Shown: one piece after another, positions 1 to 64,000 of the stretch
Numbering within the stretch: position 1 is the first letter of the stretch
Layout of the letters: each line of letters starts with the position of its first letter
Assembly: GCA_003216375.1 (NCBI GenBank)
Contig: QCIZ01000003.1
Location: forward strand, 62,001 to 126,000
Reading direction: 5' to 3'
From: Prochlorococcus sp. AG-402-O21
Lineage (GTDB): Bacteria > Cyanobacteriota > Cyanobacteriia > PCC-6307 > Cyanobiaceae
DNA: 64,000 nucleotides
The notes under the pieces: generated by a model
What the model was told of the DNA's origin: nothing
The model's input: the letters and a program-made list of their open reading frames with translations, nothing else
Database searches by the model: none
Made by a program: the position numbers and the translations under genes

Positions 1-75
1 TCAATCAAAAGAAAAAACGCATGAGATTATTAATCCGGCAACTGAAAGAAATAATTGATATTAAAAATTTATTTT

Positions 76-1470
76 TCAATCAGTCCCAATCATAAATTTT
101 GGATTAGTGAGATTATCAAATTCTTCTGGATCGATATATTTTAGTTGACTTGATGCTTCTCTTAGACTGAGATTCTTTTCATGTGCTAATTGAGCAATTT
201 GACTTGCTTTTTCGTATCCGATTGATGGAGTTAATGCAGTAATAAGCATTAAAGAATGATCTAGATATTGTTTAATTTTTGGTTTATTGGGTTGAATACC
301 CTCAATCATATTTACTCTGCAACTTTTACATGCAGTTTGAATAAGATTAATACTTTTTAAAATGTTGTATCCAATTAGTGGCTTATAAACGTTCATTTGT
401 AGATGTCCACCACTTCCTGCCATTGATACTGAGGCATCCATACCAATTATTTGTGTACATACCATTGCCATGGCTTCGCATTGAGTAGGATTGATTTTTC
501 CAGGCATTATTGAGCTACCAGGCTCATTGGCAGGTAGCTGTAGCTCTGATAATCCAGCTCTTGGCCCACAAGATAAAAGTCGAAGATCATTAACAATTTT
601 GAGAAAAGTTACGGCTAATAATTTTAGTTGGGACATTATATTTACAAGACCATCATGGCTAGCCATGATGGCAAATTTATTAGCTGCTGCTTGAAAGGGT
701 AAATTTGTTTCTCTAGAGATATCAAGAGCAATGAGGTTATCGAAATTTTTTGGAGCATTTATTCCTGTTCCAATAGCGGTTCCTCCCAGTGGAAGTGAAT
801 AAAGTTCTTCGAGGTTGATTTCAATGCGTCCTAATGCAGTTTCTAACTGACTTGACCAAGCAGAGACTTCTTGTCCCAGAGTAAGGGGTACTGCATCTTG
901 AAGATGTGTTCGTCCTATTTTTATAAGATCCTTCCATTCATGACTTTTTTGATGAAATAAATCAATGAGCTTTTTTAATTCGGGTATTAAGGTCTTTTTC
1001 AAATTAATTATTGTGGCTATCTGTATAGCTGCTGGGAAAACGTCATTAGTAGATTGAGAGCGATTGACATGATCATTGGGATGTAGTGGGTCATGACTAC
1101 CTAAAGGATTATTTAAACGCTTTGAAGCTATATTGCTTATTACCTCATTTACGTTCATATTTGTTTGGGTTCCACTGCCTGTTTGCCAGACTTTCAAAGG
1201 AAATTGATCATCATATTTACCTTTAATAATTTCTGAACTTGCTTCAGTGATAAATTGTGCGATTTCTTTATCTATTAGACCTAAATGATTGTTTACTCGG
1301 GCTGCAGAGGCTTTTATTTGGGCAATTGCATGAATAATCTCAAGGGGTACGACCTCATCACCGATATCAAAATTTAATATTGATCTTTGGGTTTGAGCTC
1401 CCCATAGAGCATCTTCTGGCACAGAAATTGAACCTAGACTATCTTTCTCAAGCCTTTGCATATTAGACAT
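76..1470 (-). CDS. fumC: Fumarate hydratase class II
   Basis: Interconverts fumarate and malate in the cytosol. The 464-residue length is normal for the class II (oxygen-stable, iron-free) enzymes. The superfamily signature GSSIMPGKINPT is present about two thirds of the way along, and GSGTQTNMNVNEV and the GRTHLQDA block match fumarase substrate-binding segments. The start ATG gives MSNMQRLEKDSLGSI, typical of FumC. It lies downstream of purB on the same strand with a 125-bp gap. Both enzymes belong to the same fold superfamily and both release fumarate or use it, so their adjacency links purine synthesis and fumarate recycling. Confidence 0.97.
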   Translation of the reverse strand: MSNMQRLEKDSLGSISVPEDALWGAQTQRSILNFDIGDEVVPLEIIHAIAQIKASAARVNNHLGLIDKEIAQFITEASSEIIKGKYDDQFPLKVWQTGSGTQTNMNVNEVISNIASKRLNNPLGSHDPLHPNDHVNRSQSTNDVFPAAIQIATIINLKKTLIPELKKLIDLFHQKSHEWKDLIKIGRTHLQDAVPLTLGQEVSAWSSQLETALGRIEINLEELYSLPLGGTAIGTGINAPKNFDNLIALDISRETNLPFQAAANKFAIMASHDGLVNIMSQLKLLAVTFLKIVNDLRLLSCGPRAGLSELQLPANEPGSSIMPGKINPTQCEAMAMVCTQIIGMDASVSMAGSGGHLQMNVYKPLIGYNILKSINLIQTACKSCRVNMIEGIQPNKPKIKQYLDHSLMLITALTPSIGYEKASQIAQLAHEKNLSLREASSQLKYIDPEEFDNLTNPKFMIGTD

Positions 1471-1595
1471 TGATCTTGGTTTGAAAATTTAAAGTTACCT
1501 AGGGAATAATGATTATAGCTATGGATTTTAGTTAAATCTATTGCTATACCCTTTGATATTCTACTGACTAATATTAATTGATTCAGCTTCTGTAG

Positions 1596-2891
1596 TTATA
1601 AACCAAGTCTATCCCAAATTACCTTCAAATTCGATTGATGTAATTCAGTTGAAAAGCATTCAGAAAGTTGATCTGGTGAGAGACTATTCATTACCTCTGG
1701 ATCATTCTCAAGGTTTTTTTGGAAATTGCCTTCAGGTTGATTCCATGCTGTATGAGCATGCTTTTGTACTAATCGATAAGAATCCTCGCGACTCATCCCA
1801 TTCTCAACTAAAGCCAAAAGAACTCTTTGACTAAAGACTACTCCACCATAAATATTTAAATTATTCAGCATATTATTCGGATAAACGCCAAGCCCTTTAA
1901 TTATCGCTGTCATTTCAGTGATCATAAAATGAAGAGTAATAGACGTGTCTGGGAGCATTAATCTTTCATTGGAACTGTGGCTAATATCTCTTTCATGCCA
2001 TAGAGCTACATTTTCGAGGGCTGCAATCACATAACTTCTTAAAACTCTTGATAGACCGCTTACTCTTTCACTGCGTATAGGATTTCTTTTATGAGGCATG
2101 GCAGAGCTACCTTTTTGACCTTTGGCAAAGTTTTCCTCTACCTCAAGGACATCTGTTCTTTGAAGGTTTCTAATTTCTGTAGAAAAACGATCTAATGAAG
2201 ATCCAATTAAAGCAAGAATCTGAACATAATTAGCATGCCTATCTCTTGAGATAACTTGAGTACTAGCTGTATCAACCTCAAGCTCCAGAAGTTCGCAAGT
2301 TATTCTTTCTATTTCTGGATCGGTGTTCGCATATGTCCCCATGGCACCGCTAATTTGCCCAACGGCTATATCTTTTTCGAGACTGTTTAGCCTGTCTTTG
2401 TTCCTGAGAGTTTCGGCTAGCCATCCTGCAAGCTTGAACCCAAAAGTAATTGGTTCTCCATGAATCGCATGAGAACGACCAATCATTACGGTGCTCTTAT
2501 GCTGTCTTGCTAGATCTCTAATAGCTTCTTCAAGCAATAAAAGCTCTTTTTTTAAAAGTTTTACTGATGACTTTAATTGAAGTGCAAGACCTGTATCGAG
2601 GACATCGCTACTTGTCATGCCAACATGTATGTATCGACCAGCATCTCCAACATATTCATTCACATTTGTTAGAAAAGCAATTACGTCATGTCGAACTTCG
2701 GCTTCTATTTCGAGTATGCGTTCAGGTGTGAAATTTGCCTGTGATCGAATAGTTTCCATTGCATTAAGAGGGATTTTCCCTAATTTGCAATTGGCCTCAC
2801 ATGCGGCTATTTCAACATCAAGCCAAGTTTGGTATTTGGCTTTTTCAGACCAAATATTTCCCATCTCTGGGTTTGTGTAACGCTCAATCAA
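1596..2891 (-). CDS. purB: Adenylosuccinate lyase
   Basis: Catalyses two fumarate-releasing steps of purine synthesis (SAICAR to AICAR, adenylosuccinate to AMP). The 431-residue protein begins MIERYTNPEMGNIWSE, a PurB N-terminus. It carries the signature GSSAMPHKRNPIRSE, which has the catalytic flexible-loop serine, and HVGMTSSDVLDT and GRSHAIHGEP motifs. Adenylosuccinate lyase and not argininosuccinate lyase or fumarase is indicated by the MPHKRNP form of the signature. A small conserved gene lies 43 bp upstream and fumC lies downstream on the same strand. Confidence 0.97.
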   Translation of the reverse strand: MIERYTNPEMGNIWSEKAKYQTWLDVEIAACEANCKLGKIPLNAMETIRSQANFTPERILEIEAEVRHDVIAFLTNVNEYVGDAGRYIHVGMTSSDVLDTGLALQLKSSVKLLKKELLLLEEAIRDLARQHKSTVMIGRSHAIHGEPITFGFKLAGWLAETLRNKDRLNSLEKDIAVGQISGAMGTYANTDPEIERITCELLELEVDTASTQVISRDRHANYVQILALIGSSLDRFSTEIRNLQRTDVLEVEENFAKGQKGSSAMPHKRNPIRSERVSGLSRVLRSYVIAALENVALWHERDISHSSNERLMLPDTSITLHFMITEMTAIIKGLGVYPNNMLNNLNIYGGVVFSQRVLLALVENGMSREDSYRLVQKHAHTAWNQPEGNFQKNLENDPEVMNSLSPDQLSECFSTELHQSNLKVIWDRLGL

Positions 2892-2934
2892 AGTGCTACA
2901 AAGTTAAAGGTTACTTTAATTTAGGTCGTCAAGG

Positions 2935-3195
2935 TCAAGCTGACTTGAGTCTATTGTGTTCAACTTCCCAATGCACATATCTTCCCCAAGTCTGCTGTCT
3001 TACCCTGCACCTTCCTCCTTTGCAATCAATTACTTGGAAGGGCGGCAAATCGTTAGGTTGATTCGCAAATTTTGCAAAACTTCCTGGAGGCAAAAGTTGA
3101 AGCACTTCTCCATTTTGCTGTTTTGGTGTTAGATGAAAATGTCCATGGCTAGATAGCTCATTTTCATTTGTGGGATGCCTGAGCTTTTTAGACAA
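2935..3195 (-). CDS. Small conserved hypothetical protein
   Basis: An 86-residue soluble protein with no recognised domain. The C-terminal half is unusual, with a VIDCKGGRCRVRQQTWG segment and a WEVEHNRL tail rich in Trp, Arg and Cys. This compact basic patch suggests a conserved cyanobacterial protein and not a chance ORF. It sits 43 bp upstream of purB in the same direction and is divergent from the TlyA gene. No function is assigned. Confidence 0.7.
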   Translation of the reverse strand: MSKKLRHPTNENELSSHGHFHLTPKQQNGEVLQLLPPGSFAKFANQPNDLPPFQVIDCKGGRCRVRQQTWGRYVHWEVEHNRLKSA

Positions 3196-3290
3196 AACCT
3201 TTGATCAATTGATTAGATTCTCTATTGAAAATGAGAATTATTTCGACTTCTGCGGTTTTTGTTCCGTTTCCTGTTTGTTTTTGTAAACAA

Positions 3291-4085
3291 ATGACTAAAA
3301 AATCGCGATTAGATCTTCACTTGCTGACCAAAGGATTAGTTAAATCTCGTCAAGAAGCACAGAAGCTCATTAGGGCTGGCAAGGTTAAAACGATCAATGG
3401 ACAAATCCTTGATAAGCCAGGGCAAGAAGTTTTAAAAGATCTTGAGATAGAAGTTACGCAGCCTTTGAAGTATGTATCACGTGGAGGTGAAAAGTTGGCT
3501 GCAGCGTTTAATCAATTTCCCATTGTTATTAAAAATCGAGTTTGTTTAGATGCTGGGATTTCAACTGGTGGTTTTACAGATTGTCTTTTGCAATTAGGTG
3601 CAGAAAAGGTTTATGGGATTGATGTTGGTTATGGCCAAACTGCATGGAGCATTAGAAATGATCCAAGAGTTGTTCTTTTAGAACGCACTAATATTAGACA
3701 TTTAACTCCTGAAAAATTATTTAATGATGGTGACCCAATCCCAGACTTTGCAGTGGCTGACTTGTCTTTTATCTCTCTAAAAATTGTTTTGCCAAGTTTT
3801 AAAGCTCTTCTTTGCAATGTCAGGTCTGAATTACTTGTATTAGTGAAACCTCAATTTGAGGTTGGTAAAGACAAAGTTGGCAAGGGTGGTGTCGTTCGTG
3901 ATCAGTCTTTGCATCTTGAAGCTATAGAAGGAGTCGTGAATGAATCTAAACAATATGGCTGGTACCTAAAAGGAGTCATACCATCACCTTTAAAGGGACC
4001 TGCAGGTAATCAAGAATATTTACTTTGGATGGACGATAAATCTAGAGGGGTAAATAATATCGAACAGTTGTTGAACTTTGCTTGA
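3291..4085 (+). CDS. tlyA: TlyA-family rRNA 2'-O-methyltransferase (hemolysin A type)
   Basis: An N-terminal S4 RNA-binding domain (RLDLHLLTKGLVKSRQEAQK, residues about 5-65) is followed by an FtsJ/RrmJ-like SAM methyltransferase domain with the motif-I segment LDAGISTGGFTDCLL. The family methylates ribose in 16S and 23S rRNA; older annotations call it hemolysin. The frame is open from 3225, but MTKKSRLDLHL at 3291 is the usual family start and the upstream extension (VFVPFPVCFC) looks non-coding, so 3291 is preferred (264 residues). It ends two bases before the convergent glnB stop. Confidence 0.92.
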   Translation: MTKKSRLDLHLLTKGLVKSRQEAQKLIRAGKVKTINGQILDKPGQEVLKDLEIEVTQPLKYVSRGGEKLAAAFNQFPIVIKNRVCLDAGISTGGFTDCLLQLGAEKVYGIDVGYGQTAWSIRNDPRVVLLERTNIRHLTPEKLFNDGDPIPDFAVADLSFISLKIVLPSFKALLCNVRSELLVLVKPQFEVGKDKVGKGGVVRDQSLHLEAIEGVVNESKQYGWYLKGVIPSPLKGPAGNQEYLLWMDDKSRGVNNIEQLLNFA

Positions 4086-4087
4086 GT

Positions 4088-4453
<366 letters not shown>

Positions 4454-4468
4454 TTAAATAATTTTTGA

Positions 4469-4696
4469 TCAGATTTTGTCTATTTGACTTAGAGAATTGA
4501 TGAAATTTACATTTAGTCCAGCATTTGTTGCATCTTTACAAAGCATTTGAGCATCCTTGGTAGGAATTATTACGAGCCCATTACTGATTAATTCCCAATG
4601 CTGTGATTCAAAATGAGTTTGTAGCCAAAGGATTCCATGAACAGTTTTCGGTTCTATTTGAGTTCCATTTTTCTTGTCAGAAAGACTGATGTCCAT
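4469..4696 (-). CDS. Small hypothetical protein upstream of glnB
   Basis: A 75-residue soluble protein with no recognised family. It contains a short hydrophobic/aromatic core (GILWLQTHFESQHWELI) and a VIIPTKDAQMLCKDATNAG segment that could form a small alpha/beta fold. It lies 42 bp upstream of glnB on the same strand, so the two may be cotranscribed. An NtcA-type GTA-N8-TAC sequence lies 51 bp before its ATG. The context suggests a link to nitrogen status, but this is inference only. Confidence 0.65.
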   Translation of the reverse strand: MDISLSDKKNGTQIEPKTVHGILWLQTHFESQHWELISNGLVIIPTKDAQMLCKDATNAGLNVNFINSLSQIDKI

Positions 4697-4746
4697 ACAA
4701 AATTTTGTTTATACATCTATTAGGGGGGATAGCGTGGATAAGTTTT

Positions 4747-4760
4747 GTAAGCGATGATAC
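4747..4760 (-). promoter_or_regulatory. Candidate NtcA box (GTA-N8-TAC) upstream of the orf-glnB pair
   Basis: The plus strand reads GTAAGCGATGATAC, an exact match to the NtcA consensus GTA-N8-TAC. It lies 51 bp from the start of the 75-residue gene that precedes glnB. On the minus strand a TAATAG sequence follows about 24 bp downstream, roughly where an NtcA-dependent -10 box would be. glnB is an NtcA target in many cyanobacteria. The match is short and could occur by chance; it could also serve the divergent queF gene, though no good -10 is seen on that side. Confidence 0.45.
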
Positions 4761-4878
4761 AAATCGGCTTTTTCCCGTCATTTTGATGCTTTTTGATTAG
4801 AAGAATTTATTTTAGGGTTGCATTTTTAAACAAGTTTTTAACTAGTGTGTTAATTATCAAAGCTATTCAAATGTTTCT

Positions 4879-5295
4879 ATGTACGAAGAAGATACCAAAG
4901 AGGAAATTATGTATGGGGAAAGGGAAATAGAGGCTGGGAGCTTGATTTGTTTCCCTAATCCAAGTAGGGAAAGAGACTATGAAATCTCAATAGATTTCCC
5001 TGAATTCACATGTAAGTGTCCTTTTTCGGGTTATCCTGATTTCGCAACTTTGAGAATTGTATATCAACCTAATAAGAAGGTTATTGAATTAAAAGCAATT
5101 AAACTTTATTTAAATAGCTTTCGTGAAAAGAGAATATCCCATGAAGAAGTTGCAAATAAAATAATAGATGACTTTGTTGAAGTTTCTGAGCCTAAGTGGA
5201 TGCAATTAGAAGCTGATTTTAATCCTAGAGGAAATGTTCACACTATTATTAGAGTATGTCATGGAAAAAGAAATAGTTTAGAGCTAACTATTTAG
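4879..5295 (+). CDS. queF: NADPH-dependent 7-cyano-7-deazaguanine (preQ0) reductase
   Basis: Reduces the nitrile preQ0 to the amine preQ1 in queuosine synthesis for tRNA wobble modification. The 138-residue length fits the short single-domain (YkvM-type) QueF. The catalytic Cys is in CPFSGYPDFATL, with the conserved aspartate of the same motif. The family motif for NADPH binding appears as ELKAIKLYLNSFREKRISHE. The last 12 bases overlap the 3' end of the convergent ccs1 gene. Confidence 0.95.
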   Translation: MYEEDTKEEIMYGEREIEAGSLICFPNPSRERDYEISIDFPEFTCKCPFSGYPDFATLRIVYQPNKKVIELKAIKLYLNSFREKRISHEEVANKIIDDFVEVSEPKWMQLEADFNPRGNVHTIIRVCHGKRNSLELTI

Positions 5296-6564
5296 TAAAG
5301 TAATAAATTTAGGCAATTCTTTCGATAAACCGGAAAGATTCCTATTGCTTAAGCAACCTATATAAATAAGCGATTTTTCTTTTTCATGTAATACCCAAAT
5401 CTTCTTAGTAGAAATTATACTTAGTGAACCACCAATTAATATTATAGCGAAACTGGTATATACCATCGGTACTCCTGGGTCACGTTTTAAAAGTAATCCA
5501 CTGCTTGGAATGATATTGATTATCTTAATAGAAATATTTTTTACTTTTGCTTCCTTATTTATACTCAAACTTGTAAGTCTTGTACCATCATTATCAAAAA
5601 TTGTTACTGGCCCTAATTCACTCGTGACTGTTAATAAAATTTGGTTTTCTCCTCCAATCTTTGTAGGTATGATAGTTCCCCAAACTTGTTCCCCTAACTC
5701 AGGAATAGGTTTTATTGGAACTTGTAATTTAGGACTACTATCAATTTCAATAGTTATTGCAGATAATGACCAGTCGGCTTGATATAATGTTAATCCTTTG
5801 TACCTTAATGGATAATTAACACTAATCTCCTGTTCTTCATCATTGCCATTAGGTTCAATAACTTTTACTATCGATCTATACTGCTCAGCCCTTCCTTGAG
5901 GGTCTCTTTCAATCTGAAACTTTTGCAATTTAATAGTTAATTCTTTCTCTTCATTATTGTTTAATAAATCTATTGATCTTCCAGGGGCTAAGAATCTTTC
6001 TATGGTTTTCCCATTTAATGATCCGTAAGTTGCTCCTATCATTAATAGGATCATACCTAGATGAATTAATATAGGTCCTAATCTACCAATTACGCCTTGT
6101 CTGGCAGCTATTCTTCCTTCCTTCTCTTTGACATTCCAACCTTGCTTCTTTAAATTAATTGAAAAATTTTCTAAGCTTTTAGAAGGATTATTAGTTTTAA
6201 TTGTTTGAGCTATGGAAAGCTTTGCTATTTGACGAGGCGATTTATAATCGATCCAGCTTAATGCTGATTTAAGTATAGGTAATTGTCGTCTAAAACTACA
6301 AACTGCAAGAGCTAAACCAAGCCAGGTAAGTAGCAACAAAAACCAAAAACTTGTATAAATATGATTCAATTCAAAAAGTATTAATATATTTCCGTTGATC
6401 ACACCAAAAAGAGGATTTTTATTGAAATTATCATAATAGAATTGATTTGATTCTTGTTGAGGTATTAAAGTTCCCGCCGCACAAGAAATTGCTATTAATA
6501 ATAATAGTAATATCGCAATCTTTAAGCTAGAGAGCCAGTTTAAAACTTGGCTAATTTTCTTCAT
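5284..6564 (-). CDS. ccs1: Cytochrome c biogenesis protein Ccs1/CcsB (ResB family)
   Basis: A 426-residue membrane protein of the System II cytochrome c maturation machinery, which with CcsA delivers heme to apocytochromes on the lumen/periplasmic side. There are N-terminal hydrophobic spans (residues about 15-35 and 70-90), another near 165, a large soluble domain, and a last span near 370. The LIPQQESNQFYYDNF region after the first span and the GRLGPILIHLGMILLMIGA segment are typical of Ccs1. It lies 5 bp downstream of ccdA, the thiol-reducing partner of the same pathway, so these form an operon. Confidence 0.93.
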   Translation of the reverse strand: MKKISQVLNWLSSLKIAILLLLLIAISCAAGTLIPQQESNQFYYDNFNKNPLFGVINGNILILFELNHIYTSFWFLLLLTWLGLALAVCSFRRQLPILKSALSWIDYKSPRQIAKLSIAQTIKTNNPSKSLENFSINLKKQGWNVKEKEGRIAARQGVIGRLGPILIHLGMILLMIGATYGSLNGKTIERFLAPGRSIDLLNNNEEKELTIKLQKFQIERDPQGRAEQYRSIVKVIEPNGNDEEQEISVNYPLRYKGLTLYQADWSLSAITIEIDSSPKLQVPIKPIPELGEQVWGTIIPTKIGGENQILLTVTSELGPVTIFDNDGTRLTSLSINKEAKVKNISIKIINIIPSSGLLLKRDPGVPMVYTSFAIILIGGSLSIISTKKIWVLHEKEKSLIYIGCLSNRNLSGLSKELPKFITLLNS

Positions 6565-6569
6565 CTAGT

Positions 6570-7310
6570 TTATATCCAAATAGAAAGAAGGCTTATAAGA
6601 CCTACGCTTAATAAAATCACCCCACTAATTGGTGGAACCCATTTCCCAATAGGTCTTAATGATAATAATTTTGGAATACTCGCTGCAAAAGTACCTGCAA
6701 TAAATAAAGGAACAATTTGCCCAATTGCAAAGCTAGCAAGAAAAATTGTGCCACTAAGTGGGTTTCCTTCTTTCGCAACCCAGGCGAGAAGAACAGCTAG
6801 GACAGGAGTAGTGCAGGGCGAGGAGGCTAATCCAAAAGCTAAACCAGCTGAAACTGGTGCGCAAGAAGGCGGGACTTTGCTTGTCCAAATGTCAGGGTCA
6901 GGACCAGATGGAAGTGAGAATTTTAAAAGCCCAAGAAGATTAAGACCCATAACTATTGCTAAAAGACTAATAAAAATTGAAAAGAAACCAGGTAATTGGC
7001 CATAGATTTTTCCTAAAAAACCGCTTAGACTTCCCAATATCACAAGTGATACAACTATTCCTCCGCAGAAACTAATAGTTTTTTGTAAAGGTTTTTGCTT
7101 GTTTTTAAATCCAGCTAAATATGCAACTGTTATTGGTAAAAGTGATAATGAGCAGGGTCCTAAACTAGTCAAAAGTCCTCCAGTGAAGACTATCAGTAGT
7201 GTTAAAGGGGTTGGATCATTTAGACCATTATTAATTATCTGCTCGCCATGACGAGTCAAATCAGAGAAAATTAAACTTATAGAAGAAATGCCCAAAAAAA
7301 GATTTGCCAC
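6570..7310 (-). CDS. ccdA: Thiol:disulfide interchange membrane protein CcdA
   Basis: A 246-residue, about six-span membrane protein that passes electrons across the thylakoid or plasma membrane to keep apocytochrome c cysteines reduced. The two redox cysteines are visible in GPCSLSLLP and in SSPCTTPVLAVLL, each near the start of a three-helix repeat, as in the CcdA/DsbD family. It is followed 5 bp later by ccs1, with which it acts in System II cytochrome c assembly. ftsW lies just upstream on the same strand. Confidence 0.94.
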   Translation of the reverse strand: MANLFLGISSISLIFSDLTRHGEQIINNGLNDPTPLTLLIVFTGGLLTSLGPCSLSLLPITVAYLAGFKNKQKPLQKTISFCGGIVVSLVILGSLSGFLGKIYGQLPGFFSIFISLLAIVMGLNLLGLLKFSLPSGPDPDIWTSKVPPSCAPVSAGLAFGLASSPCTTPVLAVLLAWVAKEGNPLSGTIFLASFAIGQIVPLFIAGTFAASIPKLLSLRPIGKWVPPISGVILLSVGLISLLSIWI

Positions 7311-7344
7311 AACAAGTTCCTTCTCCAGATTATCTATTTAAAAG

Positions 7345-8562
7345 TCAATTAGAGGAATTTTTAACTAATAAATCTGAAGATTCAATAGAGCATCTGACCA
7401 ATAAGGCAGCTATTAGTAAGCTTGAAATTAATGAGTTTCCCCCATAACTGATCAAAGGGAACGGTAGACCAGTCGTAGGCATTGCACCTGAAGAGACAGC
7501 AATGTGCATAATTGATTGGCCTACAAGAATAGTACCTGATCCAATAGAGATTAGTTTAGAATAATTATTCCTGCAATTAAGGGATATTTTAAGAGTTAAA
7601 TATGCAATTACCAGTAGAAATGATAAAAGTAAAATAGATCCAAAAAATCCAAATTCCTCAGCAAAAACAGCAAATATAAAATCAGTACTTCTGTATGGTA
7701 GATATTGTAATTTTTGCATTGATAGGCCATATCCTTCTCCAAATAACCCACCCGAACCAATAGCATAAAGACTCTGAATTAATTGATAGCCACTTTCTTG
7801 AGGGTCTTTCCAAGGGTTAATAAATGATAATATACGACTTTGTTGATAAGTATTAAAAAAAATACTTATTGAACCAATAGTCAACCCAGATAAAGCTGTA
7901 TTGAAAAGATGTCGGAAATTAATACCAGCGGCTAGGGCAATCATCCAAAGTAATATTCCTGTTAATGCTGCAGTGCTTAAATTGGGCTGTTTTATTATTA
8001 ATAAAATAATGGAAGCAAAAATAGTTAACCAAAAAAGTTTTTTTTCTGAATTTATCCTTTCCCATTGACCAAAAAGTTTTGCACTTTGAAGAATAATAAA
8101 AGGTTTAATTAATTCCGATGGTTGAACTTGGATTGGGCCGATGATTAACCATCGAGTAGATCCATTAACAGTACTACCGAAAAAACTTGTTGAGGCAATC
8201 AGCAGCATTCCTATCAAAAGCAAAGGACCTGAGAGCCTAAGCCAGTTTTTTAGTTGGATATTGATTGCCAGATAAAAAATGCTCCAACTAGCTAACAGCC
8301 AGATTATTTGTCTTTTTATGTAATAAGAACCTTCACCCATCTCCCTAGTGGCTACCCACCAACTAGCGGATCCAAGTATGAAAATTCCTGAAATGCTCCA
8401 AAAGGCGATTAATCCCATTATTAATCGTCCCTCCTTTGGCCAAAAAGGCCAAGGCAATGGAAGAATCTTTTTGTTTATTAAATTAGTCAGATAATCTTTT
8501 GATTCGCGAGCATTTCCCTTTTTGGATTCAAATAGAATTTTTTTATTAGAAATATTACTCAA
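7345..8562 (-). CDS. ftsW: FtsW/RodA/SpoVE-family peptidoglycan polymerase
   Basis: A SEDS-family integral membrane glycosyltransferase of 405 residues that polymerises septal peptidoglycan from lipid II. About ten membrane spans follow a polar N-terminal tail of 40 residues. Family landmarks include GSTRWLIIGPIQVQPSELIK, which contains the conserved segment around the catalytic region, and the C-terminal SSGAMPTTGLPFPLISYGG. FtsW is preferred over RodA because of the MPTTGLPFP form and the long N-terminal tail. It lies 34 bp upstream of ccdA on the same strand and diverges from the ATP synthase operon. Confidence 0.92.
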   Translation of the reverse strand: MSNISNKKILFESKKGNARESKDYLTNLINKKILPLPWPFWPKEGRLIMGLIAFWSISGIFILGSASWWVATREMGEGSYYIKRQIIWLLASWSIFYLAINIQLKNWLRLSGPLLLIGMLLIASTSFFGSTVNGSTRWLIIGPIQVQPSELIKPFIILQSAKLFGQWERINSEKKLFWLTIFASIILLIIKQPNLSTAALTGILLWMIALAAGINFRHLFNTALSGLTIGSISIFFNTYQQSRILSFINPWKDPQESGYQLIQSLYAIGSGGLFGEGYGLSMQKLQYLPYRSTDFIFAVFAEEFGFFGSILLLSFLLVIAYLTLKISLNCRNNYSKLISIGSGTILVGQSIMHIAVSSGAMPTTGLPFPLISYGGNSLISSLLIAALLVRCSIESSDLLVKNSSN

Positions 8563-8987
8563 AGGATCTTTTGCTTATATACCATTGAGCCGCCAAATTC
8601 CTATTTTGCCAAGTCTTTAAACTTGAATTGATTTACTTTTTTATTGAATCCCACAAAATCTAAGAAGTTTTCATGTATTAAATTTGATTGTTTGTTTTAT
8701 TTTTAAGATTAAAAAAATAGATCAATAATTAATTATTTAATTTTATATCCTCAGTATTAAATCTTTAAATAAACTATAGATTGATTTAGATTAGATAACT
8801 AAAACAGTCCTTAATTTTTTTTCACTATTTGTTAAATTAACAAATTTTTCAATTGTTTCAAGAAAATTTTTTTTGTTTTGATGCAAGTCTCGTGATAGAT
8901 TCCCCGGGCCTTTGCAGAGAGCTTAGGTGTCTTGTTTGCAAAACAACTTCTCAATATCACTAAGTAACTCCCTAAGGAGGAATTTTT
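8563..8987. other. 425-bp divergent intergenic region between ftsW and the ATP synthase operon
   Basis: No convincing ORF is seen. The region is strongly AT-rich and must hold promoters for both directions. It contains a 9+9 dyad (ATTTGTTAA, one base, TTAACAAAT) at 8827-8845 followed by TTTTTC, and a smaller dyad TTGTTT-GCA-AAACAA near 8932-8946. A strong Shine-Dalgarno AAGGAGG at about 8973 sets the GTG start of atp1. Confidence 0.6.
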
Positions 8988-9407
8988 GTGGCATCTGAGA
9001 CTGTTGATAGTTGCTCAAGTCATGATCCTCTTCTGGATATTGATTCATCGGACTCATCCTCCGGAGTCAAATCAGACGAATATCTTGAACTTCAATTTCG
9101 AGTATTCCGTCTTGCATTCTTATTGACTATTTTTTCTGTTGGCATAGCTGGTTTCTTTTGGGGAATCCATGTTAGTGCAAGCCTATTAATTGGTGCTTTA
9201 TCAGGAATTTTTTATTTTCGCTTGCTTGCTCGCGGAGTTGGAAGATTAGGTACTTCATCAAAAATCGTCGGTAAAGTCCAGTTGTTAGTTCCGGTTCTTT
9301 TGGTTTTGGTATCTTCTAGATTTCCTCAACTTGATTTGATTCCGGCTTTATTAGGATTTTTGCTTTATAAACCAGCGTTAATTATTCAGTTTCTATCAAT
9401 GCCGTAA
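8988..9407 (+). CDS. atp1: ATP synthase assembly protein I (Atp1-like)
   Basis: A 139-residue membrane protein at the head of the ATP synthase operon. A polar, Ser/Asp-rich N-terminus of about 40 residues precedes four hydrophobic segments. The family assists assembly of the c-ring in other bacteria and is not an enzyme subunit. The GTG start at 8988 is supported by AAGGAGG eight bases upstream. The gene is 76 bp before the a subunit. The N-terminal tail is variable in this family. Confidence 0.88.
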   Translation: MASETVDSCSSHDPLLDIDSSDSSSGVKSDEYLELQFRVFRLAFLLTIFSVGIAGFFWGIHVSASLLIGALSGIFYFRLLARGVGRLGTSSKIVGKVQLLVPVLLVLVSSRFPQLDLIPALLGFLLYKPALIIQFLSMP

Positions 9408-9483
9408 GTGCTTTATTAGAAATCAAATTTTTAAGTTTTGTTTGTTTGGCCATTCTTTTCTACGCAACCTAACTTCCAGATAA

Positions 9484-10209
9484 ATGGGCTTTTTACCATT
9501 TGTTTTTCCTTTAGCTGAATTAGAGGTGGGTCAACATCTCTATTGGCAAATTGGAAATTTTAGAATTCACGGCCAGGTTTTTATGACTTCATGGCTCCTT
9601 ATAGGCGCTTTGCTTGCCTTAGTAGTCATTGGAACAAAAAAAATGGAACGTGATCCAAAAGGGGTGCAAAACCTTTTGGAATTTCTATGGGATTACATAC
9701 GTGATCTCGCTAGAACACAAATTGGTGAAAAGGTGTATAGAGATTGGATGCCTTTCATCGGAACCCTCTTTCTGTTCATATTTGTGAGCAACTGGGGCGG
9801 AGCATTAGTTCCATGGAAGCTGATTGAACTACCAAGTGGTGAACTTGGGGCTCCTACAGCTGACATAAACACGACTGTTGCTTTAGCACTACTGGTATCT
9901 CTCTCATATTTCTATGCGGGGTTGAGCAATAAAGGTTTGCGTTACTTCGAGTATTACGTTCACCCAACGCCAATAATGCTCCCATTCAAAATTGTTGAAG
10001 ACTTTACAAAGCCTCTCTCACTTTCATTCCGTTTATTTGGAAACATTCTGGCTGATGAACTTGTTGTAGCTGTACTTGTTTTTCTTGTACCTCTCGTCCT
10101 TCCAGTTCCAGTTATGTTTCTAGGCTTGTTTACTAGTGCTATTCAGGCGCTGATTTTTGCAACTCTTGCTGCTTATTACATCGGGGAAGCAGTTGAAGAG
10201 CATCATTAA
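9484..10209 (+). CDS. atpB: ATP synthase F0 subunit a
   Basis: Forms the stator half-channels for proton entry to the c-ring in the thylakoid and plasma membranes. The 241-residue protein has about five spans. The essential arginine lies in the [17 protein letters not shown] segment. The C-terminal [19 protein letters not shown] motif is also typical. It is 168 bp upstream of atpE, the usual order in cyanobacteria. Confidence 0.97.
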
Positions 10210-10344
10210 TCATAATTTTTTGCTACTGAATTAACTTTTCAATGGCAAATTACTTGCTTTGAGGCCTGAAATTCTTTCAGTATCATCTCAAGAACTATGA
10301 GATGCACCCCTCGCAGGTATAAACTCCCGTTCACAACTCTATAA

Positions 10345-10626
<282 letters not shown>

Positions 10627-10755
10627 ATATTTCAAAACAGGGCTGATGTTTGTAAATCAATCAATTTGATTAACTTTCAGCCCAATATTTGAAAATTCTT
10701 TAGCAAATTTCAATTGCCGTTTTGCGGCTCGCTTAAATTCTTGCACCCCTAGCTA

Positions 10756-11217
10756 ATGCCAACTTTGTTTTTGTTTGGTGCCTCTGAGGGAGGTCTGTTT
10801 GATTTCGATGCAACTCTTCCGCTAATGGCGGTTCAGGTTGTAGTACTTACTTTCATTCTTAATTCTCTTTTCTTCAAACCTGTCGGACGGGTAGTTGAAG
10901 AAAGAGAGGATTATGTAAATACAAGTCGGGCAGAAGCAAAGAAAAAAATCGCTGAGGTTGAACGCTTAGAGATTGAACTTAAAGATCAGCTCAAAGAAGC
11001 TCGTCTTGAAGCTCAAAAGGTAATTCTTGAGGCAGAGCAAGATTCTGAGAATCTTTATAAAGAAGCTCTTGCTCTTGCTACTTCAGAGGCAAATGCATCG
11101 AGAGAGAAAGCTAGGCGAGAGATTGATTCACAAAGAGATGAAGCTCTTAATCAACTCAAAAGCGAAGCTGATAATCTTGGTGATTTGATTGTTGAAAGAC
11201 TCTTGGCAAAAAAATGA
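10756..11217 (+). CDS. atpF2: ATP synthase F0 subunit b'
   Basis: A 153-residue peripheral-stalk protein with one N-terminal membrane span ([17 protein letters not shown]) and a long charged coiled coil rich in Glu, Lys and Ala. Photosynthetic organisms have two different b subunits, b and b'; this is the first, shorter one. Its stop overlaps the start of atpF by four bases (ATGA), indicating coupled translation of the b'/b heterodimer. Confidence 0.95.
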
Positions 11218-11726
11218 CTTCTTTAATTTTCGCTTCCGAAGGCTTTGGCCTTAATTTAAATATTTTTGAGACCAACATTATCAACTTAGCTGTTGTTGTT
11301 TTTGGTCTCTATAAGTTCTTGCCTGGTTTTTTAGGAAAAATTCTTGAAAGACGAAGAACCTCAATCCTTTCAGACTTGAAAGAAGCAGAAGAGCGTTTAG
11401 CCCAAGCAAAAGATTCTTTTTCAAAAGCAAAAGATGAACTTGCCTCTGCGAAGGAAAAAGCAGACAAAATCAGAAATGATTGTAAAGCGAGAGCAGAAGC
11501 AATTCGTCTAGATAGCGAAAAAAGGACTGTTGAGGAAATGGCAAGAATAAAGCAGGGTGCTGCATCCGACTTAAATGCTGAAGCTGCAAGAGTAACTTCT
11601 CAATTAAGAAAAGAGGCTGCAGAACTTGCTATCGAAAAAGCATTAGCAATCCTTCCTAAAAAGTTAGATTCCAATACTCAAGATAATTTTCTCAAACAAT
11701 CAATTAAAAATATTGGAGACAACTGA
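11214..11726 (+). CDS. atpF: ATP synthase F0 subunit b
   Basis: A 170-residue subunit b with a membrane span near residues 20-40 ([20 protein letters not shown]) and a long amphipathic coiled coil. It pairs with b' to form the peripheral stalk linking subunit a to delta and the alpha/beta head. It overlaps b' by four bases and the delta gene by one base, so all three stator genes are translationally coupled. Confidence 0.96.
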
Positions 11727-12274
11727 TGCCACTACTTAATACTATTACTACTCCATATGCTGAAGCGTTCCTTCAAGTCGCTGAGAGCCGAAACGAAGTC
11801 GATGAAGTGGTTGCGCAAGCTAAATCTATTTTAGAGATTTGGAATACTTGCCCTGAATTTAGTGATGCGATGTCATCTCCAGTTTTAGAGGTTAATCAAA
11901 AGAAAGCAGCTTTAGATAAGCTTTTTTCTAGTCAGGTCACACCCTCTTTCTTGAACTTGCTAAAGCTTTTGGCAGATAGGCAGAGGATTGGATTGTTGAA
12001 TTCCGTTCTTGAAAGATTATTGGAAATATATCGAGAACAAAGAAATATTGCTCTAGCAACAATTACTTCAGCCTCAGCTCTAGATGAAGATCAACAATCT
12101 GAGCTACTTAAGAAAGTACAATCAATAGCTGGTACAGATAATTTGGAAATCGATCTCAAAGTCGATTCCGAATTGCTTGGTGGCTTTGTGGTCAATGTTG
12201 GATCAAAGGTCATTGATGCCAGCATTGCAGGGCAAGTCAGGCGACTTGGTCTTGCTTTGGCCAAGGTCAGCTGA
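11726..12274 (+). CDS. atpH: ATP synthase F1 subunit delta
   Basis: A 182-residue OSCP/delta subunit that caps the F1 head and holds the peripheral stalk. The N-terminal helical domain starts PLLNTITTPYAEAFLQVAE, and the C-terminal part has the conserved DSELLGGFVVNVGSKVIDAS motif. The start ATG overlaps the last base of the atpF stop. alpha follows after 61 bp. Confidence 0.96.
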   Translation: MPLLNTITTPYAEAFLQVAESRNEVDEVVAQAKSILEIWNTCPEFSDAMSSPVLEVNQKKAALDKLFSSQVTPSFLNLLKLLADRQRIGLLNSVLERLLEIYREQRNIALATITSASALDEDQQSELLKKVQSIAGTDNLEIDLKVDSELLGGFVVNVGSKVIDASIAGQVRRLGLALAKVS

Positions 12275-12326
12275 TTCTCTACTGACTTTCTATTCTTCTC
12301 CCTCCCTTTCATCTTCCCCAACTTAA

Positions 12327-13850
<1,524 letters not shown>

Positions 13851-13882
13851 ATACAAAGGCTATCTAAGAGAGACAATTACCT

Positions 13883-14833
13883 ATGGCTAATCTTAAGGAC
13901 ATAAGAGACAGAATTGTATCTGTCAAAAACACAAGGAAGATCACAGAAGCAATGAGACTCGTTGCTGCTGCGAAGGTTCGGAGAGCACAGGATCAAGTTC
14001 TGCGGAGTAGACCTTTTGCTGATCGATTGGCAAGGGTTTTGGAAAATATACAATCACGAATGCAATTTGAAGCGGCTGATTCTCCATTGCTCAATAGGCG
14101 TGAGGTTAAGACAATTACCCTCGTAGCCGTAACTGGAGATAGAGGGTTATGTGGGGGATACAATGCAAATATTATTAAACGAACAGAAAAACGCTATGCC
14201 GAATTAAAGGGTCAAGGATATAGCCCTGATCTCGTATTGATTGGTAAGAAATCAATAGGTTATTTTGAAAATAGATCAAGTATCTACAAGATAAGAGCAA
14301 CTTTCAAAGAACTAGAGCAAGTTCCGACTTCTGAGGATGCTGCCTCTATAACCAGTGAAGTATTAGCAGAATTTCTTTCTGAAAGTACTGACAGAGTAGA
14401 GGTCATTTTTACTAAGTTTGTAAGTCTGGTTAGTTGTAATCCAACAATACAAACTCTTTTACCTTTAGATCCTCAAGGAATTGCAGATTCAGAGGATGAA
14501 ATTTTTAGATTAACTACAAAAGATAGCCAATTAATTATTGAGAAAGATTCTGCTCCTTCTAATGAAGAGCCTAAATTACCATCGGATATTGTTTTTGAAC
14601 AAAGCCCTGATCAACTTTTGAATGCTCTTTTACCTCTGTATTTACAGAATCAATTACTACGTGCATTACAGGAATCTGCTGCATCAGAGTTGGCGAGTAG
14701 AATGACTGCTATGAATAACGCTAGTGATAATGCGAAGGAATTGGCTAAAAATCTTACTATTGATTATAACAAAGCAAGACAAGCAGCAATTACGCAAGAA
14801 ATTTTAGAAGTTGTGGGTGGCGCTGCTGCGTAG
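13883..14833 (+). CDS. atpG: ATP synthase F1 subunit gamma
   Basis: The central rotor shaft. The 316-residue protein starts [20 protein letters not shown] and ends with [37 protein letters not shown], both canonical coiled-coil ends. The middle contains the cyanobacterial/chloroplast-type insertion (about residues 195-235) but without the cysteine pair that gives redox control in chloroplasts, so it should not be thiol-regulated. It is the last ATP synthase gene of the operon, 32 bp after alpha. Confidence 0.97.
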
Positions 14834-14886
14834 ATTCACATCTGGATTTAATTTTGCGAATTCTCAAAGTATAAGTAATTAATAAA

Positions 14887-15114
14887 GTGAATCTTGAATT
14901 TATAGAATTAGACCTTGTCTGGCCTTCTAAATTAGGCATATTTGATCTGAAAGATTATATCTTGTCTGAGTTGAAGAAATATGGTGAACCACTTAGGTGG
15001 GCCATTACTTCAGTGACTACTCATTCTGAAAAAAAAATCCAGTTAATATCTCTTGAAGTTGTGTTGATTATTAATCAAGATAAGGGGAAAGGTATCAATT
15101 CTGAATTGAGTTGA
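14887..15114 (+). CDS. Small conserved hypothetical protein
   Basis: A 75-residue protein with a GTG start, 53 bp after atpG and 7 bp before the DUF3326 gene. It has no membrane span and no recognised family. The sequence pattern (SVTTHSEKKIQLISLEVVLIIN) suggests a small alpha/beta or ferredoxin-like fold. Tight spacing to the downstream gene suggests that the two are a unit. Confidence 0.7.
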   Translation: MNLEFIELDLVWPSKLGIFDLKDYILSELKKYGEPLRWAITSVTTHSEKKIQLISLEVVLIINQDKGKGINSELS

Positions 15115-15121
15115 TTTCTTT

Positions 15122-16216
15122 ATGATTATTACTGATCCTTTGCCAACATTATTGATTATTCCTACTGGCATAGGGTGCAGTTTAGGTGGATACGCAGGGG
15201 ATGCAATCCCTGCTGCAAGATTACTGGCTTCTGCTAGTGAATGTTTAATAACTCATCCCAATGTGATGAATGGTGGATCTTTATATTGGTCAGAGACTTG
15301 TATCCAATATGTAGAAGGTTACAGTTTAAATCTTTTTGCCGCTGGAGAAGTGTTTCTTAAACCAGTAAGACAGCAAAAAGTAGGTTTGTTATTAGATGCT
15401 GGCTTGGAGTCTGATTTAAAGAAAAGACATTTACAAGTTGCTGATGGTTGTGTCGCAAGTTTGGGTTTAAATATTGGCCCTGCAATTACCACTGAAAGAG
15501 CCATACAAATTAATCTAAAAAAAGGTTTAAGTGGCTCGAGTTGGGGGAATATTGAAGAACCAGATATTCTTTTAAGAGCGGCTGAAAAACTTAAGAAAGC
15601 TGGTGCAACAGCTATAGCTGTTGTAACTCGCTTCCCTGATGATAGTGATGGATTAGAGACTAAACTATATCGACAAGGTAATGGTGTAGATGCTATTGCG
15701 GGGGTCGAAGCTGTAATAAGTCATTTTCTAGTAAAACATTTATTAATTCCATGTGCACATGCACCTGGATTAGCTCCCTTACCAATTGATTATGATTTAG
15801 ATCCTCGAACTTCGGGAGAGGAGATAGGCTATACATTTTTGCAAAGTGTTTTAGTTGGTCTTAGTCGTGCACCCGATCTGATCTGTAAGTCAGCCATACA
15901 AACCAAAGAACATGCCTTATTAAGTAATACGGATTTAGGAGCCGTTGTTGTTCCACAGGGTGCATTAGGTGGCGAAGCAGTTTTATCTTGTATCGAAAGA
16001 TATATTCCTTTGATAATAGTTTCTAATCAAGGAGTATTAAATGTTAGCTCTACAAAAATGAGGCTAGATTGCTTAAGTGGTGACACTAATAATAATATTT
16101 TGTACGCTGAAAATTATTTAGAGGCTGCAGGACTAATAACAGCTTTACGTCACGGGATTAATATTAAGTCTCTGCGAAGACCGATTAATTGCTTAAAGGA
16201 ATTGAATGACGAATAA
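15122..16216 (+). CDS. DUF3326 family protein
   Basis: A 364-residue soluble protein that matches the cyanobacterial/plant family of unknown function named DUF3326. It starts MIITDPLPTLLIIPTGIGCSLGGYAGDA, a glycine-rich segment conserved in that family, and contains GGSLYWSETCIQYVEGY and CAHAPGLAPLPIDYDLDPR. These look like active-site-type motifs, but no activity is established. It lies downstream of the ATP synthase genes and converges with nadE. Confidence 0.82.
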   Translation: MIITDPLPTLLIIPTGIGCSLGGYAGDAIPAARLLASASECLITHPNVMNGGSLYWSETCIQYVEGYSLNLFAAGEVFLKPVRQQKVGLLLDAGLESDLKKRHLQVADGCVASLGLNIGPAITTERAIQINLKKGLSGSSWGNIEEPDILLRAAEKLKKAGATAIAVVTRFPDDSDGLETKLYRQGNGVDAIAGVEAVISHFLVKHLLIPCAHAPGLAPLPIDYDLDPRTSGEEIGYTFLQSVLVGLSRAPDLICKSAIQTKEHALLSNTDLGAVVVPQGALGGEAVLSCIERYIPLIIVSNQGVLNVSSTKMRLDCLSGDTNNNILYAENYLEAAGLITALRHGINIKSLRRPINCLKELNDE

Positions 16217-16232
16217 AAGTAAATTTTAGGAT

Positions 16233-17933
16233 TTATCTTGAGGCTATTGGCTTTTTCCATCCACTGCCAAAAGCTTGATTACTAATTTTTAATAGAGGAG
16301 GTGCTTGATAACGTTTGAATTCGGCGTTTTTTAATAAATTGGCTACTTTATGAACAATTTTTTTATCCAATCCTTTCTCTATTAACACTTCAGTTGGCAG
16401 GTGCTGCTCAATCAATCCTTTTAGGATTGGATCAAGAATGAAATAATCTGGCAAAGAGTCGCTATCTAATTGTTCCGGTCGTAATTCAGCACTGGGAGGT
16501 TTGTTTCTTATTTCAGATCCTATAATTTCTCCTGTCTCAGGGAGAAAAAAATCATTTCTGCAACTGGATGAAGACTCACTATCTATCCAATTACATAGAT
16601 CAAATACACTTGTCTTGTAAAGATCTCCAATTACAGATAAGCCTCCGTTCATGTCTCCGTAAAGGGTGCAATATCCTACGGCCAGTTCTGACTTGTTTCC
16701 TGTAGACAGAAGCAAATGTTTTTTTTGATTTGCTAGAGCCATCAATATTGTTCCTCTAATACGAGATTGTAGATTTTCAGCTGTGATACCGGTTGGCATG
16801 CCCCATATTGAATTGGATAAAGCATCATTAAAACTATTCATTACATCTGAGATCGGGATCGTTTGATTATGTATTCTGAGTCGATTAGCTAATGTCATTG
16901 CATCTTTTACAGACCCTGCTGAACTCCATGGAGATGGCATTAAAATCGCATGAACTTTAGAGATGCCTAAAGCGGCAACTGCAATAGTTGCTACTAGAGC
17001 TGAGTCGATTCCCCCGCTTAATCCAATAACGGCACTATTGAAATTACATTTTCTTGCATAATCTTTAACTCCAAGAACTAAAGCTCTGAAAAGGACTTCT
17101 TGTGATGCTGGATATTCACTTGATATCGAATTTTGTTGTTTGATGGAAGATATATCATAAAGACCAACTGACTCTTTAAAGGCAGGAAGCTCTTTTTGCA
17201 ACTTGCCTTTTTTATTAAGAGCAAAACTAGAACCATCAAAAATTAATTCATCATTCCCTCCTACTTGATTGACATAGATCACCGGGCATGAAAGACGAAT
17301 AGCTGCTTTGGCTGCTATTCGTTGGCGTAATAAACTTTTCGATTCAATAAATGGTGAAGCTGAAAGATTGATAAGCAAGTCTAACTTTTCTTTTTCTAGG
17401 GATCTTATGGGGTCTTTCCCTAGGATTTTTTTATTTTGTAGGTTTTGCTCAACCCATATATCTTCACAAATAGTTATTCCTATCTTCCAAAGTTTTTCTT
17501 GATAATTAAAATTTAAAATACTACTATTCTCTGCAGAACGAAAATAACGTTTTTCATCAAATACATCGTACGTGGGAAGGAGTTGCTTCCTCGCTATGAT
17601 TCTCCAAGTACCTTGTTCTAAAATAACAACTGAATTATAGAGTTTAGGAACTTCTATATCTGGAGTTGGCTCTGCAATACCAATTAATACAGATAAGTTT
17701 TGACATTGATTATTTAATCTTTCACTTAATATGTTTAAGACATCTTTTTCCTCATCATAAAGTCGTGGATTGAATAATAAGTCTTTTGGAGGGTAGCCGA
17801 TCAAAGAAAGCTCTGGTGTTATTACTAGACCCACCTCTTTGTTTTTGATCTCTTTGCACACTTCAAATATTTTCTCGGCATTACCATCGAGATCTCCAAT
17901 GATTGGATTAAGTTGGGCTAATGCTAATTTCAT
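16233..17933 (-). CDS. nadE: Glutamine-dependent NAD+ synthetase
   Basis: A 566-residue two-domain enzyme that makes NAD from deamido-NAD. Residues 1 to about 270 are a nitrilase-type glutaminase with the nucleophile Cys in GITICEDIWVEQN and a Glu in VITPELSLIGYPPKD. The C-terminal half is the N-type ATP pyrophosphatase with the loop GLSGGIDSALVATIAV. Glutamine use means ammonia is channelled internally. Its ATG overlaps the nadD stop by one base (TAATG), so the last two NAD steps are translated together. Confidence 0.96.
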   Translation of the reverse strand: MKLALAQLNPIIGDLDGNAEKIFEVCKEIKNKEVGLVITPELSLIGYPPKDLLFNPRLYDEEKDVLNILSERLNNQCQNLSVLIGIAEPTPDIEVPKLYNSVVILEQGTWRIIARKQLLPTYDVFDEKRYFRSAENSSILNFNYQEKLWKIGITICEDIWVEQNLQNKKILGKDPIRSLEKEKLDLLINLSASPFIESKSLLRQRIAAKAAIRLSCPVIYVNQVGGNDELIFDGSSFALNKKGKLQKELPAFKESVGLYDISSIKQQNSISSEYPASQEVLFRALVLGVKDYARKCNFNSAVIGLSGGIDSALVATIAVAALGISKVHAILMPSPWSSAGSVKDAMTLANRLRIHNQTIPISDVMNSFNDALSNSIWGMPTGITAENLQSRIRGTILMALANQKKHLLLSTGNKSELAVGYCTLYGDMNGGLSVIGDLYKTSVFDLCNWIDSESSSSCRNDFFLPETGEIIGSEIRNKPPSAELRPEQLDSDSLPDYFILDPILKGLIEQHLPTEVLIEKGLDKKIVHKVANLLKNAEFKRYQAPPLLKISNQAFGSGWKKPIASR

Positions 17934-18517
17934 TATGTGTTATCGGCCAGTCCGTATAGATTCTCTTCAAGTAGTAAAGGAAGAAGCTCTTGAGGAACAA
18001 GAACTTCTTGAGGTCTCTCTCTAAATTTTGAACTTGATGATTCAGGTATGTTAAAGGGCAATAGTTCAATTTCACCACCAAGGTTTTTAATCTCTTTTAA
18101 TTGATTATCGCTAATTGGCCATCCATCTCTCATCGCGATAGCTATTGTTGCTTTCTTGAGAATAGACTTGGCATTAAGCCACTTTGGAACTTGAATAGCT
18201 AAATCACTGCCAATTACAAAACTAAAACTTGCTTCAGGCCATATTTGAAAAGCTTTTTTTAGAGTATGAATTGTTCTAGGGCTACTCAACTCTTGAACTA
18301 GCTCTAATTTAGGATGTGAGATTTTTTTTACCAGAATTCTTAAAAGTTGAGTTCTTTTTACAAGTGGAATTTGATGATTTTTATCAGGGTTGTCACTTGC
18401 CCACGTTATAACTTTTGGGAAGATCTTTGTTAATTCACTCAATAAGGCCTCGTGACCAAGAGTGGGTGGATCAGCGCTTGTCCCAAATAAGGCTATTGAA
18501 TTTATTTTGGCTTTCAT
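17933..18517 (-). CDS. nadD: Nicotinate-nucleotide adenylyltransferase
   Basis: A 194-residue nucleotidyltransferase that makes deamido-NAD from nicotinate mononucleotide and ATP. The ALFGTSADPPTLGHEALL segment is the (T/H)xGH-type nucleotide-binding start of the family; the first His of the usual motif is replaced by Thr-Leu-Gly-His. FVIGSDLAIQVPKW is the second conserved block. It overlaps the upstream GTPase gene by four bases (ATGA) and nadE by one base, forming one operon. Confidence 0.92.
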   Translation of the reverse strand: MKAKINSIALFGTSADPPTLGHEALLSELTKIFPKVITWASDNPDKNHQIPLVKRTQLLRILVKKISHPKLELVQELSSPRTIHTLKKAFQIWPEASFSFVIGSDLAIQVPKWLNAKSILKKATIAIAMRDGWPISDNQLKEIKNLGGEIELLPFNIPESSSSKFRERPQEVLVPQELLPLLLEENLYGLADNT

Positions 18518-19836
18518 GGCAATAAATAACTTTTATTTTTTTCCGTACTTGATGTAAGAAATTTAAAGTCACCAAGCATTATTCTGAAGTCTAAATTTTT
18601 TTTGAGAAGATAGTTCAACATTAATTGAGGCCTGCCATCATTCTTATTTGTTCCCATTAGAAATTTATAAGCTGCGAGACGACCTATAAGCTTTGTCGTA
18701 TAAATAGCAAGAGCTGCTTGAATAATGGCTATGGGAGCAGTAGGCGCAAGGCTTAACCCGCCAGTTAGAGGTGCAAAAAGGATCAGTACTTGCTTGAAAA
18801 TATTTAAAGTAATTTGTATTCCTATTTGTGCACCCCCTAGTAATGAATTTTGGAAACTAAGCTTTTTCACTAATTCTCTGGCGGAAGGGCCACCAACTTC
18901 TAAACCATATAATTTACTTAGTTGGATAATAAGAGCACTATCAAAAGCCAGGCCGGTAATAAGATCAATCATTAAAAAGGGATTTATTGCTACTCCTGAG
19001 GCTTTTAAAGTTGCATATTTCCCTATTAAACTTTGTGCTTCTTCTCTCTTTTTCAGTAGTCGATGTTCCTTAAGTAATTTATAGAATTGGTCGGCAATTC
19101 TTAGACTATTTATGCAGATAAGTACTTCGCCGCTTTGATCGATAATATCTTTAAGTTCGTTCTTAAGAATATCAACTTTAGGAGTTTTATGTTCACTCCT
19201 AACAGTTCCATCAGGCTTTATTTTCGCTTGCCTTGGAGATGAAGATGCTAAAGCAATTTTAATTTTTTGTTTGCAAAATGATAATTTTCTATGAATACTT
19301 GAAAGTATTCGTTTTGTCTCTCTTGTATTCCATTGGTCACAACGATTTAAAACTATTAATATTGGTTTGTTATTCCTTAATAGCTCTTGAATCGAATCCA
19401 ATTCGACTCGTGTTATGTCACTATCAATTACAAAAAGAATTAAATCTGTATCTAATACATAATTGAAATTTATTTCTTCATTATTAGAATTATTTATTTC
19501 ATCTATACCAGGAGAGTCTATTAGCTCAACTTTGTTTAAGCTTTTAAAACTTTTGCACCATTTATAAGATTTACTGGTTTTTGTATTGCCGTTAATTATG
19601 TCCGTTGGAAAAACTTGCTTTTCAATTAATGCATTTAATAAGCTTGATTTGCCAACTCCTACTCGGCCATGTACTGAGATCTGTAGTTCCTTTTTTCCTA
19701 ATTTATTTATTTGAAAATCAAGTTGATTTAAAGTGTCTGTAAATTTTGTTTTTTCGTAATTAGTAAGATTTAAGTTTTCTTTCCATTGATCAAGTAATAA
19801 CTTGCATTTTGTAGGTATTTCTTTTTTGTTAGTCAT
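18514..19836 (-). CDS. GTP-binding protein with C-terminal membrane region (Era/YcjX-like GTPase, DUF697 type)
   Basis: A 440-residue GTPase. The P-loop is GRVGVGKSSLLNALI, the G3 element is DSPGIDE, and the specificity motif is LNRCDQW in place of NKxD. The C-terminal 200 residues contain hydrophobic segments (GGAQIGIQITLNIFKQVLIL and APIAIIQAALAIYTTKLIG), resembling the DUF697 membrane-linked region. Such proteins are widespread in cyanobacteria; their role is not settled. The gene overlaps both neighbours by four bases, between a CNNM transporter and nadD. Confidence 0.85.
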   Translation of the reverse strand: MTNKKEIPTKCKLLLDQWKENLNLTNYEKTKFTDTLNQLDFQINKLGKKELQISVHGRVGVGKSSLLNALIEKQVFPTDIINGNTKTSKSYKWCKSFKSLNKVELIDSPGIDEINNSNNEEINFNYVLDTDLILFVIDSDITRVELDSIQELLRNNKPILIVLNRCDQWNTRETKRILSSIHRKLSFCKQKIKIALASSSPRQAKIKPDGTVRSEHKTPKVDILKNELKDIIDQSGEVLICINSLRIADQFYKLLKEHRLLKKREEAQSLIGKYATLKASGVAINPFLMIDLITGLAFDSALIIQLSKLYGLEVGGPSARELVKKLSFQNSLLGGAQIGIQITLNIFKQVLILFAPLTGGLSLAPTAPIAIIQAALAIYTTKLIGRLAAYKFLMGTNKNDGRPQLMLNYLLKKNLDFRIMLGDFKFLTSSTEKNKSYLLP

Positions 19837-20825
19837 TTATTTGATTTCCTCCACCAACCAGCTAAAACTGCTAAAACGGCTTCTGCTCCTATTAAACCAA
19901 CAAATCCACCAAATTCATCTACCACAACTCTGACTCCATTTTTGTCTTGATTAAAACCAAGAAGTAATCTATCTACTCGAATCATTTCGGGTACAAACTC
20001 TACATTCTCGCTTAGGTCATAAGGAGTTAAATGAGAGTCTCCTTCAAGTAAAGAGGCTAATAACTTTTCACGGTTAGCAACTCCTACAACCTTGTCCACT
20101 TCTTCACCTAATACTACCCACCATGTTGAATTGTTTTCTAACAAGTTTGACTTGACAGATTGCAAAGAAACTCCTCCTGGAAGTGTTGGAGCCGCAACAC
20201 GCGGAGTCATTAGATCTTTAGCAGTAAGATCATTTAACTGGAAAACTTTGGATATCATTGCAGCTTCATCGTCCTCTATTTGACCTATTTGAGATCCAAG
20301 CCTAGCCATCTGTCTTATCTCCTCTTCATCTGTTGTTAGCTCGCTTTTTGCAGTGATAATTGGTAGTAGACGTTCTAGAACTATAAGCAACGGCCTCATG
20401 ACGATACTCAAGAAATCAAGAACAGGAGCACTAGTTAGGCTTATTTGTAATGCAAGCCTTGTTCCGAGCGCTTTGGGAACAATTTCTCCAAGAAGTAAAA
20501 CAAGAATGGTTAGGCCAATAAAAAATATTGGCTTTACATTTCCGATTCGATCTTGAAATATGTAAGTTGCGTAGCTACCTACCATCAAACTTCCAAAAAT
20601 ATTGAAACTGTTATTTGCAATTGTTACTACAGTTAAAGTCCTTCCAATCCTGTGGCGTAATTTTTCTAATCTTCTAGCTCCTAATACTTTGGGTTCTCTT
20701 CTTGCGAGCTCATGTACGCGTAATGGGTTGACTGCTAACAAGGCTGCTTCTATCCCTGAGCACATTGCAGAACCCATTAGAATAACCGCAATAAGTGCAG
20801 TTAAAAGCAGAATGTCTTGGCTCAT
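19833..20825 (-). CDS. CNNM/HlyC-CorC-type membrane protein with CBS domains
   Basis: A 330-residue protein with an N-terminal DUF21/CNNM membrane domain (about four spans, with MCSGIEAALLAVNPLR and LLLGEIVPKALG motifs) and a pair of CBS domains after residue 200 (LMTPRVAAPTLPG onward). Related proteins take part in Mg2+ or Co2+ transport. The usual C-terminal CorC/HlyC domain is lacking or very short, since the protein ends soon after the second CBS. It heads an overlapping four-gene operon with the GTPase, nadD and nadE. Confidence 0.88.
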   Translation of the reverse strand: MSQDILLLTALIAVILMGSAMCSGIEAALLAVNPLRVHELARREPKVLGARRLEKLRHRIGRTLTVVTIANNSFNIFGSLMVGSYATYIFQDRIGNVKPIFFIGLTILVLLLGEIVPKALGTRLALQISLTSAPVLDFLSIVMRPLLIVLERLLPIITAKSELTTDEEEIRQMARLGSQIGQIEDDEAAMISKVFQLNDLTAKDLMTPRVAAPTLPGGVSLQSVKSNLLENNSTWWVVLGEEVDKVVGVANREKLLASLLEGDSHLTPYDLSENVEFVPEMIRVDRLLLGFNQDKNGVRVVVDEFGGFVGLIGAEAVLAVLAGWWRKSNK

Positions 20826-20921
20826 TCTCTAAAGATTTTTTAAAGAGTAAGGATCTTTTGCTTTTATTTTTCCACTAAGTTAGATCTCTTGCCATCCTTA
20901 AGTGTAAATAGGAGTATTTTT

Positions 20922-22241
20922 GTGGCTGATTCAAGTGTTTTTCAACGCCGTAGGGACTTGTTTTTGTCACATTTAGATTCTTATGCGGCTATTGTTCCTG
21001 CAGCAGAATTAGTTACTCATCATGCAGATTGCGAGTATCCATTTAGGCAAAATAGCGACTTTTGGTACTTAACTGGTTTTGATGAGCCAAATGCAGTAGC
21101 TTTGTTTCTGCCTCATAAACCTAAGGGAGAACAATATGTACTATTCGTCTTACCTAAAGAGTCTGCAGCTGAAGTTTGGACAGGTTTTAGATGGGGAACA
21201 AAAGGAGTTTTAGATAATTTTGATGTTGACATAGCGCACTCTCTGAATGAATTGCCCAGCCTTTTAGCTCATTATTTAGAGGGAGCAGAGGGAATTGCTT
21301 TTCGAGTTGGAAAACATTCTCATATTGAGGCCTTGGTTCTAAAAACCTGGTCGGAGCATTTACAAAAACTTCCAAGAAGTGGCTTACCCCCATTATCCAT
21401 GATTGCTCCTTGTCCAATACTTCACAATATGAGACTTCGTAAGGACGATTTTGAAATAGAGAGGATGCGTATTGCCTCACAAATTTCTGCAGAGGCTCAT
21501 GAATTAGTTAGAGAATTTGCTCGCCCAGGGATGAATGAGAGAGATTTACAAGCTCAGATAGAAAAATACTTTCTTGAAAATGGGGCGCGAGGACCTGCTT
21601 ATGGCTCAATAGTTGCATCAGGTGATAATGCTTGCGTCCTCCATTACACCGAAAACAATTCACCTATAAGGAATGGAGATCTTGTTTTGATAGATGCAGG
21701 TTGCTCTTTAAATGATTATTACAATGGCGACATAACAAGAACCTTTCCAGTAAATGGAAGGTTTTCTGCAGAACAAAAAGCTTTATATGAAATTGTTCTA
21801 TTTGCTCAAAAAGCTGCAATTGAGTGTGTTCGACCCTCTGATAACGCTGAGAATGTACATATGACTGCCTTAAAACATCTTGTTGAGGGTTTAGTTGATA
21901 TTGGCTTACTCGTCGGCGATGTGGATTCGATTATTGAACAACAAGCTTACTCGCATTTGTACATGCATCGAACAGGGCATTGGCTAGGTCTTGATGTCCA
22001 TGATGTAGGTGCATATAGGCTTGGTGACTATCATGTAAATCTTGAACCTGGAATGGTTTTAACTGTTGAACCTGGTATTTACATCAGTGATCGGTTGGCA
22101 GTTCCAAAGGGACAGCCTGAGATAGATAAAAGATGGAAAGGTATAGGAATTCGTATCGAGGATGATGTTTTAGTTACACAAGATTCTGTAGAAGTATTGA
22201 GTCGTAAAGCAGCTAAGAATTTGAGTGATTTGGAATATTAA
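20922..22241 (+). CDS. pepP: Xaa-Pro aminopeptidase P
   Basis: A M24B metallopeptidase (439 residues from this start) that removes N-terminal residues before proline. The N-terminal domain includes FRQNSDFWYLTGFDEPNA. Metal ligands are visible in LIDAGCSLNDYYNGDITRTF (two Asp), HRTGHWLGLDVHD (His) and LTVEPGIY and GIRIEDDVLV (two Glu). The frame is open with a TTG at 20889, but GTG at 20922 is preceded by GGAG seven bases upstream, so that start is chosen. Confidence 0.95.
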   Translation: MADSSVFQRRRDLFLSHLDSYAAIVPAAELVTHHADCEYPFRQNSDFWYLTGFDEPNAVALFLPHKPKGEQYVLFVLPKESAAEVWTGFRWGTKGVLDNFDVDIAHSLNELPSLLAHYLEGAEGIAFRVGKHSHIEALVLKTWSEHLQKLPRSGLPPLSMIAPCPILHNMRLRKDDFEIERMRIASQISAEAHELVREFARPGMNERDLQAQIEKYFLENGARGPAYGSIVASGDNACVLHYTENNSPIRNGDLVLIDAGCSLNDYYNGDITRTFPVNGRFSAEQKALYEIVLFAQKAAIECVRPSDNAENVHMTALKHLVEGLVDIGLLVGDVDSIIEQQAYSHLYMHRTGHWLGLDVHDVGAYRLGDYHVNLEPGMVLTVEPGIYISDRLAVPKGQPEIDKRWKGIGIRIEDDVLVTQDSVEVLSRKAAKNLSDLEY

Positions 22242-22425
22242 TTGAAGTTCTCTTAGTTATTCACTAAGAAATCTGATCAGTTTCAAGCTTTTCATAGCAA
22301 ATAGATCTATCCGAATATTTTTCTTCTTCAATAATTCATCATTATCGAATAGTAGAAAACCTTTTGAATTACCTCTCTAGTAATTCAAATAGGACCTGGT
22401 TCCTGTTAAGTTAGTACTTTGTTAG

Positions 22426-22943
<518 letters not shown>

Positions 22944-22944
<1 letters not shown>

Positions 22945-22974
22945 AAAATCCTTGAACAAAATTTTTGTTCAAGG
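22944..22974 (-). terminator. Rho-independent terminator of the atpD-atpC operon
   Basis: An 11-bp perfect stem (CCTTGAACAAA / TTTGTTCAAGG) with a 3-base loop at 22950-22974. Read on the minus strand it is followed by a run of U at 22948-22943, so it terminates atpC transcription. It lies immediately after the stop of the convergent ycf65 gene and may act weakly on that side, where no U tract follows. Confidence 0.85.
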
Positions 22975-22995
22975 AAAAAATATTATTTAAAAATC

Positions 22996-23403
22996 TTAGT
23001 CTGATTTTGATGCTTGAAACCAAGCTATTGCTTTATTCAATGTTTCTTGAGCTTTAATTTTTTCAGGGGAAGTTTTCTGATCCTTTGTTTGACTTAGTTG
23101 ATTTTTAGCTTGTTCTAATTCAGCCTCAGCTTTAGCTGAATCAATATTTTTCCCCATTTCAGCTTTGTTAACTAAAACTGTAACTTCATTAGATTCGACT
23201 TCTGCGAAACCTCCAGTTAGGGCAATTGAGTCCCAATTACCATTTTTTAAAACCCTCAATACACCAAAATCAATAGCAGTAACCATTGAAATGTGACCAG
23301 GTAATACACCCAAAAGCCCTGTGGTGCTTGGAAGTATTATTTCATCAGCAGTATCGTCAAATACGCTCTGATCAGGAGCAAGAACTCGTAGAGTTAGAGT
23401 CAT
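22996..23403 (-). CDS. atpC: ATP synthase F1 subunit epsilon
   Basis: A 135-residue subunit that inhibits ATP hydrolysis and couples the shaft to the c-ring. The N-terminal beta-sandwich starts MTLTLRVLAPDQSVFDDTAD and contains STTGLLGVLPGHISMVTAI, the family core. The C-terminal helical part (KAEAELEQAKNQLSQTKD) is typical of the regulatory hairpin. It lies 67 bp downstream of atpD, the usual separate beta-epsilon operon of cyanobacteria. Confidence 0.96.
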   Translation of the reverse strand: MTLTLRVLAPDQSVFDDTADEIILPSTTGLLGVLPGHISMVTAIDFGVLRVLKNGNWDSIALTGGFAEVESNEVTVLVNKAEMGKNIDSAKAEAELEQAKNQLSQTKDQKTSPEKIKAQETLNKAIAWFQASKSD

Positions 23404-23470
23404 TTCTTGAGGATTTTAAAAAAAAGTTGAGTTAAGGTAATTGAACAAAGGAAATTAATTGGAAATTAAT

Positions 23471-24997
<1,527 letters not shown>

Positions 24998-25080
24998 CTA
25001 CCACTTCACAGGCGTTTTTTTTCAGTGTTCGGTCAACCGCACAGAATATATGTGGTCTTGAGCGTACTTAGATGCATAAA

Positions 25081-25140
25081 TTAATACCATTGGTAATGAG
25101 TAATACTCTTTATCGAATAGCGCTAAGCGCTTTTTTGTTT
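25081..25140 (+). promoter_or_regulatory. groES leader with three short dyads and a U-rich run
   Basis: Within 60 bp before groES there are three successive inverted repeats: TACC-ATT-GGTA (25085-25095), GAGTA-A-TACTC (25098-25108) and AGCGC-TAA-GCGCT (25119-25131). The last is followed by TTTTTTG and a further T run, giving a terminator or attenuator shape only 20 bp from the start codon. No CIRCE operator (TTAGCACTC-N9-GAGTGCTAA) was seen here. The function is unknown; heat-shock regulation is inferred from position only. Confidence 0.4.
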
Positions 25141-25161
25141 TTTTTGCTACTGCACTAATTT

Positions 25162-25473
25162 ATGGCAGCTGTATCTCTCAGCGTCTCCACTGTCAAGCCA
25201 CTTGGAGATCGTGTATTTGTAAAAGTTTCTGAATCAGAAGAAAAAACTGCGGGAGGGATATTGCTTCCTGACACTGCAAAGGAGAAACCTCAAGTAGGAG
25301 AAGTTGCTCAGGTTGGTCCTGGAAAGCGCAACGAAGATGGTTCTCGTCAATCTCCTGAAGTGAGTGTTGGAGACAAAGTTCTCTACAGCAAGTACGCAGG
25401 TACTGATATCAAACTAGGCAGCGATGAGTACGTTCTTCTTTCTGAGAAAGACATTCTGGCTGTCGTCAATTAA
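25162..25473 (+). CDS. groS: Co-chaperonin GroES
   Basis: A 103-residue, heptameric lid of the GroEL chamber. It contains [27 protein letters not shown], which covers the N-terminal strand and the mobile loop, and ends [13 protein letters not shown]. The first eight residues extend a little beyond the usual start at KPLGDRV, common in cyanobacteria. groL follows after 64 bp. Confidence 0.98.
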
Positions 25474-25522
25474 AACTCAGCTTCTTAGCTGAAGTCCAAA
25501 CAAAAAAACTTTTCGAAATTAA

Positions 25523-27169
<1,647 letters not shown>

Positions 27170-27206
27170 TTAACTTCTAAATCAAAAGAAACTTTAATTT
27201 CAATGT

Positions 27207-27236
27207 GGGACAGGGGTTATACCTTGTCCCTTTTTT
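27207..27236 (+). terminator. Rho-independent terminator of groESL
   Basis: A nine-pair stem (GGGACAGGG / CCTTGTCCC including one G-U pair) with a short loop at 27207-27230 followed by TTTTTTC. It lies 38 bp after the groL stop on the plus strand. This is one of the few GC-rich stems in an AT-rich region. Confidence 0.85.
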
Positions 27237-27391
27237 CTTATTCAGAGTAACTTTGATTACTGATTAATCATTTTCACTTAATTAAACAAATATATTTAGT
27301 CTAGTTAAAAAAACAATCTAATACTTATCAAGCTAGCTTAAGAATAATATTGATGAAGATTTCAAAAGACTGAAAGATCAAATCTGAAAAT

Positions 27392-27622
27392 TTATTTCAA
27401 CCAACCTGCGCTAAGAACAACAGCAATGGATAAAAACAGGATAAGACATGCCCAAGTTGCTCTATTTAAGGTCGATTCGGCACTGCTGGCACTACTGAAC
27501 ATTGAGCTTCCGCTTGATGCTAGGCCACCCATTCCATCACCTTTTGGACTATGAAGAAGAACTAATAGTATTAGAAAAACCCCTGAAATTACCCATATCC
27601 AAGATAAGAAAGGAATGATCAT
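27392..27622 (-). CDS. secG: Preprotein translocase subunit SecG
   Basis: A 76-residue, two-span membrane protein of the SecYEG channel. It has the conserved cytoplasmic loop GDGMGGLASSGSSMFSS between the spans (residues about 3-20 and 53-73). It sits 9 bp after gpmI on the same strand, an arrangement found in many bacteria and cyanobacteria. Confidence 0.93.
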   Translation of the reverse strand: MIIPFLSWIWVISGVFLILLVLLHSPKGDGMGGLASSGSSMFSSASSAESTLNRATWACLILFLSIAVVLSAGWLK

Positions 27623-27631
27623 TGTTTTTCT

Positions 27632-29260
<1,629 letters not shown>

Positions 29261-29420
29261 TCAAATAAACTGGGTCCTAATAATGTTTTGCTTTTGTATT
29301 AAATTACTTCCTAATAGGTAAACAGGCTAATACTTTGACGTTTGGTTAGCTTTTCCCTATTAGATTAAAAAAGTATTTCAGCTATTCCTAAGAAAAAATA
29401 AAATTTTAGGACTTTCAAAT

Positions 29421-29981
29421 ATGCCTGATGAATCTGTAAAAAAAGAGATAGAAATCCTCTCAAAAAAAGAACTTGATAGAACCATAAAAAGATTGGCTTC
29501 TCAAATTTTGGAAAAGATTCCAAATATTAATTCACTATTGCTTATTGGTATTCCTACTAGGGGAGTTTATTTATCTAAAATATTAGCTAAATATTTAGAG
29601 GAATTATCTGGCCATCCAATCGAGAATGGTTGTTTAGATCCAACCTTTCATAGAGATGATCTTGCAAGGATTGGTACTCGAATAGCTCAAGTGTCTGATT
29701 TACCATCTTCTGTTGATGATAGAGAGGTTGTTTTAATTGATGATGTCATATACACGGGAAGAACAATCAAGGCAGCATTAGAAGCCTTGAATTCATGGGG
29801 CCGAGCAAAAAGAGTTACGCTTCTTGCAATGGTAGATAGGGGCCACAGAGAAGTTCCAATTCAACCAGATTTTTATGGACGTGCTGTCCCTACAAGCAAA
29901 GATGAGACTATTGATCTTAGATTAAGAGAAGTAGATGGAGAAGAGGGTGTTTTTTTATGTAAAAGATTTATAAGTGATTAG
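29421..29981 (+). CDS. pyrR: PyrR bifunctional pyrimidine regulator / uracil phosphoribosyltransferase
   Basis: A 186-residue type I phosphoribosyltransferase. The PRPP-binding motif is EVVLIDDVIYTGRTIKAAL. In Gram-positive bacteria PyrR binds pyr mRNA attenuators; in cyanobacteria the RNA-binding role is less certain and the uracil phosphoribosyltransferase activity may dominate. No pyr operon lies nearby. It diverges from gpmI and converges with an Hsp70-like gene. Confidence 0.92.
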   Translation: MPDESVKKEIEILSKKELDRTIKRLASQILEKIPNINSLLLIGIPTRGVYLSKILAKYLEELSGHPIENGCLDPTFHRDDLARIGTRIAQVSDLPSSVDDREVVLIDDVIYTGRTIKAALEALNSWGRAKRVTLLAMVDRGHREVPIQPDFYGRAVPTSKDETIDLRLREVDGEEGVFLCKRFISD

Positions 29982-30000
29982 TCTTAAAAATATAAGATAA

Positions 30001-31626
30001 TTATCTAATTTTTCCAAGATTTTGACTTGTTATCTCATTATTATTTCGTAAATCAAGGCCCTCAACCTCAAGTTGACAATTGTCATTAATATTAAAAATT
30101 AATTTAATACAATCTTGATCAATTCTACCAGGAGGATCCAGAGGTATTGAAATAATAGTACTAGTTATCTTTTTGATTTGATCCTTAGATTCTATTGTTG
30201 TCAAAGTGGGTAACCCATTAATATAAATAATCTCATTTGACCCTTCTTCCTGAGGTTCTCCAATTATTAAATCTATGCTTAATTGATCATTTATACTTGC
30301 TGATAAAATTATTTCTAAAGGTTTATTTGTTGGCCATGTTTGCCCTGCTAGAAAAAGAGGATGCCAGATGTGCTTTTCATTTTTTTTATTCCAGCATCTT
30401 AAACTTACCCCTTTATTAAGTACATCTTTGACTTGAACACCTGGTGTAAGATTTAATGCTCCCAATGCAATTGCTTCAATAGGGGGAGGCGTTAAAAAAG
30501 GGATAGAATTACAAAGATTACTTAAAAATTTTTTAATTAAAGGTATTCGAGATCCTCCTCCAACTAAGACAACACTATCGAGATCTTTTAATTCAAATGA
30601 ATTTCGTTTTGCGCTATTAATTGTTTGTTTGAAAAGCTTTTCAATACTTTTCAGCAGGCCTTTTTCTATAAGTAATTCTTCAAGTCCTTTTTTAGATAGT
30701 TTTAAAAACTTTTCTTCATTCTCATTGCTTTTTATTTGTTTAGAGATAACTAATGTTTCTTTTATATTTATATTGCTTAATTCACATTTGAGCTCCTCTG
30801 CCTTTCTCAAAATTGAATTGGTTGGTTTTTCTTCTGGTAATAGATGATGAGATATCCATCTGTCTATATCTTTGCCGCCTAGTCGAAGCCCTGATTTTCC
30901 TAGAACTTTCGCTGTGCGAAGAACTTGTGTGCTTTTCCCTTCTAAATTATTTCCATCAAATCTGACAAGTTGGGCAATTGGTGAAGCTTGTCCTTCTCCT
31001 CCCTCTAAAGCAACAATTGACATGTCAATTGTGCTTCCTCCAAAATCTAAAACAAGTAATGTGGATCCAGGTTCTATACCAGCTCCCATTGCAGCAGCAG
31101 TAGGTTCGTCAACTAATGCAATTTCTTTTACTTCTAAGGAATGACATACATTTATTAACCAAGTTCTATATTCACGATATGTATCTACTGGAGCGGTTAA
31201 TACTAGTCTTTTGATACTTACCTTCTCGGAGACTTTATCCCAAATATTGTGAATTAAAACCTCTCCTGCTTTCTCTGGGGAGATTTTTGAATCATATATA
31301 GGTTCAATTTTGCTTGACCCTATCCATCTTTTAAAATCTTGACTTAAGTTATTTTCTTTTTCATTAAAGAGATTTAAATCTATAATTTCTTGTCCAATTA
31401 AATAGCTTTCTTCTTTTGCTGATGATTTCCAAATTAAGCTTGGTATCTCTCCGGGCACTCTACTGATTGGAGGTAGGTCTAAAAGTTCAGGAGGTTGACC
31501 ATTCTCTTTTTGAAAAACAACTACTGTTGTTGAACTCCCTAAATCGATTGCTAATGTTCCAAAATTATTTGTATTAATTTCAGGTCGATGGATGTTTTCT
31601 AATTGATCGATTTTATTTTGTTCCAT
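30001..31626 (-). CDS. Hsp70/DnaK-family protein, divergent
   Basis: A 541-residue actin-like ATPase related to DnaK. Phosphate loops are visible as LAIDLGSSTTVVVFQ and LVLDFGGSTIDMSIVAL, the connector as LVDEPTAAAMGAG, and the adenosine motif as SVVLVGGGSRIPLI. The C-terminal part is about 100 residues shorter than DnaK and is a poor match for the substrate-binding and lid domains. It is therefore a DnaK-like paralogue and not the main chaperone. It diverges from rpoZ. Confidence 0.88.
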   Translation of the reverse strand: MEQNKIDQLENIHRPEINTNNFGTLAIDLGSSTTVVVFQKENGQPPELLDLPPISRVPGEIPSLIWKSSAKEESYLIGQEIIDLNLFNEKENNLSQDFKRWIGSSKIEPIYDSKISPEKAGEVLIHNIWDKVSEKVSIKRLVLTAPVDTYREYRTWLINVCHSLEVKEIALVDEPTAAAMGAGIEPGSTLLVLDFGGSTIDMSIVALEGGEGQASPIAQLVRFDGNNLEGKSTQVLRTAKVLGKSGLRLGGKDIDRWISHHLLPEEKPTNSILRKAEELKCELSNINIKETLVISKQIKSNENEEKFLKLSKKGLEELLIEKGLLKSIEKLFKQTINSAKRNSFELKDLDSVVLVGGGSRIPLIKKFLSNLCNSIPFLTPPPIEAIALGALNLTPGVQVKDVLNKGVSLRCWNKKNEKHIWHPLFLAGQTWPTNKPLEIILSASINDQLSIDLIIGEPQEEGSNEIIYINGLPTLTTIESKDQIKKITSTIISIPLDPPGRIDQDCIKLIFNINDNCQLEVEGLDLRNNNEITSQNLGKIR

Positions 31627-31772
31627 CTTTCTTAGTGAATTTTTAATAGGTGCAACAAGAATTAATCAATAACAAGTCGGTCTAGAAAAACTAACACCAC
31701 TGTTATTATTTTGGAAAAAATATAGAAATGAACGATTCTCACCTAGAATAAAGCAACATAAATGTTTTAAGT

Positions 31773-32006
31773 GTGATTAAGTCAGGTTCAGGAGTTAATT
31801 CTAAGGATTTAGCAAAAAGAGGCGAGAGTCTCATCAGACATTCCACTAACCGCTACCTCACTACTGTTCGGATTGCTTTTAGAGCAAAGCAAAGAAGATT
31901 TGATGATTTTGATGGTCTTCTAGAAGAATCAACAGTGAAGCCAGTACAAAGAGCAATAATTGAACTAAGTGATGAACAAGATCAGCCTGATCTATTACCT
32001 GGTTAG
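31773..32006 (+). CDS. rpoZ: RNA polymerase omega subunit
   Basis: A 77-residue protein of the cyanobacterial omega type: [23 protein letters not shown] is the characteristic helix and [21 protein letters not shown] the tail. In cyanobacteria omega helps sigma factor recruitment and holoenzyme assembly. The GTG start at 31773 is the best choice in frame. The next gene begins directly after its stop. Confidence 0.92.
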
Positions 32007-32387
32007 GTGCTCAAAAAAGAAGGTCCTGGTTGGAGAATAATTAGAGATTCATCTAGAGATAACTTTTCAACACTTATAGGTGGAGATGCTTGGGCAATAG
32101 AGTTGAACAAATCTGAGTGGGAAAATCTAGTGAAGGTGGTCATAGATTTGTCTGATCAATATAAATCAGTTAAAGAACAACTAATGGGCGATGAAGCTAT
32201 AACTTTGGAATTAGAACGTAGCCCTTGGTTGGCAATTTTAAAAGGTGATCAATATGGGTGGAACCTTAGATTGATCTTGAGTGCTAGTGGGCTATTAAAT
32301 CGAGGAGCAGAGGTCTATTGGCCTAGGAATGTGACTAATCATGTTGCTAATGCAATGAGAACAATGTGGGATTCAGACTATTTGTGA
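32007..32387 (+). CDS. DUF1818 family protein
   Basis: A 126-residue soluble protein that matches the cyanobacterial DUF1818 family: GPGWRIIRD near the N-terminus, FSTLIGGDAWAIELNKSEW and a C-terminal YWPRNVTNHVANAMRTMWD. Its GTG start abuts the rpoZ stop with no gap, so it is translated with omega. The family's role is unknown. Confidence 0.85.
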   Translation: MLKKEGPGWRIIRDSSRDNFSTLIGGDAWAIELNKSEWENLVKVVIDLSDQYKSVKEQLMGDEAITLELERSPWLAILKGDQYGWNLRLILSASGLLNRGAEVYWPRNVTNHVANAMRTMWDSDYL

Positions 32388-32691
32388 GAGAACTTAACTA
32401 AAAGTTGTTCGATTTTTTCCCCAAATCCATCTGGATTTAACTCACATCTTTTCCACAGAATTAATCCAAGTAATCAGTTTCCTACTGTTTTCTGTGGAAA
32501 AAAGCTGGATGTGATATTTTGAATTTGGCTATTAAATAGCTCTAATGCTAATGATAAGTAATTCTTATATATTTATCAGGAAGCTTGTTGAGTGCTTGAT
32601 CTGAGAATGAGACGGCCCGAGAAAGCGTTTTTTATAGATTTGATTTTGAGAGTAGTTTGCGGGTGAATTAAATCTTTTAAAAGCTTCTTAA
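32388..32691 (+). other. 304-bp intergenic region with inverted DnaA-box-like sequences
   Basis: No ORF is supported. The region holds a small dyad AAATCC-ATCT-GGATTT at 32423-32438, then TTTTCCACA at 32449-32457 and its inverse TGTGGAAAA at 32493-32501. The pair extends as a broken inverted repeat from CACATC at 32443 to GATGTG at 32513. TTTTCCACA is a common form of cyanobacterial DnaA box. Further downstream an AT-rich segment leads to the next gene. Confidence 0.5.
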
Positions 32692-32955
32692 ATGAAAAAT
32701 ATTGATTTTATGGAAGAAAAAAGCTCGAGTCAAAGTTCGGAAGTTATGGAGTCTGAAGATACAATTAGTTTTCAAACAGAAATACCGGAGCATATTCAAC
32801 AAGCTATGAAGGCTTATATTGAGAAACATCCCAATTGGGATCAATACAGGCTTTTACAAGCTGCTCTTGCAGGTTTTTTAATTCAAAACGGTATCAGTTC
32901 CAGATTGATAACACGTCTTTATATTGGAAATATGTTTGGATCTCATTCTTTTTAA
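32692..32955 (+). CDS. DUF2811-like small protein
   Basis: An 87-residue protein. The core EIPEHIQQAMKAYIEKHPNWDQYRLLQAALAGFLIQNG resembles the cyanobacterial DUF2811 family, a short helical domain. The N-terminal 30 residues are Ser/Glu-rich and variable, and the true start may be the internal ATG (MEEKSS) at 32710. It converges with the EVE-domain gene, one base apart. Confidence 0.75.
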   Translation: MKNIDFMEEKSSSQSSEVMESEDTISFQTEIPEHIQQAMKAYIEKHPNWDQYRLLQAALAGFLIQNGISSRLITRLYIGNMFGSHSF

Positions 32956-32956
32956 A

Positions 32957-33430
32957 TTATTTTTTCTTAAGCTTTTTGAGGAGCTCTAAAGCGATACTTT
33001 TATTGATTGGCATAATTGATAGCCTGTTTCCTTTACGAACTAGAGTTAGTTCTTCAGACGTATAAGTTTCAGATAGCTCCTTTAAAGTAATCATATTTTT
33101 AAATTCACAAATATATTTAGTCTTCACACAATCCCAACGAGGGTTATCTCTCTTTGATTTTTTGTCAAAGTACTTTGAATTTTCATCAAATTGAAATGGG
33201 TCGATTAAGTTTGTCTCAATAATCTCCATTAGACCAACTATTCCAGGGGGCTTAGTATTTGAATGATAAAAAAAAGCTTGATCACCAATTTGCATTGACC
33301 TCATAAAGTTTCTAGCCTGATAATTTCGAATTCCATCCCAGAGGGTTTCTTCTTCGTTTTGTAAATCTTTAATGCTGTAAGCATCGGGCTCACTCTTCAT
33401 TAGCCAATAGTTAATCTCCTTTGATAACAT
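32957..33430 (-). CDS. EVE-domain protein
   Basis: A 157-residue protein of the EVE/PUA-like fold, a family that recognises modified nucleobases in DNA or RNA. The N-terminal INYWLMKSEPDAYSIKDL, the WDGIRNYQARNFMRSM block and the GDQAFFYHSN segment match the family. The frame runs back to 33487, but family members begin just before the YWLMKSEP motif, so ATG at 33430 is preferred. Confidence 0.88.
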   Translation of the reverse strand: MLSKEINYWLMKSEPDAYSIKDLQNEEETLWDGIRNYQARNFMRSMQIGDQAFFYHSNTKPPGIVGLMEIIETNLIDPFQFDENSKYFDKKSKRDNPRWDCVKTKYICEFKNMITLKELSETYTSEELTLVRKGNRLSIMPINKSIALELLKKLKKK

Positions 33431-33675
33431 GGGATGCCAGCGATATTGCAATGTATGGATGGTGTGTGGATGGCTTAACATTCTCACCCCCCTATTTCTT
33501 TATTCTATTTCAATCAGGTTTCTATTACTAATAACTAACAGATCGCAACTGAGAGAAAACTCAAAAAACCCCCAGCGTTGTAAAAAACTGAACTTCCACA
33601 TATCTTTTAAGAAAAGCTCGCTCTGAACGTCATTATCTGTTTATTGGCTCATCATCTATAAAACAGCCAAGAATT

Positions 33676-33864
33676 ATGACTTCTAAATCATCTCGAAGCG
33701 TTCTTTCAATGAATGACTATAAAGCTGTTCTTGCAGAAGCTTCAAGCCTTAAGAATCCTTATTCAGATATAGGTCACTTATATCAAGAGAATAGACTTCT
33801 TCCCAGACCTGTATGGTTTAAAGGAAGTAGGGATAGAGGTTTGAGAGGAAATCTCGCAGCATAA
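33676..33864 (+). CDS. Small hypothetical protein
   Basis: A 62-residue soluble protein with no recognised family. The sequence has a helical N-terminal half (MNDYKAVLAEASSLKNPY) and a basic, Arg- and Gly-rich tail (LLPRPVWFKGSRDRGLRG), which could bind nucleic acid or a partner. It stands alone between the EVE gene (divergent) and another small gene. Confidence 0.55.
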   Translation: MTSKSSRSVLSMNDYKAVLAEASSLKNPYSDIGHLYQENRLLPRPVWFKGSRDRGLRGNLAA

Positions 33865-33989
33865 AACTAGTTTTTTAGATCCTAAATAAATGTCAACCAA
33901 AGACCCTCTTAAATGCGAGGAATAGTGTCATGTATAAACAAGGAAATTAACTAGTTCCAATGAAGTACTTATACGATGATTACTAATTA

Positions 33990-34172
33990 ATGGCTGATAA
34001 GTACCAAGCGACTTGGAAGCCTACTGAGGAGGATTTTGATAAAATAATTCTTCCAGCTATGCAGGGAATAGCTCAACAATGCGCTTCCCATATGAATGAG
34101 CTTCAATGCCCTCCGGAGTTTATAGCTTTAATGCTTAGAGATTTTGCCGATGCATCTGAAAACCTATCATAG
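33990..34172 (+). CDS. Small hypothetical protein
   Basis: A 60-residue acidic helical protein (MADKYQATWKPTEEDFDKIILPAMQG) with two cysteines in a QQCASHMNELQC spacing. No family is recognised. It precedes the first of the two leader/small-peptide elements by about 50 bp. Confidence 0.55.
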   Translation: MADKYQATWKPTEEDFDKIILPAMQGIAQQCASHMNELQCPPEFIALMLRDFADASENLS

Positions 34173-34219
34173 GAAGGTTATTGTGAGTGTCGTTGATGCA
34201 TCTCCCCAGTATCCAGTTC

Positions 34220-34248
34220 TTGACATTCTTAAGTATAAATACTATAAA
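34220..34248 (+). promoter_or_regulatory. Consensus sigma-70-type promoter before the first small-peptide element
   Basis: TTGACA at 34220-34225 is separated by exactly 17 bp from TATAAA at 34243-34248. Both hexamers are at or one base from the bacterial consensus. The predicted start is near 34255, at the first base of a palindrome GTAGCCATGGCTAC. This would be a strong, unregulated-looking promoter on the plus strand driving the leader and the small peptide gene. Confidence 0.6.
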
Positions 34249-34254
34249 TAAAGA

Positions 34255-34268
34255 GTAGCCATGGCTAC
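34255..34268 (+). promoter_or_regulatory. 14-bp perfect palindrome matching the NtcA consensus GTA-N8-TAC
   Basis: GTAGCCATGGCTAC is its own reverse complement and fits GTA-N8-TAC exactly. It overlaps the predicted transcription start of the promoter at 34220-34248, so bound NtcA would be expected to repress that promoter. Alternatively, NtcA could activate a second start near 34303, or the palindrome could be part of the RNA leader. An equivalent GTA-N8-TAC lies in front of the second element at 42805. Confidence 0.45.
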
Positions 34269-34273
34269 CTAAT

Positions 34274-34356
34274 CGTCCGATCTGCTACTTGTAGACCGCA
34301 GTTCGACTCAAGCCAGAGGACGGGGACTTGAGCGTTTAAAAGGAGACTGCATCATC
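34274..34356 (+). ncRNA. Structured leader of small peptide gene, copy 1 (Downstream-peptide/glutamine-II-like candidate)
   Basis: The core GTAGACCGC at 34291 and GACTCAA following are shared with the copy at 42831. CTCAAG (34307-34312) and CTTGAG (34327-34332) form a hairpin with a 14-base purine-rich loop. GCAGT before it can pair with ACTGC at 34346-34350, closing an outer stem around the Shine-Dalgarno AAGGAGA (34340-34346). CGTCC at 34274 could pair with GGACG in the loop as a pseudoknot. The layout fits a cis-acting RNA controlling the ORF at 34357. Confidence 0.5.
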
Positions 34357-34458
34357 ATGGTAAATATGTTTTTTAATGGAAAAGCTTTTGTTTATTGCAC
34401 TCTTGTAGACAAGGCATCAATAACTCTGACTTATAGAGGTTTGAAATACTTAAGATAA
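34357..34458 (+). CDS. 33-residue peptide following structured leader, copy 1
   Basis: A short ORF (MVNMFFNGKAFVYC start) with Shine-Dalgarno AAGGAGA 11 bases upstream. From its second Met it aligns without gaps to the peptide at 42902-43003, 13 of 30 residues identical. The end ITLTYRGLKY resembles the LTYRG motif of the cyanobacterial DUF4278 small proteins. Conservation of both the leader and the peptide argues that this is a real gene. Function unknown. Confidence 0.55.
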   Translation: MVNMFFNGKAFVYCTLVDKASITLTYRGLKYLR

Positions 34459-34488
34459 TCAGTTCGCTGAATTTATCTAGAAACTTTA

Positions 34489-34953
34489 ATGACTAAAAAA
34501 ATTATTTACTTAGCTTCACCATATGGATTTTCTATTCAATGGCGTCAGAAGCTTCTTCCTGAGTTCATTTCTGTTCTTGAAGGATTAGGTTGTGAAGTTT
34601 GGGAACCCTTCCAAAGAAATAGTCAAATCAATTTAGCTAAGAGAGGTTGGGCTCATAAGGTGGCTGTTGCTGATCTTGAAGATGTGAAAAAATCTGATTG
34701 TATTTTTGCAATAGTGAATGGAACACCACCAGATGAAGGAGTCATGATTGAACTTGGAGCCGCGATAGCATTGCGTAAACCAACTTTTTTGTTTCGGGAT
34801 GATTTTCGCCGGTGTACAGATTCAGAAGATTATCCACTAAACTTGATGCTTTTTTCAGGATTACCTTCCTCTGATTGGCAAAATTATTTTTATACCTCTA
34901 TAGAGGAAATTAGCGACCCTAATAAAGCTTTATTTCGATGGATTAATTCATGA
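34489..34953 (+). CDS. Nucleoside 2-deoxyribosyltransferase-like protein
   Basis: A 154-residue protein with the family layout: KKIIYLASPYGFS at the N-terminus, VADLEDVKKSDCIFAIVNG in the middle and the catalytic-site-type GTPPDEGVMIELGAAIAL, whose Asp and Glu are typical. The family swaps bases on deoxynucleosides or hydrolyses nucleotides in salvage or clean-up roles. It ends six bases inside the convergent ABC ATPase gene. Confidence 0.85.
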   Translation: MTKKIIYLASPYGFSIQWRQKLLPEFISVLEGLGCEVWEPFQRNSQINLAKRGWAHKVAVADLEDVKKSDCIFAIVNGTPPDEGVMIELGAAIALRKPTFLFRDDFRRCTDSEDYPLNLMLFSGLPSSDWQNYFYTSIEEISDPNKALFRWINS

Positions 34954-35706
34954 TTCTGAATAATGATTATCAAGCTGATTTAGAAATTTTCTACTTCTCT
35001 CATTCTTAGCATTAGAAAAGAAAATATTTGGAGGAGATGTTTCTATGACTTTACCTGAATCCATAAATAAAACTTGATCACTTACATCTTTAGCAAAGCC
35101 AATTTCATGGGTTACTACAATCATTGTCATCCCTTGCTCAGCAAGTCTTCTCATTGCATCAAGTACTTCTTTAATTCTCTCTGGATCTAGAGCACTAGTG
35201 GGTTCATCGAATAAAAGTAATTCAGGCTTTAATGCTAATGCTCTAGCTATGGCTACTCGTTGCTGTTCTCCTCCGCTAAGTTGACTTGGATATTTTTTGG
35301 CATGAGAATCTACTCCCATTTGACTCAATAGATACATACCATACTCTTCCGCCTCGATTTGACGACGTTTTTGCACTTGTACGGGCGCGAGAGTGATATT
35401 TTCAAGAATTGATAGATGAGGGAATAAATTGAATTGTTGAAATACCATGCCTACTCTTCTTCGGATTTTTTGTATTTTTCTTTCATCGTGAGTTGAATCA
35501 ACTTTTATGCCTAAAACATTTAGTTCTCCTTTATCAAAAGTCTCAAGACCATTAAAAGTTCGAATTAATGTACTTTTCCCTGAGCCTGAGGGACCCATGA
35601 CTACTAGAACTTTCCCTTGATTAACTGTAAGAGAAACATTATCAAGAGCTCGTAATCCTTTTGTGAACGATTTAGTGAGATTCTTCGCAATAACAATAGG
35701 TTCCAT
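34948..35706 (-). CDS. aapP: Amino-acid ABC transporter, ATP-binding protein
   Basis: A 252-residue ABC ATPase of the polar amino acid uptake class. Walker A GPSGSGKST, signature LSGGEQQRVAIARAL and Walker B LLLFDEPTSALDPE are all intact. It is the last gene of a minus-strand operon with two permeases and a binding protein, 6 bp after the second permease. The aap/bzt (general L-amino acid) assignment comes from the four-gene order. Confidence 0.92.
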   Translation of the reverse strand: MEPIVIAKNLTKSFTKGLRALDNVSLTVNQGKVLVVMGPSGSGKSTLIRTFNGLETFDKGELNVLGIKVDSTHDERKIQKIRRRVGMVFQQFNLFPHLSILENITLAPVQVQKRRQIEAEEYGMYLLSQMGVDSHAKKYPSQLSGGEQQRVAIARALALKPELLLFDEPTSALDPERIKEVLDAMRRLAEQGMTMIVVTHEIGFAKDVSDQVLFMDSGKVIETSPPNIFFSNAKNERSRKFLNQLDNHYSES

Positions 35707-35712
35707 GAATCA

Positions 35713-36747
35713 TCAGAAATTGGCTTTGTTAATGGTCATTCTTTGTTCAAGATGTCTTGCCAGAACAGCCATGATTGTACAAACAATCCAGTAGACACAA
35801 GCCAGCCAAACATAAACTTCAATATATTGACCAATAAATTCTGGATTAGCAAGGATACTTCTTCCTACTCCTAATAACTCCACTAGTCCTAAAATAGCCA
35901 TTAAAGATGTATTTTGAAAAAGCCCAATAGATTGATTAGTGAGAGCGGGTAATGCAATACGCAAAGCTTGAGGAATTAATATGAATTGAATGACTTGGTA
36001 TTGATTTAGACCAAGACTATTTGCTGCCTCTACTTGAGTGTTGGGTATTGACTGTAGTCCGCCACGAATATCTTCTGCTATGTAGGCAGAGACAAATAGA
36101 GTAAACGCAAAGACCGCTCTCCAAACACGATCAATTTCTATTCCAAGTGGAAGAAATAAAGGTATTAGTAGTTGCCCAAAGAATAGTACTGCAATAAGAG
36201 GAATCGCTCTCATAACATCTATATAGATTGAACTTAGCTTCTGAATTAATGGTAATGAACTCTGTCGACATAGTGCCAAAAGTATTCCAAAAGGTAATGA
36301 TAACAATGAGCTACAAACAGTTAACAGTATAGTTAGAGTTAATCCACCCCAATGTCTACTCATTATAGGCGATAGGCCAAACCCACCATAAAGTAAATAT
36401 ATACCCAACGGTATTGTTCCTACCCATGCTTTTAGTAGGTTTTTACGTAGCCATTTCCATTCAGGACCGCAAAGAGTAAAGATACTGAGTATGAGAAGGG
36501 TGATAATCCAAGTAGCAGGTCTCCATTGTTCATTAGGCGGGAAACTGCCAAACGCATATAAAGGAAGATTTGATAGTACAACTTTCCAATTAGCCTTAAA
36601 CATGAGCCATGCAAAAGTATTAAAACAAGCGGCACTAATAAATAATATAATGAGCAAAGTAATAATAGTATTGAATAAATTCGAAAAAAAAGTTTTCTTT
36701 AAGTTCTTAAAGATAAATATTATTGAATTTATATTTATTTTGAACAT
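35713..36747 (-). CDS. aapM: Amino-acid ABC transporter permease (AapM-like)
   Basis: A 344-residue permease with one N-terminal extra span, a periplasmic region (LPLYAFGSFPPNEQWRPATW), and a HisM-type core with the EAA loop EAANSLGLNQYQVIQFILIPQA. This split architecture with extra N-terminal spans is typical of AapM/BztC. Its start is three bases after the upstream permease's stop. Confidence 0.88.
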   Translation of the reverse strand: MFKININSIIFIFKNLKKTFFSNLFNTIITLLIILFISAACFNTFAWLMFKANWKVVLSNLPLYAFGSFPPNEQWRPATWIITLLILSIFTLCGPEWKWLRKNLLKAWVGTIPLGIYLLYGGFGLSPIMSRHWGGLTLTILLTVCSSLLSLPFGILLALCRQSSLPLIQKLSSIYIDVMRAIPLIAVLFFGQLLIPLFLPLGIEIDRVWRAVFAFTLFVSAYIAEDIRGGLQSIPNTQVEAANSLGLNQYQVIQFILIPQALRIALPALTNQSIGLFQNTSLMAILGLVELLGVGRSILANPEFIGQYIEVYVWLACVYWIVCTIMAVLARHLEQRMTINKANF

Positions 36748-36750
36748 AAG

Positions 36751-37629
36751 TTAACTATATTTGCGTGATTTTAAAATCAATCTATTTATAAATTCCATGG
36801 TATTAGTTATCAAAAGATTTAATAGTAAGAAGCTAACAAGTAATATAATAAAACATTCGATAGCTCTTCCTGTTTGATTTATAATCGTATCATTAATCGC
36901 GTAAATATCTGAATATCCAACTGCGATTGCTAATGTACTATTTTTAGCAAGGTTAAGGTATTGACTTGTTAATCCCGGGATGATCGCTGGTAATGCCTGT
37001 GGAAGTATTATACTGATAAGTCCTTTTCTTTCTGACAGTCCTAAGCTCCTAAATGCTTCCCATTGCCCTCGGGGAACAGAAAGAATACCTCCACGGATTA
37101 CCTCTGCTATGTAAGCACTAGTGAATATACTTAGACCAAGTAATAATGCTAGAAACTCCGAGGAGAAAATTAATCCTGAAAACTCTATTCCTTGATTTGA
37201 AATGTTAAATATATTGTCCTTTAAACCCAAGAACCCAACAAAATACCAAAACATAAGTTGAAGTAAAAGAGGAGTTTGTCGGATTATTGTTATGTAACCC
37301 GCCGAAATGAGACCTAGTAATGAGTTCTTGCCTGCTCTAGTGAAGCCTATTAGTGTTCCCAAGAAAGTAGCTAATATTAATGATGAGGCAATAACTTTAA
37401 GACTATTGAGCCAACCTATAAATAATGCCCAAGCATAGCTATCTGATGAGGTGTAAGGTAAAGGGTGCTCTGCTAAAGCAAAACTTGCAGGTTTGAAAAG
37501 CCAGCTAAAATTAAAACCAAGACCTGTTCTTGTTAAATTTATTGTTAAATTATTAATTAGTATACCAATCAAACCAAAAAAGATAACACATATTCCAAAT
37601 TGCAAAAAGATTTTTTGATTTATTTTCAT
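36751..37629 (-). CDS. aapQ: Amino-acid ABC transporter permease (AapQ-like)
   Basis: A 292-residue permease with HisM-type core and EAA loop EAFRSLGLSERKGLISIILPQAL. The N-terminal region contains a periplasmic loop (FKPASFALAEHPLPYTSSDSYAW) as in AapQ/BztB, but the protein is shorter than most family members. It follows the binding-protein gene by 18 bp. Confidence 0.88.
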   Translation of the reverse strand: MKINQKIFLQFGICVIFFGLIGILINNLTINLTRTGLGFNFSWLFKPASFALAEHPLPYTSSDSYAWALFIGWLNSLKVIASSLILATFLGTLIGFTRAGKNSLLGLISAGYITIIRQTPLLLQLMFWYFVGFLGLKDNIFNISNQGIEFSGLIFSSEFLALLLGLSIFTSAYIAEVIRGGILSVPRGQWEAFRSLGLSERKGLISIILPQALPAIIPGLTSQYLNLAKNSTLAIAVGYSDIYAINDTIINQTGRAIECFIILLVSFLLLNLLITNTMEFINRLILKSRKYS

Positions 37630-37647
37630 TCCCGCAATAAATTATTT

Positions 37648-38694
37648 TTAGTTAAATGGTGGTGAAATATGTACACCTCCATTGTTATACAACTCATTTT
37701 GTCCTCTTGGAATAGGTACTTCGCTATTTTGTCCTAAATGTCTTTCGTAGATCTCTCCATAATTACCAGTTGAGCTAATTACTTTAACTACGAAGTCATT
37801 GCTAAGGCCAATTTTTTCTCCTAGTCCGCCATCAATACCTAGAAATCTTCTTAAAGGTTTTAATTGAGGATTATTCTTTGCAATTCTTACTTTTTCATCA
37901 ATATTTGACTTTGTTATCCCTTGCTCTTCTGCGGATATAAGGGAAAAGACAACCCATCTCATGGCATCAGCTAGTTTCTGATCTTGGCCATCGGAGGCTG
38001 GAGCAAGTGGCTCCTTGCTTAATACATCCTCAAGAATAATGTGTCCTTTTGGATTCTTAAAACCAGATCTGGCTGCTGCTAATTGTGAACGATCAGAAGT
38101 CATGGCTGAACAACGACCCTGTAAATAACCAGCAACTACTTGATTAAGATCTTGATATTTGATTGGTGTATAAGGCAGTGAGGCACTCTCAAACGCATCA
38201 TTTATATTTTGCTCAGTAGTTGTACCAGAACCTACACATATTGATTTATTTGAAAGATCTTTAAGACTGCTAATTTTACTTTCCTTCTTTACCATCAATC
38301 CCTGACCATCATGGAAAACAACTGGTGCAAAAGTTAATCCATTTCCTCCTGAGGAATCTCTACTGAGAGTGAAAGTGGTATTTCTTGATAACAGGTCAAT
38401 TTCCCCAGTCTTAATAGCTGTGAATCTTTCTGCTGCAGTTAGAGGCCTATATTGGATTTTTTCTGAATCTCCTATAATTGCAGCAGCAAATGCTTTACAT
38501 ATATCGACATCTAGTCCTTGATAACTACCATCACTTTTCATAAAACTAAATCCAGGAATCTTTCCACTTACTCCACAAATCAATTCATTGCGATTTTTTA
38601 TTAGATTAAGTCTGGAACTATTGTCTTGATTTGTTGTCGCACAACCAGCTAAAAGAGCTGCTAGACCAACTATTCCTGATACTAATCGACGCAT
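37648..38694 (-). CDS. aapJ: Amino-acid ABC transporter, substrate-binding lipoprotein (AapJ-like)
   Basis: A 348-residue periplasmic binding protein. The N-terminus is a lipoprotein signal with LAALLAGC lipobox (Cys18). The mature part has the SBP family-3 hallmark ELICGVSGKIPGFSFMKSDGSYQGLDVDICKAFAAAI. AapJ-type features include RNTTFTLSRDSSGGNGLTFAPV. It is first in the operon and likely supplies a broad-range L-amino acid uptake system that also scavenges nitrogen. Confidence 0.92.
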   Translation of the reverse strand: MRRLVSGIVGLAALLAGCATTNQDNSSRLNLIKNRNELICGVSGKIPGFSFMKSDGSYQGLDVDICKAFAAAIIGDSEKIQYRPLTAAERFTAIKTGEIDLLSRNTTFTLSRDSSGGNGLTFAPVVFHDGQGLMVKKESKISSLKDLSNKSICVGSGTTTEQNINDAFESASLPYTPIKYQDLNQVVAGYLQGRCSAMTSDRSQLAAARSGFKNPKGHIILEDVLSKEPLAPASDGQDQKLADAMRWVVFSLISAEEQGITKSNIDEKVRIAKNNPQLKPLRRFLGIDGGLGEKIGLSNDFVVKVISSTGNYGEIYERHLGQNSEVPIPRGQNELYNNGGVHISPPFN

Positions 38695-39042
38695 AATTTT
38701 TTTTGATCATTAAATTAGATTTTCGCCAGATTTTTCCATTTCCTAGGCAATTAAAGAAAATCTTTTGCTTTTTCTTCATTGAAAGTTGTGATCTCAAAAA
38801 CAAAGCCCTCTAAAACTTTTAAGCGTATTTCATACGTTTAAATCTATTACTAAAGATAGAGTATTTGTCTTTATATCTAAATGAATAAGCTGAAATCAAC
38901 GAGATTAATTGCTGTTGTCGAATCTGCATCAGCTTCACTCCTCATCACTAATAGTTGATTTCATCCCTATCAAATGATTTGAGAGTAAATATGGTGTATT
39001 AAAAAGTTTAGCAACTTTCCTAAATATAGAAAGAGATTCTTC
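38695..39042. other. 348-bp intergenic region upstream of the amino-acid transporter operon
   Basis: No convincing gene. A dyad CGTAT-TTC-ATACG at 38824-38836 lies 130 bp before aapJ and could be an operator for that operon. A 25-codon ORF begins at 38881 on the plus strand but has no clear Shine-Dalgarno sequence or homologue in the window and is not called. No GTA-N8-TAC site was seen in front of aapJ. Confidence 0.5.
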
Positions 39043-39246
39043 TTATTGAATATTTTTTCCGAAAGTAGATGTATTTATAAAGAGTATGTTTTGTGGAACA
39101 AGGTCTTTATTCTTTATACATTTAATCCATTCTCTGTATTCTTGACCAATAGCTAATTGATCACCAGTATTCAGATAGTCGGTTCTTTTAAGCATATGAC
39201 ATATGAGATCTGACATTGTTTCCTCGACAGATTGATGAAATGCCAT
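39043..39246 (-). CDS. Small hypothetical protein
   Basis: A 67-residue soluble protein with no recognised family. It has a helical N-terminus (MAFHQSVEETMSDLICHMLKR) and a YREWIKCIKNKDLVPQNI segment that looks structured. It stands alone, with no neighbour on its strand within 300 bp. Confidence 0.5.
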   Translation of the reverse strand: MAFHQSVEETMSDLICHMLKRTDYLNTGDQLAIGQEYREWIKCIKNKDLVPQNILFINTSTFGKNIQ

Positions 39247-39596
39247 TGGCTAAAAGTAGCTAATCTAAATTACCTTCTGAGATAAGTTTGTAAACTTCCA
39301 AGCATTTGGCTATAAGTAATTTTAATATTTAGATGAATGAACGTAAGCTCTTTGCCTGATTGCTATGAAAGCATCTAACCGCTGCTTAATAGATATATCT
39401 ATGAAAAGTAGTTGAATTCAATTTAGCCTTAATTAAACCAAATCTTAATATCTGCCTTTGACATTTTTATTATTTGATCTGTGAATTGTATATATTCAAT
39501 ATTAAGGGTGAATCAACTTTTATTACATTAAAATTCCTTTACTATCTATCTTGCTTGAGAATGGAAAATATGGATTCCTAATACGATTTCAAACAT
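39247..39596. other. 350-bp intergenic region, no gene seen
   Basis: AT-rich, with stops in all frames. A 14-bp perfect palindrome ATAGATATATCTAT occurs at 39389-39402, but such AT-only palindromes are weak evidence here. It separates two divergent small genes. Confidence 0.4.
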
Positions 39597-39602
39597 TTGG
39601 GT

Positions 39603-39893
39603 ATGAAAAATTTTAATACAAAAAAAACAATCAGAGCTTTATTAGTAATAGCTTGTCTAGCTTTCTCTTTGTTTATTGGTTTTATAATTAGTATTAATCT
39701 TATAGTAGATCCTATTATCTATTGGCTTGCTTCAACTGAAGGCGCCAGGATATTTATAAGCTGTATTCTATCTTGGTTTGGGGTGTCGACACTTTTCGAC
39801 TTGTTTTATAAGCGTTATTGGCGTGGTAAAAGATTGAAAAGGTTTAATGCTCTTAATATCCCTTATCCTCGAACTTTTAAGGGTAGGAAATGA
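39603..39893 (+). CDS. Small membrane protein
   Basis: A 96-residue protein with two strong hydrophobic segments (LLVIACLAFSLFIGFIISINL and an IFISCILSWFGV region) and a basic C-terminal tail (YKRYWRGKRLKRFNALNIP), indicating a two-span protein with a positive cytosolic end. The ATG at 39603 is preferred to a TTG six bases earlier. No family recognised. Confidence 0.6.
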   Translation: MKNFNTKKTIRALLVIACLAFSLFIGFIISINLIVDPIIYWLASTEGARIFISCILSWFGVSTLFDLFYKRYWRGKRLKRFNALNIPYPRTFKGRK

Positions 39894-39938
39894 GTATTGA
39901 AAAAACTAAATAATGCGCATAACTTTAAAATACTTCAT

Positions 39939-40301
39939 TTATTTTTCTGAGGAAGGCTGAGCAAATATATAAAGATTGTAGAAAGGAATAAATGAACAAA
40001 ATGCCCATAAAACTAAGTTTTCCTTGCCTATATCTCTCAGCCTTCTGATTAATAAAGCTATAAAAACTAAAAAAGATGGAATGCTATACAAATAACTCCA
40101 ATCATATCGCTCAGCGATGGTATAAAAATCATTTGGATCATTAGCAAAGTTGTTATTAGAAAGTATTGAAACTACAGCTCCTATTAATCCATCTAGGATA
40201 AAAAAATGCCAAAAAGGTATTCTACTTGTTTTATCTTTGTAATTAAAAATCTGACTCCAAGCCAGAAAGTAATTTGAAAGAACTCTCTCTAAAAAATTCA
40301 T
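39939..40301 (-). CDS. DUF805-like membrane protein
   Basis: A 120-residue protein of about three or four spans. The IPFWHFFILDGLIGA and FIALLIRRLRDIGKENLVLW segments fit the DUF805 family (YhaH-like), where the RRLRDIG motif is conserved. The family's role is unknown. It converges with the plus-strand small membrane gene just upstream. Confidence 0.75.
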   Translation of the reverse strand: MNFLERVLSNYFLAWSQIFNYKDKTSRIPFWHFFILDGLIGAVVSILSNNNFANDPNDFYTIAERYDWSYLYSIPSFLVFIALLIRRLRDIGKENLVLWAFCSFIPFYNLYIFAQPSSEK

Positions 40302-40381
40302 CCTTATTCTGATATGTATAAATAATTATGTAAGATCTTACTCTCAAAAGGCTCTAAAGTTTTTATCTCATAAATAAAATA

Positions 40382-40591
40382 ATGAACCGTATCTTTCTCA
40401 TGGCTCTATCTTTCTCTATTATGTCTCCGATGGTAGTTAATTCTGATGATCGGATTTATGAAACCAAGAATATTTGTGGGCGATACTATGCAGTCGAAAT
40501 TAACGGGGGTGATGCCGCAAGGTTATTAGGATTGAAAGATTCTGGTAGGGTCAGCTCAAGAGTAGAGCAGTACTGCAATTTCTTTCGTTAA
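40382..40591 (+). CDS. Small secreted protein with signal peptide
   Basis: A 69-residue protein. Residues 1-20 (MNRIFLMALSFSIMSPMVVN) form a signal peptide, leaving a mature peptide of about 48 residues with two cysteines (ICGRYY, QYCNFF) that could form a disulfide. No family recognised. Confidence 0.55.
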   Translation: MNRIFLMALSFSIMSPMVVNSDDRIYETKNICGRYYAVEINGGDAARLLGLKDSGRVSSRVEQYCNFFR

Positions 40592-40682
40592 GTTTCTTGA
40601 GTATGCTTTCAGCTCTTGCAGCCCTATTACTTTTTTCGTAATTGATGTAACTGTTGACATAGAATCTATTGGTTATTTAGCA

Positions 40683-40790
40683 ATGACAGAAGTTAATTCT
40701 AAATTTCATCTTCAAGCGGTGAAAAAGATCATGAGGACTAAGAGGGTTAATATTTATAAGTTAGCTTTAGTTATGGACGTGAGGACGTAA
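40683..40790 (+). CDS. Possible 35-residue small protein before the ABC-F gene
   Basis: A short basic ORF (MTEVNSKFHLQAVKKIMRT start) ending three bases before the ABC-F start codon. Such leader ORFs sometimes control ABC-F genes by ribosome stalling, but no Shine-Dalgarno sequence or terminator/anti-terminator pair is clear here. Could be non-coding. Confidence 0.3.
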   Translation: MTEVNSKFHLQAVKKIMRTKRVNIYKLALVMDVRT

Positions 40791-40793
40791 GCC

Positions 40794-42719
40794 GTGTTGA
40801 TTAGTCTTGTTAATGCTTCAACAGACTTTGGAATAAAAAACCTTTTCAAAAATTTAGACCTTCATATAAATAAAAAAGAGAGACTTGGTTTAATTGGTCC
40901 AAATGGATCTGGCAAATCAACACTTTTGAGAGTCATTGCAGGAATAGAACCTTTGATGGAAGGAGAAAGGAGATGTTTATCATCTTTGCGGATATCTTTA
41001 GTTGGGCAAGAAACAAGTTACGACAGTGAAAAAACTATTTTGGAAGAAGTTCTTGAAGGGTGTGGAGAAAAAAGAAAATTATTACTTAATTTCAGTCAGC
41101 TAAGTAGAAAAATTGCTCAAAGTCCAGAAGATGAAAGCCTTTTGAAAAAACTTGGTCAAGCTAGTGAACGTATGGATGCAGCTGGGGCATGGAATTTAGA
41201 ACAACAATGCCAAGATGTTCTAAGAAGACTAGGTATAAAAGATTTAGATAAGCCAGTAAAAGATCTTTCTGGTGGTTACCGCAAAAGAGTGGGACTTGCG
41301 GCTGCACTTGTTTCTAAACCAGATGTCTTACTTCTTGATGAACCTACCAATCACCTCGATGCATCTGCAGTGGAATGGCTTCAAAATTGGTTAGACCATT
41401 ATGAAGGCGCTCTTGTCTTGATAACTCACGATAGATATGTTCTTGATCGCATTACTACTCGGATGGTCGAAATAAATAATGGAGAAGCTCGCAAGTATTC
41501 AGGAAATTATCGCCAATTTCTTCAACAAAAAGTTGAGCAAGAACAATCAGAGATATCTACAAAGAAAAAATTTCAGGGTGTTTTAAGAAAGGAATTAGCT
41601 TGGTTAAGACAAGGTCCCAAAGCAAGAAGTACAAAACAAAAAGCACGTATTCAAAGGATTGCTGAAATGCAAGCGAAACCTAAAAATCACGTCAAAGCTA
41701 AATTAGAAATGAATTCATTGAGTAGAAGAATTGGAAAAATCGCAATTGAAGCTGAAGGTGTAGGACTCTCTTTAAATAATAAAGAGAATAATTTGGATCT
41801 TTTACATGAGTTCACTTATAGCTTTAGTCCGGAGGATCGAGTAGGTATTATTGGCCCAAATGGAAGTGGTAAATCGACTCTTTTAGATCTAATTGCAGGT
41901 AAAAGATTGCCTACTAGTGGAAAAATAAAACTTGGAGAAACCGTTCATATTGGCTATCTCGATCAACATACAAATGATTTAAATCAAGGGAGTGGCCTAA
42001 AGCGTAAAGTTATCGAATTCGTGGAAGAAGCTGCATTACGAATTGATCATGGAGGAAAACAAATTACCGCATCACAACTCTTAGAAAAATTCCTATTTCC
42101 ACCCAGTCAGCAACATAGTCCTCTACTTAAACTTTCAGGAGGAGAAAAAAGAAGACTTGCTCTCTGTAAAATGCTCATACAAGCTCCCAATGTATTGTTG
42201 CTTGATGAGCCTACAAATGATTTAGATATTCAAACACTAAGCGTGCTAGAGGATTTTCTTGAGGACTTCAAAGGTTGTGTCGTAGTGGTATCGCATGATA
42301 GATATTTTCTTGATCGAACTATTGATCGAATTTTTAATTTTGAAAATGGTCACTTACGAAGATATGAAGGTAATTACTCTCGATTTCTGGAACAAAAAAT
42401 ATTAGAGGAGCGAAATAATGAAACCAAAGGACGGGATCAGATAGTTAATAAATCGCAAAACAAGCGTGGATCAGAAATAAAACCAAGTCCTCAAAATAAT
42501 ATGAGAAAATTGAGTTTTAAAGAAGCTAGAGAATTAAAAGAACTTGATCTGAAACTACCTATGTTAGAAAAACAGAAAATATATTTAGAAAAAAAAATAA
42601 CTGATAGCGATGTAGACATTAGTGAAATTAGTCATCAATTAGCTGAGCTTATTGAATCTATTCAAGAACATGAGGATAGATGGATTGAGCTAAGCGAGTG
42701 GTCTGAGTCAGCCAAATAA
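40794..42719 (+). CDS. ABC-F family ATPase (Uup-like)
   Basis: A 641-residue soluble protein with two ABC domains and no membrane span. Walker A is GPNGSGKST in both halves, with signatures LSGGYRKRVG and LSGGEKRRLA and Walker B boxes LLLDEPTNHLDA and LLLDEPTNDLDI. The C-terminal 90 residues form a charged coiled coil (LSFKEARELKELDLKLPMLE), typical of Uup, which acts on ribosomes or DNA recombination intermediates. GTG start at 40794. Confidence 0.93.
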   Translation: MLISLVNASTDFGIKNLFKNLDLHINKKERLGLIGPNGSGKSTLLRVIAGIEPLMEGERRCLSSLRISLVGQETSYDSEKTILEEVLEGCGEKRKLLLNFSQLSRKIAQSPEDESLLKKLGQASERMDAAGAWNLEQQCQDVLRRLGIKDLDKPVKDLSGGYRKRVGLAAALVSKPDVLLLDEPTNHLDASAVEWLQNWLDHYEGALVLITHDRYVLDRITTRMVEINNGEARKYSGNYRQFLQQKVEQEQSEISTKKKFQGVLRKELAWLRQGPKARSTKQKARIQRIAEMQAKPKNHVKAKLEMNSLSRRIGKIAIEAEGVGLSLNNKENNLDLLHEFTYSFSPEDRVGIIGPNGSGKSTLLDLIAGKRLPTSGKIKLGETVHIGYLDQHTNDLNQGSGLKRKVIEFVEEAALRIDHGGKQITASQLLEKFLFPPSQQHSPLLKLSGGEKRRLALCKMLIQAPNVLLLDEPTNDLDIQTLSVLEDFLEDFKGCVVVVSHDRYFLDRTIDRIFNFENGHLRRYEGNYSRFLEQKILEERNNETKGRDQIVNKSQNKRGSEIKPSPQNNMRKLSFKEARELKELDLKLPMLEKQKIYLEKKITDSDVDISEISHQLAELIESIQEHEDRWIELSEWSESAK

Positions 42720-42804
42720 CAACGTAATTCTTCTTGTGACGTAGAAAAACAGATAGATACCAAATCATTAACATTGATATTTTTGAGTGTAAATATTCTC
42801 GAAA

Positions 42805-42818
42805 GTAGTTCTCACTAC
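42805..42818 (+). promoter_or_regulatory. Candidate NtcA box GTA-N8-TAC before the second small-peptide element
   Basis: GTAGTTCTCACTAC at 42805-42818 matches GTA-N8-TAC exactly. It lies 20 bp before the conserved leader core GTAGACCGC at 42839, almost the same relation as at 34255/34291. No clean promoter hexamers were identified here; TATCCT at 42824-42829 is close to a TAN3T -10 box but is nearer the NtcA box than usual. Confidence 0.4.
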
Positions 42819-42830
42819 TCAATTATCCTA

Positions 42831-42901
42831 ACTGCTTCGTAGACCGCCGTTTGACTCAATCTAAAGGAGAGGGGCTTGAGAGCTTTCAAGGAGATTGGAC
42901 C
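42831..42901 (+). ncRNA. Structured leader of small peptide gene, copy 2
   Basis: Over the 21-base core, 19 bases match the copy at 34291, with GTAGACCGC and GACTCAA intact. CTCAA (42855-42859) pairs with TTGAG (42876-42880) around a purine-rich loop that again contains AAAGGA and GGGG. AAGGAGA follows at 42888. ATCCT just upstream (42825) can pair with AGGA in the loop, the counterpart of CGTCC/GGACG in copy 1. This pairing is preserved with different bases, which favours an RNA structure. Confidence 0.5.
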
Positions 42902-43003
42902 ATTGTCAAAATGTATTTCAATAGAAGATCTTTTGTGTGTTGTAATTCTGTTTCAAAGTTTCAAATAAATCTCACTCCTCAGAGATTCAACTATTCAAGA
43001 TAA
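42902..43003 (+). CDS. 33-residue peptide following structured leader, copy 2 (possible AUU start)
   Basis: From ATG at 42911 the ORF gives MYFNRRSFVCCN and 30 residues homologous to the copy at 34357. Three codons earlier, ATT GTC AAA lines up with ATG GTA AAT of copy 1, and ATT sits 8 bases after GGAG, ideal spacing, while the ATG is 17 bases away. Initiation at AUU is therefore likely, giving the same total length (102 bp) in both copies. No known family for this copy beyond a faint DUF4278 resemblance. Confidence 0.5.
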   Translation: MVKMYFNRRSFVCCNSVSKFQINLTPQRFNYSR

Positions 43004-43302
43004 TTTCTTGCTTCTAATAATTTAATGCATCTCAATGAATTCATATTTTAAGAATAAGGTTATATTATTTTTATGCCTATTAAAGATTGCTGAATTAGTG
43101 AATTGGTTGAGTGATATGGTTATAAAATTTTAAATGGCTTATTTTCGTAGTTATTAATACAATCTGTAAAAGATTACGGTCTTCTTTAGGTCATTAGCTT
43201 TTGTGCTGCGGCATAGCAAATTTCTTACAAGAATTCTAATATTTTAAAAAACTTGTTATGTGCAACTTATAACTATAATAAGTTTATGTAGGCAAATGAA
43301 TT
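43004..43302. other. Intergenic stretch after the second small-peptide element
   Basis: No gene or strong hairpin was identified. The sequence is AT-rich and leads to a GTG-start small membrane gene at 43303. Confidence 0.4.
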
Positions 43303-43470
43303 GTGAAGTTGATTAAATGGCATAAATCATTTATTGAACGTGCTCAAAAAGAAATGGGGATATCAAGCTATGCCCTTTATTGGTTTGGCTTCCTTGAGGG
43401 TGCTTTAGTTATGTGGTTACTTATGAAAGTTATTTCTGCTTTATGGATTAAATCTGAGTTTCCCTTTTAA
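43303..43470 (+). CDS. Small single-span membrane protein
   Basis: A 55-residue ORF with GTG start (VKLIKWHKSFIERAQKEMG). A basic amphipathic helix is followed by YALYWFGFLEGALVMWLLMK, a membrane span. The charged-then-hydrophobic layout and the neighbouring genes of similar kind suggest a real picocyanobacterial small protein. No family is assigned. Confidence 0.6.
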   Translation: MKLIKWHKSFIERAQKEMGISSYALYWFGFLEGALVMWLLMKVISALWIKSEFPF

Positions 43471-43494
43471 TAAAAATTTCTTTATATGTGAATT

Positions 43495-43680
43495 ATGGAG
43501 TTTCTAAAAAAAATACCCCCAAGTATTTATTTGATCTTTTCTTTGATTTTAATAACAACAGCTATTGCAGTTCTTTTTTTAGGGAAATTTATTTTTGCCA
43601 TAATATCTTTGATAATAGGACTTATTTCATTAATAGCTTGGACTTTTTTTGGATTATTTGAAGAAACTAAAAATACATAG
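43495..43680 (+). CDS. Small two-span membrane protein
   Basis: A 61-residue hydrophobic protein with two predicted spans (IYLIFSLILITTAIAVLFLG and FAIISLIIGLISLIAWTFFG) and charged ends. It starts 24 bp after the upstream small membrane gene, so the two may be cotranscribed. No family recognised. Confidence 0.55.
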   Translation: MEFLKKIPPSIYLIFSLILITTAIAVLFLGKFIFAIISLIIGLISLIAWTFFGLFEETKNT

Positions 43681-43810
43681 ATGCTTTAGGAACCTTTGAT
43701 GTGAGGATATAGCTAGTACCAAATTCTCACAATTTCAGTATCCACAAAGTGCTTGTTTTTCTTTTGAATGAATTTATTGTGTATGGAAATAGATTATTTT
43801 TAATTTAATA

Positions 43811-44017
43811 ATGGCTATTGATCCAGAAGTGATTTCTCCATCAAGTAAAAAAGGGAGTAGAGCAGGTCGATATTTCCCTAAATGGGCAATTTATAGCTCT
43901 ACCGGGGTTGGAGTTTTGCTTCTGATTGGTTTAATTAAAACTCTTCTTCCATTAATAGGAATGGCTTTTTTATTGGCTTTCATATGGTCGCAATCAACAA
44001 CCAACCGAAGATACTAA
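43811..44017 (+). CDS. Small single-span membrane protein
   Basis: A 68-residue protein with a polar, basic N-terminus (VISPSSKKGSRAGRYFPKWA) and one long hydrophobic region (IYSSTGVGVLLLIGLIKTLL plus IGMAFLLAFIW). The N-terminal basic region would face the cytosol. No family recognised. Confidence 0.55.
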   Translation: MAIDPEVISPSSKKGSRAGRYFPKWAIYSSTGVGVLLLIGLIKTLLPLIGMAFLLAFIWSQSTTNRRY

Positions 44018-44065
44018 GAATTCTGTTCGCCAATAATTAAGGTCTTTCTTTAGATGACTTTTAAG

Positions 44066-44218
44066 TTATCTCCCAACAATGAAATGGTGAACAGAGGGAA
44101 CCGTTCTGTAGAGAATGTAAATGATAAGAAGTAATAAATTTCCTCCAACAACCGCAGCACCTGCAGCAAAATTTCCTTCTTTAGTGGTGTAATCCCACTT
44201 TGGCTCGTTATCTGTCAT
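44066..44218 (-). CDS. Small single-span membrane protein
   Basis: A 50-residue ORF (MTDNEPKWDYTTKEGNFAAG start) with a span GGNLLLLIIYILY. The acidic/Trp N-terminus, a Gly/Ala helix and one transmembrane span resemble small photosystem- or NDH-associated proteins in general form, but no specific family is recognised. Confidence 0.5.
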   Translation of the reverse strand: MTDNEPKWDYTTKEGNFAAGAAVVGGNLLLLIIYILYRTVPSVHHFIVGR

Positions 44219-44412
44219 GGTTGAATTATTAATCACTTTATTATTGCCAATTATCCAACGCTATCAACAAATATAACTAATAAAAGAATAAAGAAACTCC
44301 TAATTTTTTCGAAATTCAAAATCTTTTAAAGGAGAAAGAGATCCATATTGAAGGTTTGAGAGTTAGAGGACCTTCAAATCTCTCTCTATGACTATTTTCT
44401 TGAAATGGAAAT

Positions 44413-44736
44413 CTATGCTTCCTCTTTAGAAACCACTTCGGCATCAACAACTTCTTTTGAATCAACAAACTCGTTTCTTTTCTTATCTATCCAATTATTA
44501 ATACCAAATACAAGAGGCTTTGATCCTCGATAAATAAAAATGGCGGTGGGAAGAACACTTATTATTCCAACTGCAGGATTTTTGAATATGAGTCGTCCTG
44601 CTTTGACATTAAAAAGAATAATTAAGAGAGAAGGAATTAAGACACTGATAATGGTCTTGATGGCTTCACTCCAACCAACTCGATAAACCCACCAAATTGA
44701 GGCTATTCCAAAAAAATATAGAACAAAATATGTCAT
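44413..44736 (-). CDS. Small membrane protein
   Basis: A 107-residue protein with about three hydrophobic segments (YFVLYFFGIASIWWVYRVGW, ISVLIPSLLIILF, GIISVLPTAIFIYRG) and an acidic C-terminal tail with KEVVDAEVVSKEEA. No family recognised. Confidence 0.55.
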   Translation of the reverse strand: MTYFVLYFFGIASIWWVYRVGWSEAIKTIISVLIPSLLIILFNVKAGRLIFKNPAVGIISVLPTAIFIYRGSKPLVFGINNWIDKKRNEFVDSKEVVDAEVVSKEEA

Positions 44737-44782
44737 AAAATATTACTTATCAAGTAAGTCAATTATTAATATTCCAGCTATT

Positions 44783-44977
44783 CTAAGAACTTCTTTTACT
44801 CTTTGAGTTGTTCGTCTCAAGAATATAAACACTAAAAGCTATTAATAGAGTTACCAAAATTGATGCAGCCACCCAACTTAATTGACTTGAGGTCATTCCT
44901 AAGTAAGGTCCATCAATAGGTTGCTCAGACCAAGTTCCAGGCAAGTGCCACACCTGAGGATTCGATAGAAAAACCAT
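44783..44977 (-). CDS. Small single-span membrane protein
   Basis: From ATG at 44977 (AAAGG six bases upstream) a 64-residue protein reads MVFLSNPQVWHLPGTWSEQP, then a span WVAASILVTLLIAFSVYIL and a polar tail. The frame extends to 45028, but the upstream residues are less likely coding. The N-terminal HLPGTWSEQPIDGPYLG segment looks like a lumenal or periplasmic domain. Confidence 0.6.
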   Translation of the reverse strand: MVFLSNPQVWHLPGTWSEQPIDGPYLGMTSSQLSWVAASILVTLLIAFSVYILETNNSKSKRSS

Positions 44978-45330
44978 GCAATACCTTTCAGTTGCTTTAT
45001 GAGCAAAGTTTATATTTAAAATGCACAAATGCTATGAATAATTACTTATAGTTACTTCTCCTTGAAATTAAGATTGATGACTAATTTGATTTTTCAATAT
45101 TAACGGATTTTTTTTTAATCCTTTAAAAATAATAATTACTCATGGCAAGGCTTTGAAACATAAGACATCTTTAAGTTGGATTCATTTCGAGGTCACAATG
45201 TCTAGAGCTGTGAACTGGGTTTTGCTTCAGCTGGCTATGAGTTATTACGGAGACTCATTGAAAGAGTTTCAAGTTGATAATGATTAGTTATTTATAAGTT
45301 TTCAGTATTCTTTAATTTCTCATAATTTTC
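44978..45330. other. Intergenic region with one possible short gene
   Basis: AT-rich region between divergent small genes. One 29-codon ORF at 45198 is listed separately. No terminator or repeat was identified. Confidence 0.4.
45198..45287 (+). CDS. Possible 29-residue small protein
   Basis: A short ORF (MSRAVNWVLLQLAMSYYGDS start) with a plausible amphipathic helix and an acidic tail. No clear Shine-Dalgarno sequence. It is listed because of its balanced amino-acid composition and its position among other tiny genes, but it may be non-coding. Confidence 0.35.
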   Translation: MSRAVNWVLLQLAMSYYGDSLKEFQVDND

Positions 45331-45435
45331 ATGAAATTACTTACTCAGTTCAGTATCCCTAATCCAAACAAGGCTGATCTGGCTAAAAAGACTCATAGGA
45401 CTTCAAAAACACTCAAAAAAGCAGCTAAACAATAA
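45331..45435 (+). CDS. Possible 34-residue basic small protein
   Basis: A short ORF (MKLLTQFSIPNPNKADLAKK start) with a highly basic C-terminal half (RTSKTLKKAAKQ). It could be a real nucleic-acid-associated peptide, but no family is recognised and no strong ribosome-binding site is seen. Confidence 0.35.
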   Translation: MKLLTQFSIPNPNKADLAKKTHRTSKTLKKAAKQ

Positions 45436-45543
45436 ATGCTTGTTGAGCTTGAGAAACATTGATCACGTTATCTGATGATATCTTTGCGTGAATCACTACC
45501 TTTTTATGGTTGGAAATACTTTTAATGTTGGATTTTGAAGTAA

Positions 45544-45693
45544 ATGCATACTCAATTAATAGTAGTTTTTGTCTCAGGTTTTCTTGCATTGCTAGGAATT
45601 CGAATTTTAATTTCTAGCTTTGATAATGATGGGGATGGGATGGCTTATTCCACTAGGGATAGCTATCAATTCTCAATTTTAGAAGGTTCATGA
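45544..45693 (+). CDS. Small protein with N-terminal hydrophobic segment
   Basis: A 49-residue ORF beginning MHTQLIVVFVSGFLALLGIR, a signal or membrane segment, then a polar domain with a DNDGDGM run resembling a calcium-binding loop. No family recognised; the short acidic loop could be chance. Confidence 0.45.
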   Translation: MHTQLIVVFVSGFLALLGIRILISSFDNDGDGMAYSTRDSYQFSILEGS

Positions 45694-45941
45694 CCTCTAA
45701 CCACTAGCTATGAGTTCTTCTCAAGTGTGGCCCATTGGTGTCACGCTAAGCTATTTGTCCTGTGAGCGATTGCGATCATTGCCAGTTTGTTTGTCTCTAA
45801 AGTCTTTGGTTGCAATTCAGGCATTACTGTTTGGGCATAGCTTTATCCCTTGCCAACTTTTGAAAGACGTGCAAGCCGAACCCGACCGTATCTTTGTATT
45901 TCTTAAAAATCACATAACTTAGTTTCAATAGTTAATGTGAA

Positions 45942-46142
45942 ATGACATCTTCCTCTCAGGTAATTACTGAATACGGCAAGCAAAATATATTTGCTCGTGA
46001 AACTCCTCCACAATTAGTGGAAAACTATACAAGCTATCCAAAGGAAGCTGAGAAAACCAATGGACGTTGGGCAATGATTGGAATGATCAGCCTTTTAGGT
46101 GCATACGTCACAACAGGACAAATCATCCCAGGTATCTTTTGA
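45942..46142 (+). CDS. hli: High-light-inducible protein (Hli/SCP)
   Basis: A 66-residue single-span chlorophyll-binding protein. The motif EKTNGRWAMIG keeps the Glu, Asn and Arg of the ExxNxR chlorophyll-binding site, and the C-terminus ends TTGQIIPGIF, the usual Hli tail. Hli proteins bind chlorophyll and carotenoid and protect photosystem II during stress or assembly. It overlaps the next hli by four bases. Confidence 0.93.
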   Translation: MTSSSQVITEYGKQNIFARETPPQLVENYTSYPKEAEKTNGRWAMIGMISLLGAYVTTGQIIPGIF

Positions 46143-46303
46143 ATTCAGAATCATCCTCCAAATCTGGAAACTACATCAATGTAGTTAATGAGTTCAGCCC
46201 AGAGACCGCTGAGATATCTAATGGTCGCTGGGCAATGATTGGTATAACTTCTCTTATTGGCGCATATGCAACAACAGGACAAATTATCCCTGGCTTTTTT
46301 TAA
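46139..46303 (+). CDS. hli: High-light-inducible protein, overlapping the preceding hli
   Basis: A 54-residue Hli protein with full EISNGRWAMIG motif and TTGQIIPGFF tail. The most likely start is TTG at 46139, which overlaps the TGA of the upstream hli (TTGA). No ATG is available in this frame before the helix, except one inside the upstream hli at 46067. The arrangement implies translational coupling, or a -1 frameshift producing a two-helix Hli. Confidence 0.85.
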   Translation: MNSESSSKSGNYINVVNEFSPETAEISNGRWAMIGITSLIGAYATTGQIIPGFF

Positions 46304-46483
46304 AATAACCTTTAATTTAATATGCTTTTAATTTTCATCTGTTTATAGTGCATGCATGGATAATTTATTAAATATTTTTTATCTATACGTCTATAATTTG
46401 TTGTGAACTTCTATCATTATATCTAATTTTTTTGAGTATAATGCTCTAGTTGTTTTAACATTGTATATATTTAATTATTGTAC

Positions 46484-47029
46484 CTATTTATGAGCTGGTA
46501 TTAAAGGTTCTGACTTAATGCTCTTAGAGAACCCTTTACAATCTAGTTTTACTTTTTTTATTCTTTCTTCTTCCCAAATCCAGTAGACGGGATAAGCCTG
46601 TCTAGCCTTTCTTAATTGTTTGTTTGATCTTAGGCTAACAGGTGAGAATTCTTTTCTTTGATCAAACATATCATCTCTAGTTGCTTGATTCAAAACAATA
46701 CTTCCTTCTTCCCCTGATTCTGATCGGTGATAAGTTCCAATTGGTATTTGCAGTGCGCCCATTGCTCTATTTAAAAAAATCACATGATGCGGCTCATCCC
46801 ATTGGGGGTTAATAAGAGTAAATTTTCGGCTTCCTTTAATCACTAAATTGTGATCAACTTGATGATGATGGATGTAAAACTGCTCAAAATTGCCGTCATT
46901 AGGAGGAGATATGGCATTTTTGTGATGGATGACAACATCAGCACCATTTGATTCATTTACGCCTGCATCAAAAAAAGATACTTGTGGTGTTTCACGAAAA
47001 ACATGAATAGGAACAAAATGAAGAAGCAT
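46484..47029 (-). CDS. Cupin-like protein
   Basis: A 181-residue protein with a single cupin-type barrel: FEQFYIHHHQVDHNLVIKGS carries His residues at a metal site, with IPIGTYHRSESGEEGSIVLN as the second cupin block. The HHHQVDH cluster is unusual. ATG at 47029 is preceded by an AAAGGGGG run; the frame can extend to 47056. Enzymatic function unknown. Confidence 0.75.
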   Translation of the reverse strand: MLLHFVPIHVFRETPQVSFFDAGVNESNGADVVIHHKNAISPPNDGNFEQFYIHHHQVDHNLVIKGSRKFTLINPQWDEPHHVIFLNRAMGALQIPIGTYHRSESGEEGSIVLNQATRDDMFDQRKEFSPVSLRSNKQLRKARQAYPVYWIWEEERIKKVKLDCKGFSKSIKSEPLIPAHK

Positions 47030-47147
47030 TTGTAAACCCCCTTTCCTACAAATCATTCATAATCGAATATAGTTAATTTATAAATCCCAGTTTTCACCTA
47101 AGCAGATATCCTTACAAAAATCATGAGCCTAGCTAATGTTTTGGAGA

Positions 47148-47852
47148 CTAAACTTGCTTAGAATCAATACTTTTTAACTCCGAAAAAGAAAATACTTGTT
47201 TATTTATTATTGAACCTTCTGAGGCTTCTTGATGTATGGATCTAGAGGATAAAACCCAAGGACCACCTTTAAATAAAGGTATAAAAGCATCTTCGTAAAA
47301 GCTTTTTCCCTTTAAATCTTTTTTTGAAATTGGATCAAGATATTGACTGGAATAACTCTTGCTTAAGTAGCCATTACCGGTATGAGTTACATCCTTAGTC
47401 AGGATGATTATTAGATTTCCATGAATATGCCTATAAACCATCGTAACAACATCGTTCTTGACCCTATATTTGTCACCTACGTTTTTTCCTCCAACTATAA
47501 CTTCTGAGCCAATTTCATTTGTATCTCCAAAAGTAAAGGTGTTTTTACCATGAGTTTGCTCAAATGATCTTCTGACTCTATGAATAGCAACTTCCCAAAG
47601 TTGTGAAGAAATGGCTTTGTGTATTTTTTCGTCATCTATTCCTTTAACAGTTGCTTTTAAATCTTGTCCTAAGCAAAAGCTTCCTTCTACTTCTCTTTCG
47701 CCATCTGTCCAAGAACATCTACCTTCGTAACCTGAAAAATCTGATTCCCACGTGTAGCGATTTTCATAGGCTGACTTAAATAAATGAGTACAATCTGTTC
47801 CTTTCATTCCCTTGGTTAGCATAAAACTCAGTTTATGACTTATTTTAGTCAA
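47148..47852 (-). CDS. DUF3386-like protein
   Basis: A 234-residue soluble protein that resembles the DUF3386 family of cyanobacteria: FKSAYENRYTWESDFSGYEGRC near the N-terminus and KYRVKNDVVTMVYRHIHGNLIIILTKDVTHTGNGYLS toward the middle. No enzymatic motif is recognised. It lies alone on the minus strand, 118 bp before the cupin gene. Confidence 0.78.
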   Translation of the reverse strand: MTKISHKLSFMLTKGMKGTDCTHLFKSAYENRYTWESDFSGYEGRCSWTDGEREVEGSFCLGQDLKATVKGIDDEKIHKAISSQLWEVAIHRVRRSFEQTHGKNTFTFGDTNEIGSEVIVGGKNVGDKYRVKNDVVTMVYRHIHGNLIIILTKDVTHTGNGYLSKSYSSQYLDPISKKDLKGKSFYEDAFIPLFKGGPWVLSSRSIHQEASEGSIINKQVFSFSELKSIDSKQV

Positions 47853-48163
47853 TTAAAGATTTTAATAAACTTATTAAAAATATATTTACGAAACACAATT
47901 ATTTATAGTTATCTATAGCGATCGTTATAAGCAATAAACACAGATAAATTACTTTCCAAGAAATAATATTTAATTGCATTTTTTTAAGGGTGTTAGTTTT
48001 GATAGTGATAGCCAAGACCATGCAAGAAATGGCTATCACGCAAAAGTTTCACCTAAGTTGAAAAACTCTTGTCAGATATTTTTAATATATTTTCCGAAAA
48101 TTGTCAGATTATATGACACCTATCACAGCAAATTATTTGACTTTATTAGCGATTAAATGATGA
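47853..48163. other. 311-bp intergenic region with a 10-bp hairpin
   Basis: No supported gene; a TTG-start ORF at 47974 has no homology or ribosome site. The region holds a perfect 10-bp inverted repeat GTGATAGCCA / TGGCTATCAC at 48005-48039 with a 15-base loop, the only notable structure. It could be part of a non-coding RNA. Confidence 0.4.
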
Positions 48164-48421
48164 CTAGTTATTTTCTTCAATTGAGGATGTTCTATTTTCT
48201 GAGCTTAGAGACTCATCTTTTATATCAGTTTCTTCATCCCAACCCCAACTTCTTTTGATTTCTTTAAGTGATCTGCCACTCTCTCTCTGTTGAGGACTTA
48301 AGGGAATCCAACTCCAATCAATTAAAAGTGTGGCGGTAACGCCAAAAAGGACATGTCCAACAAGAACGCCTACAACATCAACTGTAGTGAGTGATTCTTG
48401 TCCAATCGAGGGATCGTACAA
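48164..48421 (-). CDS. Small membrane protein
   Basis: An 85-residue protein with one hydrophobic segment (VVGVLVGHVLFGVTATLLID) followed by WSWIPLSPQQRESGRSLKEI and an acidic tail ending SSIEENN. The segment order suggests a single-span protein with a cytosolic tail. No family recognised. Confidence 0.55.
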   Translation of the reverse strand: MYDPSIGQESLTTVDVVGVLVGHVLFGVTATLLIDWSWIPLSPQQRESGRSLKEIKRSWGWDEETDIKDESLSSENRTSSIEENN

Positions 48422-48542
48422 ACTCTTTTCTCATTTATTTTTTTAATTATAAGAATTTAATAAGTGTTTCAAAGAAAAGGTATTGATTAAAACTTTCGTT
48501 TTTTATATAGATTTTTCTAATGCGTTTGATCATTTTTACTAG

Positions 48543-48575
48543 TATGTTCGGTTGCCCACCATCAACCGCGGGCAT
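48543..48575 (+). promoter_or_regulatory. Alternative hairpins in the leader of the hli triplet
   Basis: GGTTG (48550-48554) pairs with CAACC (48563-48567), and TGCCC (48553-48557) pairs with GGGCA (48570-48574). The two stems share bases and exclude each other, so this GC-rich 25-base block can switch between two folds. It lies about 42 bp before the first hli ATG at 48617. Function unknown. Confidence 0.4.
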
Positions 48576-48616
48576 AACTCCGTTACATTCCTTTACATAA
48601 GTTCATCTATTTTCAA

Positions 48617-48724
48617 ATGACACCTGAAGCAGAAAAGTTTAACGGCTGGGCAGCAATGCTTGGTTTCGTTGCAGCCTTTGGCGCATATGCAACAACAGGA
48701 CAAATAATCCCTGGCATCTTCTAA
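48617..48724 (+). CDS. hli: High-light-inducible protein, triplet gene 1
   Basis: A 35-residue single-helix Hli (MTPEAEKFNGWAAMLGF start, TTGQIIPGIF end). The ExxNxR motif reads EKFNGW: Glu and Asn are present, but the Arg is Trp. It is the shortest Hli here and the first of three closely spaced hli genes. Confidence 0.88.
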   Translation: MTPEAEKFNGWAAMLGFVAAFGAYATTGQIIPGIF

Positions 48725-48735
48725 ACTTTTTAATT

Positions 48736-48855
48736 ATGCAACCTTCTAACAAAACAATTCTTGAAAGAAGTATCGGGAGGCCAGCAATGATGGCTTTCGT
48801 ACTTTTAACAGGTATCTACCTAACAACTGGCCAACTAATTCCAGGTGTTGTGTAA
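48736..48855 (+). CDS. hli: High-light-inducible protein, triplet gene 2
   Basis: A 39-residue Hli with the motif ERSIGRPAMMAF: Glu and Arg are kept, but the Asn is replaced by Ile. Tail TTGQLIPGVV. It starts 11 bp after gene 1 and its TAA overlaps the ATG of gene 3 (TAATG). Confidence 0.85.
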   Translation: MQPSNKTILERSIGRPAMMAFVLLTGIYLTTGQLIPGVV

Positions 48856-49001
48856 TGTCTACTCAAAAGAACAATACAAGAAACATTGATCCTGAAAAGG
48901 TAACCGCAGAAAGGCTTAACGGCTATGCAGCATTATTTGGTTGTATTGCTTTAGTTGGAGCATATGCAACCACAGGCCAAATCATACCTGGTTTTGTATA
49001 A
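48855..49001 (+). CDS. hli: High-light-inducible protein, triplet gene 3
   Basis: A 48-residue Hli (MSTQKNNTRNIDPEKVTAE start) with the motif ERLNGYAALFG: Glu and Asn are kept, but the Arg is Tyr. Tail TTGQIIPGFV. It overlaps gene 2 by one base. A strong terminator follows. Confidence 0.9.
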   Translation: MSTQKNNTRNIDPEKVTAERLNGYAALFGCIALVGAYATTGQIIPGFV

Positions 49002-49020
49002 CCAATAAAAAGTTACTCAT

Positions 49021-49062
49021 AATTGCTGAACTCTTTAAACTAAGTTCGGCAATTGTTTTTTT
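49021..49062 (+). terminator. Rho-independent terminator of the hli triplet
   Basis: A 12-pair stem with one G-U pair (AATTGCTGAACT / AGTTCGGCAATT) around a 10-base loop at 49021-49054, followed by G and a run of seven T. It lies 20 bp after the third hli stop and marks the end of the operon. Confidence 0.88.
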
Positions 49063-49140
49063 ACTAGGTTTAATTTGTTAGAAGAATCTTTGAATTTATA
49101 TCATCTATCAAAACGTTCGAATTTTTTAAACACAACGTAG

Positions 49141-49164
49141 AAGCTCTCTTCTTGAGAGCTTTTT
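49141..49164 (+). terminator. Second terminator-like hairpin after the hli triplet
   Basis: An 8-bp stem AAGCTCTC / GAGAGCTT with a TTCTT loop, followed by TTT then AGTTTT. It could be a back-up terminator for the hli operon or, on the minus strand, serve the small gene at 49204, whose stop is 40 bp away. Confidence 0.6.
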
Positions 49165-49203
49165 AGTTTTACAAGGTATATCTAATATCAATGAACTCAA
49201 AAA

Positions 49204-49398
49204 TCAAAGGAATATTCCTCTCGATTGAACAAAGCTGTGAAAAGCTGGATTATGAAGATATTCAATATAAAGTGCGATTAAAAATGCCCCACTTAAGCAA
49301 CTACTTGCAATTATTGATCCAAAAATAAAAACTTGTTTTTTGCTTAAATTTGGTTTCGTATCTACAAATACAAATCTCCTTGATCTTGAGATAGTCAT
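49204..49398 (-). CDS. Small single-span membrane protein
   Basis: A 64-residue protein with a basic N-terminus (MTISRSRRFVFVDTKPNLSKK), a membrane span IFGSIIASSCLSGAFLIALYI and a short C-terminal tail. Positive-inside topology is evident. No family recognised. Confidence 0.55.
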   Translation of the reverse strand: MTISRSRRFVFVDTKPNLSKKQVFIFGSIIASSCLSGAFLIALYIEYLHNPAFHSFVQSRGIFL

Positions 49399-49466
49399 TT
49401 AAGTTTTTTCAACTACTTAATACCTAGCCATAGCATGTGTTGATTATTTCCTGCTTAAGGGTTTCT

Positions 49467-49838
49467 TTATGAAACCATGTCTTCCTTGTTAATAGCTAGA
49501 CAAGAAAATTCTTGAATTTCTCCATTAGGTAAAAGTTGAGCGAATCTAGGTTCATCCATTCTTAATCCATTTTTCTCATCTTGATAACTCCATAACCATT
49601 TCTTATCCGTGAAAGATATATCACCGACTTTAAAAGACACTGGAAGCATGAGGTTTATATCTCGCCAATGAAGAACGATAAAAGCTCCTTTATCAATATT
49701 TTCAAGATTATCGGTTATCGCAAAATCTCCATTTAAGTTATTTCTTATGACTGCAGTTAATCTATCTCCATCGCAATTGAAATCTGAAGAAGGATTAAGA
49801 GTAATAAGTAAACTTAGAAAAAACGAAATAAAAGTCAT
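49467..49838 (-). CDS. Small secreted or periplasmic protein
   Basis: A 123-residue protein with a short N-terminal signal peptide (MTFISFFLSLLITLNPSSDF) and a beta-rich mature domain with cysteines at DFNCDGD and FSCLAIN. No family recognised; likely exported. Confidence 0.55.
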   Translation of the reverse strand: MTFISFFLSLLITLNPSSDFNCDGDRLTAVIRNNLNGDFAITDNLENIDKGAFIVLHWRDINLMLPVSFKVGDISFTDKKWLWSYQDEKNGLRMDEPRFAQLLPNGEIQEFSCLAINKEDMVS

Positions 49839-49983
49839 TTAATTGAGTATAAGGAAATTTTATATTTTAAAAAATCATATTTATCATTATTGGTTATCTC
49901 TGCTAAAGGAACTTATTTAATACTAGATAAGAGTATAGATTCGTTAAAATAAAATCATAGACAAGGGCCTTCAAATCAAAAAA

Positions 49984-50406
49984 TTGGAAAATACTCATTT
50001 AAATTCTACCAAGATTAGTTGCAACTATCTTGGAGATTTGCACACTGAGGCAAAACATTCTCTTTCAGGGAGTGTAATTCATACTGATGCACCTCAAGAC
50101 CATGACGGGGAAGGAAAAGATTTTGCTCCAACTGATTTATTAGCCTCTTCTTTGGGGAGTTGCGTAATAACAATTATGGCTATAGAGGCAAAACGTAGAG
50201 GGTGGAAACTTGGTAATATTAAAATTGATGTTTATAAGACAATGACATCAGGGGGACCTCGGAAAATAAAGACTCTAGTATTAGAAATCTTCATGCCATC
50301 TGATTTGGATTCTAAAAAATATAAAATACTTCAAAATACAGCTGAGGATTGTCCTGTGAAGCTTAATCTTGAATGCTCAATTGATATTAAGTTGAAGTGG
50401 CACTAA
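49984..50406 (+). CDS. OsmC/Ohr family protein
   Basis: A 140-residue peroxidase-fold protein. The block DFAPTDLLASSLGSCVITIMAI contains the first catalytic cysteine and AEDCPVKLNLECSIDI the second, as in OsmC-type organic hydroperoxide reductases. TTG start at 49984. It would detoxify peroxides. OsmC or a related YhfA type cannot be separated from the sequence alone. Confidence 0.88.
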   Translation: MENTHLNSTKISCNYLGDLHTEAKHSLSGSVIHTDAPQDHDGEGKDFAPTDLLASSLGSCVITIMAIEAKRRGWKLGNIKIDVYKTMTSGGPRKIKTLVLEIFMPSDLDSKKYKILQNTAEDCPVKLNLECSIDIKLKWH

Positions 50407-50434
50407 ACAAACGTTTTAAAACTGAATTAACATT

Positions 50435-50836
50435 TTAATTATTTTTAGTTGTCTGGTTATTGAAAAGTTCTTTGAGTGAATTACCTTTTACATTGTTTAG
50501 CCCAAGCATTAATCCTCCAATTAGACCAGCATTCATTAATACAGCTTTTATTTGAAAAGGAGAGAAATGAAAAATAAAAGTTGTTGGAACTATGAATAAA
50601 AGCAGAAGATATGCACCGAATCTTTGCTTGAATCCTGAGATGAAAAGTATTGAACCAAAAATCAAACAAATTATAGCTGAAAATAATAAAAAAGGAGCTA
50701 ATGTAGGAGATATATTTTTATTTGATATGACTTCAACTGTTCGCTCGAAATTTATTATTTTACCTGGAATTGCATAAATAAATATAGCTGAAATTAGGAT
50801 TCTGCCTATTAAATTTTTTGTTTGTTCAAAGTTCAT
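50435..50836 (-). CDS. DoxX-family membrane protein
   Basis: A 133-residue four-span protein: LIGRILISAIFIYAIPGKIINFE, APFLLFSAIICLIFGSILFISG, YLLLLFIVPTTFIFHF and AVLMNAGLIGGLMLGL. This layout, with GRILIS and KNISP, is that of the DoxX family of unknown biochemical function, which is linked to redox homeostasis in other bacteria. It converges with OsmC. Confidence 0.82.
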   Translation of the reverse strand: MNFEQTKNLIGRILISAIFIYAIPGKIINFERTVEVISNKNISPTLAPFLLFSAIICLIFGSILFISGFKQRFGAYLLLLFIVPTTFIFHFSPFQIKAVLMNAGLIGGLMLGLNNVKGNSLKELFNNQTTKNN

Positions 50837-51051
50837 TTAATAAATACAAGCGTAAAACATTAATTTCTCTTGGGAATTTGTACCGTGTAGATTAGTTCGA
50901 GTTTTATCATTATGGAATATATATGTTGTTTTTGTGGAAATCTTTTGGATTTTTGAAAAATATGATTTTAAATTGTATGTTTTTTTTGTGAAGCAATAAA
51001 AAAAAACAAATCTATTGCTATCTTGATTTATAGATTATTTAATTTTTCATA

Positions 51052-51183
51052 ATGAATAGGGATAGGGACTCTGGCCCATCATTTTACAAGAAGGGTTCTT
51101 TCCATAATAAACTAGGGATGATATTACTTTGGACTTTTATATGCTTTGCTTTAATTCAAATTTTTATATTGATTCTGAGTTGA
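51052..51183 (+). CDS. Possible small membrane peptide
   Basis: A 43-residue ORF (MNRDRDSGPSFYKKGSFHNK start) with a single hydrophobic helix near the C-terminus (LGMILLWTFICFALIQIFIL). The basic N-terminus and hydrophobic end suggest a real small inner-membrane protein. No homology recognised. Confidence 0.45.
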   Translation: MNRDRDSGPSFYKKGSFHNKLGMILLWTFICFALIQIFILILS

Positions 51184-51285
51184 ATTGTATTTCCATAATT
51201 CTTTAATATTAGACTGGTAATCTATTTATATAATATTAAGTTATAAATAGATTGAATTTGATTTCAATTTGCCTAAGTTTTAATT

Positions 51286-51549
51286 ATGATTCTTCTCAAA
51301 ATTACTAATGCATCAGATGTAGTTGCCTCTAAAGCAGGTAAATTATTTGAGAAAATGACTCCAGAAATGATTGATCAGAAATTAGTAGAAAGTCAGGTTA
51401 TTCAGCAGATGATAGATCAACTTCAATTAGAGGGACTCGAAGGGCAGATCTCTAGTGTCAAAGGTCTAGATATTAGTAATGATACTTTGATAACTAAAAG
51501 TAGTTTTAAAATTAGGACTACTAAGACCTTTGGATCGAAAAATATCTAA
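51286..51549 (+). CDS. Small hypothetical protein
   Basis: An 87-residue soluble protein. Residues about 15-60 look helical (GKLFEKMTPEMIDQKLVESQ and QQMIDQLQLEGLEGQI). The C-terminal KSSFKIRTTKTFGSKNI segment is basic. No family recognised; AT-rich codon use like its neighbours. Confidence 0.5.
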   Translation: MILLKITNASDVVASKAGKLFEKMTPEMIDQKLVESQVIQQMIDQLQLEGLEGQISSVKGLDISNDTLITKSSFKIRTTKTFGSKNI

Positions 51550-51775
51550 GAGCAATTATTTAATTTGTTTAAAAAGAGAAGAAAGTAACGGGCAAGAAAC
51601 TAGTTCCAATAGATTGTCTAGTCTTTTATGACTTTAGAAATATCTGTTGGAATCTGATTTAAATTGAAATTCTTGAAGCTTTTCTTATGAAAACTTAATT
51701 ATTTATTATTGAGAAGAGATTCGTTTTTATCGCTCAGTATTATTTATCCTTAAATCATATAAATAAGGAATTATT

Positions 51776-52537
51776 TTGGGTTTTGGTGCCCCAAAAATAA
51801 GCAATGAAGAAGAGCGCTTAAGAGCTCTTGCTGAGTACAGGATTTTAGGTACTCAGCCTGAGCAATGCTATGACGACATAACTAAAATTGCGTCTTTAAC
51901 TTGTGGAACTCCTATCTCTTTAATGAGTTTGGTTGATACAGATAAGCAATGGTTTAAGTCAATGTGTGGATTTGAGACCAAAGAAACATCAAGGGATGTT
52001 TCTTTTTGTGCTCATGCAATTGCTAGTACAGAACCGTTGATTGTTGAGGATGCTTTGTTGGATGAGAGATTTAAATCAAATCCATTGGTGGTAGAGGAAC
52101 CAAAAATACGTTTGTATGCAGGATTTCCATTGCAAACTCCAAATGATCAGCGAATAGGTACTCTCTGTGTGATTGATAGAAAGCCAGGACATTTGTCTGA
52201 CCAACAGCATCAAATTATGGAGGCATTATCTAGACAGGTTGTAACTTTATTGGAACTCCGTAAAAGATCTATTCGTCTTCTTGATGCTCTCACCCATATG
52301 CATAACACGGAGGGTATTTTAACGACATGTTCATATTGCAAAGAGGTAAGAGATTCTGACGGTGAGTGGCAGCATCTAGAAAAATACCTATCTAAAATTG
52401 CAGATATTCGTTTTAGTCATGGGATTTGCGATTTATGTATGGAGAAGCACTTCCCTGATGTATTAGAAGTTTGGAGTGATGACAAACTCAATGGAAACAG
52501 TAAAAAAAACAAGCCAGAATGTAAAAAAAGTAGTTAA
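51776..52537 (+). CDS. GAF-domain protein with C-terminal Cys4-type domain
   Basis: A 253-residue protein with a TTG start. The GAF domain (residues about 20-160) shows DTDKQWFKSMCGFETKETSRDVSFCAHAI, typical of bacterial GAF sensors. A C-terminal CSYCKEVRDSDGEWQHLEKY...SHGICDLC motif follows, with paired CxxC near residues 183 and 217, a short domain known at the end of some sensor proteins. There is no kinase, GGDEF or HTH output, so it is an orphan sensor. Ligand unknown. Confidence 0.82.
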   Translation: MGFGAPKISNEEERLRALAEYRILGTQPEQCYDDITKIASLTCGTPISLMSLVDTDKQWFKSMCGFETKETSRDVSFCAHAIASTEPLIVEDALLDERFKSNPLVVEEPKIRLYAGFPLQTPNDQRIGTLCVIDRKPGHLSDQQHQIMEALSRQVVTLLELRKRSIRLLDALTHMHNTEGILTTCSYCKEVRDSDGEWQHLEKYLSKIADIRFSHGICDLCMEKHFPDVLEVWSDDKLNGNSKKNKPECKKSS

Positions 52538-52629
52538 TTCTCAGACAAAAAATTATGTGAGTTAGTTGTTTCTTAAACTTTTGATTAATATTTAATCCTT
52601 TTAAAATTTATTATTTAATATTTTAAAAT

Positions 52630-53496
52630 ATGATTGGTTTTTTTGCGGCAATATCTGCAGTTTTATCTTGGACTTTTGCTTGTTCTATTTGGCGAAAAGC
52701 ATCTGAAAAATTGCTACCGAGGCAAATCAATATTTATAAAAATCTTCTTGCTTCAATTTTCTTTTTACCAGTTGTTTTAACAATAAACTGGTTCTCTGAA
52801 GTATTTTCTATATTTGTTTTGATGGTAAGTGGAATAGTCGGTATTTCTATAGGGGATACTTTATATATAAATTCATTAAAAATTATAGGGACTAGAAAAA
52901 CTCTTTCATTTGAAGCATTAACTCCAATAATTGCAACTACTTTAGGAACATTGAGTATCAATGAGATATATACACAAAAAGTATGGATAGGATCTTTGAT
53001 TGTCTCTTTTTCTGTTTTAATGATTGTTCGTCAAAATACATTTAAAAAAGAGGACTCTAGAGAAACAAATATTCTTGGCATTTTCTGCGCATTGGGGTCA
53101 GTCTTTTGTGCTGTTTTTGCAGCATTAATGTCAAGAGTGATTTTAATCAGCTCTACATTAACCCCCTTACAAACTACTGAAATTAGACTTCTATCTGCAT
53201 CAATATTTTTATTTTTAATCTTTAAAAAAGATTTTTTGGATCTTCTTAAAAATAGATCAATAACTAAACAATATCATTCAAGTTTAGTTCTATCAACATT
53301 ACTTGGTACTAATTGTGGAATATTATTTCAACAGATAGTTTTTAAATTTTTACCTATTGGTATTGGTTGGACTTTGTTAAGCCTTTCTCCTGTTTTTGCA
53401 CTTTTTATTGCAAAGAGAGAGGGAGATGAAATAAATAAATTAACAATCTTTTACTCTTTTTTATCTTTTTTTGGAGTTGCTATTACTTTGATTTAG
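52630..53496 (+). CDS. DMT-family membrane exporter (EamA type)
   Basis: A 288-residue protein with about ten spans in two EamA halves. Hydrophobic segments alternate with short charged loops, and the TLYINSLKIIGTRKTLSFEALTPIIATTLG block in the first half and QIVFKFLPIGIGWTLLSLSPVFAL in the second show the internal repeat. Substrate unknown. The last four bases overlap the convergent small acidic gene. Confidence 0.85.
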   Translation: MIGFFAAISAVLSWTFACSIWRKASEKLLPRQINIYKNLLASIFFLPVVLTINWFSEVFSIFVLMVSGIVGISIGDTLYINSLKIIGTRKTLSFEALTPIIATTLGTLSINEIYTQKVWIGSLIVSFSVLMIVRQNTFKKEDSRETNILGIFCALGSVFCAVFAALMSRVILISSTLTPLQTTEIRLLSASIFLFLIFKKDFLDLLKNRSITKQYHSSLVLSTLLGTNCGILFQQIVFKFLPIGIGWTLLSLSPVFALFIAKREGDEINKLTIFYSFLSFFGVAITLI

Positions 53497-53738
53497 ACCT
53501 CAAAGTAATCATTTTCTTGCCAATATTCATCTGGATCATCTTCGACGTCGGGTGGATCCTCTAGTTCTCCTGGCTTTTCACCTAATAATATAAGCAATCC
53601 TTCCAAGTATCTCATTTCTGATGGGTTATCTGACTTATCAAGGAGTTCTTTGACTTTTTTGGCAACTTTAGGATCGCCTTCCTCAACAGCTTTTGTTAGT
53701 AAATATAGAGGATCGCTTTCGTGTTCTATTTCTTTCAT
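53493..53738 (-). CDS. Small acidic hypothetical protein
   Basis: An 81-residue, strongly acidic protein with a helical N-terminus (YLLTKAVEEGDPKVAKKVKE) and a C-terminal tail rich in Asp, Glu and Pro (GELEDPPDVEDDPDEYWQEN). No family recognised. It overlaps the DMT gene by four bases at its 3' end. Confidence 0.55.
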   Translation of the reverse strand: MKEIEHESDPLYLLTKAVEEGDPKVAKKVKELLDKSDNPSEMRYLEGLLILLGEKPGELEDPPDVEDDPDEYWQENDYFEV

Positions 53739-53785
53739 TTTAATTAGAATTTATTTAGGTAGATGAGGTTCAGTCTTTCATATAT

Positions 53786-54208
53786 TCAAGATAAACTCCT
53801 ATCAGTTGTTCCAGGATAGAAAAGAGTATTTTGATCAATATTAATTTCTGAAAACTTGATAGGTTCCCAAAATAAATCTCTTGTAATCAAAAAACGAATA
53901 TCTTTCTCTTTTAAAAATTTTTCATTAACAAGCTCTTGAAGTACTTTAATCGGAATTTCTCCCCATTTGCTGGAATTGGTTAACCAATTATCCATTTCCC
54001 AAACAGGTTCAGAATTTATTATTTGAAATCCAAAAGCTTTTTCCCTGTCTTCTGATATCTCCGAAAGGTACCAATCACCTACAACTCCATAAAGGTGACA
54101 ATAAATTAAATCATCAAACGATCCTTTGCTTTTACCTGATATTGACTTCATCAATTTAGCTGTTGACTCTGGAATGAGAACAAGTGGGTTTTGGTTTTGT
54201 TCGGACAA
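53786..54208 (-). CDS. Hypothetical protein, DUF2958-like
   Basis: A 140-residue soluble protein. LVLIPESTAKLMKSI, VVGDWYLSEISEDREKAFGF and EPVWEMDNW resemble the architecture of the DUF2958 family, found in plasmids, phages and bacterial genomes with unknown function. The match was judged by eye only and is weak. It lies 47 bp upstream of the acidic gene on the same strand. Confidence 0.45.
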   Translation of the reverse strand: MSEQNQNPLVLIPESTAKLMKSISGKSKGSFDDLIYCHLYGVVGDWYLSEISEDREKAFGFQIINSEPVWEMDNWLTNSSKWGEIPIKVLQELVNEKFLKEKDIRFLITRDLFWEPIKFSEINIDQNTLFYPGTTDRSLS

Positions 54209-54324
54209 AATAAGGCAGTTGTATAACCCTTTTTTATAAAGGACTTAATACCTAATTATATTTTTTAAAAAGTAGATTTAGTTCTTTTAATTTCTTATGT
54301 AATAAACTTCCTAATATTTAACTT

Positions 54325-54681
54325 TCATTGATCAGATTCTGTTGCTTTGAGTGCTTGTAAAGCCATATTTATATGTGCTCCCATAGCTCCATAGGCAATA
54401 AGAGATCTAGGATTTCTATTCTCAGATAAAATTTTCTGATCCCTATTCATCATTAGTAATATTTTTTGACTTGTCTCTGACCAGGTTTTAATTAAATTAT
54501 TGAATTCTTGATTTCCCTTGATTTGATTATTCTCAGAGGTATTAATTGAAGATATATCTTTTTTGGCCTTGATCAAAAAGTCATTTAATTCCCTGTGACT
54601 AATAGCATTTTTTGAAAATTGATTGTTATTCAACTTATATTTACAATAATTATATAAACAATAACATTGGTCAAAATTCAT
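54325..54681 (-). CDS. Hypothetical protein
   Basis: A 118-residue soluble, helical protein with no recognised family. The N-terminus is rich in Tyr, Asn and Cys (CYCLYNYCKYKLNN), and the C-terminal part (GAMGAHINMALQALKATES) looks like a helical bundle. It is 47 bp downstream of murD on the same strand. Confidence 0.55.
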   Translation of the reverse strand: MNFDQCYCLYNYCKYKLNNNQFSKNAISHRELNDFLIKAKKDISSINTSENNQIKGNQEFNNLIKTWSETSQKILLMMNRDQKILSENRNPRSLIAYGAMGAHINMALQALKATESDQ

Positions 54682-54728
54682 CCAAGGGTGGATCCCCGAC
54701 CAATTCTAGTACGTTTATTAAAAGTAGA

Positions 54729-56138
54729 TCATTTGATAACGCCATACTTTTTAACTAGTTTTTTGAAATGATCTCCTCTTTCTTCGTAGTTTTGGTATTG
54801 ATCAAAACTTGCGCAGGCTGGAGATAAAAGTATAGTTTTTGAATTTGTTTTTCTTGCTATGTCAATAGATGCTATTGTCGCTTCTTCTAGATTTTGTTTG
54901 ACAATTATTTCTCCTGTATAAGATGACATTAATAATGCTTCCTTTAAGTTGTTTGCACTAAGTCCAAATAAAACTATCCCATTAGTAGATTGCTGTATCT
55001 GTTTCATCCACGATAAATAATCTCCTTTCTTTTGTATACCACCAGCTAGTAAAACTATTGGATTAGGAATTGATTTTAGACCAGTTAGTGAAGAGTCGAA
55101 ATTAGTGGCTTTGCTGTCATTATAAAAACTTAAATCTTTTACTTTTCCTAAATACTCCAATCTATGGGGAATTGATTCAAATGAAATTATAGATTTAGCT
55201 ATTGATGAATGATCAAGACCTATTTCTCTTGCTGCTGCTATTACGAGCAAAAGGTTTTGCAAATTATGTTTACCAGGTATCTTAAGTATAGAACTGTGAA
55301 ATAGTTGCTTTTGGTCTTCAAATATATAACCTTTTTCATTGATCCAAAATTTTGTATATTGAGAGTAGAAGGAATTTTGATTTGTCCCAATCCATATACC
55401 TTCGGGCAATTCTTTTCTTTTACTGGATAAATATTGATCATCAGAATTATAAATTCGAATAGATGATTTTTCTAGTAAACTACGCTTTATTTTGAAATAA
55501 GTTTCTATATCATTATGTCTTTCTAAATGATCAGGTGTAAAGGTTGTCCATATGCCTATGGTAGGAGTTACTTTTGGTGAACTTTCAATTTGATAGCTAC
55601 TTAACTCTAGGACTAGCCAGTTTAGTTCTTGATAATTATCTTTCATGCTTTCTAAAGCAATCTTGGATAATGGTTTCCCAATGTTTCCTCCCATATCAGT
55701 AATTAAATTATTCAAGTCAAGGACATGATTAAGCATGTTAGTCACGGTAGTTTTACCATTAGTTCCTGTTATGCCAATAGATTGTATATGATTTAATCTT
55801 TCCCAGGCTAATTCAACTTCTCCTTGGGTACTGATATTTTTACATCTTAATTCTTTTAGAGCTTTATGCTCCCAATCTATTCCTGGACTTACAGTAATAG
55901 AACAAATATTTTCTATCCATGGAGTGAAATTATTAATATGAAGGGGTTCGCCAAGTAAAATAACGTTGATTCCTTCTGATTTTAATTTTTTAGATATATT
56001 TATTAGTTTTTCATTTGAATTATTCTCTAATACTAAAACGTTTTTCCCCTCAGATTTAAGTAGTTTCGCTGCACTTATCCCTGAGCTACCTAGTCCAAGG
56101 ACAATATGTATTTGATTTGATTGTTTTTGTTTTGACAA
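54729..56138 (-). CDS. murD: UDP-N-acetylmuramoylalanine--D-glutamate ligase
   Basis: A 469-residue Mur ligase that adds D-glutamate in peptidoglycan precursor synthesis. The ATP loop GITGTNGKTTVTNMLN is intact. The first domain has GLGSSGISAAKLL, and the C-terminal domain contains FYNDSKATNFDSSLTGLKS, the MurD specificity region. Length and motif order are normal. Confidence 0.96.
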   Translation of the reverse strand: MSKQKQSNQIHIVLGLGSSGISAAKLLKSEGKNVLVLENNSNEKLINISKKLKSEGINVILLGEPLHINNFTPWIENICSITVSPGIDWEHKALKELRCKNISTQGEVELAWERLNHIQSIGITGTNGKTTVTNMLNHVLDLNNLITDMGGNIGKPLSKIALESMKDNYQELNWLVLELSSYQIESSPKVTPTIGIWTTFTPDHLERHNDIETYFKIKRSLLEKSSIRIYNSDDQYLSSKRKELPEGIWIGTNQNSFYSQYTKFWINEKGYIFEDQKQLFHSSILKIPGKHNLQNLLLVIAAAREIGLDHSSIAKSIISFESIPHRLEYLGKVKDLSFYNDSKATNFDSSLTGLKSIPNPIVLLAGGIQKKGDYLSWMKQIQQSTNGIVLFGLSANNLKEALLMSSYTGEIIVKQNLEEATIASIDIARKTNSKTILLSPACASFDQYQNYEERGDHFKKLVKKYGVIK

Positions 56139-56430
56139 TTGGATTTAGATTTTAATGTAAGTAGCTTCTCTCGTTGTTAGCTAGCTGTTACTTTAGGATA
56201 AATTTGATTGTATGCAATTCTGACGACTCTCTAATATAAATATTTTCTATATTAGGTTGTTTTGATTTTTAAATAAAGATATATGACTCGTTATTGCTTG
56301 ACCACCTTCTTTTAATAAGATAAGAAATTGAATTTTTTTAAATTGATTTTAATAAGATTAAAAAAATCTTAATACCTCTGGCTTTATTCTTTAAAAGTTG
56401 TTTTGATGCAAATGAATTTTCTTCTTTTTA

Positions 56431-56577
56431 ATGACTGCAAAAATTGAGGGTATTGAAATTCTCAAACAAAAAGAAATTCAAGAGCCAACGAACGTTGATT
56501 ATTCTCTAAATGTTTTGGTAGATCAGAGCGAGAGTGAAATTACATGGATTAAACTTCATCAAATGTTTGATAAGTAA
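56431..56577 (+). CDS. Possible small protein
   Basis: A 48-residue acidic ORF (MTAKIEGIEILKQKEIQEPT start) with a balanced composition and a WIKLHQMF end. No strong ribosome-binding site is seen, but it lies alone in an otherwise empty interval and ends 67 bp before the tRNA-Val gene (which is on the other strand). Confidence 0.45.
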   Translation: MTAKIEGIEILKQKEIQEPTNVDYSLNVLVDQSESEITWIKLHQMFDK

Positions 56578-56643
56578 AGAGTTTAAAAACTTTCTCTATC
56601 ACTTTTGGTTATGAAAATTTCTACGTCATCGAATGTTAGTAAA

Positions 56644-56715
56644 TGGGCGATACTGGAATCGAACCAGTGACTCCTACCGTGTCAAGGTAGTGCTCTACCT
56701 CTGAGCTAATCGCCC
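56644..56715 (-). tRNA. tRNA-Val (anticodon GAC)
   Basis: On the minus strand the sequence folds as a complete cloverleaf: acceptor stem GGGCGAT / ATCGCCC, D-arm with AGCTCAGAGGTAGAGC, anticodon stem CTACC / GGTAG with loop TTGACAC (anticodon GAC), and T-arm with GGTTCGATTCC. Length 72 nt including the discriminator. It reads GUC and GUU valine codons. CCA is not encoded. Confidence 0.97.
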
Positions 56716-56783
56716 TTGTAAGTCAATTTAGAATTGTAATACTAAGTTCCTCAATGAAGTTAGCAGGCAATAGGACCTAATAA

Positions 56784-57572
56784 TCATTGCCTTAGTAATT
56801 TGATTCTCCAACGCTCTTTTTTCGTTTTGTCGATATTTAAAATTTTAAGTGAACCTTTTTTTTCTAAATGAATAAGGTCTCCAACAATTACAGATTTGCT
56901 GGGCTGATTTTGTAAAGCCCAGTTAAGTCGCAAAAATCCTTTCTTGATTTGTGTGGTTATTTTTGACCTTGATAACCCAAAACCTGCAGAAGCTATTGCA
57001 TCAATCCTTGTAGATGCCTCAACCGTATTGATTACTTTCTCTGGCCTATTAAAAGGGATCTCCATCTCGCTTATATCTAATGCCTGGATTGATATTTCAA
57101 CTTCTCTTAGCTTTCCATTACTTTGATCTAATGAATCAGCACATTTTTCCGAGCATATAGCTTGAGCTCCTCTATCTCTTATTAGCCAAATGTCTCCAAT
57201 TTCACCTGCTTGCGCATGAAGTTCATATAAGATATCTCTAAAATCATTTTGGTTGGCTCTGTCAAAAAGGAAATTACCTTTAATATAAACACCCTTTAAA
57301 GGAATATTGATAGAGGGAAAGTTAATCTCTTCTTCTGATCTTAGGAAACATATCCTTTTACGCTCTGCACGCGGGAATCCTCCCTCGAAAAGAAGATTTA
57401 TATCATTTAAATTGTTAAATTTATTTTTTACTTCCTCTACTAATTGTGCTGATACAAAAGGAGACCATACAGCTACTCTCTCATTTAGAGCCTTTTCCGC
57501 GAAGTGAAGTAAAGTCTCTAAATCATTACGAAAAGGACTTTTAAATAGAATCTTTTCTTTTGGCAGATGCAT
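56784..57572 (-). CDS. S4-domain RNA-binding protein (YlmH / photosystem II S4 type)
   Basis: A 262-residue protein. The C-terminal S4 domain reads GLSRSKITTQIKKGFLRLNWAL and VIVGDLIHLEKKG. The N-terminal part matches the YlmH family, called photosystem II S4 domain protein in cyanobacteria and plastids; YlmH-type proteins associate with 50S subunits. It lies 68 bp from the tRNA-Val gene on the same strand. Confidence 0.9.
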   Translation of the reverse strand: MHLPKEKILFKSPFRNDLETLLHFAEKALNERVAVWSPFVSAQLVEEVKNKFNNLNDINLLFEGGFPRAERKRICFLRSEEEINFPSINIPLKGVYIKGNFLFDRANQNDFRDILYELHAQAGEIGDIWLIRDRGAQAICSEKCADSLDQSNGKLREVEISIQALDISEMEIPFNRPEKVINTVEASTRIDAIASAGFGLSRSKITTQIKKGFLRLNWALQNQPSKSVIVGDLIHLEKKGSLKILNIDKTKKERWRIKLLRQ

Positions 57573-57724
57573 GAAAAGAGATGGAATTTTCTTGTTTTAT
57601 TGCTAAATAGTCTAAACCATTTCTTCTTTTTTCTTTTGTATTTAGAGAAATATAATATACATTCTTGAATCAGAATTATTAATATTTATTTTCGCTTTTT
57701 AAAATATTATTTAACTTAGTTTTT

Positions 57725-58291
57725 CTATCCTTTTCCTATGGTTATTACCTCTAGGCTGTCTGCTTCTTTTAGGATTGCCCAAGGTGGTTCTATTTCTATT
57801 GGTAATTCTAGAATTAACAGCCAAAAACCTTCTTCACTTTTTTTTTGAAGAGCTCTCAAATCATCGGCTGTTTCTTGTCTAATCCCTCCAGCTGAAAAAA
57901 AACTTCCCAGCGCTCCTGAAATCATTCCAACTAGGCCACCTAAAAGCTTCTCTAATTGATTTGGGAATCCCATATCTGCAAATGTCTTCAGATCGGTCAT
58001 TTGAGAAAAGCTTAGGCCTGCAATAAAACCAAAGGGTATTAACCATGTCGCTAAAGTTTTTTGGCGATCTTTTTGAGCAAGAGCTGGATTCAAAAGCTTT
58101 ATATTATTAAAACTTGATTGATTGGCAAATACTTCTTCAGATGTGTCTAAATTTGAATTCTCATGCTCCGATTTCTTCTTTAATGGTTCTACAAGATCGC
58201 AATTAAGAATTGGTGTTTGAGCCTCTCTCAACTTGAGTAGCAACTCTTTCGCTGGGTTTTTTCCTTTTAGGATGAAGACGTATGTGGACAC
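57725..58291 (-). CDS. Conserved membrane protein
   Basis: A 188-residue protein with an N-terminal soluble part (MSTYVFILKGKNPAKELLLKLR), a basic/hydrophobic centre with two hydrophobic segments (WLIPFGFIAGLSFSQM and LLGGLVGMISGALGSFFSAGG) and a polar C-terminus. The glycine-rich segments suggest membrane insertion. Likely a conserved cyanobacterial protein of unknown function; it diverges from serA. Confidence 0.65.
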   Translation of the reverse strand: MSTYVFILKGKNPAKELLLKLREAQTPILNCDLVEPLKKKSEHENSNLDTSEEVFANQSSFNNIKLLNPALAQKDRQKTLATWLIPFGFIAGLSFSQMTDLKTFADMGFPNQLEKLLGGLVGMISGALGSFFSAGGIRQETADDLRALQKKSEEGFWLLILELPIEIEPPWAILKEADSLEVITIGKG

Positions 58292-58395
58292 TAATTAGCT
58301 CCTTGAAATGTTTGGATATTCAATCCTGCTCAACATAATTCTGGTCAGCGGCAAATAGATCACTAAAGTTCAGATCGGCACGTTTATCGCCTTTA

Positions 58396-59982
58396 ATGAC
58401 GAAAGTTCTTGTTTCTGATCCTATTGATCAAGCAGGTATAGATATTCTTACTCAGGTTGCTCAGGTTGACCAAAAAGTAGGTCTTTCGATAGATCAGTTA
58501 AAGAATATTATTTGCGATTATGACGGATTAATGATTCGTTCAGGAACTCAAGTCACTTCAGATGTGATCGCTGAGGCTAAGAAATTAAGAATCATTGGTA
58601 GAGCTGGAGTTGGCGTTGATAATGTTGATGTACCAACTGCGACAAGAAAGGGTGTATTAGTTGTTAATTCGCCAGGCGGAAACACGATTGCAGCAGCAGA
58701 GCATGCATTAGCAATGATTCTTGCATTATCTAGAAATATTCCTCAAGCACATGCAAGTATGTTTTCTGGAGGCTGGGATCGCAAGAAATATGTAGGAAAT
58801 GAGCTTTATAAGAAAACTTTAGGAGTCGTTGGACTTGGCAAGATTGGATCTCATGTGGCCAAAGTTGCAAATGCAATGGGTATGGAAGTTATTGGATTTG
58901 ATCCTTTCGTTTCTACTGAAAGAGCGCAGCAAATGCAGGTTGTATTAAGTGATATTGAAGAGTTGTTCAAAAAATCCGATTATGTAACCCTTCATCTTCC
59001 AAGGACACCTGAGACAGAGAATTTAGTTGATATGGATCTTTTAAGAAAAATGAAACCAACTGCAAGATTGGTCAATTGTGCAAGAGGTGGAATTATAAAT
59101 GAAAATGATTTAGCTCATGCATTAGAAGAAAATGTTATTCAAGGTGCTGCTATCGATGTATATGCAAAAGAACCTTTAGATGAGAAGTCCCCTTTACGAG
59201 CTGTAAAAAAAGGCTTAGTACTTACTCCACATCTAGGTGCTTCAACTGTTGAGGCACAACAAAATGTAGCTATAGATGTTGCAGAACAAATTAGAGATGT
59301 TCTTTTAGGTTTACCTGCACGCAGTGCCGTAAATATTCCAGGTCTTAGCGCAGAGATAATGGATAGTCTTAAACCACATTTAAAACTTGCGGAGACATTA
59401 GGATTACTAGTTAGTCAAATTTCGGGGGGACAGATTCAAAAATTAGAAGTACGTTTGCAAGGAGAATTCGCTCAACATCCTTCTCAACCTCTAGTTATTG
59501 CAACTTTGAAGGGATTACTCACTAGTGCATTGGGAGACAAAATTAATTATGTAAACGCTTCATTGGAAGCGAAAGGACGTGGTATTGATGTTGTCGAAAT
59601 TAAGGATGAGTTGAGCCCAGAGTTTGCCCGAGGGTCCTTGCAGTTGGATAGTTTTAGCGACAAAGGTGGACATAGTGTCTCTGGGACTATTTTTGGTGAT
59701 GGTGATCTTGGTATTACAAGTATTGATGAATATCCGATAAATTTTGTGCCAAGTAGACATATGCTTTTTACCAGGCATAGAGATATGCCTGGAATTATTG
59801 GTCAGATAGGTTCACTTCTCGGAAAACACAATGTAAATATTGCATCAATGCAAGTAGGAAGAAGGATTGTTAGAGGTGAGGCAGTTATGGTCTTAAGTAT
59901 CGATGATCCTATCCCATCTGAGTTGTTGGGCTTAATTCTTTCAATGAAAGGAATTAACGAAGCTCATTCTGTAACTTTATAA
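58396..59982 (+). CDS. serA: D-3-phosphoglycerate dehydrogenase
   Basis: A 528-residue type-1 enzyme that starts serine synthesis. The Rossmann motif VVGLGKIGSHVAKVANAM and catalytic region LVNCARGGIINENDL and TPHLGASTVEAQ are clear. A C-terminal intervening domain plus ACT domain (RDMPGIIGQIGSLLGKHNVNIASMQVGR) is present for serine feedback. prmA begins one base after its stop. Confidence 0.97.
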   Translation: MTKVLVSDPIDQAGIDILTQVAQVDQKVGLSIDQLKNIICDYDGLMIRSGTQVTSDVIAEAKKLRIIGRAGVGVDNVDVPTATRKGVLVVNSPGGNTIAAAEHALAMILALSRNIPQAHASMFSGGWDRKKYVGNELYKKTLGVVGLGKIGSHVAKVANAMGMEVIGFDPFVSTERAQQMQVVLSDIEELFKKSDYVTLHLPRTPETENLVDMDLLRKMKPTARLVNCARGGIINENDLAHALEENVIQGAAIDVYAKEPLDEKSPLRAVKKGLVLTPHLGASTVEAQQNVAIDVAEQIRDVLLGLPARSAVNIPGLSAEIMDSLKPHLKLAETLGLLVSQISGGQIQKLEVRLQGEFAQHPSQPLVIATLKGLLTSALGDKINYVNASLEAKGRGIDVVEIKDELSPEFARGSLQLDSFSDKGGHSVSGTIFGDGDLGITSIDEYPINFVPSRHMLFTRHRDMPGIIGQIGSLLGKHNVNIASMQVGRRIVRGEAVMVLSIDDPIPSELLGLILSMKGINEAHSVTL

Positions 59983-59983
59983 A

Positions 59984-61256
<1,273 letters not shown>

Positions 61257-61365
61257 TATTAATTTTTTTGCCAGATTTTTATCGTTTTGCTTGCCAAGTA
61301 TCTATTTCCTCGCCAACCTCTTATTTATGTGCTCATGGGCGCAAATAAAATTATTTAGTGATTAA

Positions 61366-61755
61366 TTGATCTCAGAAGTTTTACCAACCGACAAAGTTCA
61401 AGATCTTTTAGATCATGGTTCTATTCACTCAAGTATCGGAGGTCAATTTAGTTTTAGGGTTTTAGGCCCATGTTGTCGCCTTTATGACCGTGAGGAATTA
61501 CCTTGGCCTTGTTGCAGACTCTCATGGCGAAGTAAGGAACCTAGTTGGAGAAGAATTGGGAAAAGATTGGTTGCTGATATTTCTGCACAAAAATGCCCAT
61601 CATATTCAGTTGAGATTATCCAACCAGGCGTCAAACCTACAAAAACAATTTTGACGTTTTTTTCTCGTCGTTTAGACACGAATATTCAGGAATGGTGGTA
61701 TAGCAAACATCCACGTTCTAGAGATAGTTCAAATATTGCGCCTCAAGCTGCATGA
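61366..61755 (+). CDS. Conserved hypothetical protein with paired cysteines
   Basis: A 129-residue soluble protein with a TTG start. It has two adjacent CC pairs in GPCCRLYDREELPWPCCRLSW and a basic centre (RSKEPSWRRIGKRLVAD), followed by VEIIQPGVKPTKTILTFFSRR. No enzyme family recognised; the paired cysteines suggest a metal or redox site. It is 109 bp downstream of ferredoxin. Confidence 0.65.
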   Translation: MISEVLPTDKVQDLLDHGSIHSSIGGQFSFRVLGPCCRLYDREELPWPCCRLSWRSKEPSWRRIGKRLVADISAQKCPSYSVEIIQPGVKPTKTILTFFSRRLDTNIQEWWYSKHPRSRDSSNIAPQAA

Positions 61756-61880
61756 ATTTCAGAAAATTAAAAATTAATTTTGGATTTAAAGTGATGAAGA
61801 TATGAAGCATTTCAGGCATAAGTTCATACCATTTTTCAAATTTGAAGGATAATTGTAAGTAATTAAATTTCAACACAGGG

Positions 61881-62072
61881 ATGAACTTCGACTATCACGC
61901 TGTTGCTTCTGCTGCTACTGCTGCAATTCCGTTGGCTGCTGGAGCTGCGGGGGTTGGCTATTTTATATTGCGCCAAAAAGGCTTTGGCTTTGGCACCTCA
62001 CATTTGTTAGTTGGGTTGCCTATGTTTGCTGTTGGCGGAGCTGCAGCGGCTTTCTTTCTTATCACAAAGTGA
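61881..62072 (+). CDS. Small conserved two-span membrane protein
   Basis: A 63-residue hydrophobic protein: AATAAIPLAAGAAGVGYFIL and SHLLVGLPMFAVGGAAAAFFLI are two membrane helices separated by a basic loop (RQKGFGFGT). The Ala/Gly-rich helices and short length resemble small photosynthetic membrane proteins, but no family is assigned. Confidence 0.65.
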   Translation: MNFDYHAVASAATAAIPLAAGAAGVGYFILRQKGFGFGTSHLLVGLPMFAVGGAAAAFFLITK

Positions 62073-62083
62073 TATAGGTCAGA

Positions 62084-62135
62084 AATTAACCAATAAGAAA
62101 GGGGGGCATTGGCCCCCCTTTCTTATTGGTTAATT
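62084..62135. terminator. 24-bp perfect inverted repeat (bidirectional terminator)
   Basis: AATTAACCAATAAGAAAGGG plus GGGC (62084-62107) pairs exactly with its inverse at 62112-62135 around an ATTG loop. The stem lies between two convergent genes, 12 bp after the small membrane gene and 17 bp before the pentapeptide gene stop. AT-rich sequence on both outer sides gives U-tract-like ends in both directions. The arm is much longer than a typical terminator. Confidence 0.8.
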
Positions 62136-62151
62136 AAATCTTTTGTTGAAT

Positions 62152-62700
62152 TTAAGTACCTGGGTTGAAACCTTGACCTTTGGTCGCAGGTACATATCCA
62201 GCAGCTGTTGTGCTACAACCAAGACTTTCGGCTGTGCTTCCAGTAGCTACTTTACATAGATTCTTTTGTTGACTTCTATCTAATACAGCATCAGTAAAGT
62301 CAGCGCCATCAATGGTTACACCATCAAAAACACTCTTAAGTAATTCTGCACCAGTTAGCTTTACATTTGTGAGGTTCGCATTATCAAACCTTGTTGCATA
62401 GGCAATGACATTGGTCATGTTTGCGCCCGTTAGATCAGAGTCCTTCAAAGTTGAGACACTGAAATAAGCCCCAGTGAAATTCGCCCCACCAAGATCTTTT
62501 CCTGATAAGTCGTATTTTACATACTCTGTATTTTGTAAGTCCTTACCAGCCAAGCTTGTATCTAAGCTCTCAACTGAAGAAGGATCGCTGGGATACAGGG
62601 CACTTACAGAAAGAGGACTAATAATGAGACTTACAAGCACAGGTATCAAGACAAATAGTCTTGTAAGAGACCGTTTAAGGGAAGAAATAAGAGAATCCAT
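62152..62700 (-). CDS. Pentapeptide-repeat protein, exported
   Basis: A 182-residue protein from the ATG at 62700 (the frame also has a TTG at 62715). A hydrophobic signal sequence (LTRLFVLIPVLVSLIISPLSV) precedes pentapeptide repeats of the A(N/D)LXX type: LSGKDLGGANFTGAYF, LKDSDLTGANMTNVIAYATRFDNANL. Two cysteines lie near the C-terminus (NLCKVATG, GCSTTA). It is likely lumenal or periplasmic. Function unknown. Confidence 0.88.
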   Translation of the reverse strand: MDSLISSLKRSLTRLFVLIPVLVSLIISPLSVSALYPSDPSSVESLDTSLAGKDLQNTEYVKYDLSGKDLGGANFTGAYFSVSTLKDSDLTGANMTNVIAYATRFDNANLTNVKLTGAELLKSVFDGVTIDGADFTDAVLDRSQQKNLCKVATGSTAESLGCSTTAAGYVPATKGQGFNPGT

Positions 62701-62774
62701 TAATAACGCCAGCAATTAAAGAAGCACCAAACTCGACTATTGTTTCATGTAGAGGCATTTCATAGGCAAAGGGA

Positions 62775-63737
62775 TCACGAACTGTTGCAGTTGCGGCTCT
62801 TATTTACATCAATCTGAAGAAAGTCTTTTGCTAACTGGGTATTTGGAAAAATTGCTTTTGCTTCATTAAGCAAATCATTAGGACATGTTTGATTCCCAGG
62901 GGTATATCTCGGGCTCAAATGAGTCAGAATTAGTTGATTGACATTTGCTTTTGCAGCAATTTCAGCCGCCATTGTGGCGGTTGAATGACCACGTTGATAA
63001 GCCATCTCGGTTTCTTTAAATGCATATGTAGCTTCATGAATTAATAGATCAGCTTCTCTTGAAATTTCAATTGCGGATTCTGTATAAACAGTATCTGTGC
63101 AGTAAACAATGCTTACCCCAGGCCTAGGAGGTCCGCAGAATTCTTTCCCAGAAAAAATTCGTCCATCATCTAAGCGCACTTCCTCTCCTCTTTGGAGTGC
63201 AGCATATACAGGGCCAGGAGGTATTTTTTGTGATTTTGCTTTGTCTATGTCGAATCTGCCAGGTCTGGATTTCTGATTCACTCTGTATGCAAAAGATGGG
63301 ATTCGATGCTTTAGCGGAGCAGTTTTGACTTCTAAATCGGAATCTTTAAACAAAATTTCTTGATTAATAGCAGCATTTTCGACCTTATGGAATTTTAGAG
63401 AGTAAGCCAATCTGCTAGAACTGTTATATAAACAAGAATCAATAAAGTTTTTAAGAGGAGCTGGCCCGAATAACTCAATTCCAGAACTGCTCCCTGCTAA
63501 TCCAATACTTGCTAGAAGCCCAGGCAAACCATAAATATGATCCCCATGCATATGAGTAATAAATATTTTTTTTATTTGAGATAATTTAAGATTGCTTCTG
63601 ATGAACTGATGCTGGGTACCCTCGCCACAATCAAACAACCACAAATCAGATCTTTGTGGAGGCTTTAGTACCATCGCTGATACGTTCCTATTAAGAGTTG
63701 GAACTCCTGAGCTTGTTCCTAGAAAAGTGACTTGCAA
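62775..63737 (-). CDS. rnz: Ribonuclease Z
   Basis: A 320-residue beta-lactamase-fold nuclease that trims the 3' end of tRNA precursors. The metal motif [14 protein letters not shown] is present, along with [10 protein letters not shown] and the C-terminal [30 protein letters not shown] is the typical start. This matches the need to make mature tRNA 3' ends, since the tRNA-Val gene here has no encoded CCA. Confidence 0.96.
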
Positions 63738-63748
63738 GTTTTCCCCTT

Positions 63749-64000
63749 TTAAGACATGGTGACATTCATAGCTTTGACCACTGGTGGATCTTCTTTCTTA
63801 TAGGCAAAATTAGTACCTATATCCAATTTTATTGTGAGCGCATCACCTACAAGAAAATCTGGATGGGCAATCATCTTTATAGCTATATTTTTCATCTCTC
63901 CATTAAAGGTAATTGCTGGCAAAGAGCCAGTAATACGTGTCTTAATTGGTGAAGAAAATAAGGCAAGATTTAGAGCAGATGGCTCCAAATCTATTTTTGT
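63749..64000 (-). CDS. Partial hypothetical protein, cut by the window end
   Basis: The frame is open to the window edge: codons before the possible TTG at 63988 read T-K-I-D with no stop, so the 5' part of the gene probably lies outside. The visible 83 residues are beta-rich ([40 protein letters not shown]) and lack any recognised motif. It ends 11 bp before the rnz start on the same strand. Confidence 0.6.

Follow-up and report, generated by a model that had tools for sequence, protein, structure and literature searches.

A three-gene hli operon of Prochlorococcus whose second and third genes may encode unlike halves of a chlorophyll-binding heterodimer

How could three adjacent hli genes serve chlorophyll binding if none of them encodes the complete ExxNxR motif? 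In the LHC fold, every helix binds chlorophyll through its Glu and Asn, and the Arg of the partner neutralises each Glu. Hlips, viewed as cyanobacterial forerunners of the antenna proteins of plants, are considered to act as dimers that bind four chlorophylls. The LHC ligands are Glu180 and Asn183, and in the relative LIL3 mutation of the Asn ligand abolishes pigment binding (PMC8617258). The question is raised by a trio of genes in a 64 kb stretch of Prochlorococcus DNA, which is called the window here. The complete motif is missing from each protein of the trio; genes 1 and 3 are without the Arg and gene 2 is without the Asn. An earlier note on this DNA had proposed that all three proteins form obligate heterodimers, with gene 2 as the Arg source for genes 1 and 3. 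The analysis described below leads us to favour, by a modest degree, another reading, that of a high-light-responsive operon of three ancient, strongly constrained Hli subfamilies in which the products of genes 2 and 3 would form an asymmetric heterodimer.

The trio, its putative promoter element and its genomic setting

The three genes are located on the forward strand. Gene 1 (48617..48724) encodes a 35-aa Hli with EKFNGW, where Trp takes the place of Arg; gene 2 (48736..48855) encodes a 39-aa Hli with ERSIGRP, where Asn is replaced by Ile and the Arg is kept; and gene 3 (48855..49001) encodes a 48-aa Hli with ERLNGY, where Arg is replaced by Tyr and both Glu and Asn are kept. They belong to the subfamilies termed G1, G2 and G3, respectively. 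The three motifs and their positions were re-read as the earlier note had given them, and the other hli pair of the window was found to carry the full motif as it had said, with EKTNGR in the first gene (45942..46142, forward strand, subfamily F5) and EISNGR in the second (46139..46303, forward strand). These two genes were used as a reference outside the trio. The further statement that each protein of the trio departs from the motif at a different place was not borne out, as genes 1 and 3 change the same site (Arg to Trp and to Tyr) and gene 2 alone differs (Asn). The N-terminus of the full-motif pair (45942-46303) reads TEYGKQN. Some genomes of the genus have this pair close to the trio, but no match was seen there in the loci L135, L136, L138 and L141.

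All three proteins matched phrog_178, 'high light inducible protein' (E=4e-20, 3.8e-9 and 3.4e-15 for genes 1, 2 and 3), and all three end in a TGQxIPG segment (TGQIIPG, TGQLIPG and TGQIIPG), which has been described as conserved in the Hli of phage and host (PMC5083919). The Pfam Chlorophyll a/b-binding profile PF00504 gave no match to genes 1-3 even at E=10, and matched the full-motif pair (45942, 46139) only below threshold. Scans with NCBIfam and Pfam returned no useful family for genes 1-3, and a search for a solved structure related to gene 2 found none. By sequence criteria the trio proteins, each short of one motif residue, are filed as Hli homologues and not as canonical ExxNxR Hlips, and gene 1 with its subfamily G1 is related to the phage hli03 group.

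An HLR1-type element, GTTACATTCCTTTACATA (48582..48599, forward strand), is present 17 bp upstream of gene 1. It is an exact match to KTTACAWWNNKTTACAWW and the sole zero-mismatch match within the window. HLR1 is the binding site of RpaB at hli genes of Synechocystis (PMC6331805). In the survey described below, a relaxed HLR1 was located upstream of 30 of the 64 cellular runs led by gene 1; of the 779 genes inside hli runs, 4 had it. The element ahead of gene 1 is taken as a putative HLR1 or RpaB-type high-light promoter element. Downstream of gene 3, a consensus scan alone picked out a terminator-like hairpin (49139..49163, forward strand) with a 10-bp stem followed by a T-rich tail.

The genome from which the window comes is 1.76 Mb in size and has 24 hli matches, many with the full motif. 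It includes three near-identical clusters of the order EKTNGR-ERSIGR-ERLNGL-EQMNGR and also a lone gene 1, the protein of which is 100% identical to that of the window. Four contigs of this genome (C17, C26, C27 and C28 of G000) end within hli clusters; the assembly was interrupted by repeated copies of such clusters, and the hli copy number may therefore be under- or over-counted. Eight further genomes of the genus have the trio between the same neighbours. At these eight loci gene 1 is always 100% identical, while identity of the flanking proteins mostly ranges from 70 to 97%. The trio of the window is a syntenic core locus across the LLI-like Prochlorococcus genus.

Over 18 orthologous loci, 17 different DNA sequences of gene 1 encode one and the same protein (dS=0.37, dN=0). 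The dN/dS values at these loci were 0 for gene 1, 0.038 for gene 2 and 0.080 for gene 3, and dozens of 100% identical copies of gene 2 occur across the genus. Chance, decay of the genes and sequencing error were considered as sources of the altered motifs and were ruled out by the dN/dS of 0 to 0.08 and by the identity of proteins encoded by many DNA sequences. The altered residues are maintained and not decaying, since the genes are under purifying selection.

Motif residues across hli subfamilies and the independence of gene 1

To place the trio among its relatives, searches were carried out in the genus (41 genomes), in the family (201 and 400 genomes), in named genomes and in IMG/VR viral contigs. 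They gave 567 loci with 1143 distinct hli genes, both cellular and cyanophage. These were sorted into five subfamilies by N-terminal and C-terminal features, and the residue-type rules used in the sorting are our own. In two control subfamilies the motif is kept almost without exception: Glu, Asn and Arg are present in 154/154 members of F4 (GWIIPG type) and in 165/166 members of F5 (ExxNGRWAM). In G1, to which gene 1 belongs, 269 of 270 members show Trp at the Arg site. In G2, the subfamily of gene 2, the Arg is present in 222/222, and Glu, Asn and Arg together in 0/222. G3, the gene 3 type, retains Glu and Asn in 230/230 with a variable Arg. As some of the search patterns contained 'GR', the Arg count for G2 was repeated with a rule that ignored the motif residues, on loci fetched by gene-1 or gene-3 queries alone; 63/63 copies had the Arg.

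The Glu of G2 is replaced in many lineages, by D, N, L, F, V, Q, T or I, and its Asn by I, L, F, V or Q; the Asn is retained only if the Glu is lost. Read as Glu/Asn/Arg, the cellular states are EIR, NIR, DIR, DFR, ELR and DLR, and the viral states LNR, LQR, EIR, VQR, FQR, FNR, QNR, EVR, QIR, TQR and IQR. In G3, the Arg is replaced by Y, L, K, Q, A and, once, W, with I in a related viral group. Column variability followed the same division. Of the 28 columns in G2, that of the Glu varies most and that of the Arg does not vary at all. In G3 behind G2 the Arg column has rank 26 of 28, and there Glu and Asn are the invariant residues. The controls F4 and F5 show no variation at Asn and Arg and almost none at Glu. 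The alignment across hli families, which the earlier note had suggested, thus shows a reciprocal loss of sites between genes 2 and 3; it also shows the Trp of gene 1 to be universal in its subfamily, which speaks against a dependence of gene 1 on gene 2.

The occurrence of gene 1 bears on the same point. The Trp form occurs as a lone gene, making up 11 cellular and 22 viral runs by itself. In other genera and in phages it adjoins EKLNGR where gene 2 is absent, and the record of the phage P-SSP7 shows no hli match besides it. These copies exclude, as a general rule, that gene 1 needs gene 2. The earlier note had said that its proposal would fall if the same changes were present in isolated, single-gene hli proteins that bind chlorophyll as homodimers; for the Trp of gene 1, half of this is found, namely the occurrence in isolated genes. 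The full form of that proposal, with obligate heterodimers throughout and gene 2 serving both neighbours, could draw on gene 1 being directly upstream of gene 2 in many operons and on two-gene viral cassettes which join an Arg-less ENW or ENQ gene to a Glu-less, Arg-bearing gene 2. In view of the lone copies, the copies next to EKLNGR and the P-SSP7 record, we consider it improbable. The role of gene 2 as an Arg source is supported with respect to gene 3, by the reciprocal invariance, adjacency and overlap described in the next section, and is not supported for gene 1. As judged from its distribution, gene 1 is a separate subfamily, Arg-less everywhere, with no dependence on gene 2. Its product probably pairs with any available Arg-bearing Hli, be it gene 2, the gene 3-type EKLNGR or host Hlis; alternatively, it may work without a Glu-Arg pair. 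The partner of the P-SSP7 protein, if Arg-bearing, would be a host Hli.

Linkage and reciprocal loss in genes 2 and 3

In the window, the stop codon of gene 2 and the start codon of gene 3 share one base within TAATG (48853..48857, forward strand). The one-base overlap was found in 168 of 179 gene 2/gene 3 pairs, and in 63/63 of the viral ones, suggesting translational coupling of the two genes. In cellular runs gene 3 comes after gene 2 in all but one case (L241, which has no gene 3).

Cyanophages show the three genes in the same layout, so that a peculiarity of the host alone was ruled out. In P-SSM7, a phage of the host NATL1A, the order is EKFNGW, LRANGR (gene-2 type) and EKWNGI (gene-3 type), and the genes overlap. 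Complementary two-gene cassettes are also seen in viruses, namely ERINGW+FRANGR, ERTNGQ+QRANGR and ERINGW+VRAQGR. At the loci L308, L319, L321, L271, L293 and L306 the first gene is Arg-less (ERTNGQ or ERINGW) and the second is Glu-less with Arg (QRANGR or FRANGR). The podophage NATL1A-7 (L569) has an unannotated 37-aa Hli of the gene-2 type, QRANGR, at 2501-2614; it lies directly behind a full-motif ELQNGRWAM Hli, labelled 'predicted protein', near psbA, and this Glu-less gene 2 behind a full-motif Hli counts against the proposed pairing.

The state of the Arg in gene 3 was compared with the presence of gene 2. Contig-end copies of gene 3 at L007, L108 and L111, in cut runs seemingly without gene 2, were set aside. 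Among unique viral gene-3-like cores, 38/42 of those immediately behind a gene 2 had lost the Arg, and 0/25 of those with gene 2 absent or downstream (Fisher 1.4e-14, uncorrected for kinship). Where a viral Glu-less gene 2 is followed by gene 3, the Arg of gene 3 was lost in 51/51 pairs. Similar operons were then collapsed to 122 representatives before a permutation test; loss of the gene 2 Glu and loss of the gene 3 Arg still agreed above the level given by permutation (39 of 58, p=0.0013). In cells, the Arg was lost in 20/45 copies with gene 2 upstream versus 1/8 otherwise (p=0.13). The link in cells is weak, in part on account of the sister genera and the HL-type genus, whose gene 3, adjacent to gene 2, retains Arg (or Lys). 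In sister genera gene 2 lies ahead of a full-motif gene 3, EKINGR or EKLNGR, and gene 2 is therefore older than the loss of the Arg in gene 3.

In HL-type Prochlorococcus (L200, L201, L205, L234 and others, including MIT 9401 and MIT 9201), gene 2 reads NRAIGR, with Asn for Glu, and the gene after it is ENLNGK or ENLNGR; Arg and Lys vary here among close relatives, sometimes in otherwise identical pairs. An Arg-less gene-3-like ERINGW with no gene 2 nearby was seen at L126 (G095 contig C41), the only complete-run exception among the Arg-less gene-3-type genes.

Trees were built from gene 3 (222 rows) and from genes 2 and 3 together (150 rows). They require at least 8 changes for the Arg of gene 3 and at least 3 for the Glu of gene 2. 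The linkage counts given above do not represent independent events. Tree-based independent contrasts left one to two usable pairs on well-supported branches and, short of power, were not significant; the trees are not resolved because the proteins are too short.

These patterns have to be weighed against ordinary divergence of a large multicopy family, with a looser motif in short marine Hlis. Chlorophyll would then be held without the Arg pair, some 24 Hlis would mix freely, and genes 2 and 3 would be old, co-inherited neighbours. Such an account is in keeping with the 24 hli matches of the genome, many of them with the full motif, with a gene 1 that is Arg-less in every context, lone genes included, with phylogeny-corrected tests below significance, and with the Arg kept in gene 3 beside gene 2 in the sister genera. 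However, the loss is not spread over the motif, as each subfamily drops one side and keeps the other absolutely. Six residues have taken the place of the Arg in gene 3, and in complete operons this has almost always happened behind a gene 2 (L126 being the exception); the control subfamilies of the same operons lose almost nothing. Glu-0 and Arg-5, moreover, are reported to be ubiquitously conserved in the superfamily (Engelken et al., PMC3020630). On balance, ordinary divergence appears rather unlikely to us.

The product of gene 2 could instead be a pigment-free, Hli-like adaptor or antagonist, whose helix and Arg would dock on, or block, a surface of a photosystem or of chlorophyll synthase and would not serve to complete the chlorophyll site of gene 3. 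At least one chlorophyll ligand is indeed lost in all 222 copies of gene 2, and a precedent is offered by Psb34, which has an HliA/B-like N-terminus, seemingly occupies the same site on PSII and regulates HliA/B binding (PMC9458560). An adaptor role, however, would not lead one to expect that the following gene drops precisely the Arg which would lie opposite the lost Glu of gene 2, or that the two genes overlap by one base nearly everywhere, and the chances of this explanation are judged to be small.

A proposed half-loaded dimer and its comparison with known systems

The adjacency of genes 2 and 3, their one-base overlap and the reciprocal loss of sites fit a gene2:gene3 heterodimer, which they suggest at the level of sequence. 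The two proteins would be the unlike halves of a one-helix heterodimer, made 1:1 through translational coupling. In the intact half, the Glu and Asn of gene 3 would be combined with the Arg of gene 2, and chlorophyll would be held mainly on gene 3. In the impaired half, the Asn of gene 2 is gone and its Glu would be opposite the Tyr of gene 3, with no Arg. The dimer is thus expected to carry about two chlorophylls, not four, and to have a pigment-poor face, probably turned toward a photosystem II assembly intermediate or chlorophyll synthase. A homodimer of gene 3 would have no Glu-Arg pair and one of gene 2 no Asn ligands; because either homodimer would miss one of these, the half-loaded heterodimer is the simplest reading. 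Heterodimers of Hlips are on record as HliC/HliD, HliA/C and HliB/C (PMC12142464).

A more specific proposal is that gene 2 is a dedicated Arg-donor Hli of Prochlorococcus and its phages, one that has given up its own ligands and completes the chlorophyll site of a co-translated, Arg-less partner. We advance it tentatively, with slightly less than even confidence. The many other Arg-bearing Hlis of the cell count against gene 2 as the sole donor. If the Arg-donor reading is true, a split, half-loaded LHC chlorophyll site would be common to host and virus. The pairing of pigment-bearing and pigment-poor halves, if true, would provide a natural test of the Glu-Arg pair and of each ligand, would help to explain why LLI Prochlorococcus retains many small hli genes, and would give a concrete biochemical hypothesis for the cyanophage hli clusters.

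The Hli family, the heterodimers of Hlips and, from the passages concerned in Sullivan et al. 2010 (PMC3037559), the phage groups hli03 and T4-GC 270/271 are already known. No account of a reciprocal loss of Glu/Asn and Arg was found in the open-licence literature on Hli motifs, phage hli genes and heterodimers. Like the trio proteins, Hlips are one-helix proteins with an HLR1/RpaB-type promoter and short, HliC-like N-termini, and they form homo- or heterodimers, as may those of the trio; they are described as having the chlorophyll-binding motif in common, with four chlorophylls bound by any dimer of them (PMC12142464). In the trio, unlike in these Hlips, the loss of ligand and of Arg is divided between two coupled genes.

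In plants, OHP1 and OHP2 are encoded by unlinked nuclear genes. They are two unlike one-helix LHC-like proteins that reportedly form a chlorophyll-binding heterodimer (Hey and Grimm 2020, as cited in PMC8617258). Among Prochlorococcus, the LLI clade carries more hli genes (PMC6102989), in multicopy clusters; the trio of the window is one of several such clusters in an LLI-like genome, and differs from many of the others in being without the EQMNGR gene that ends them. A further counterpart is in cyanophages, namely hli03 and T4-GC 270 and 271 (hli04 and hli05 of P-SSM7); P-SSM7 has the same trio as the window. The passages of Sullivan et al. 2010 (PMC3037559) on these groups, which list them, contain no discussion of the motif. 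In gene 2 of P-SSM7 the Glu is lost and the Asn kept, whereas in gene 2 of the window it is the Asn that is lost and the Glu that is kept.
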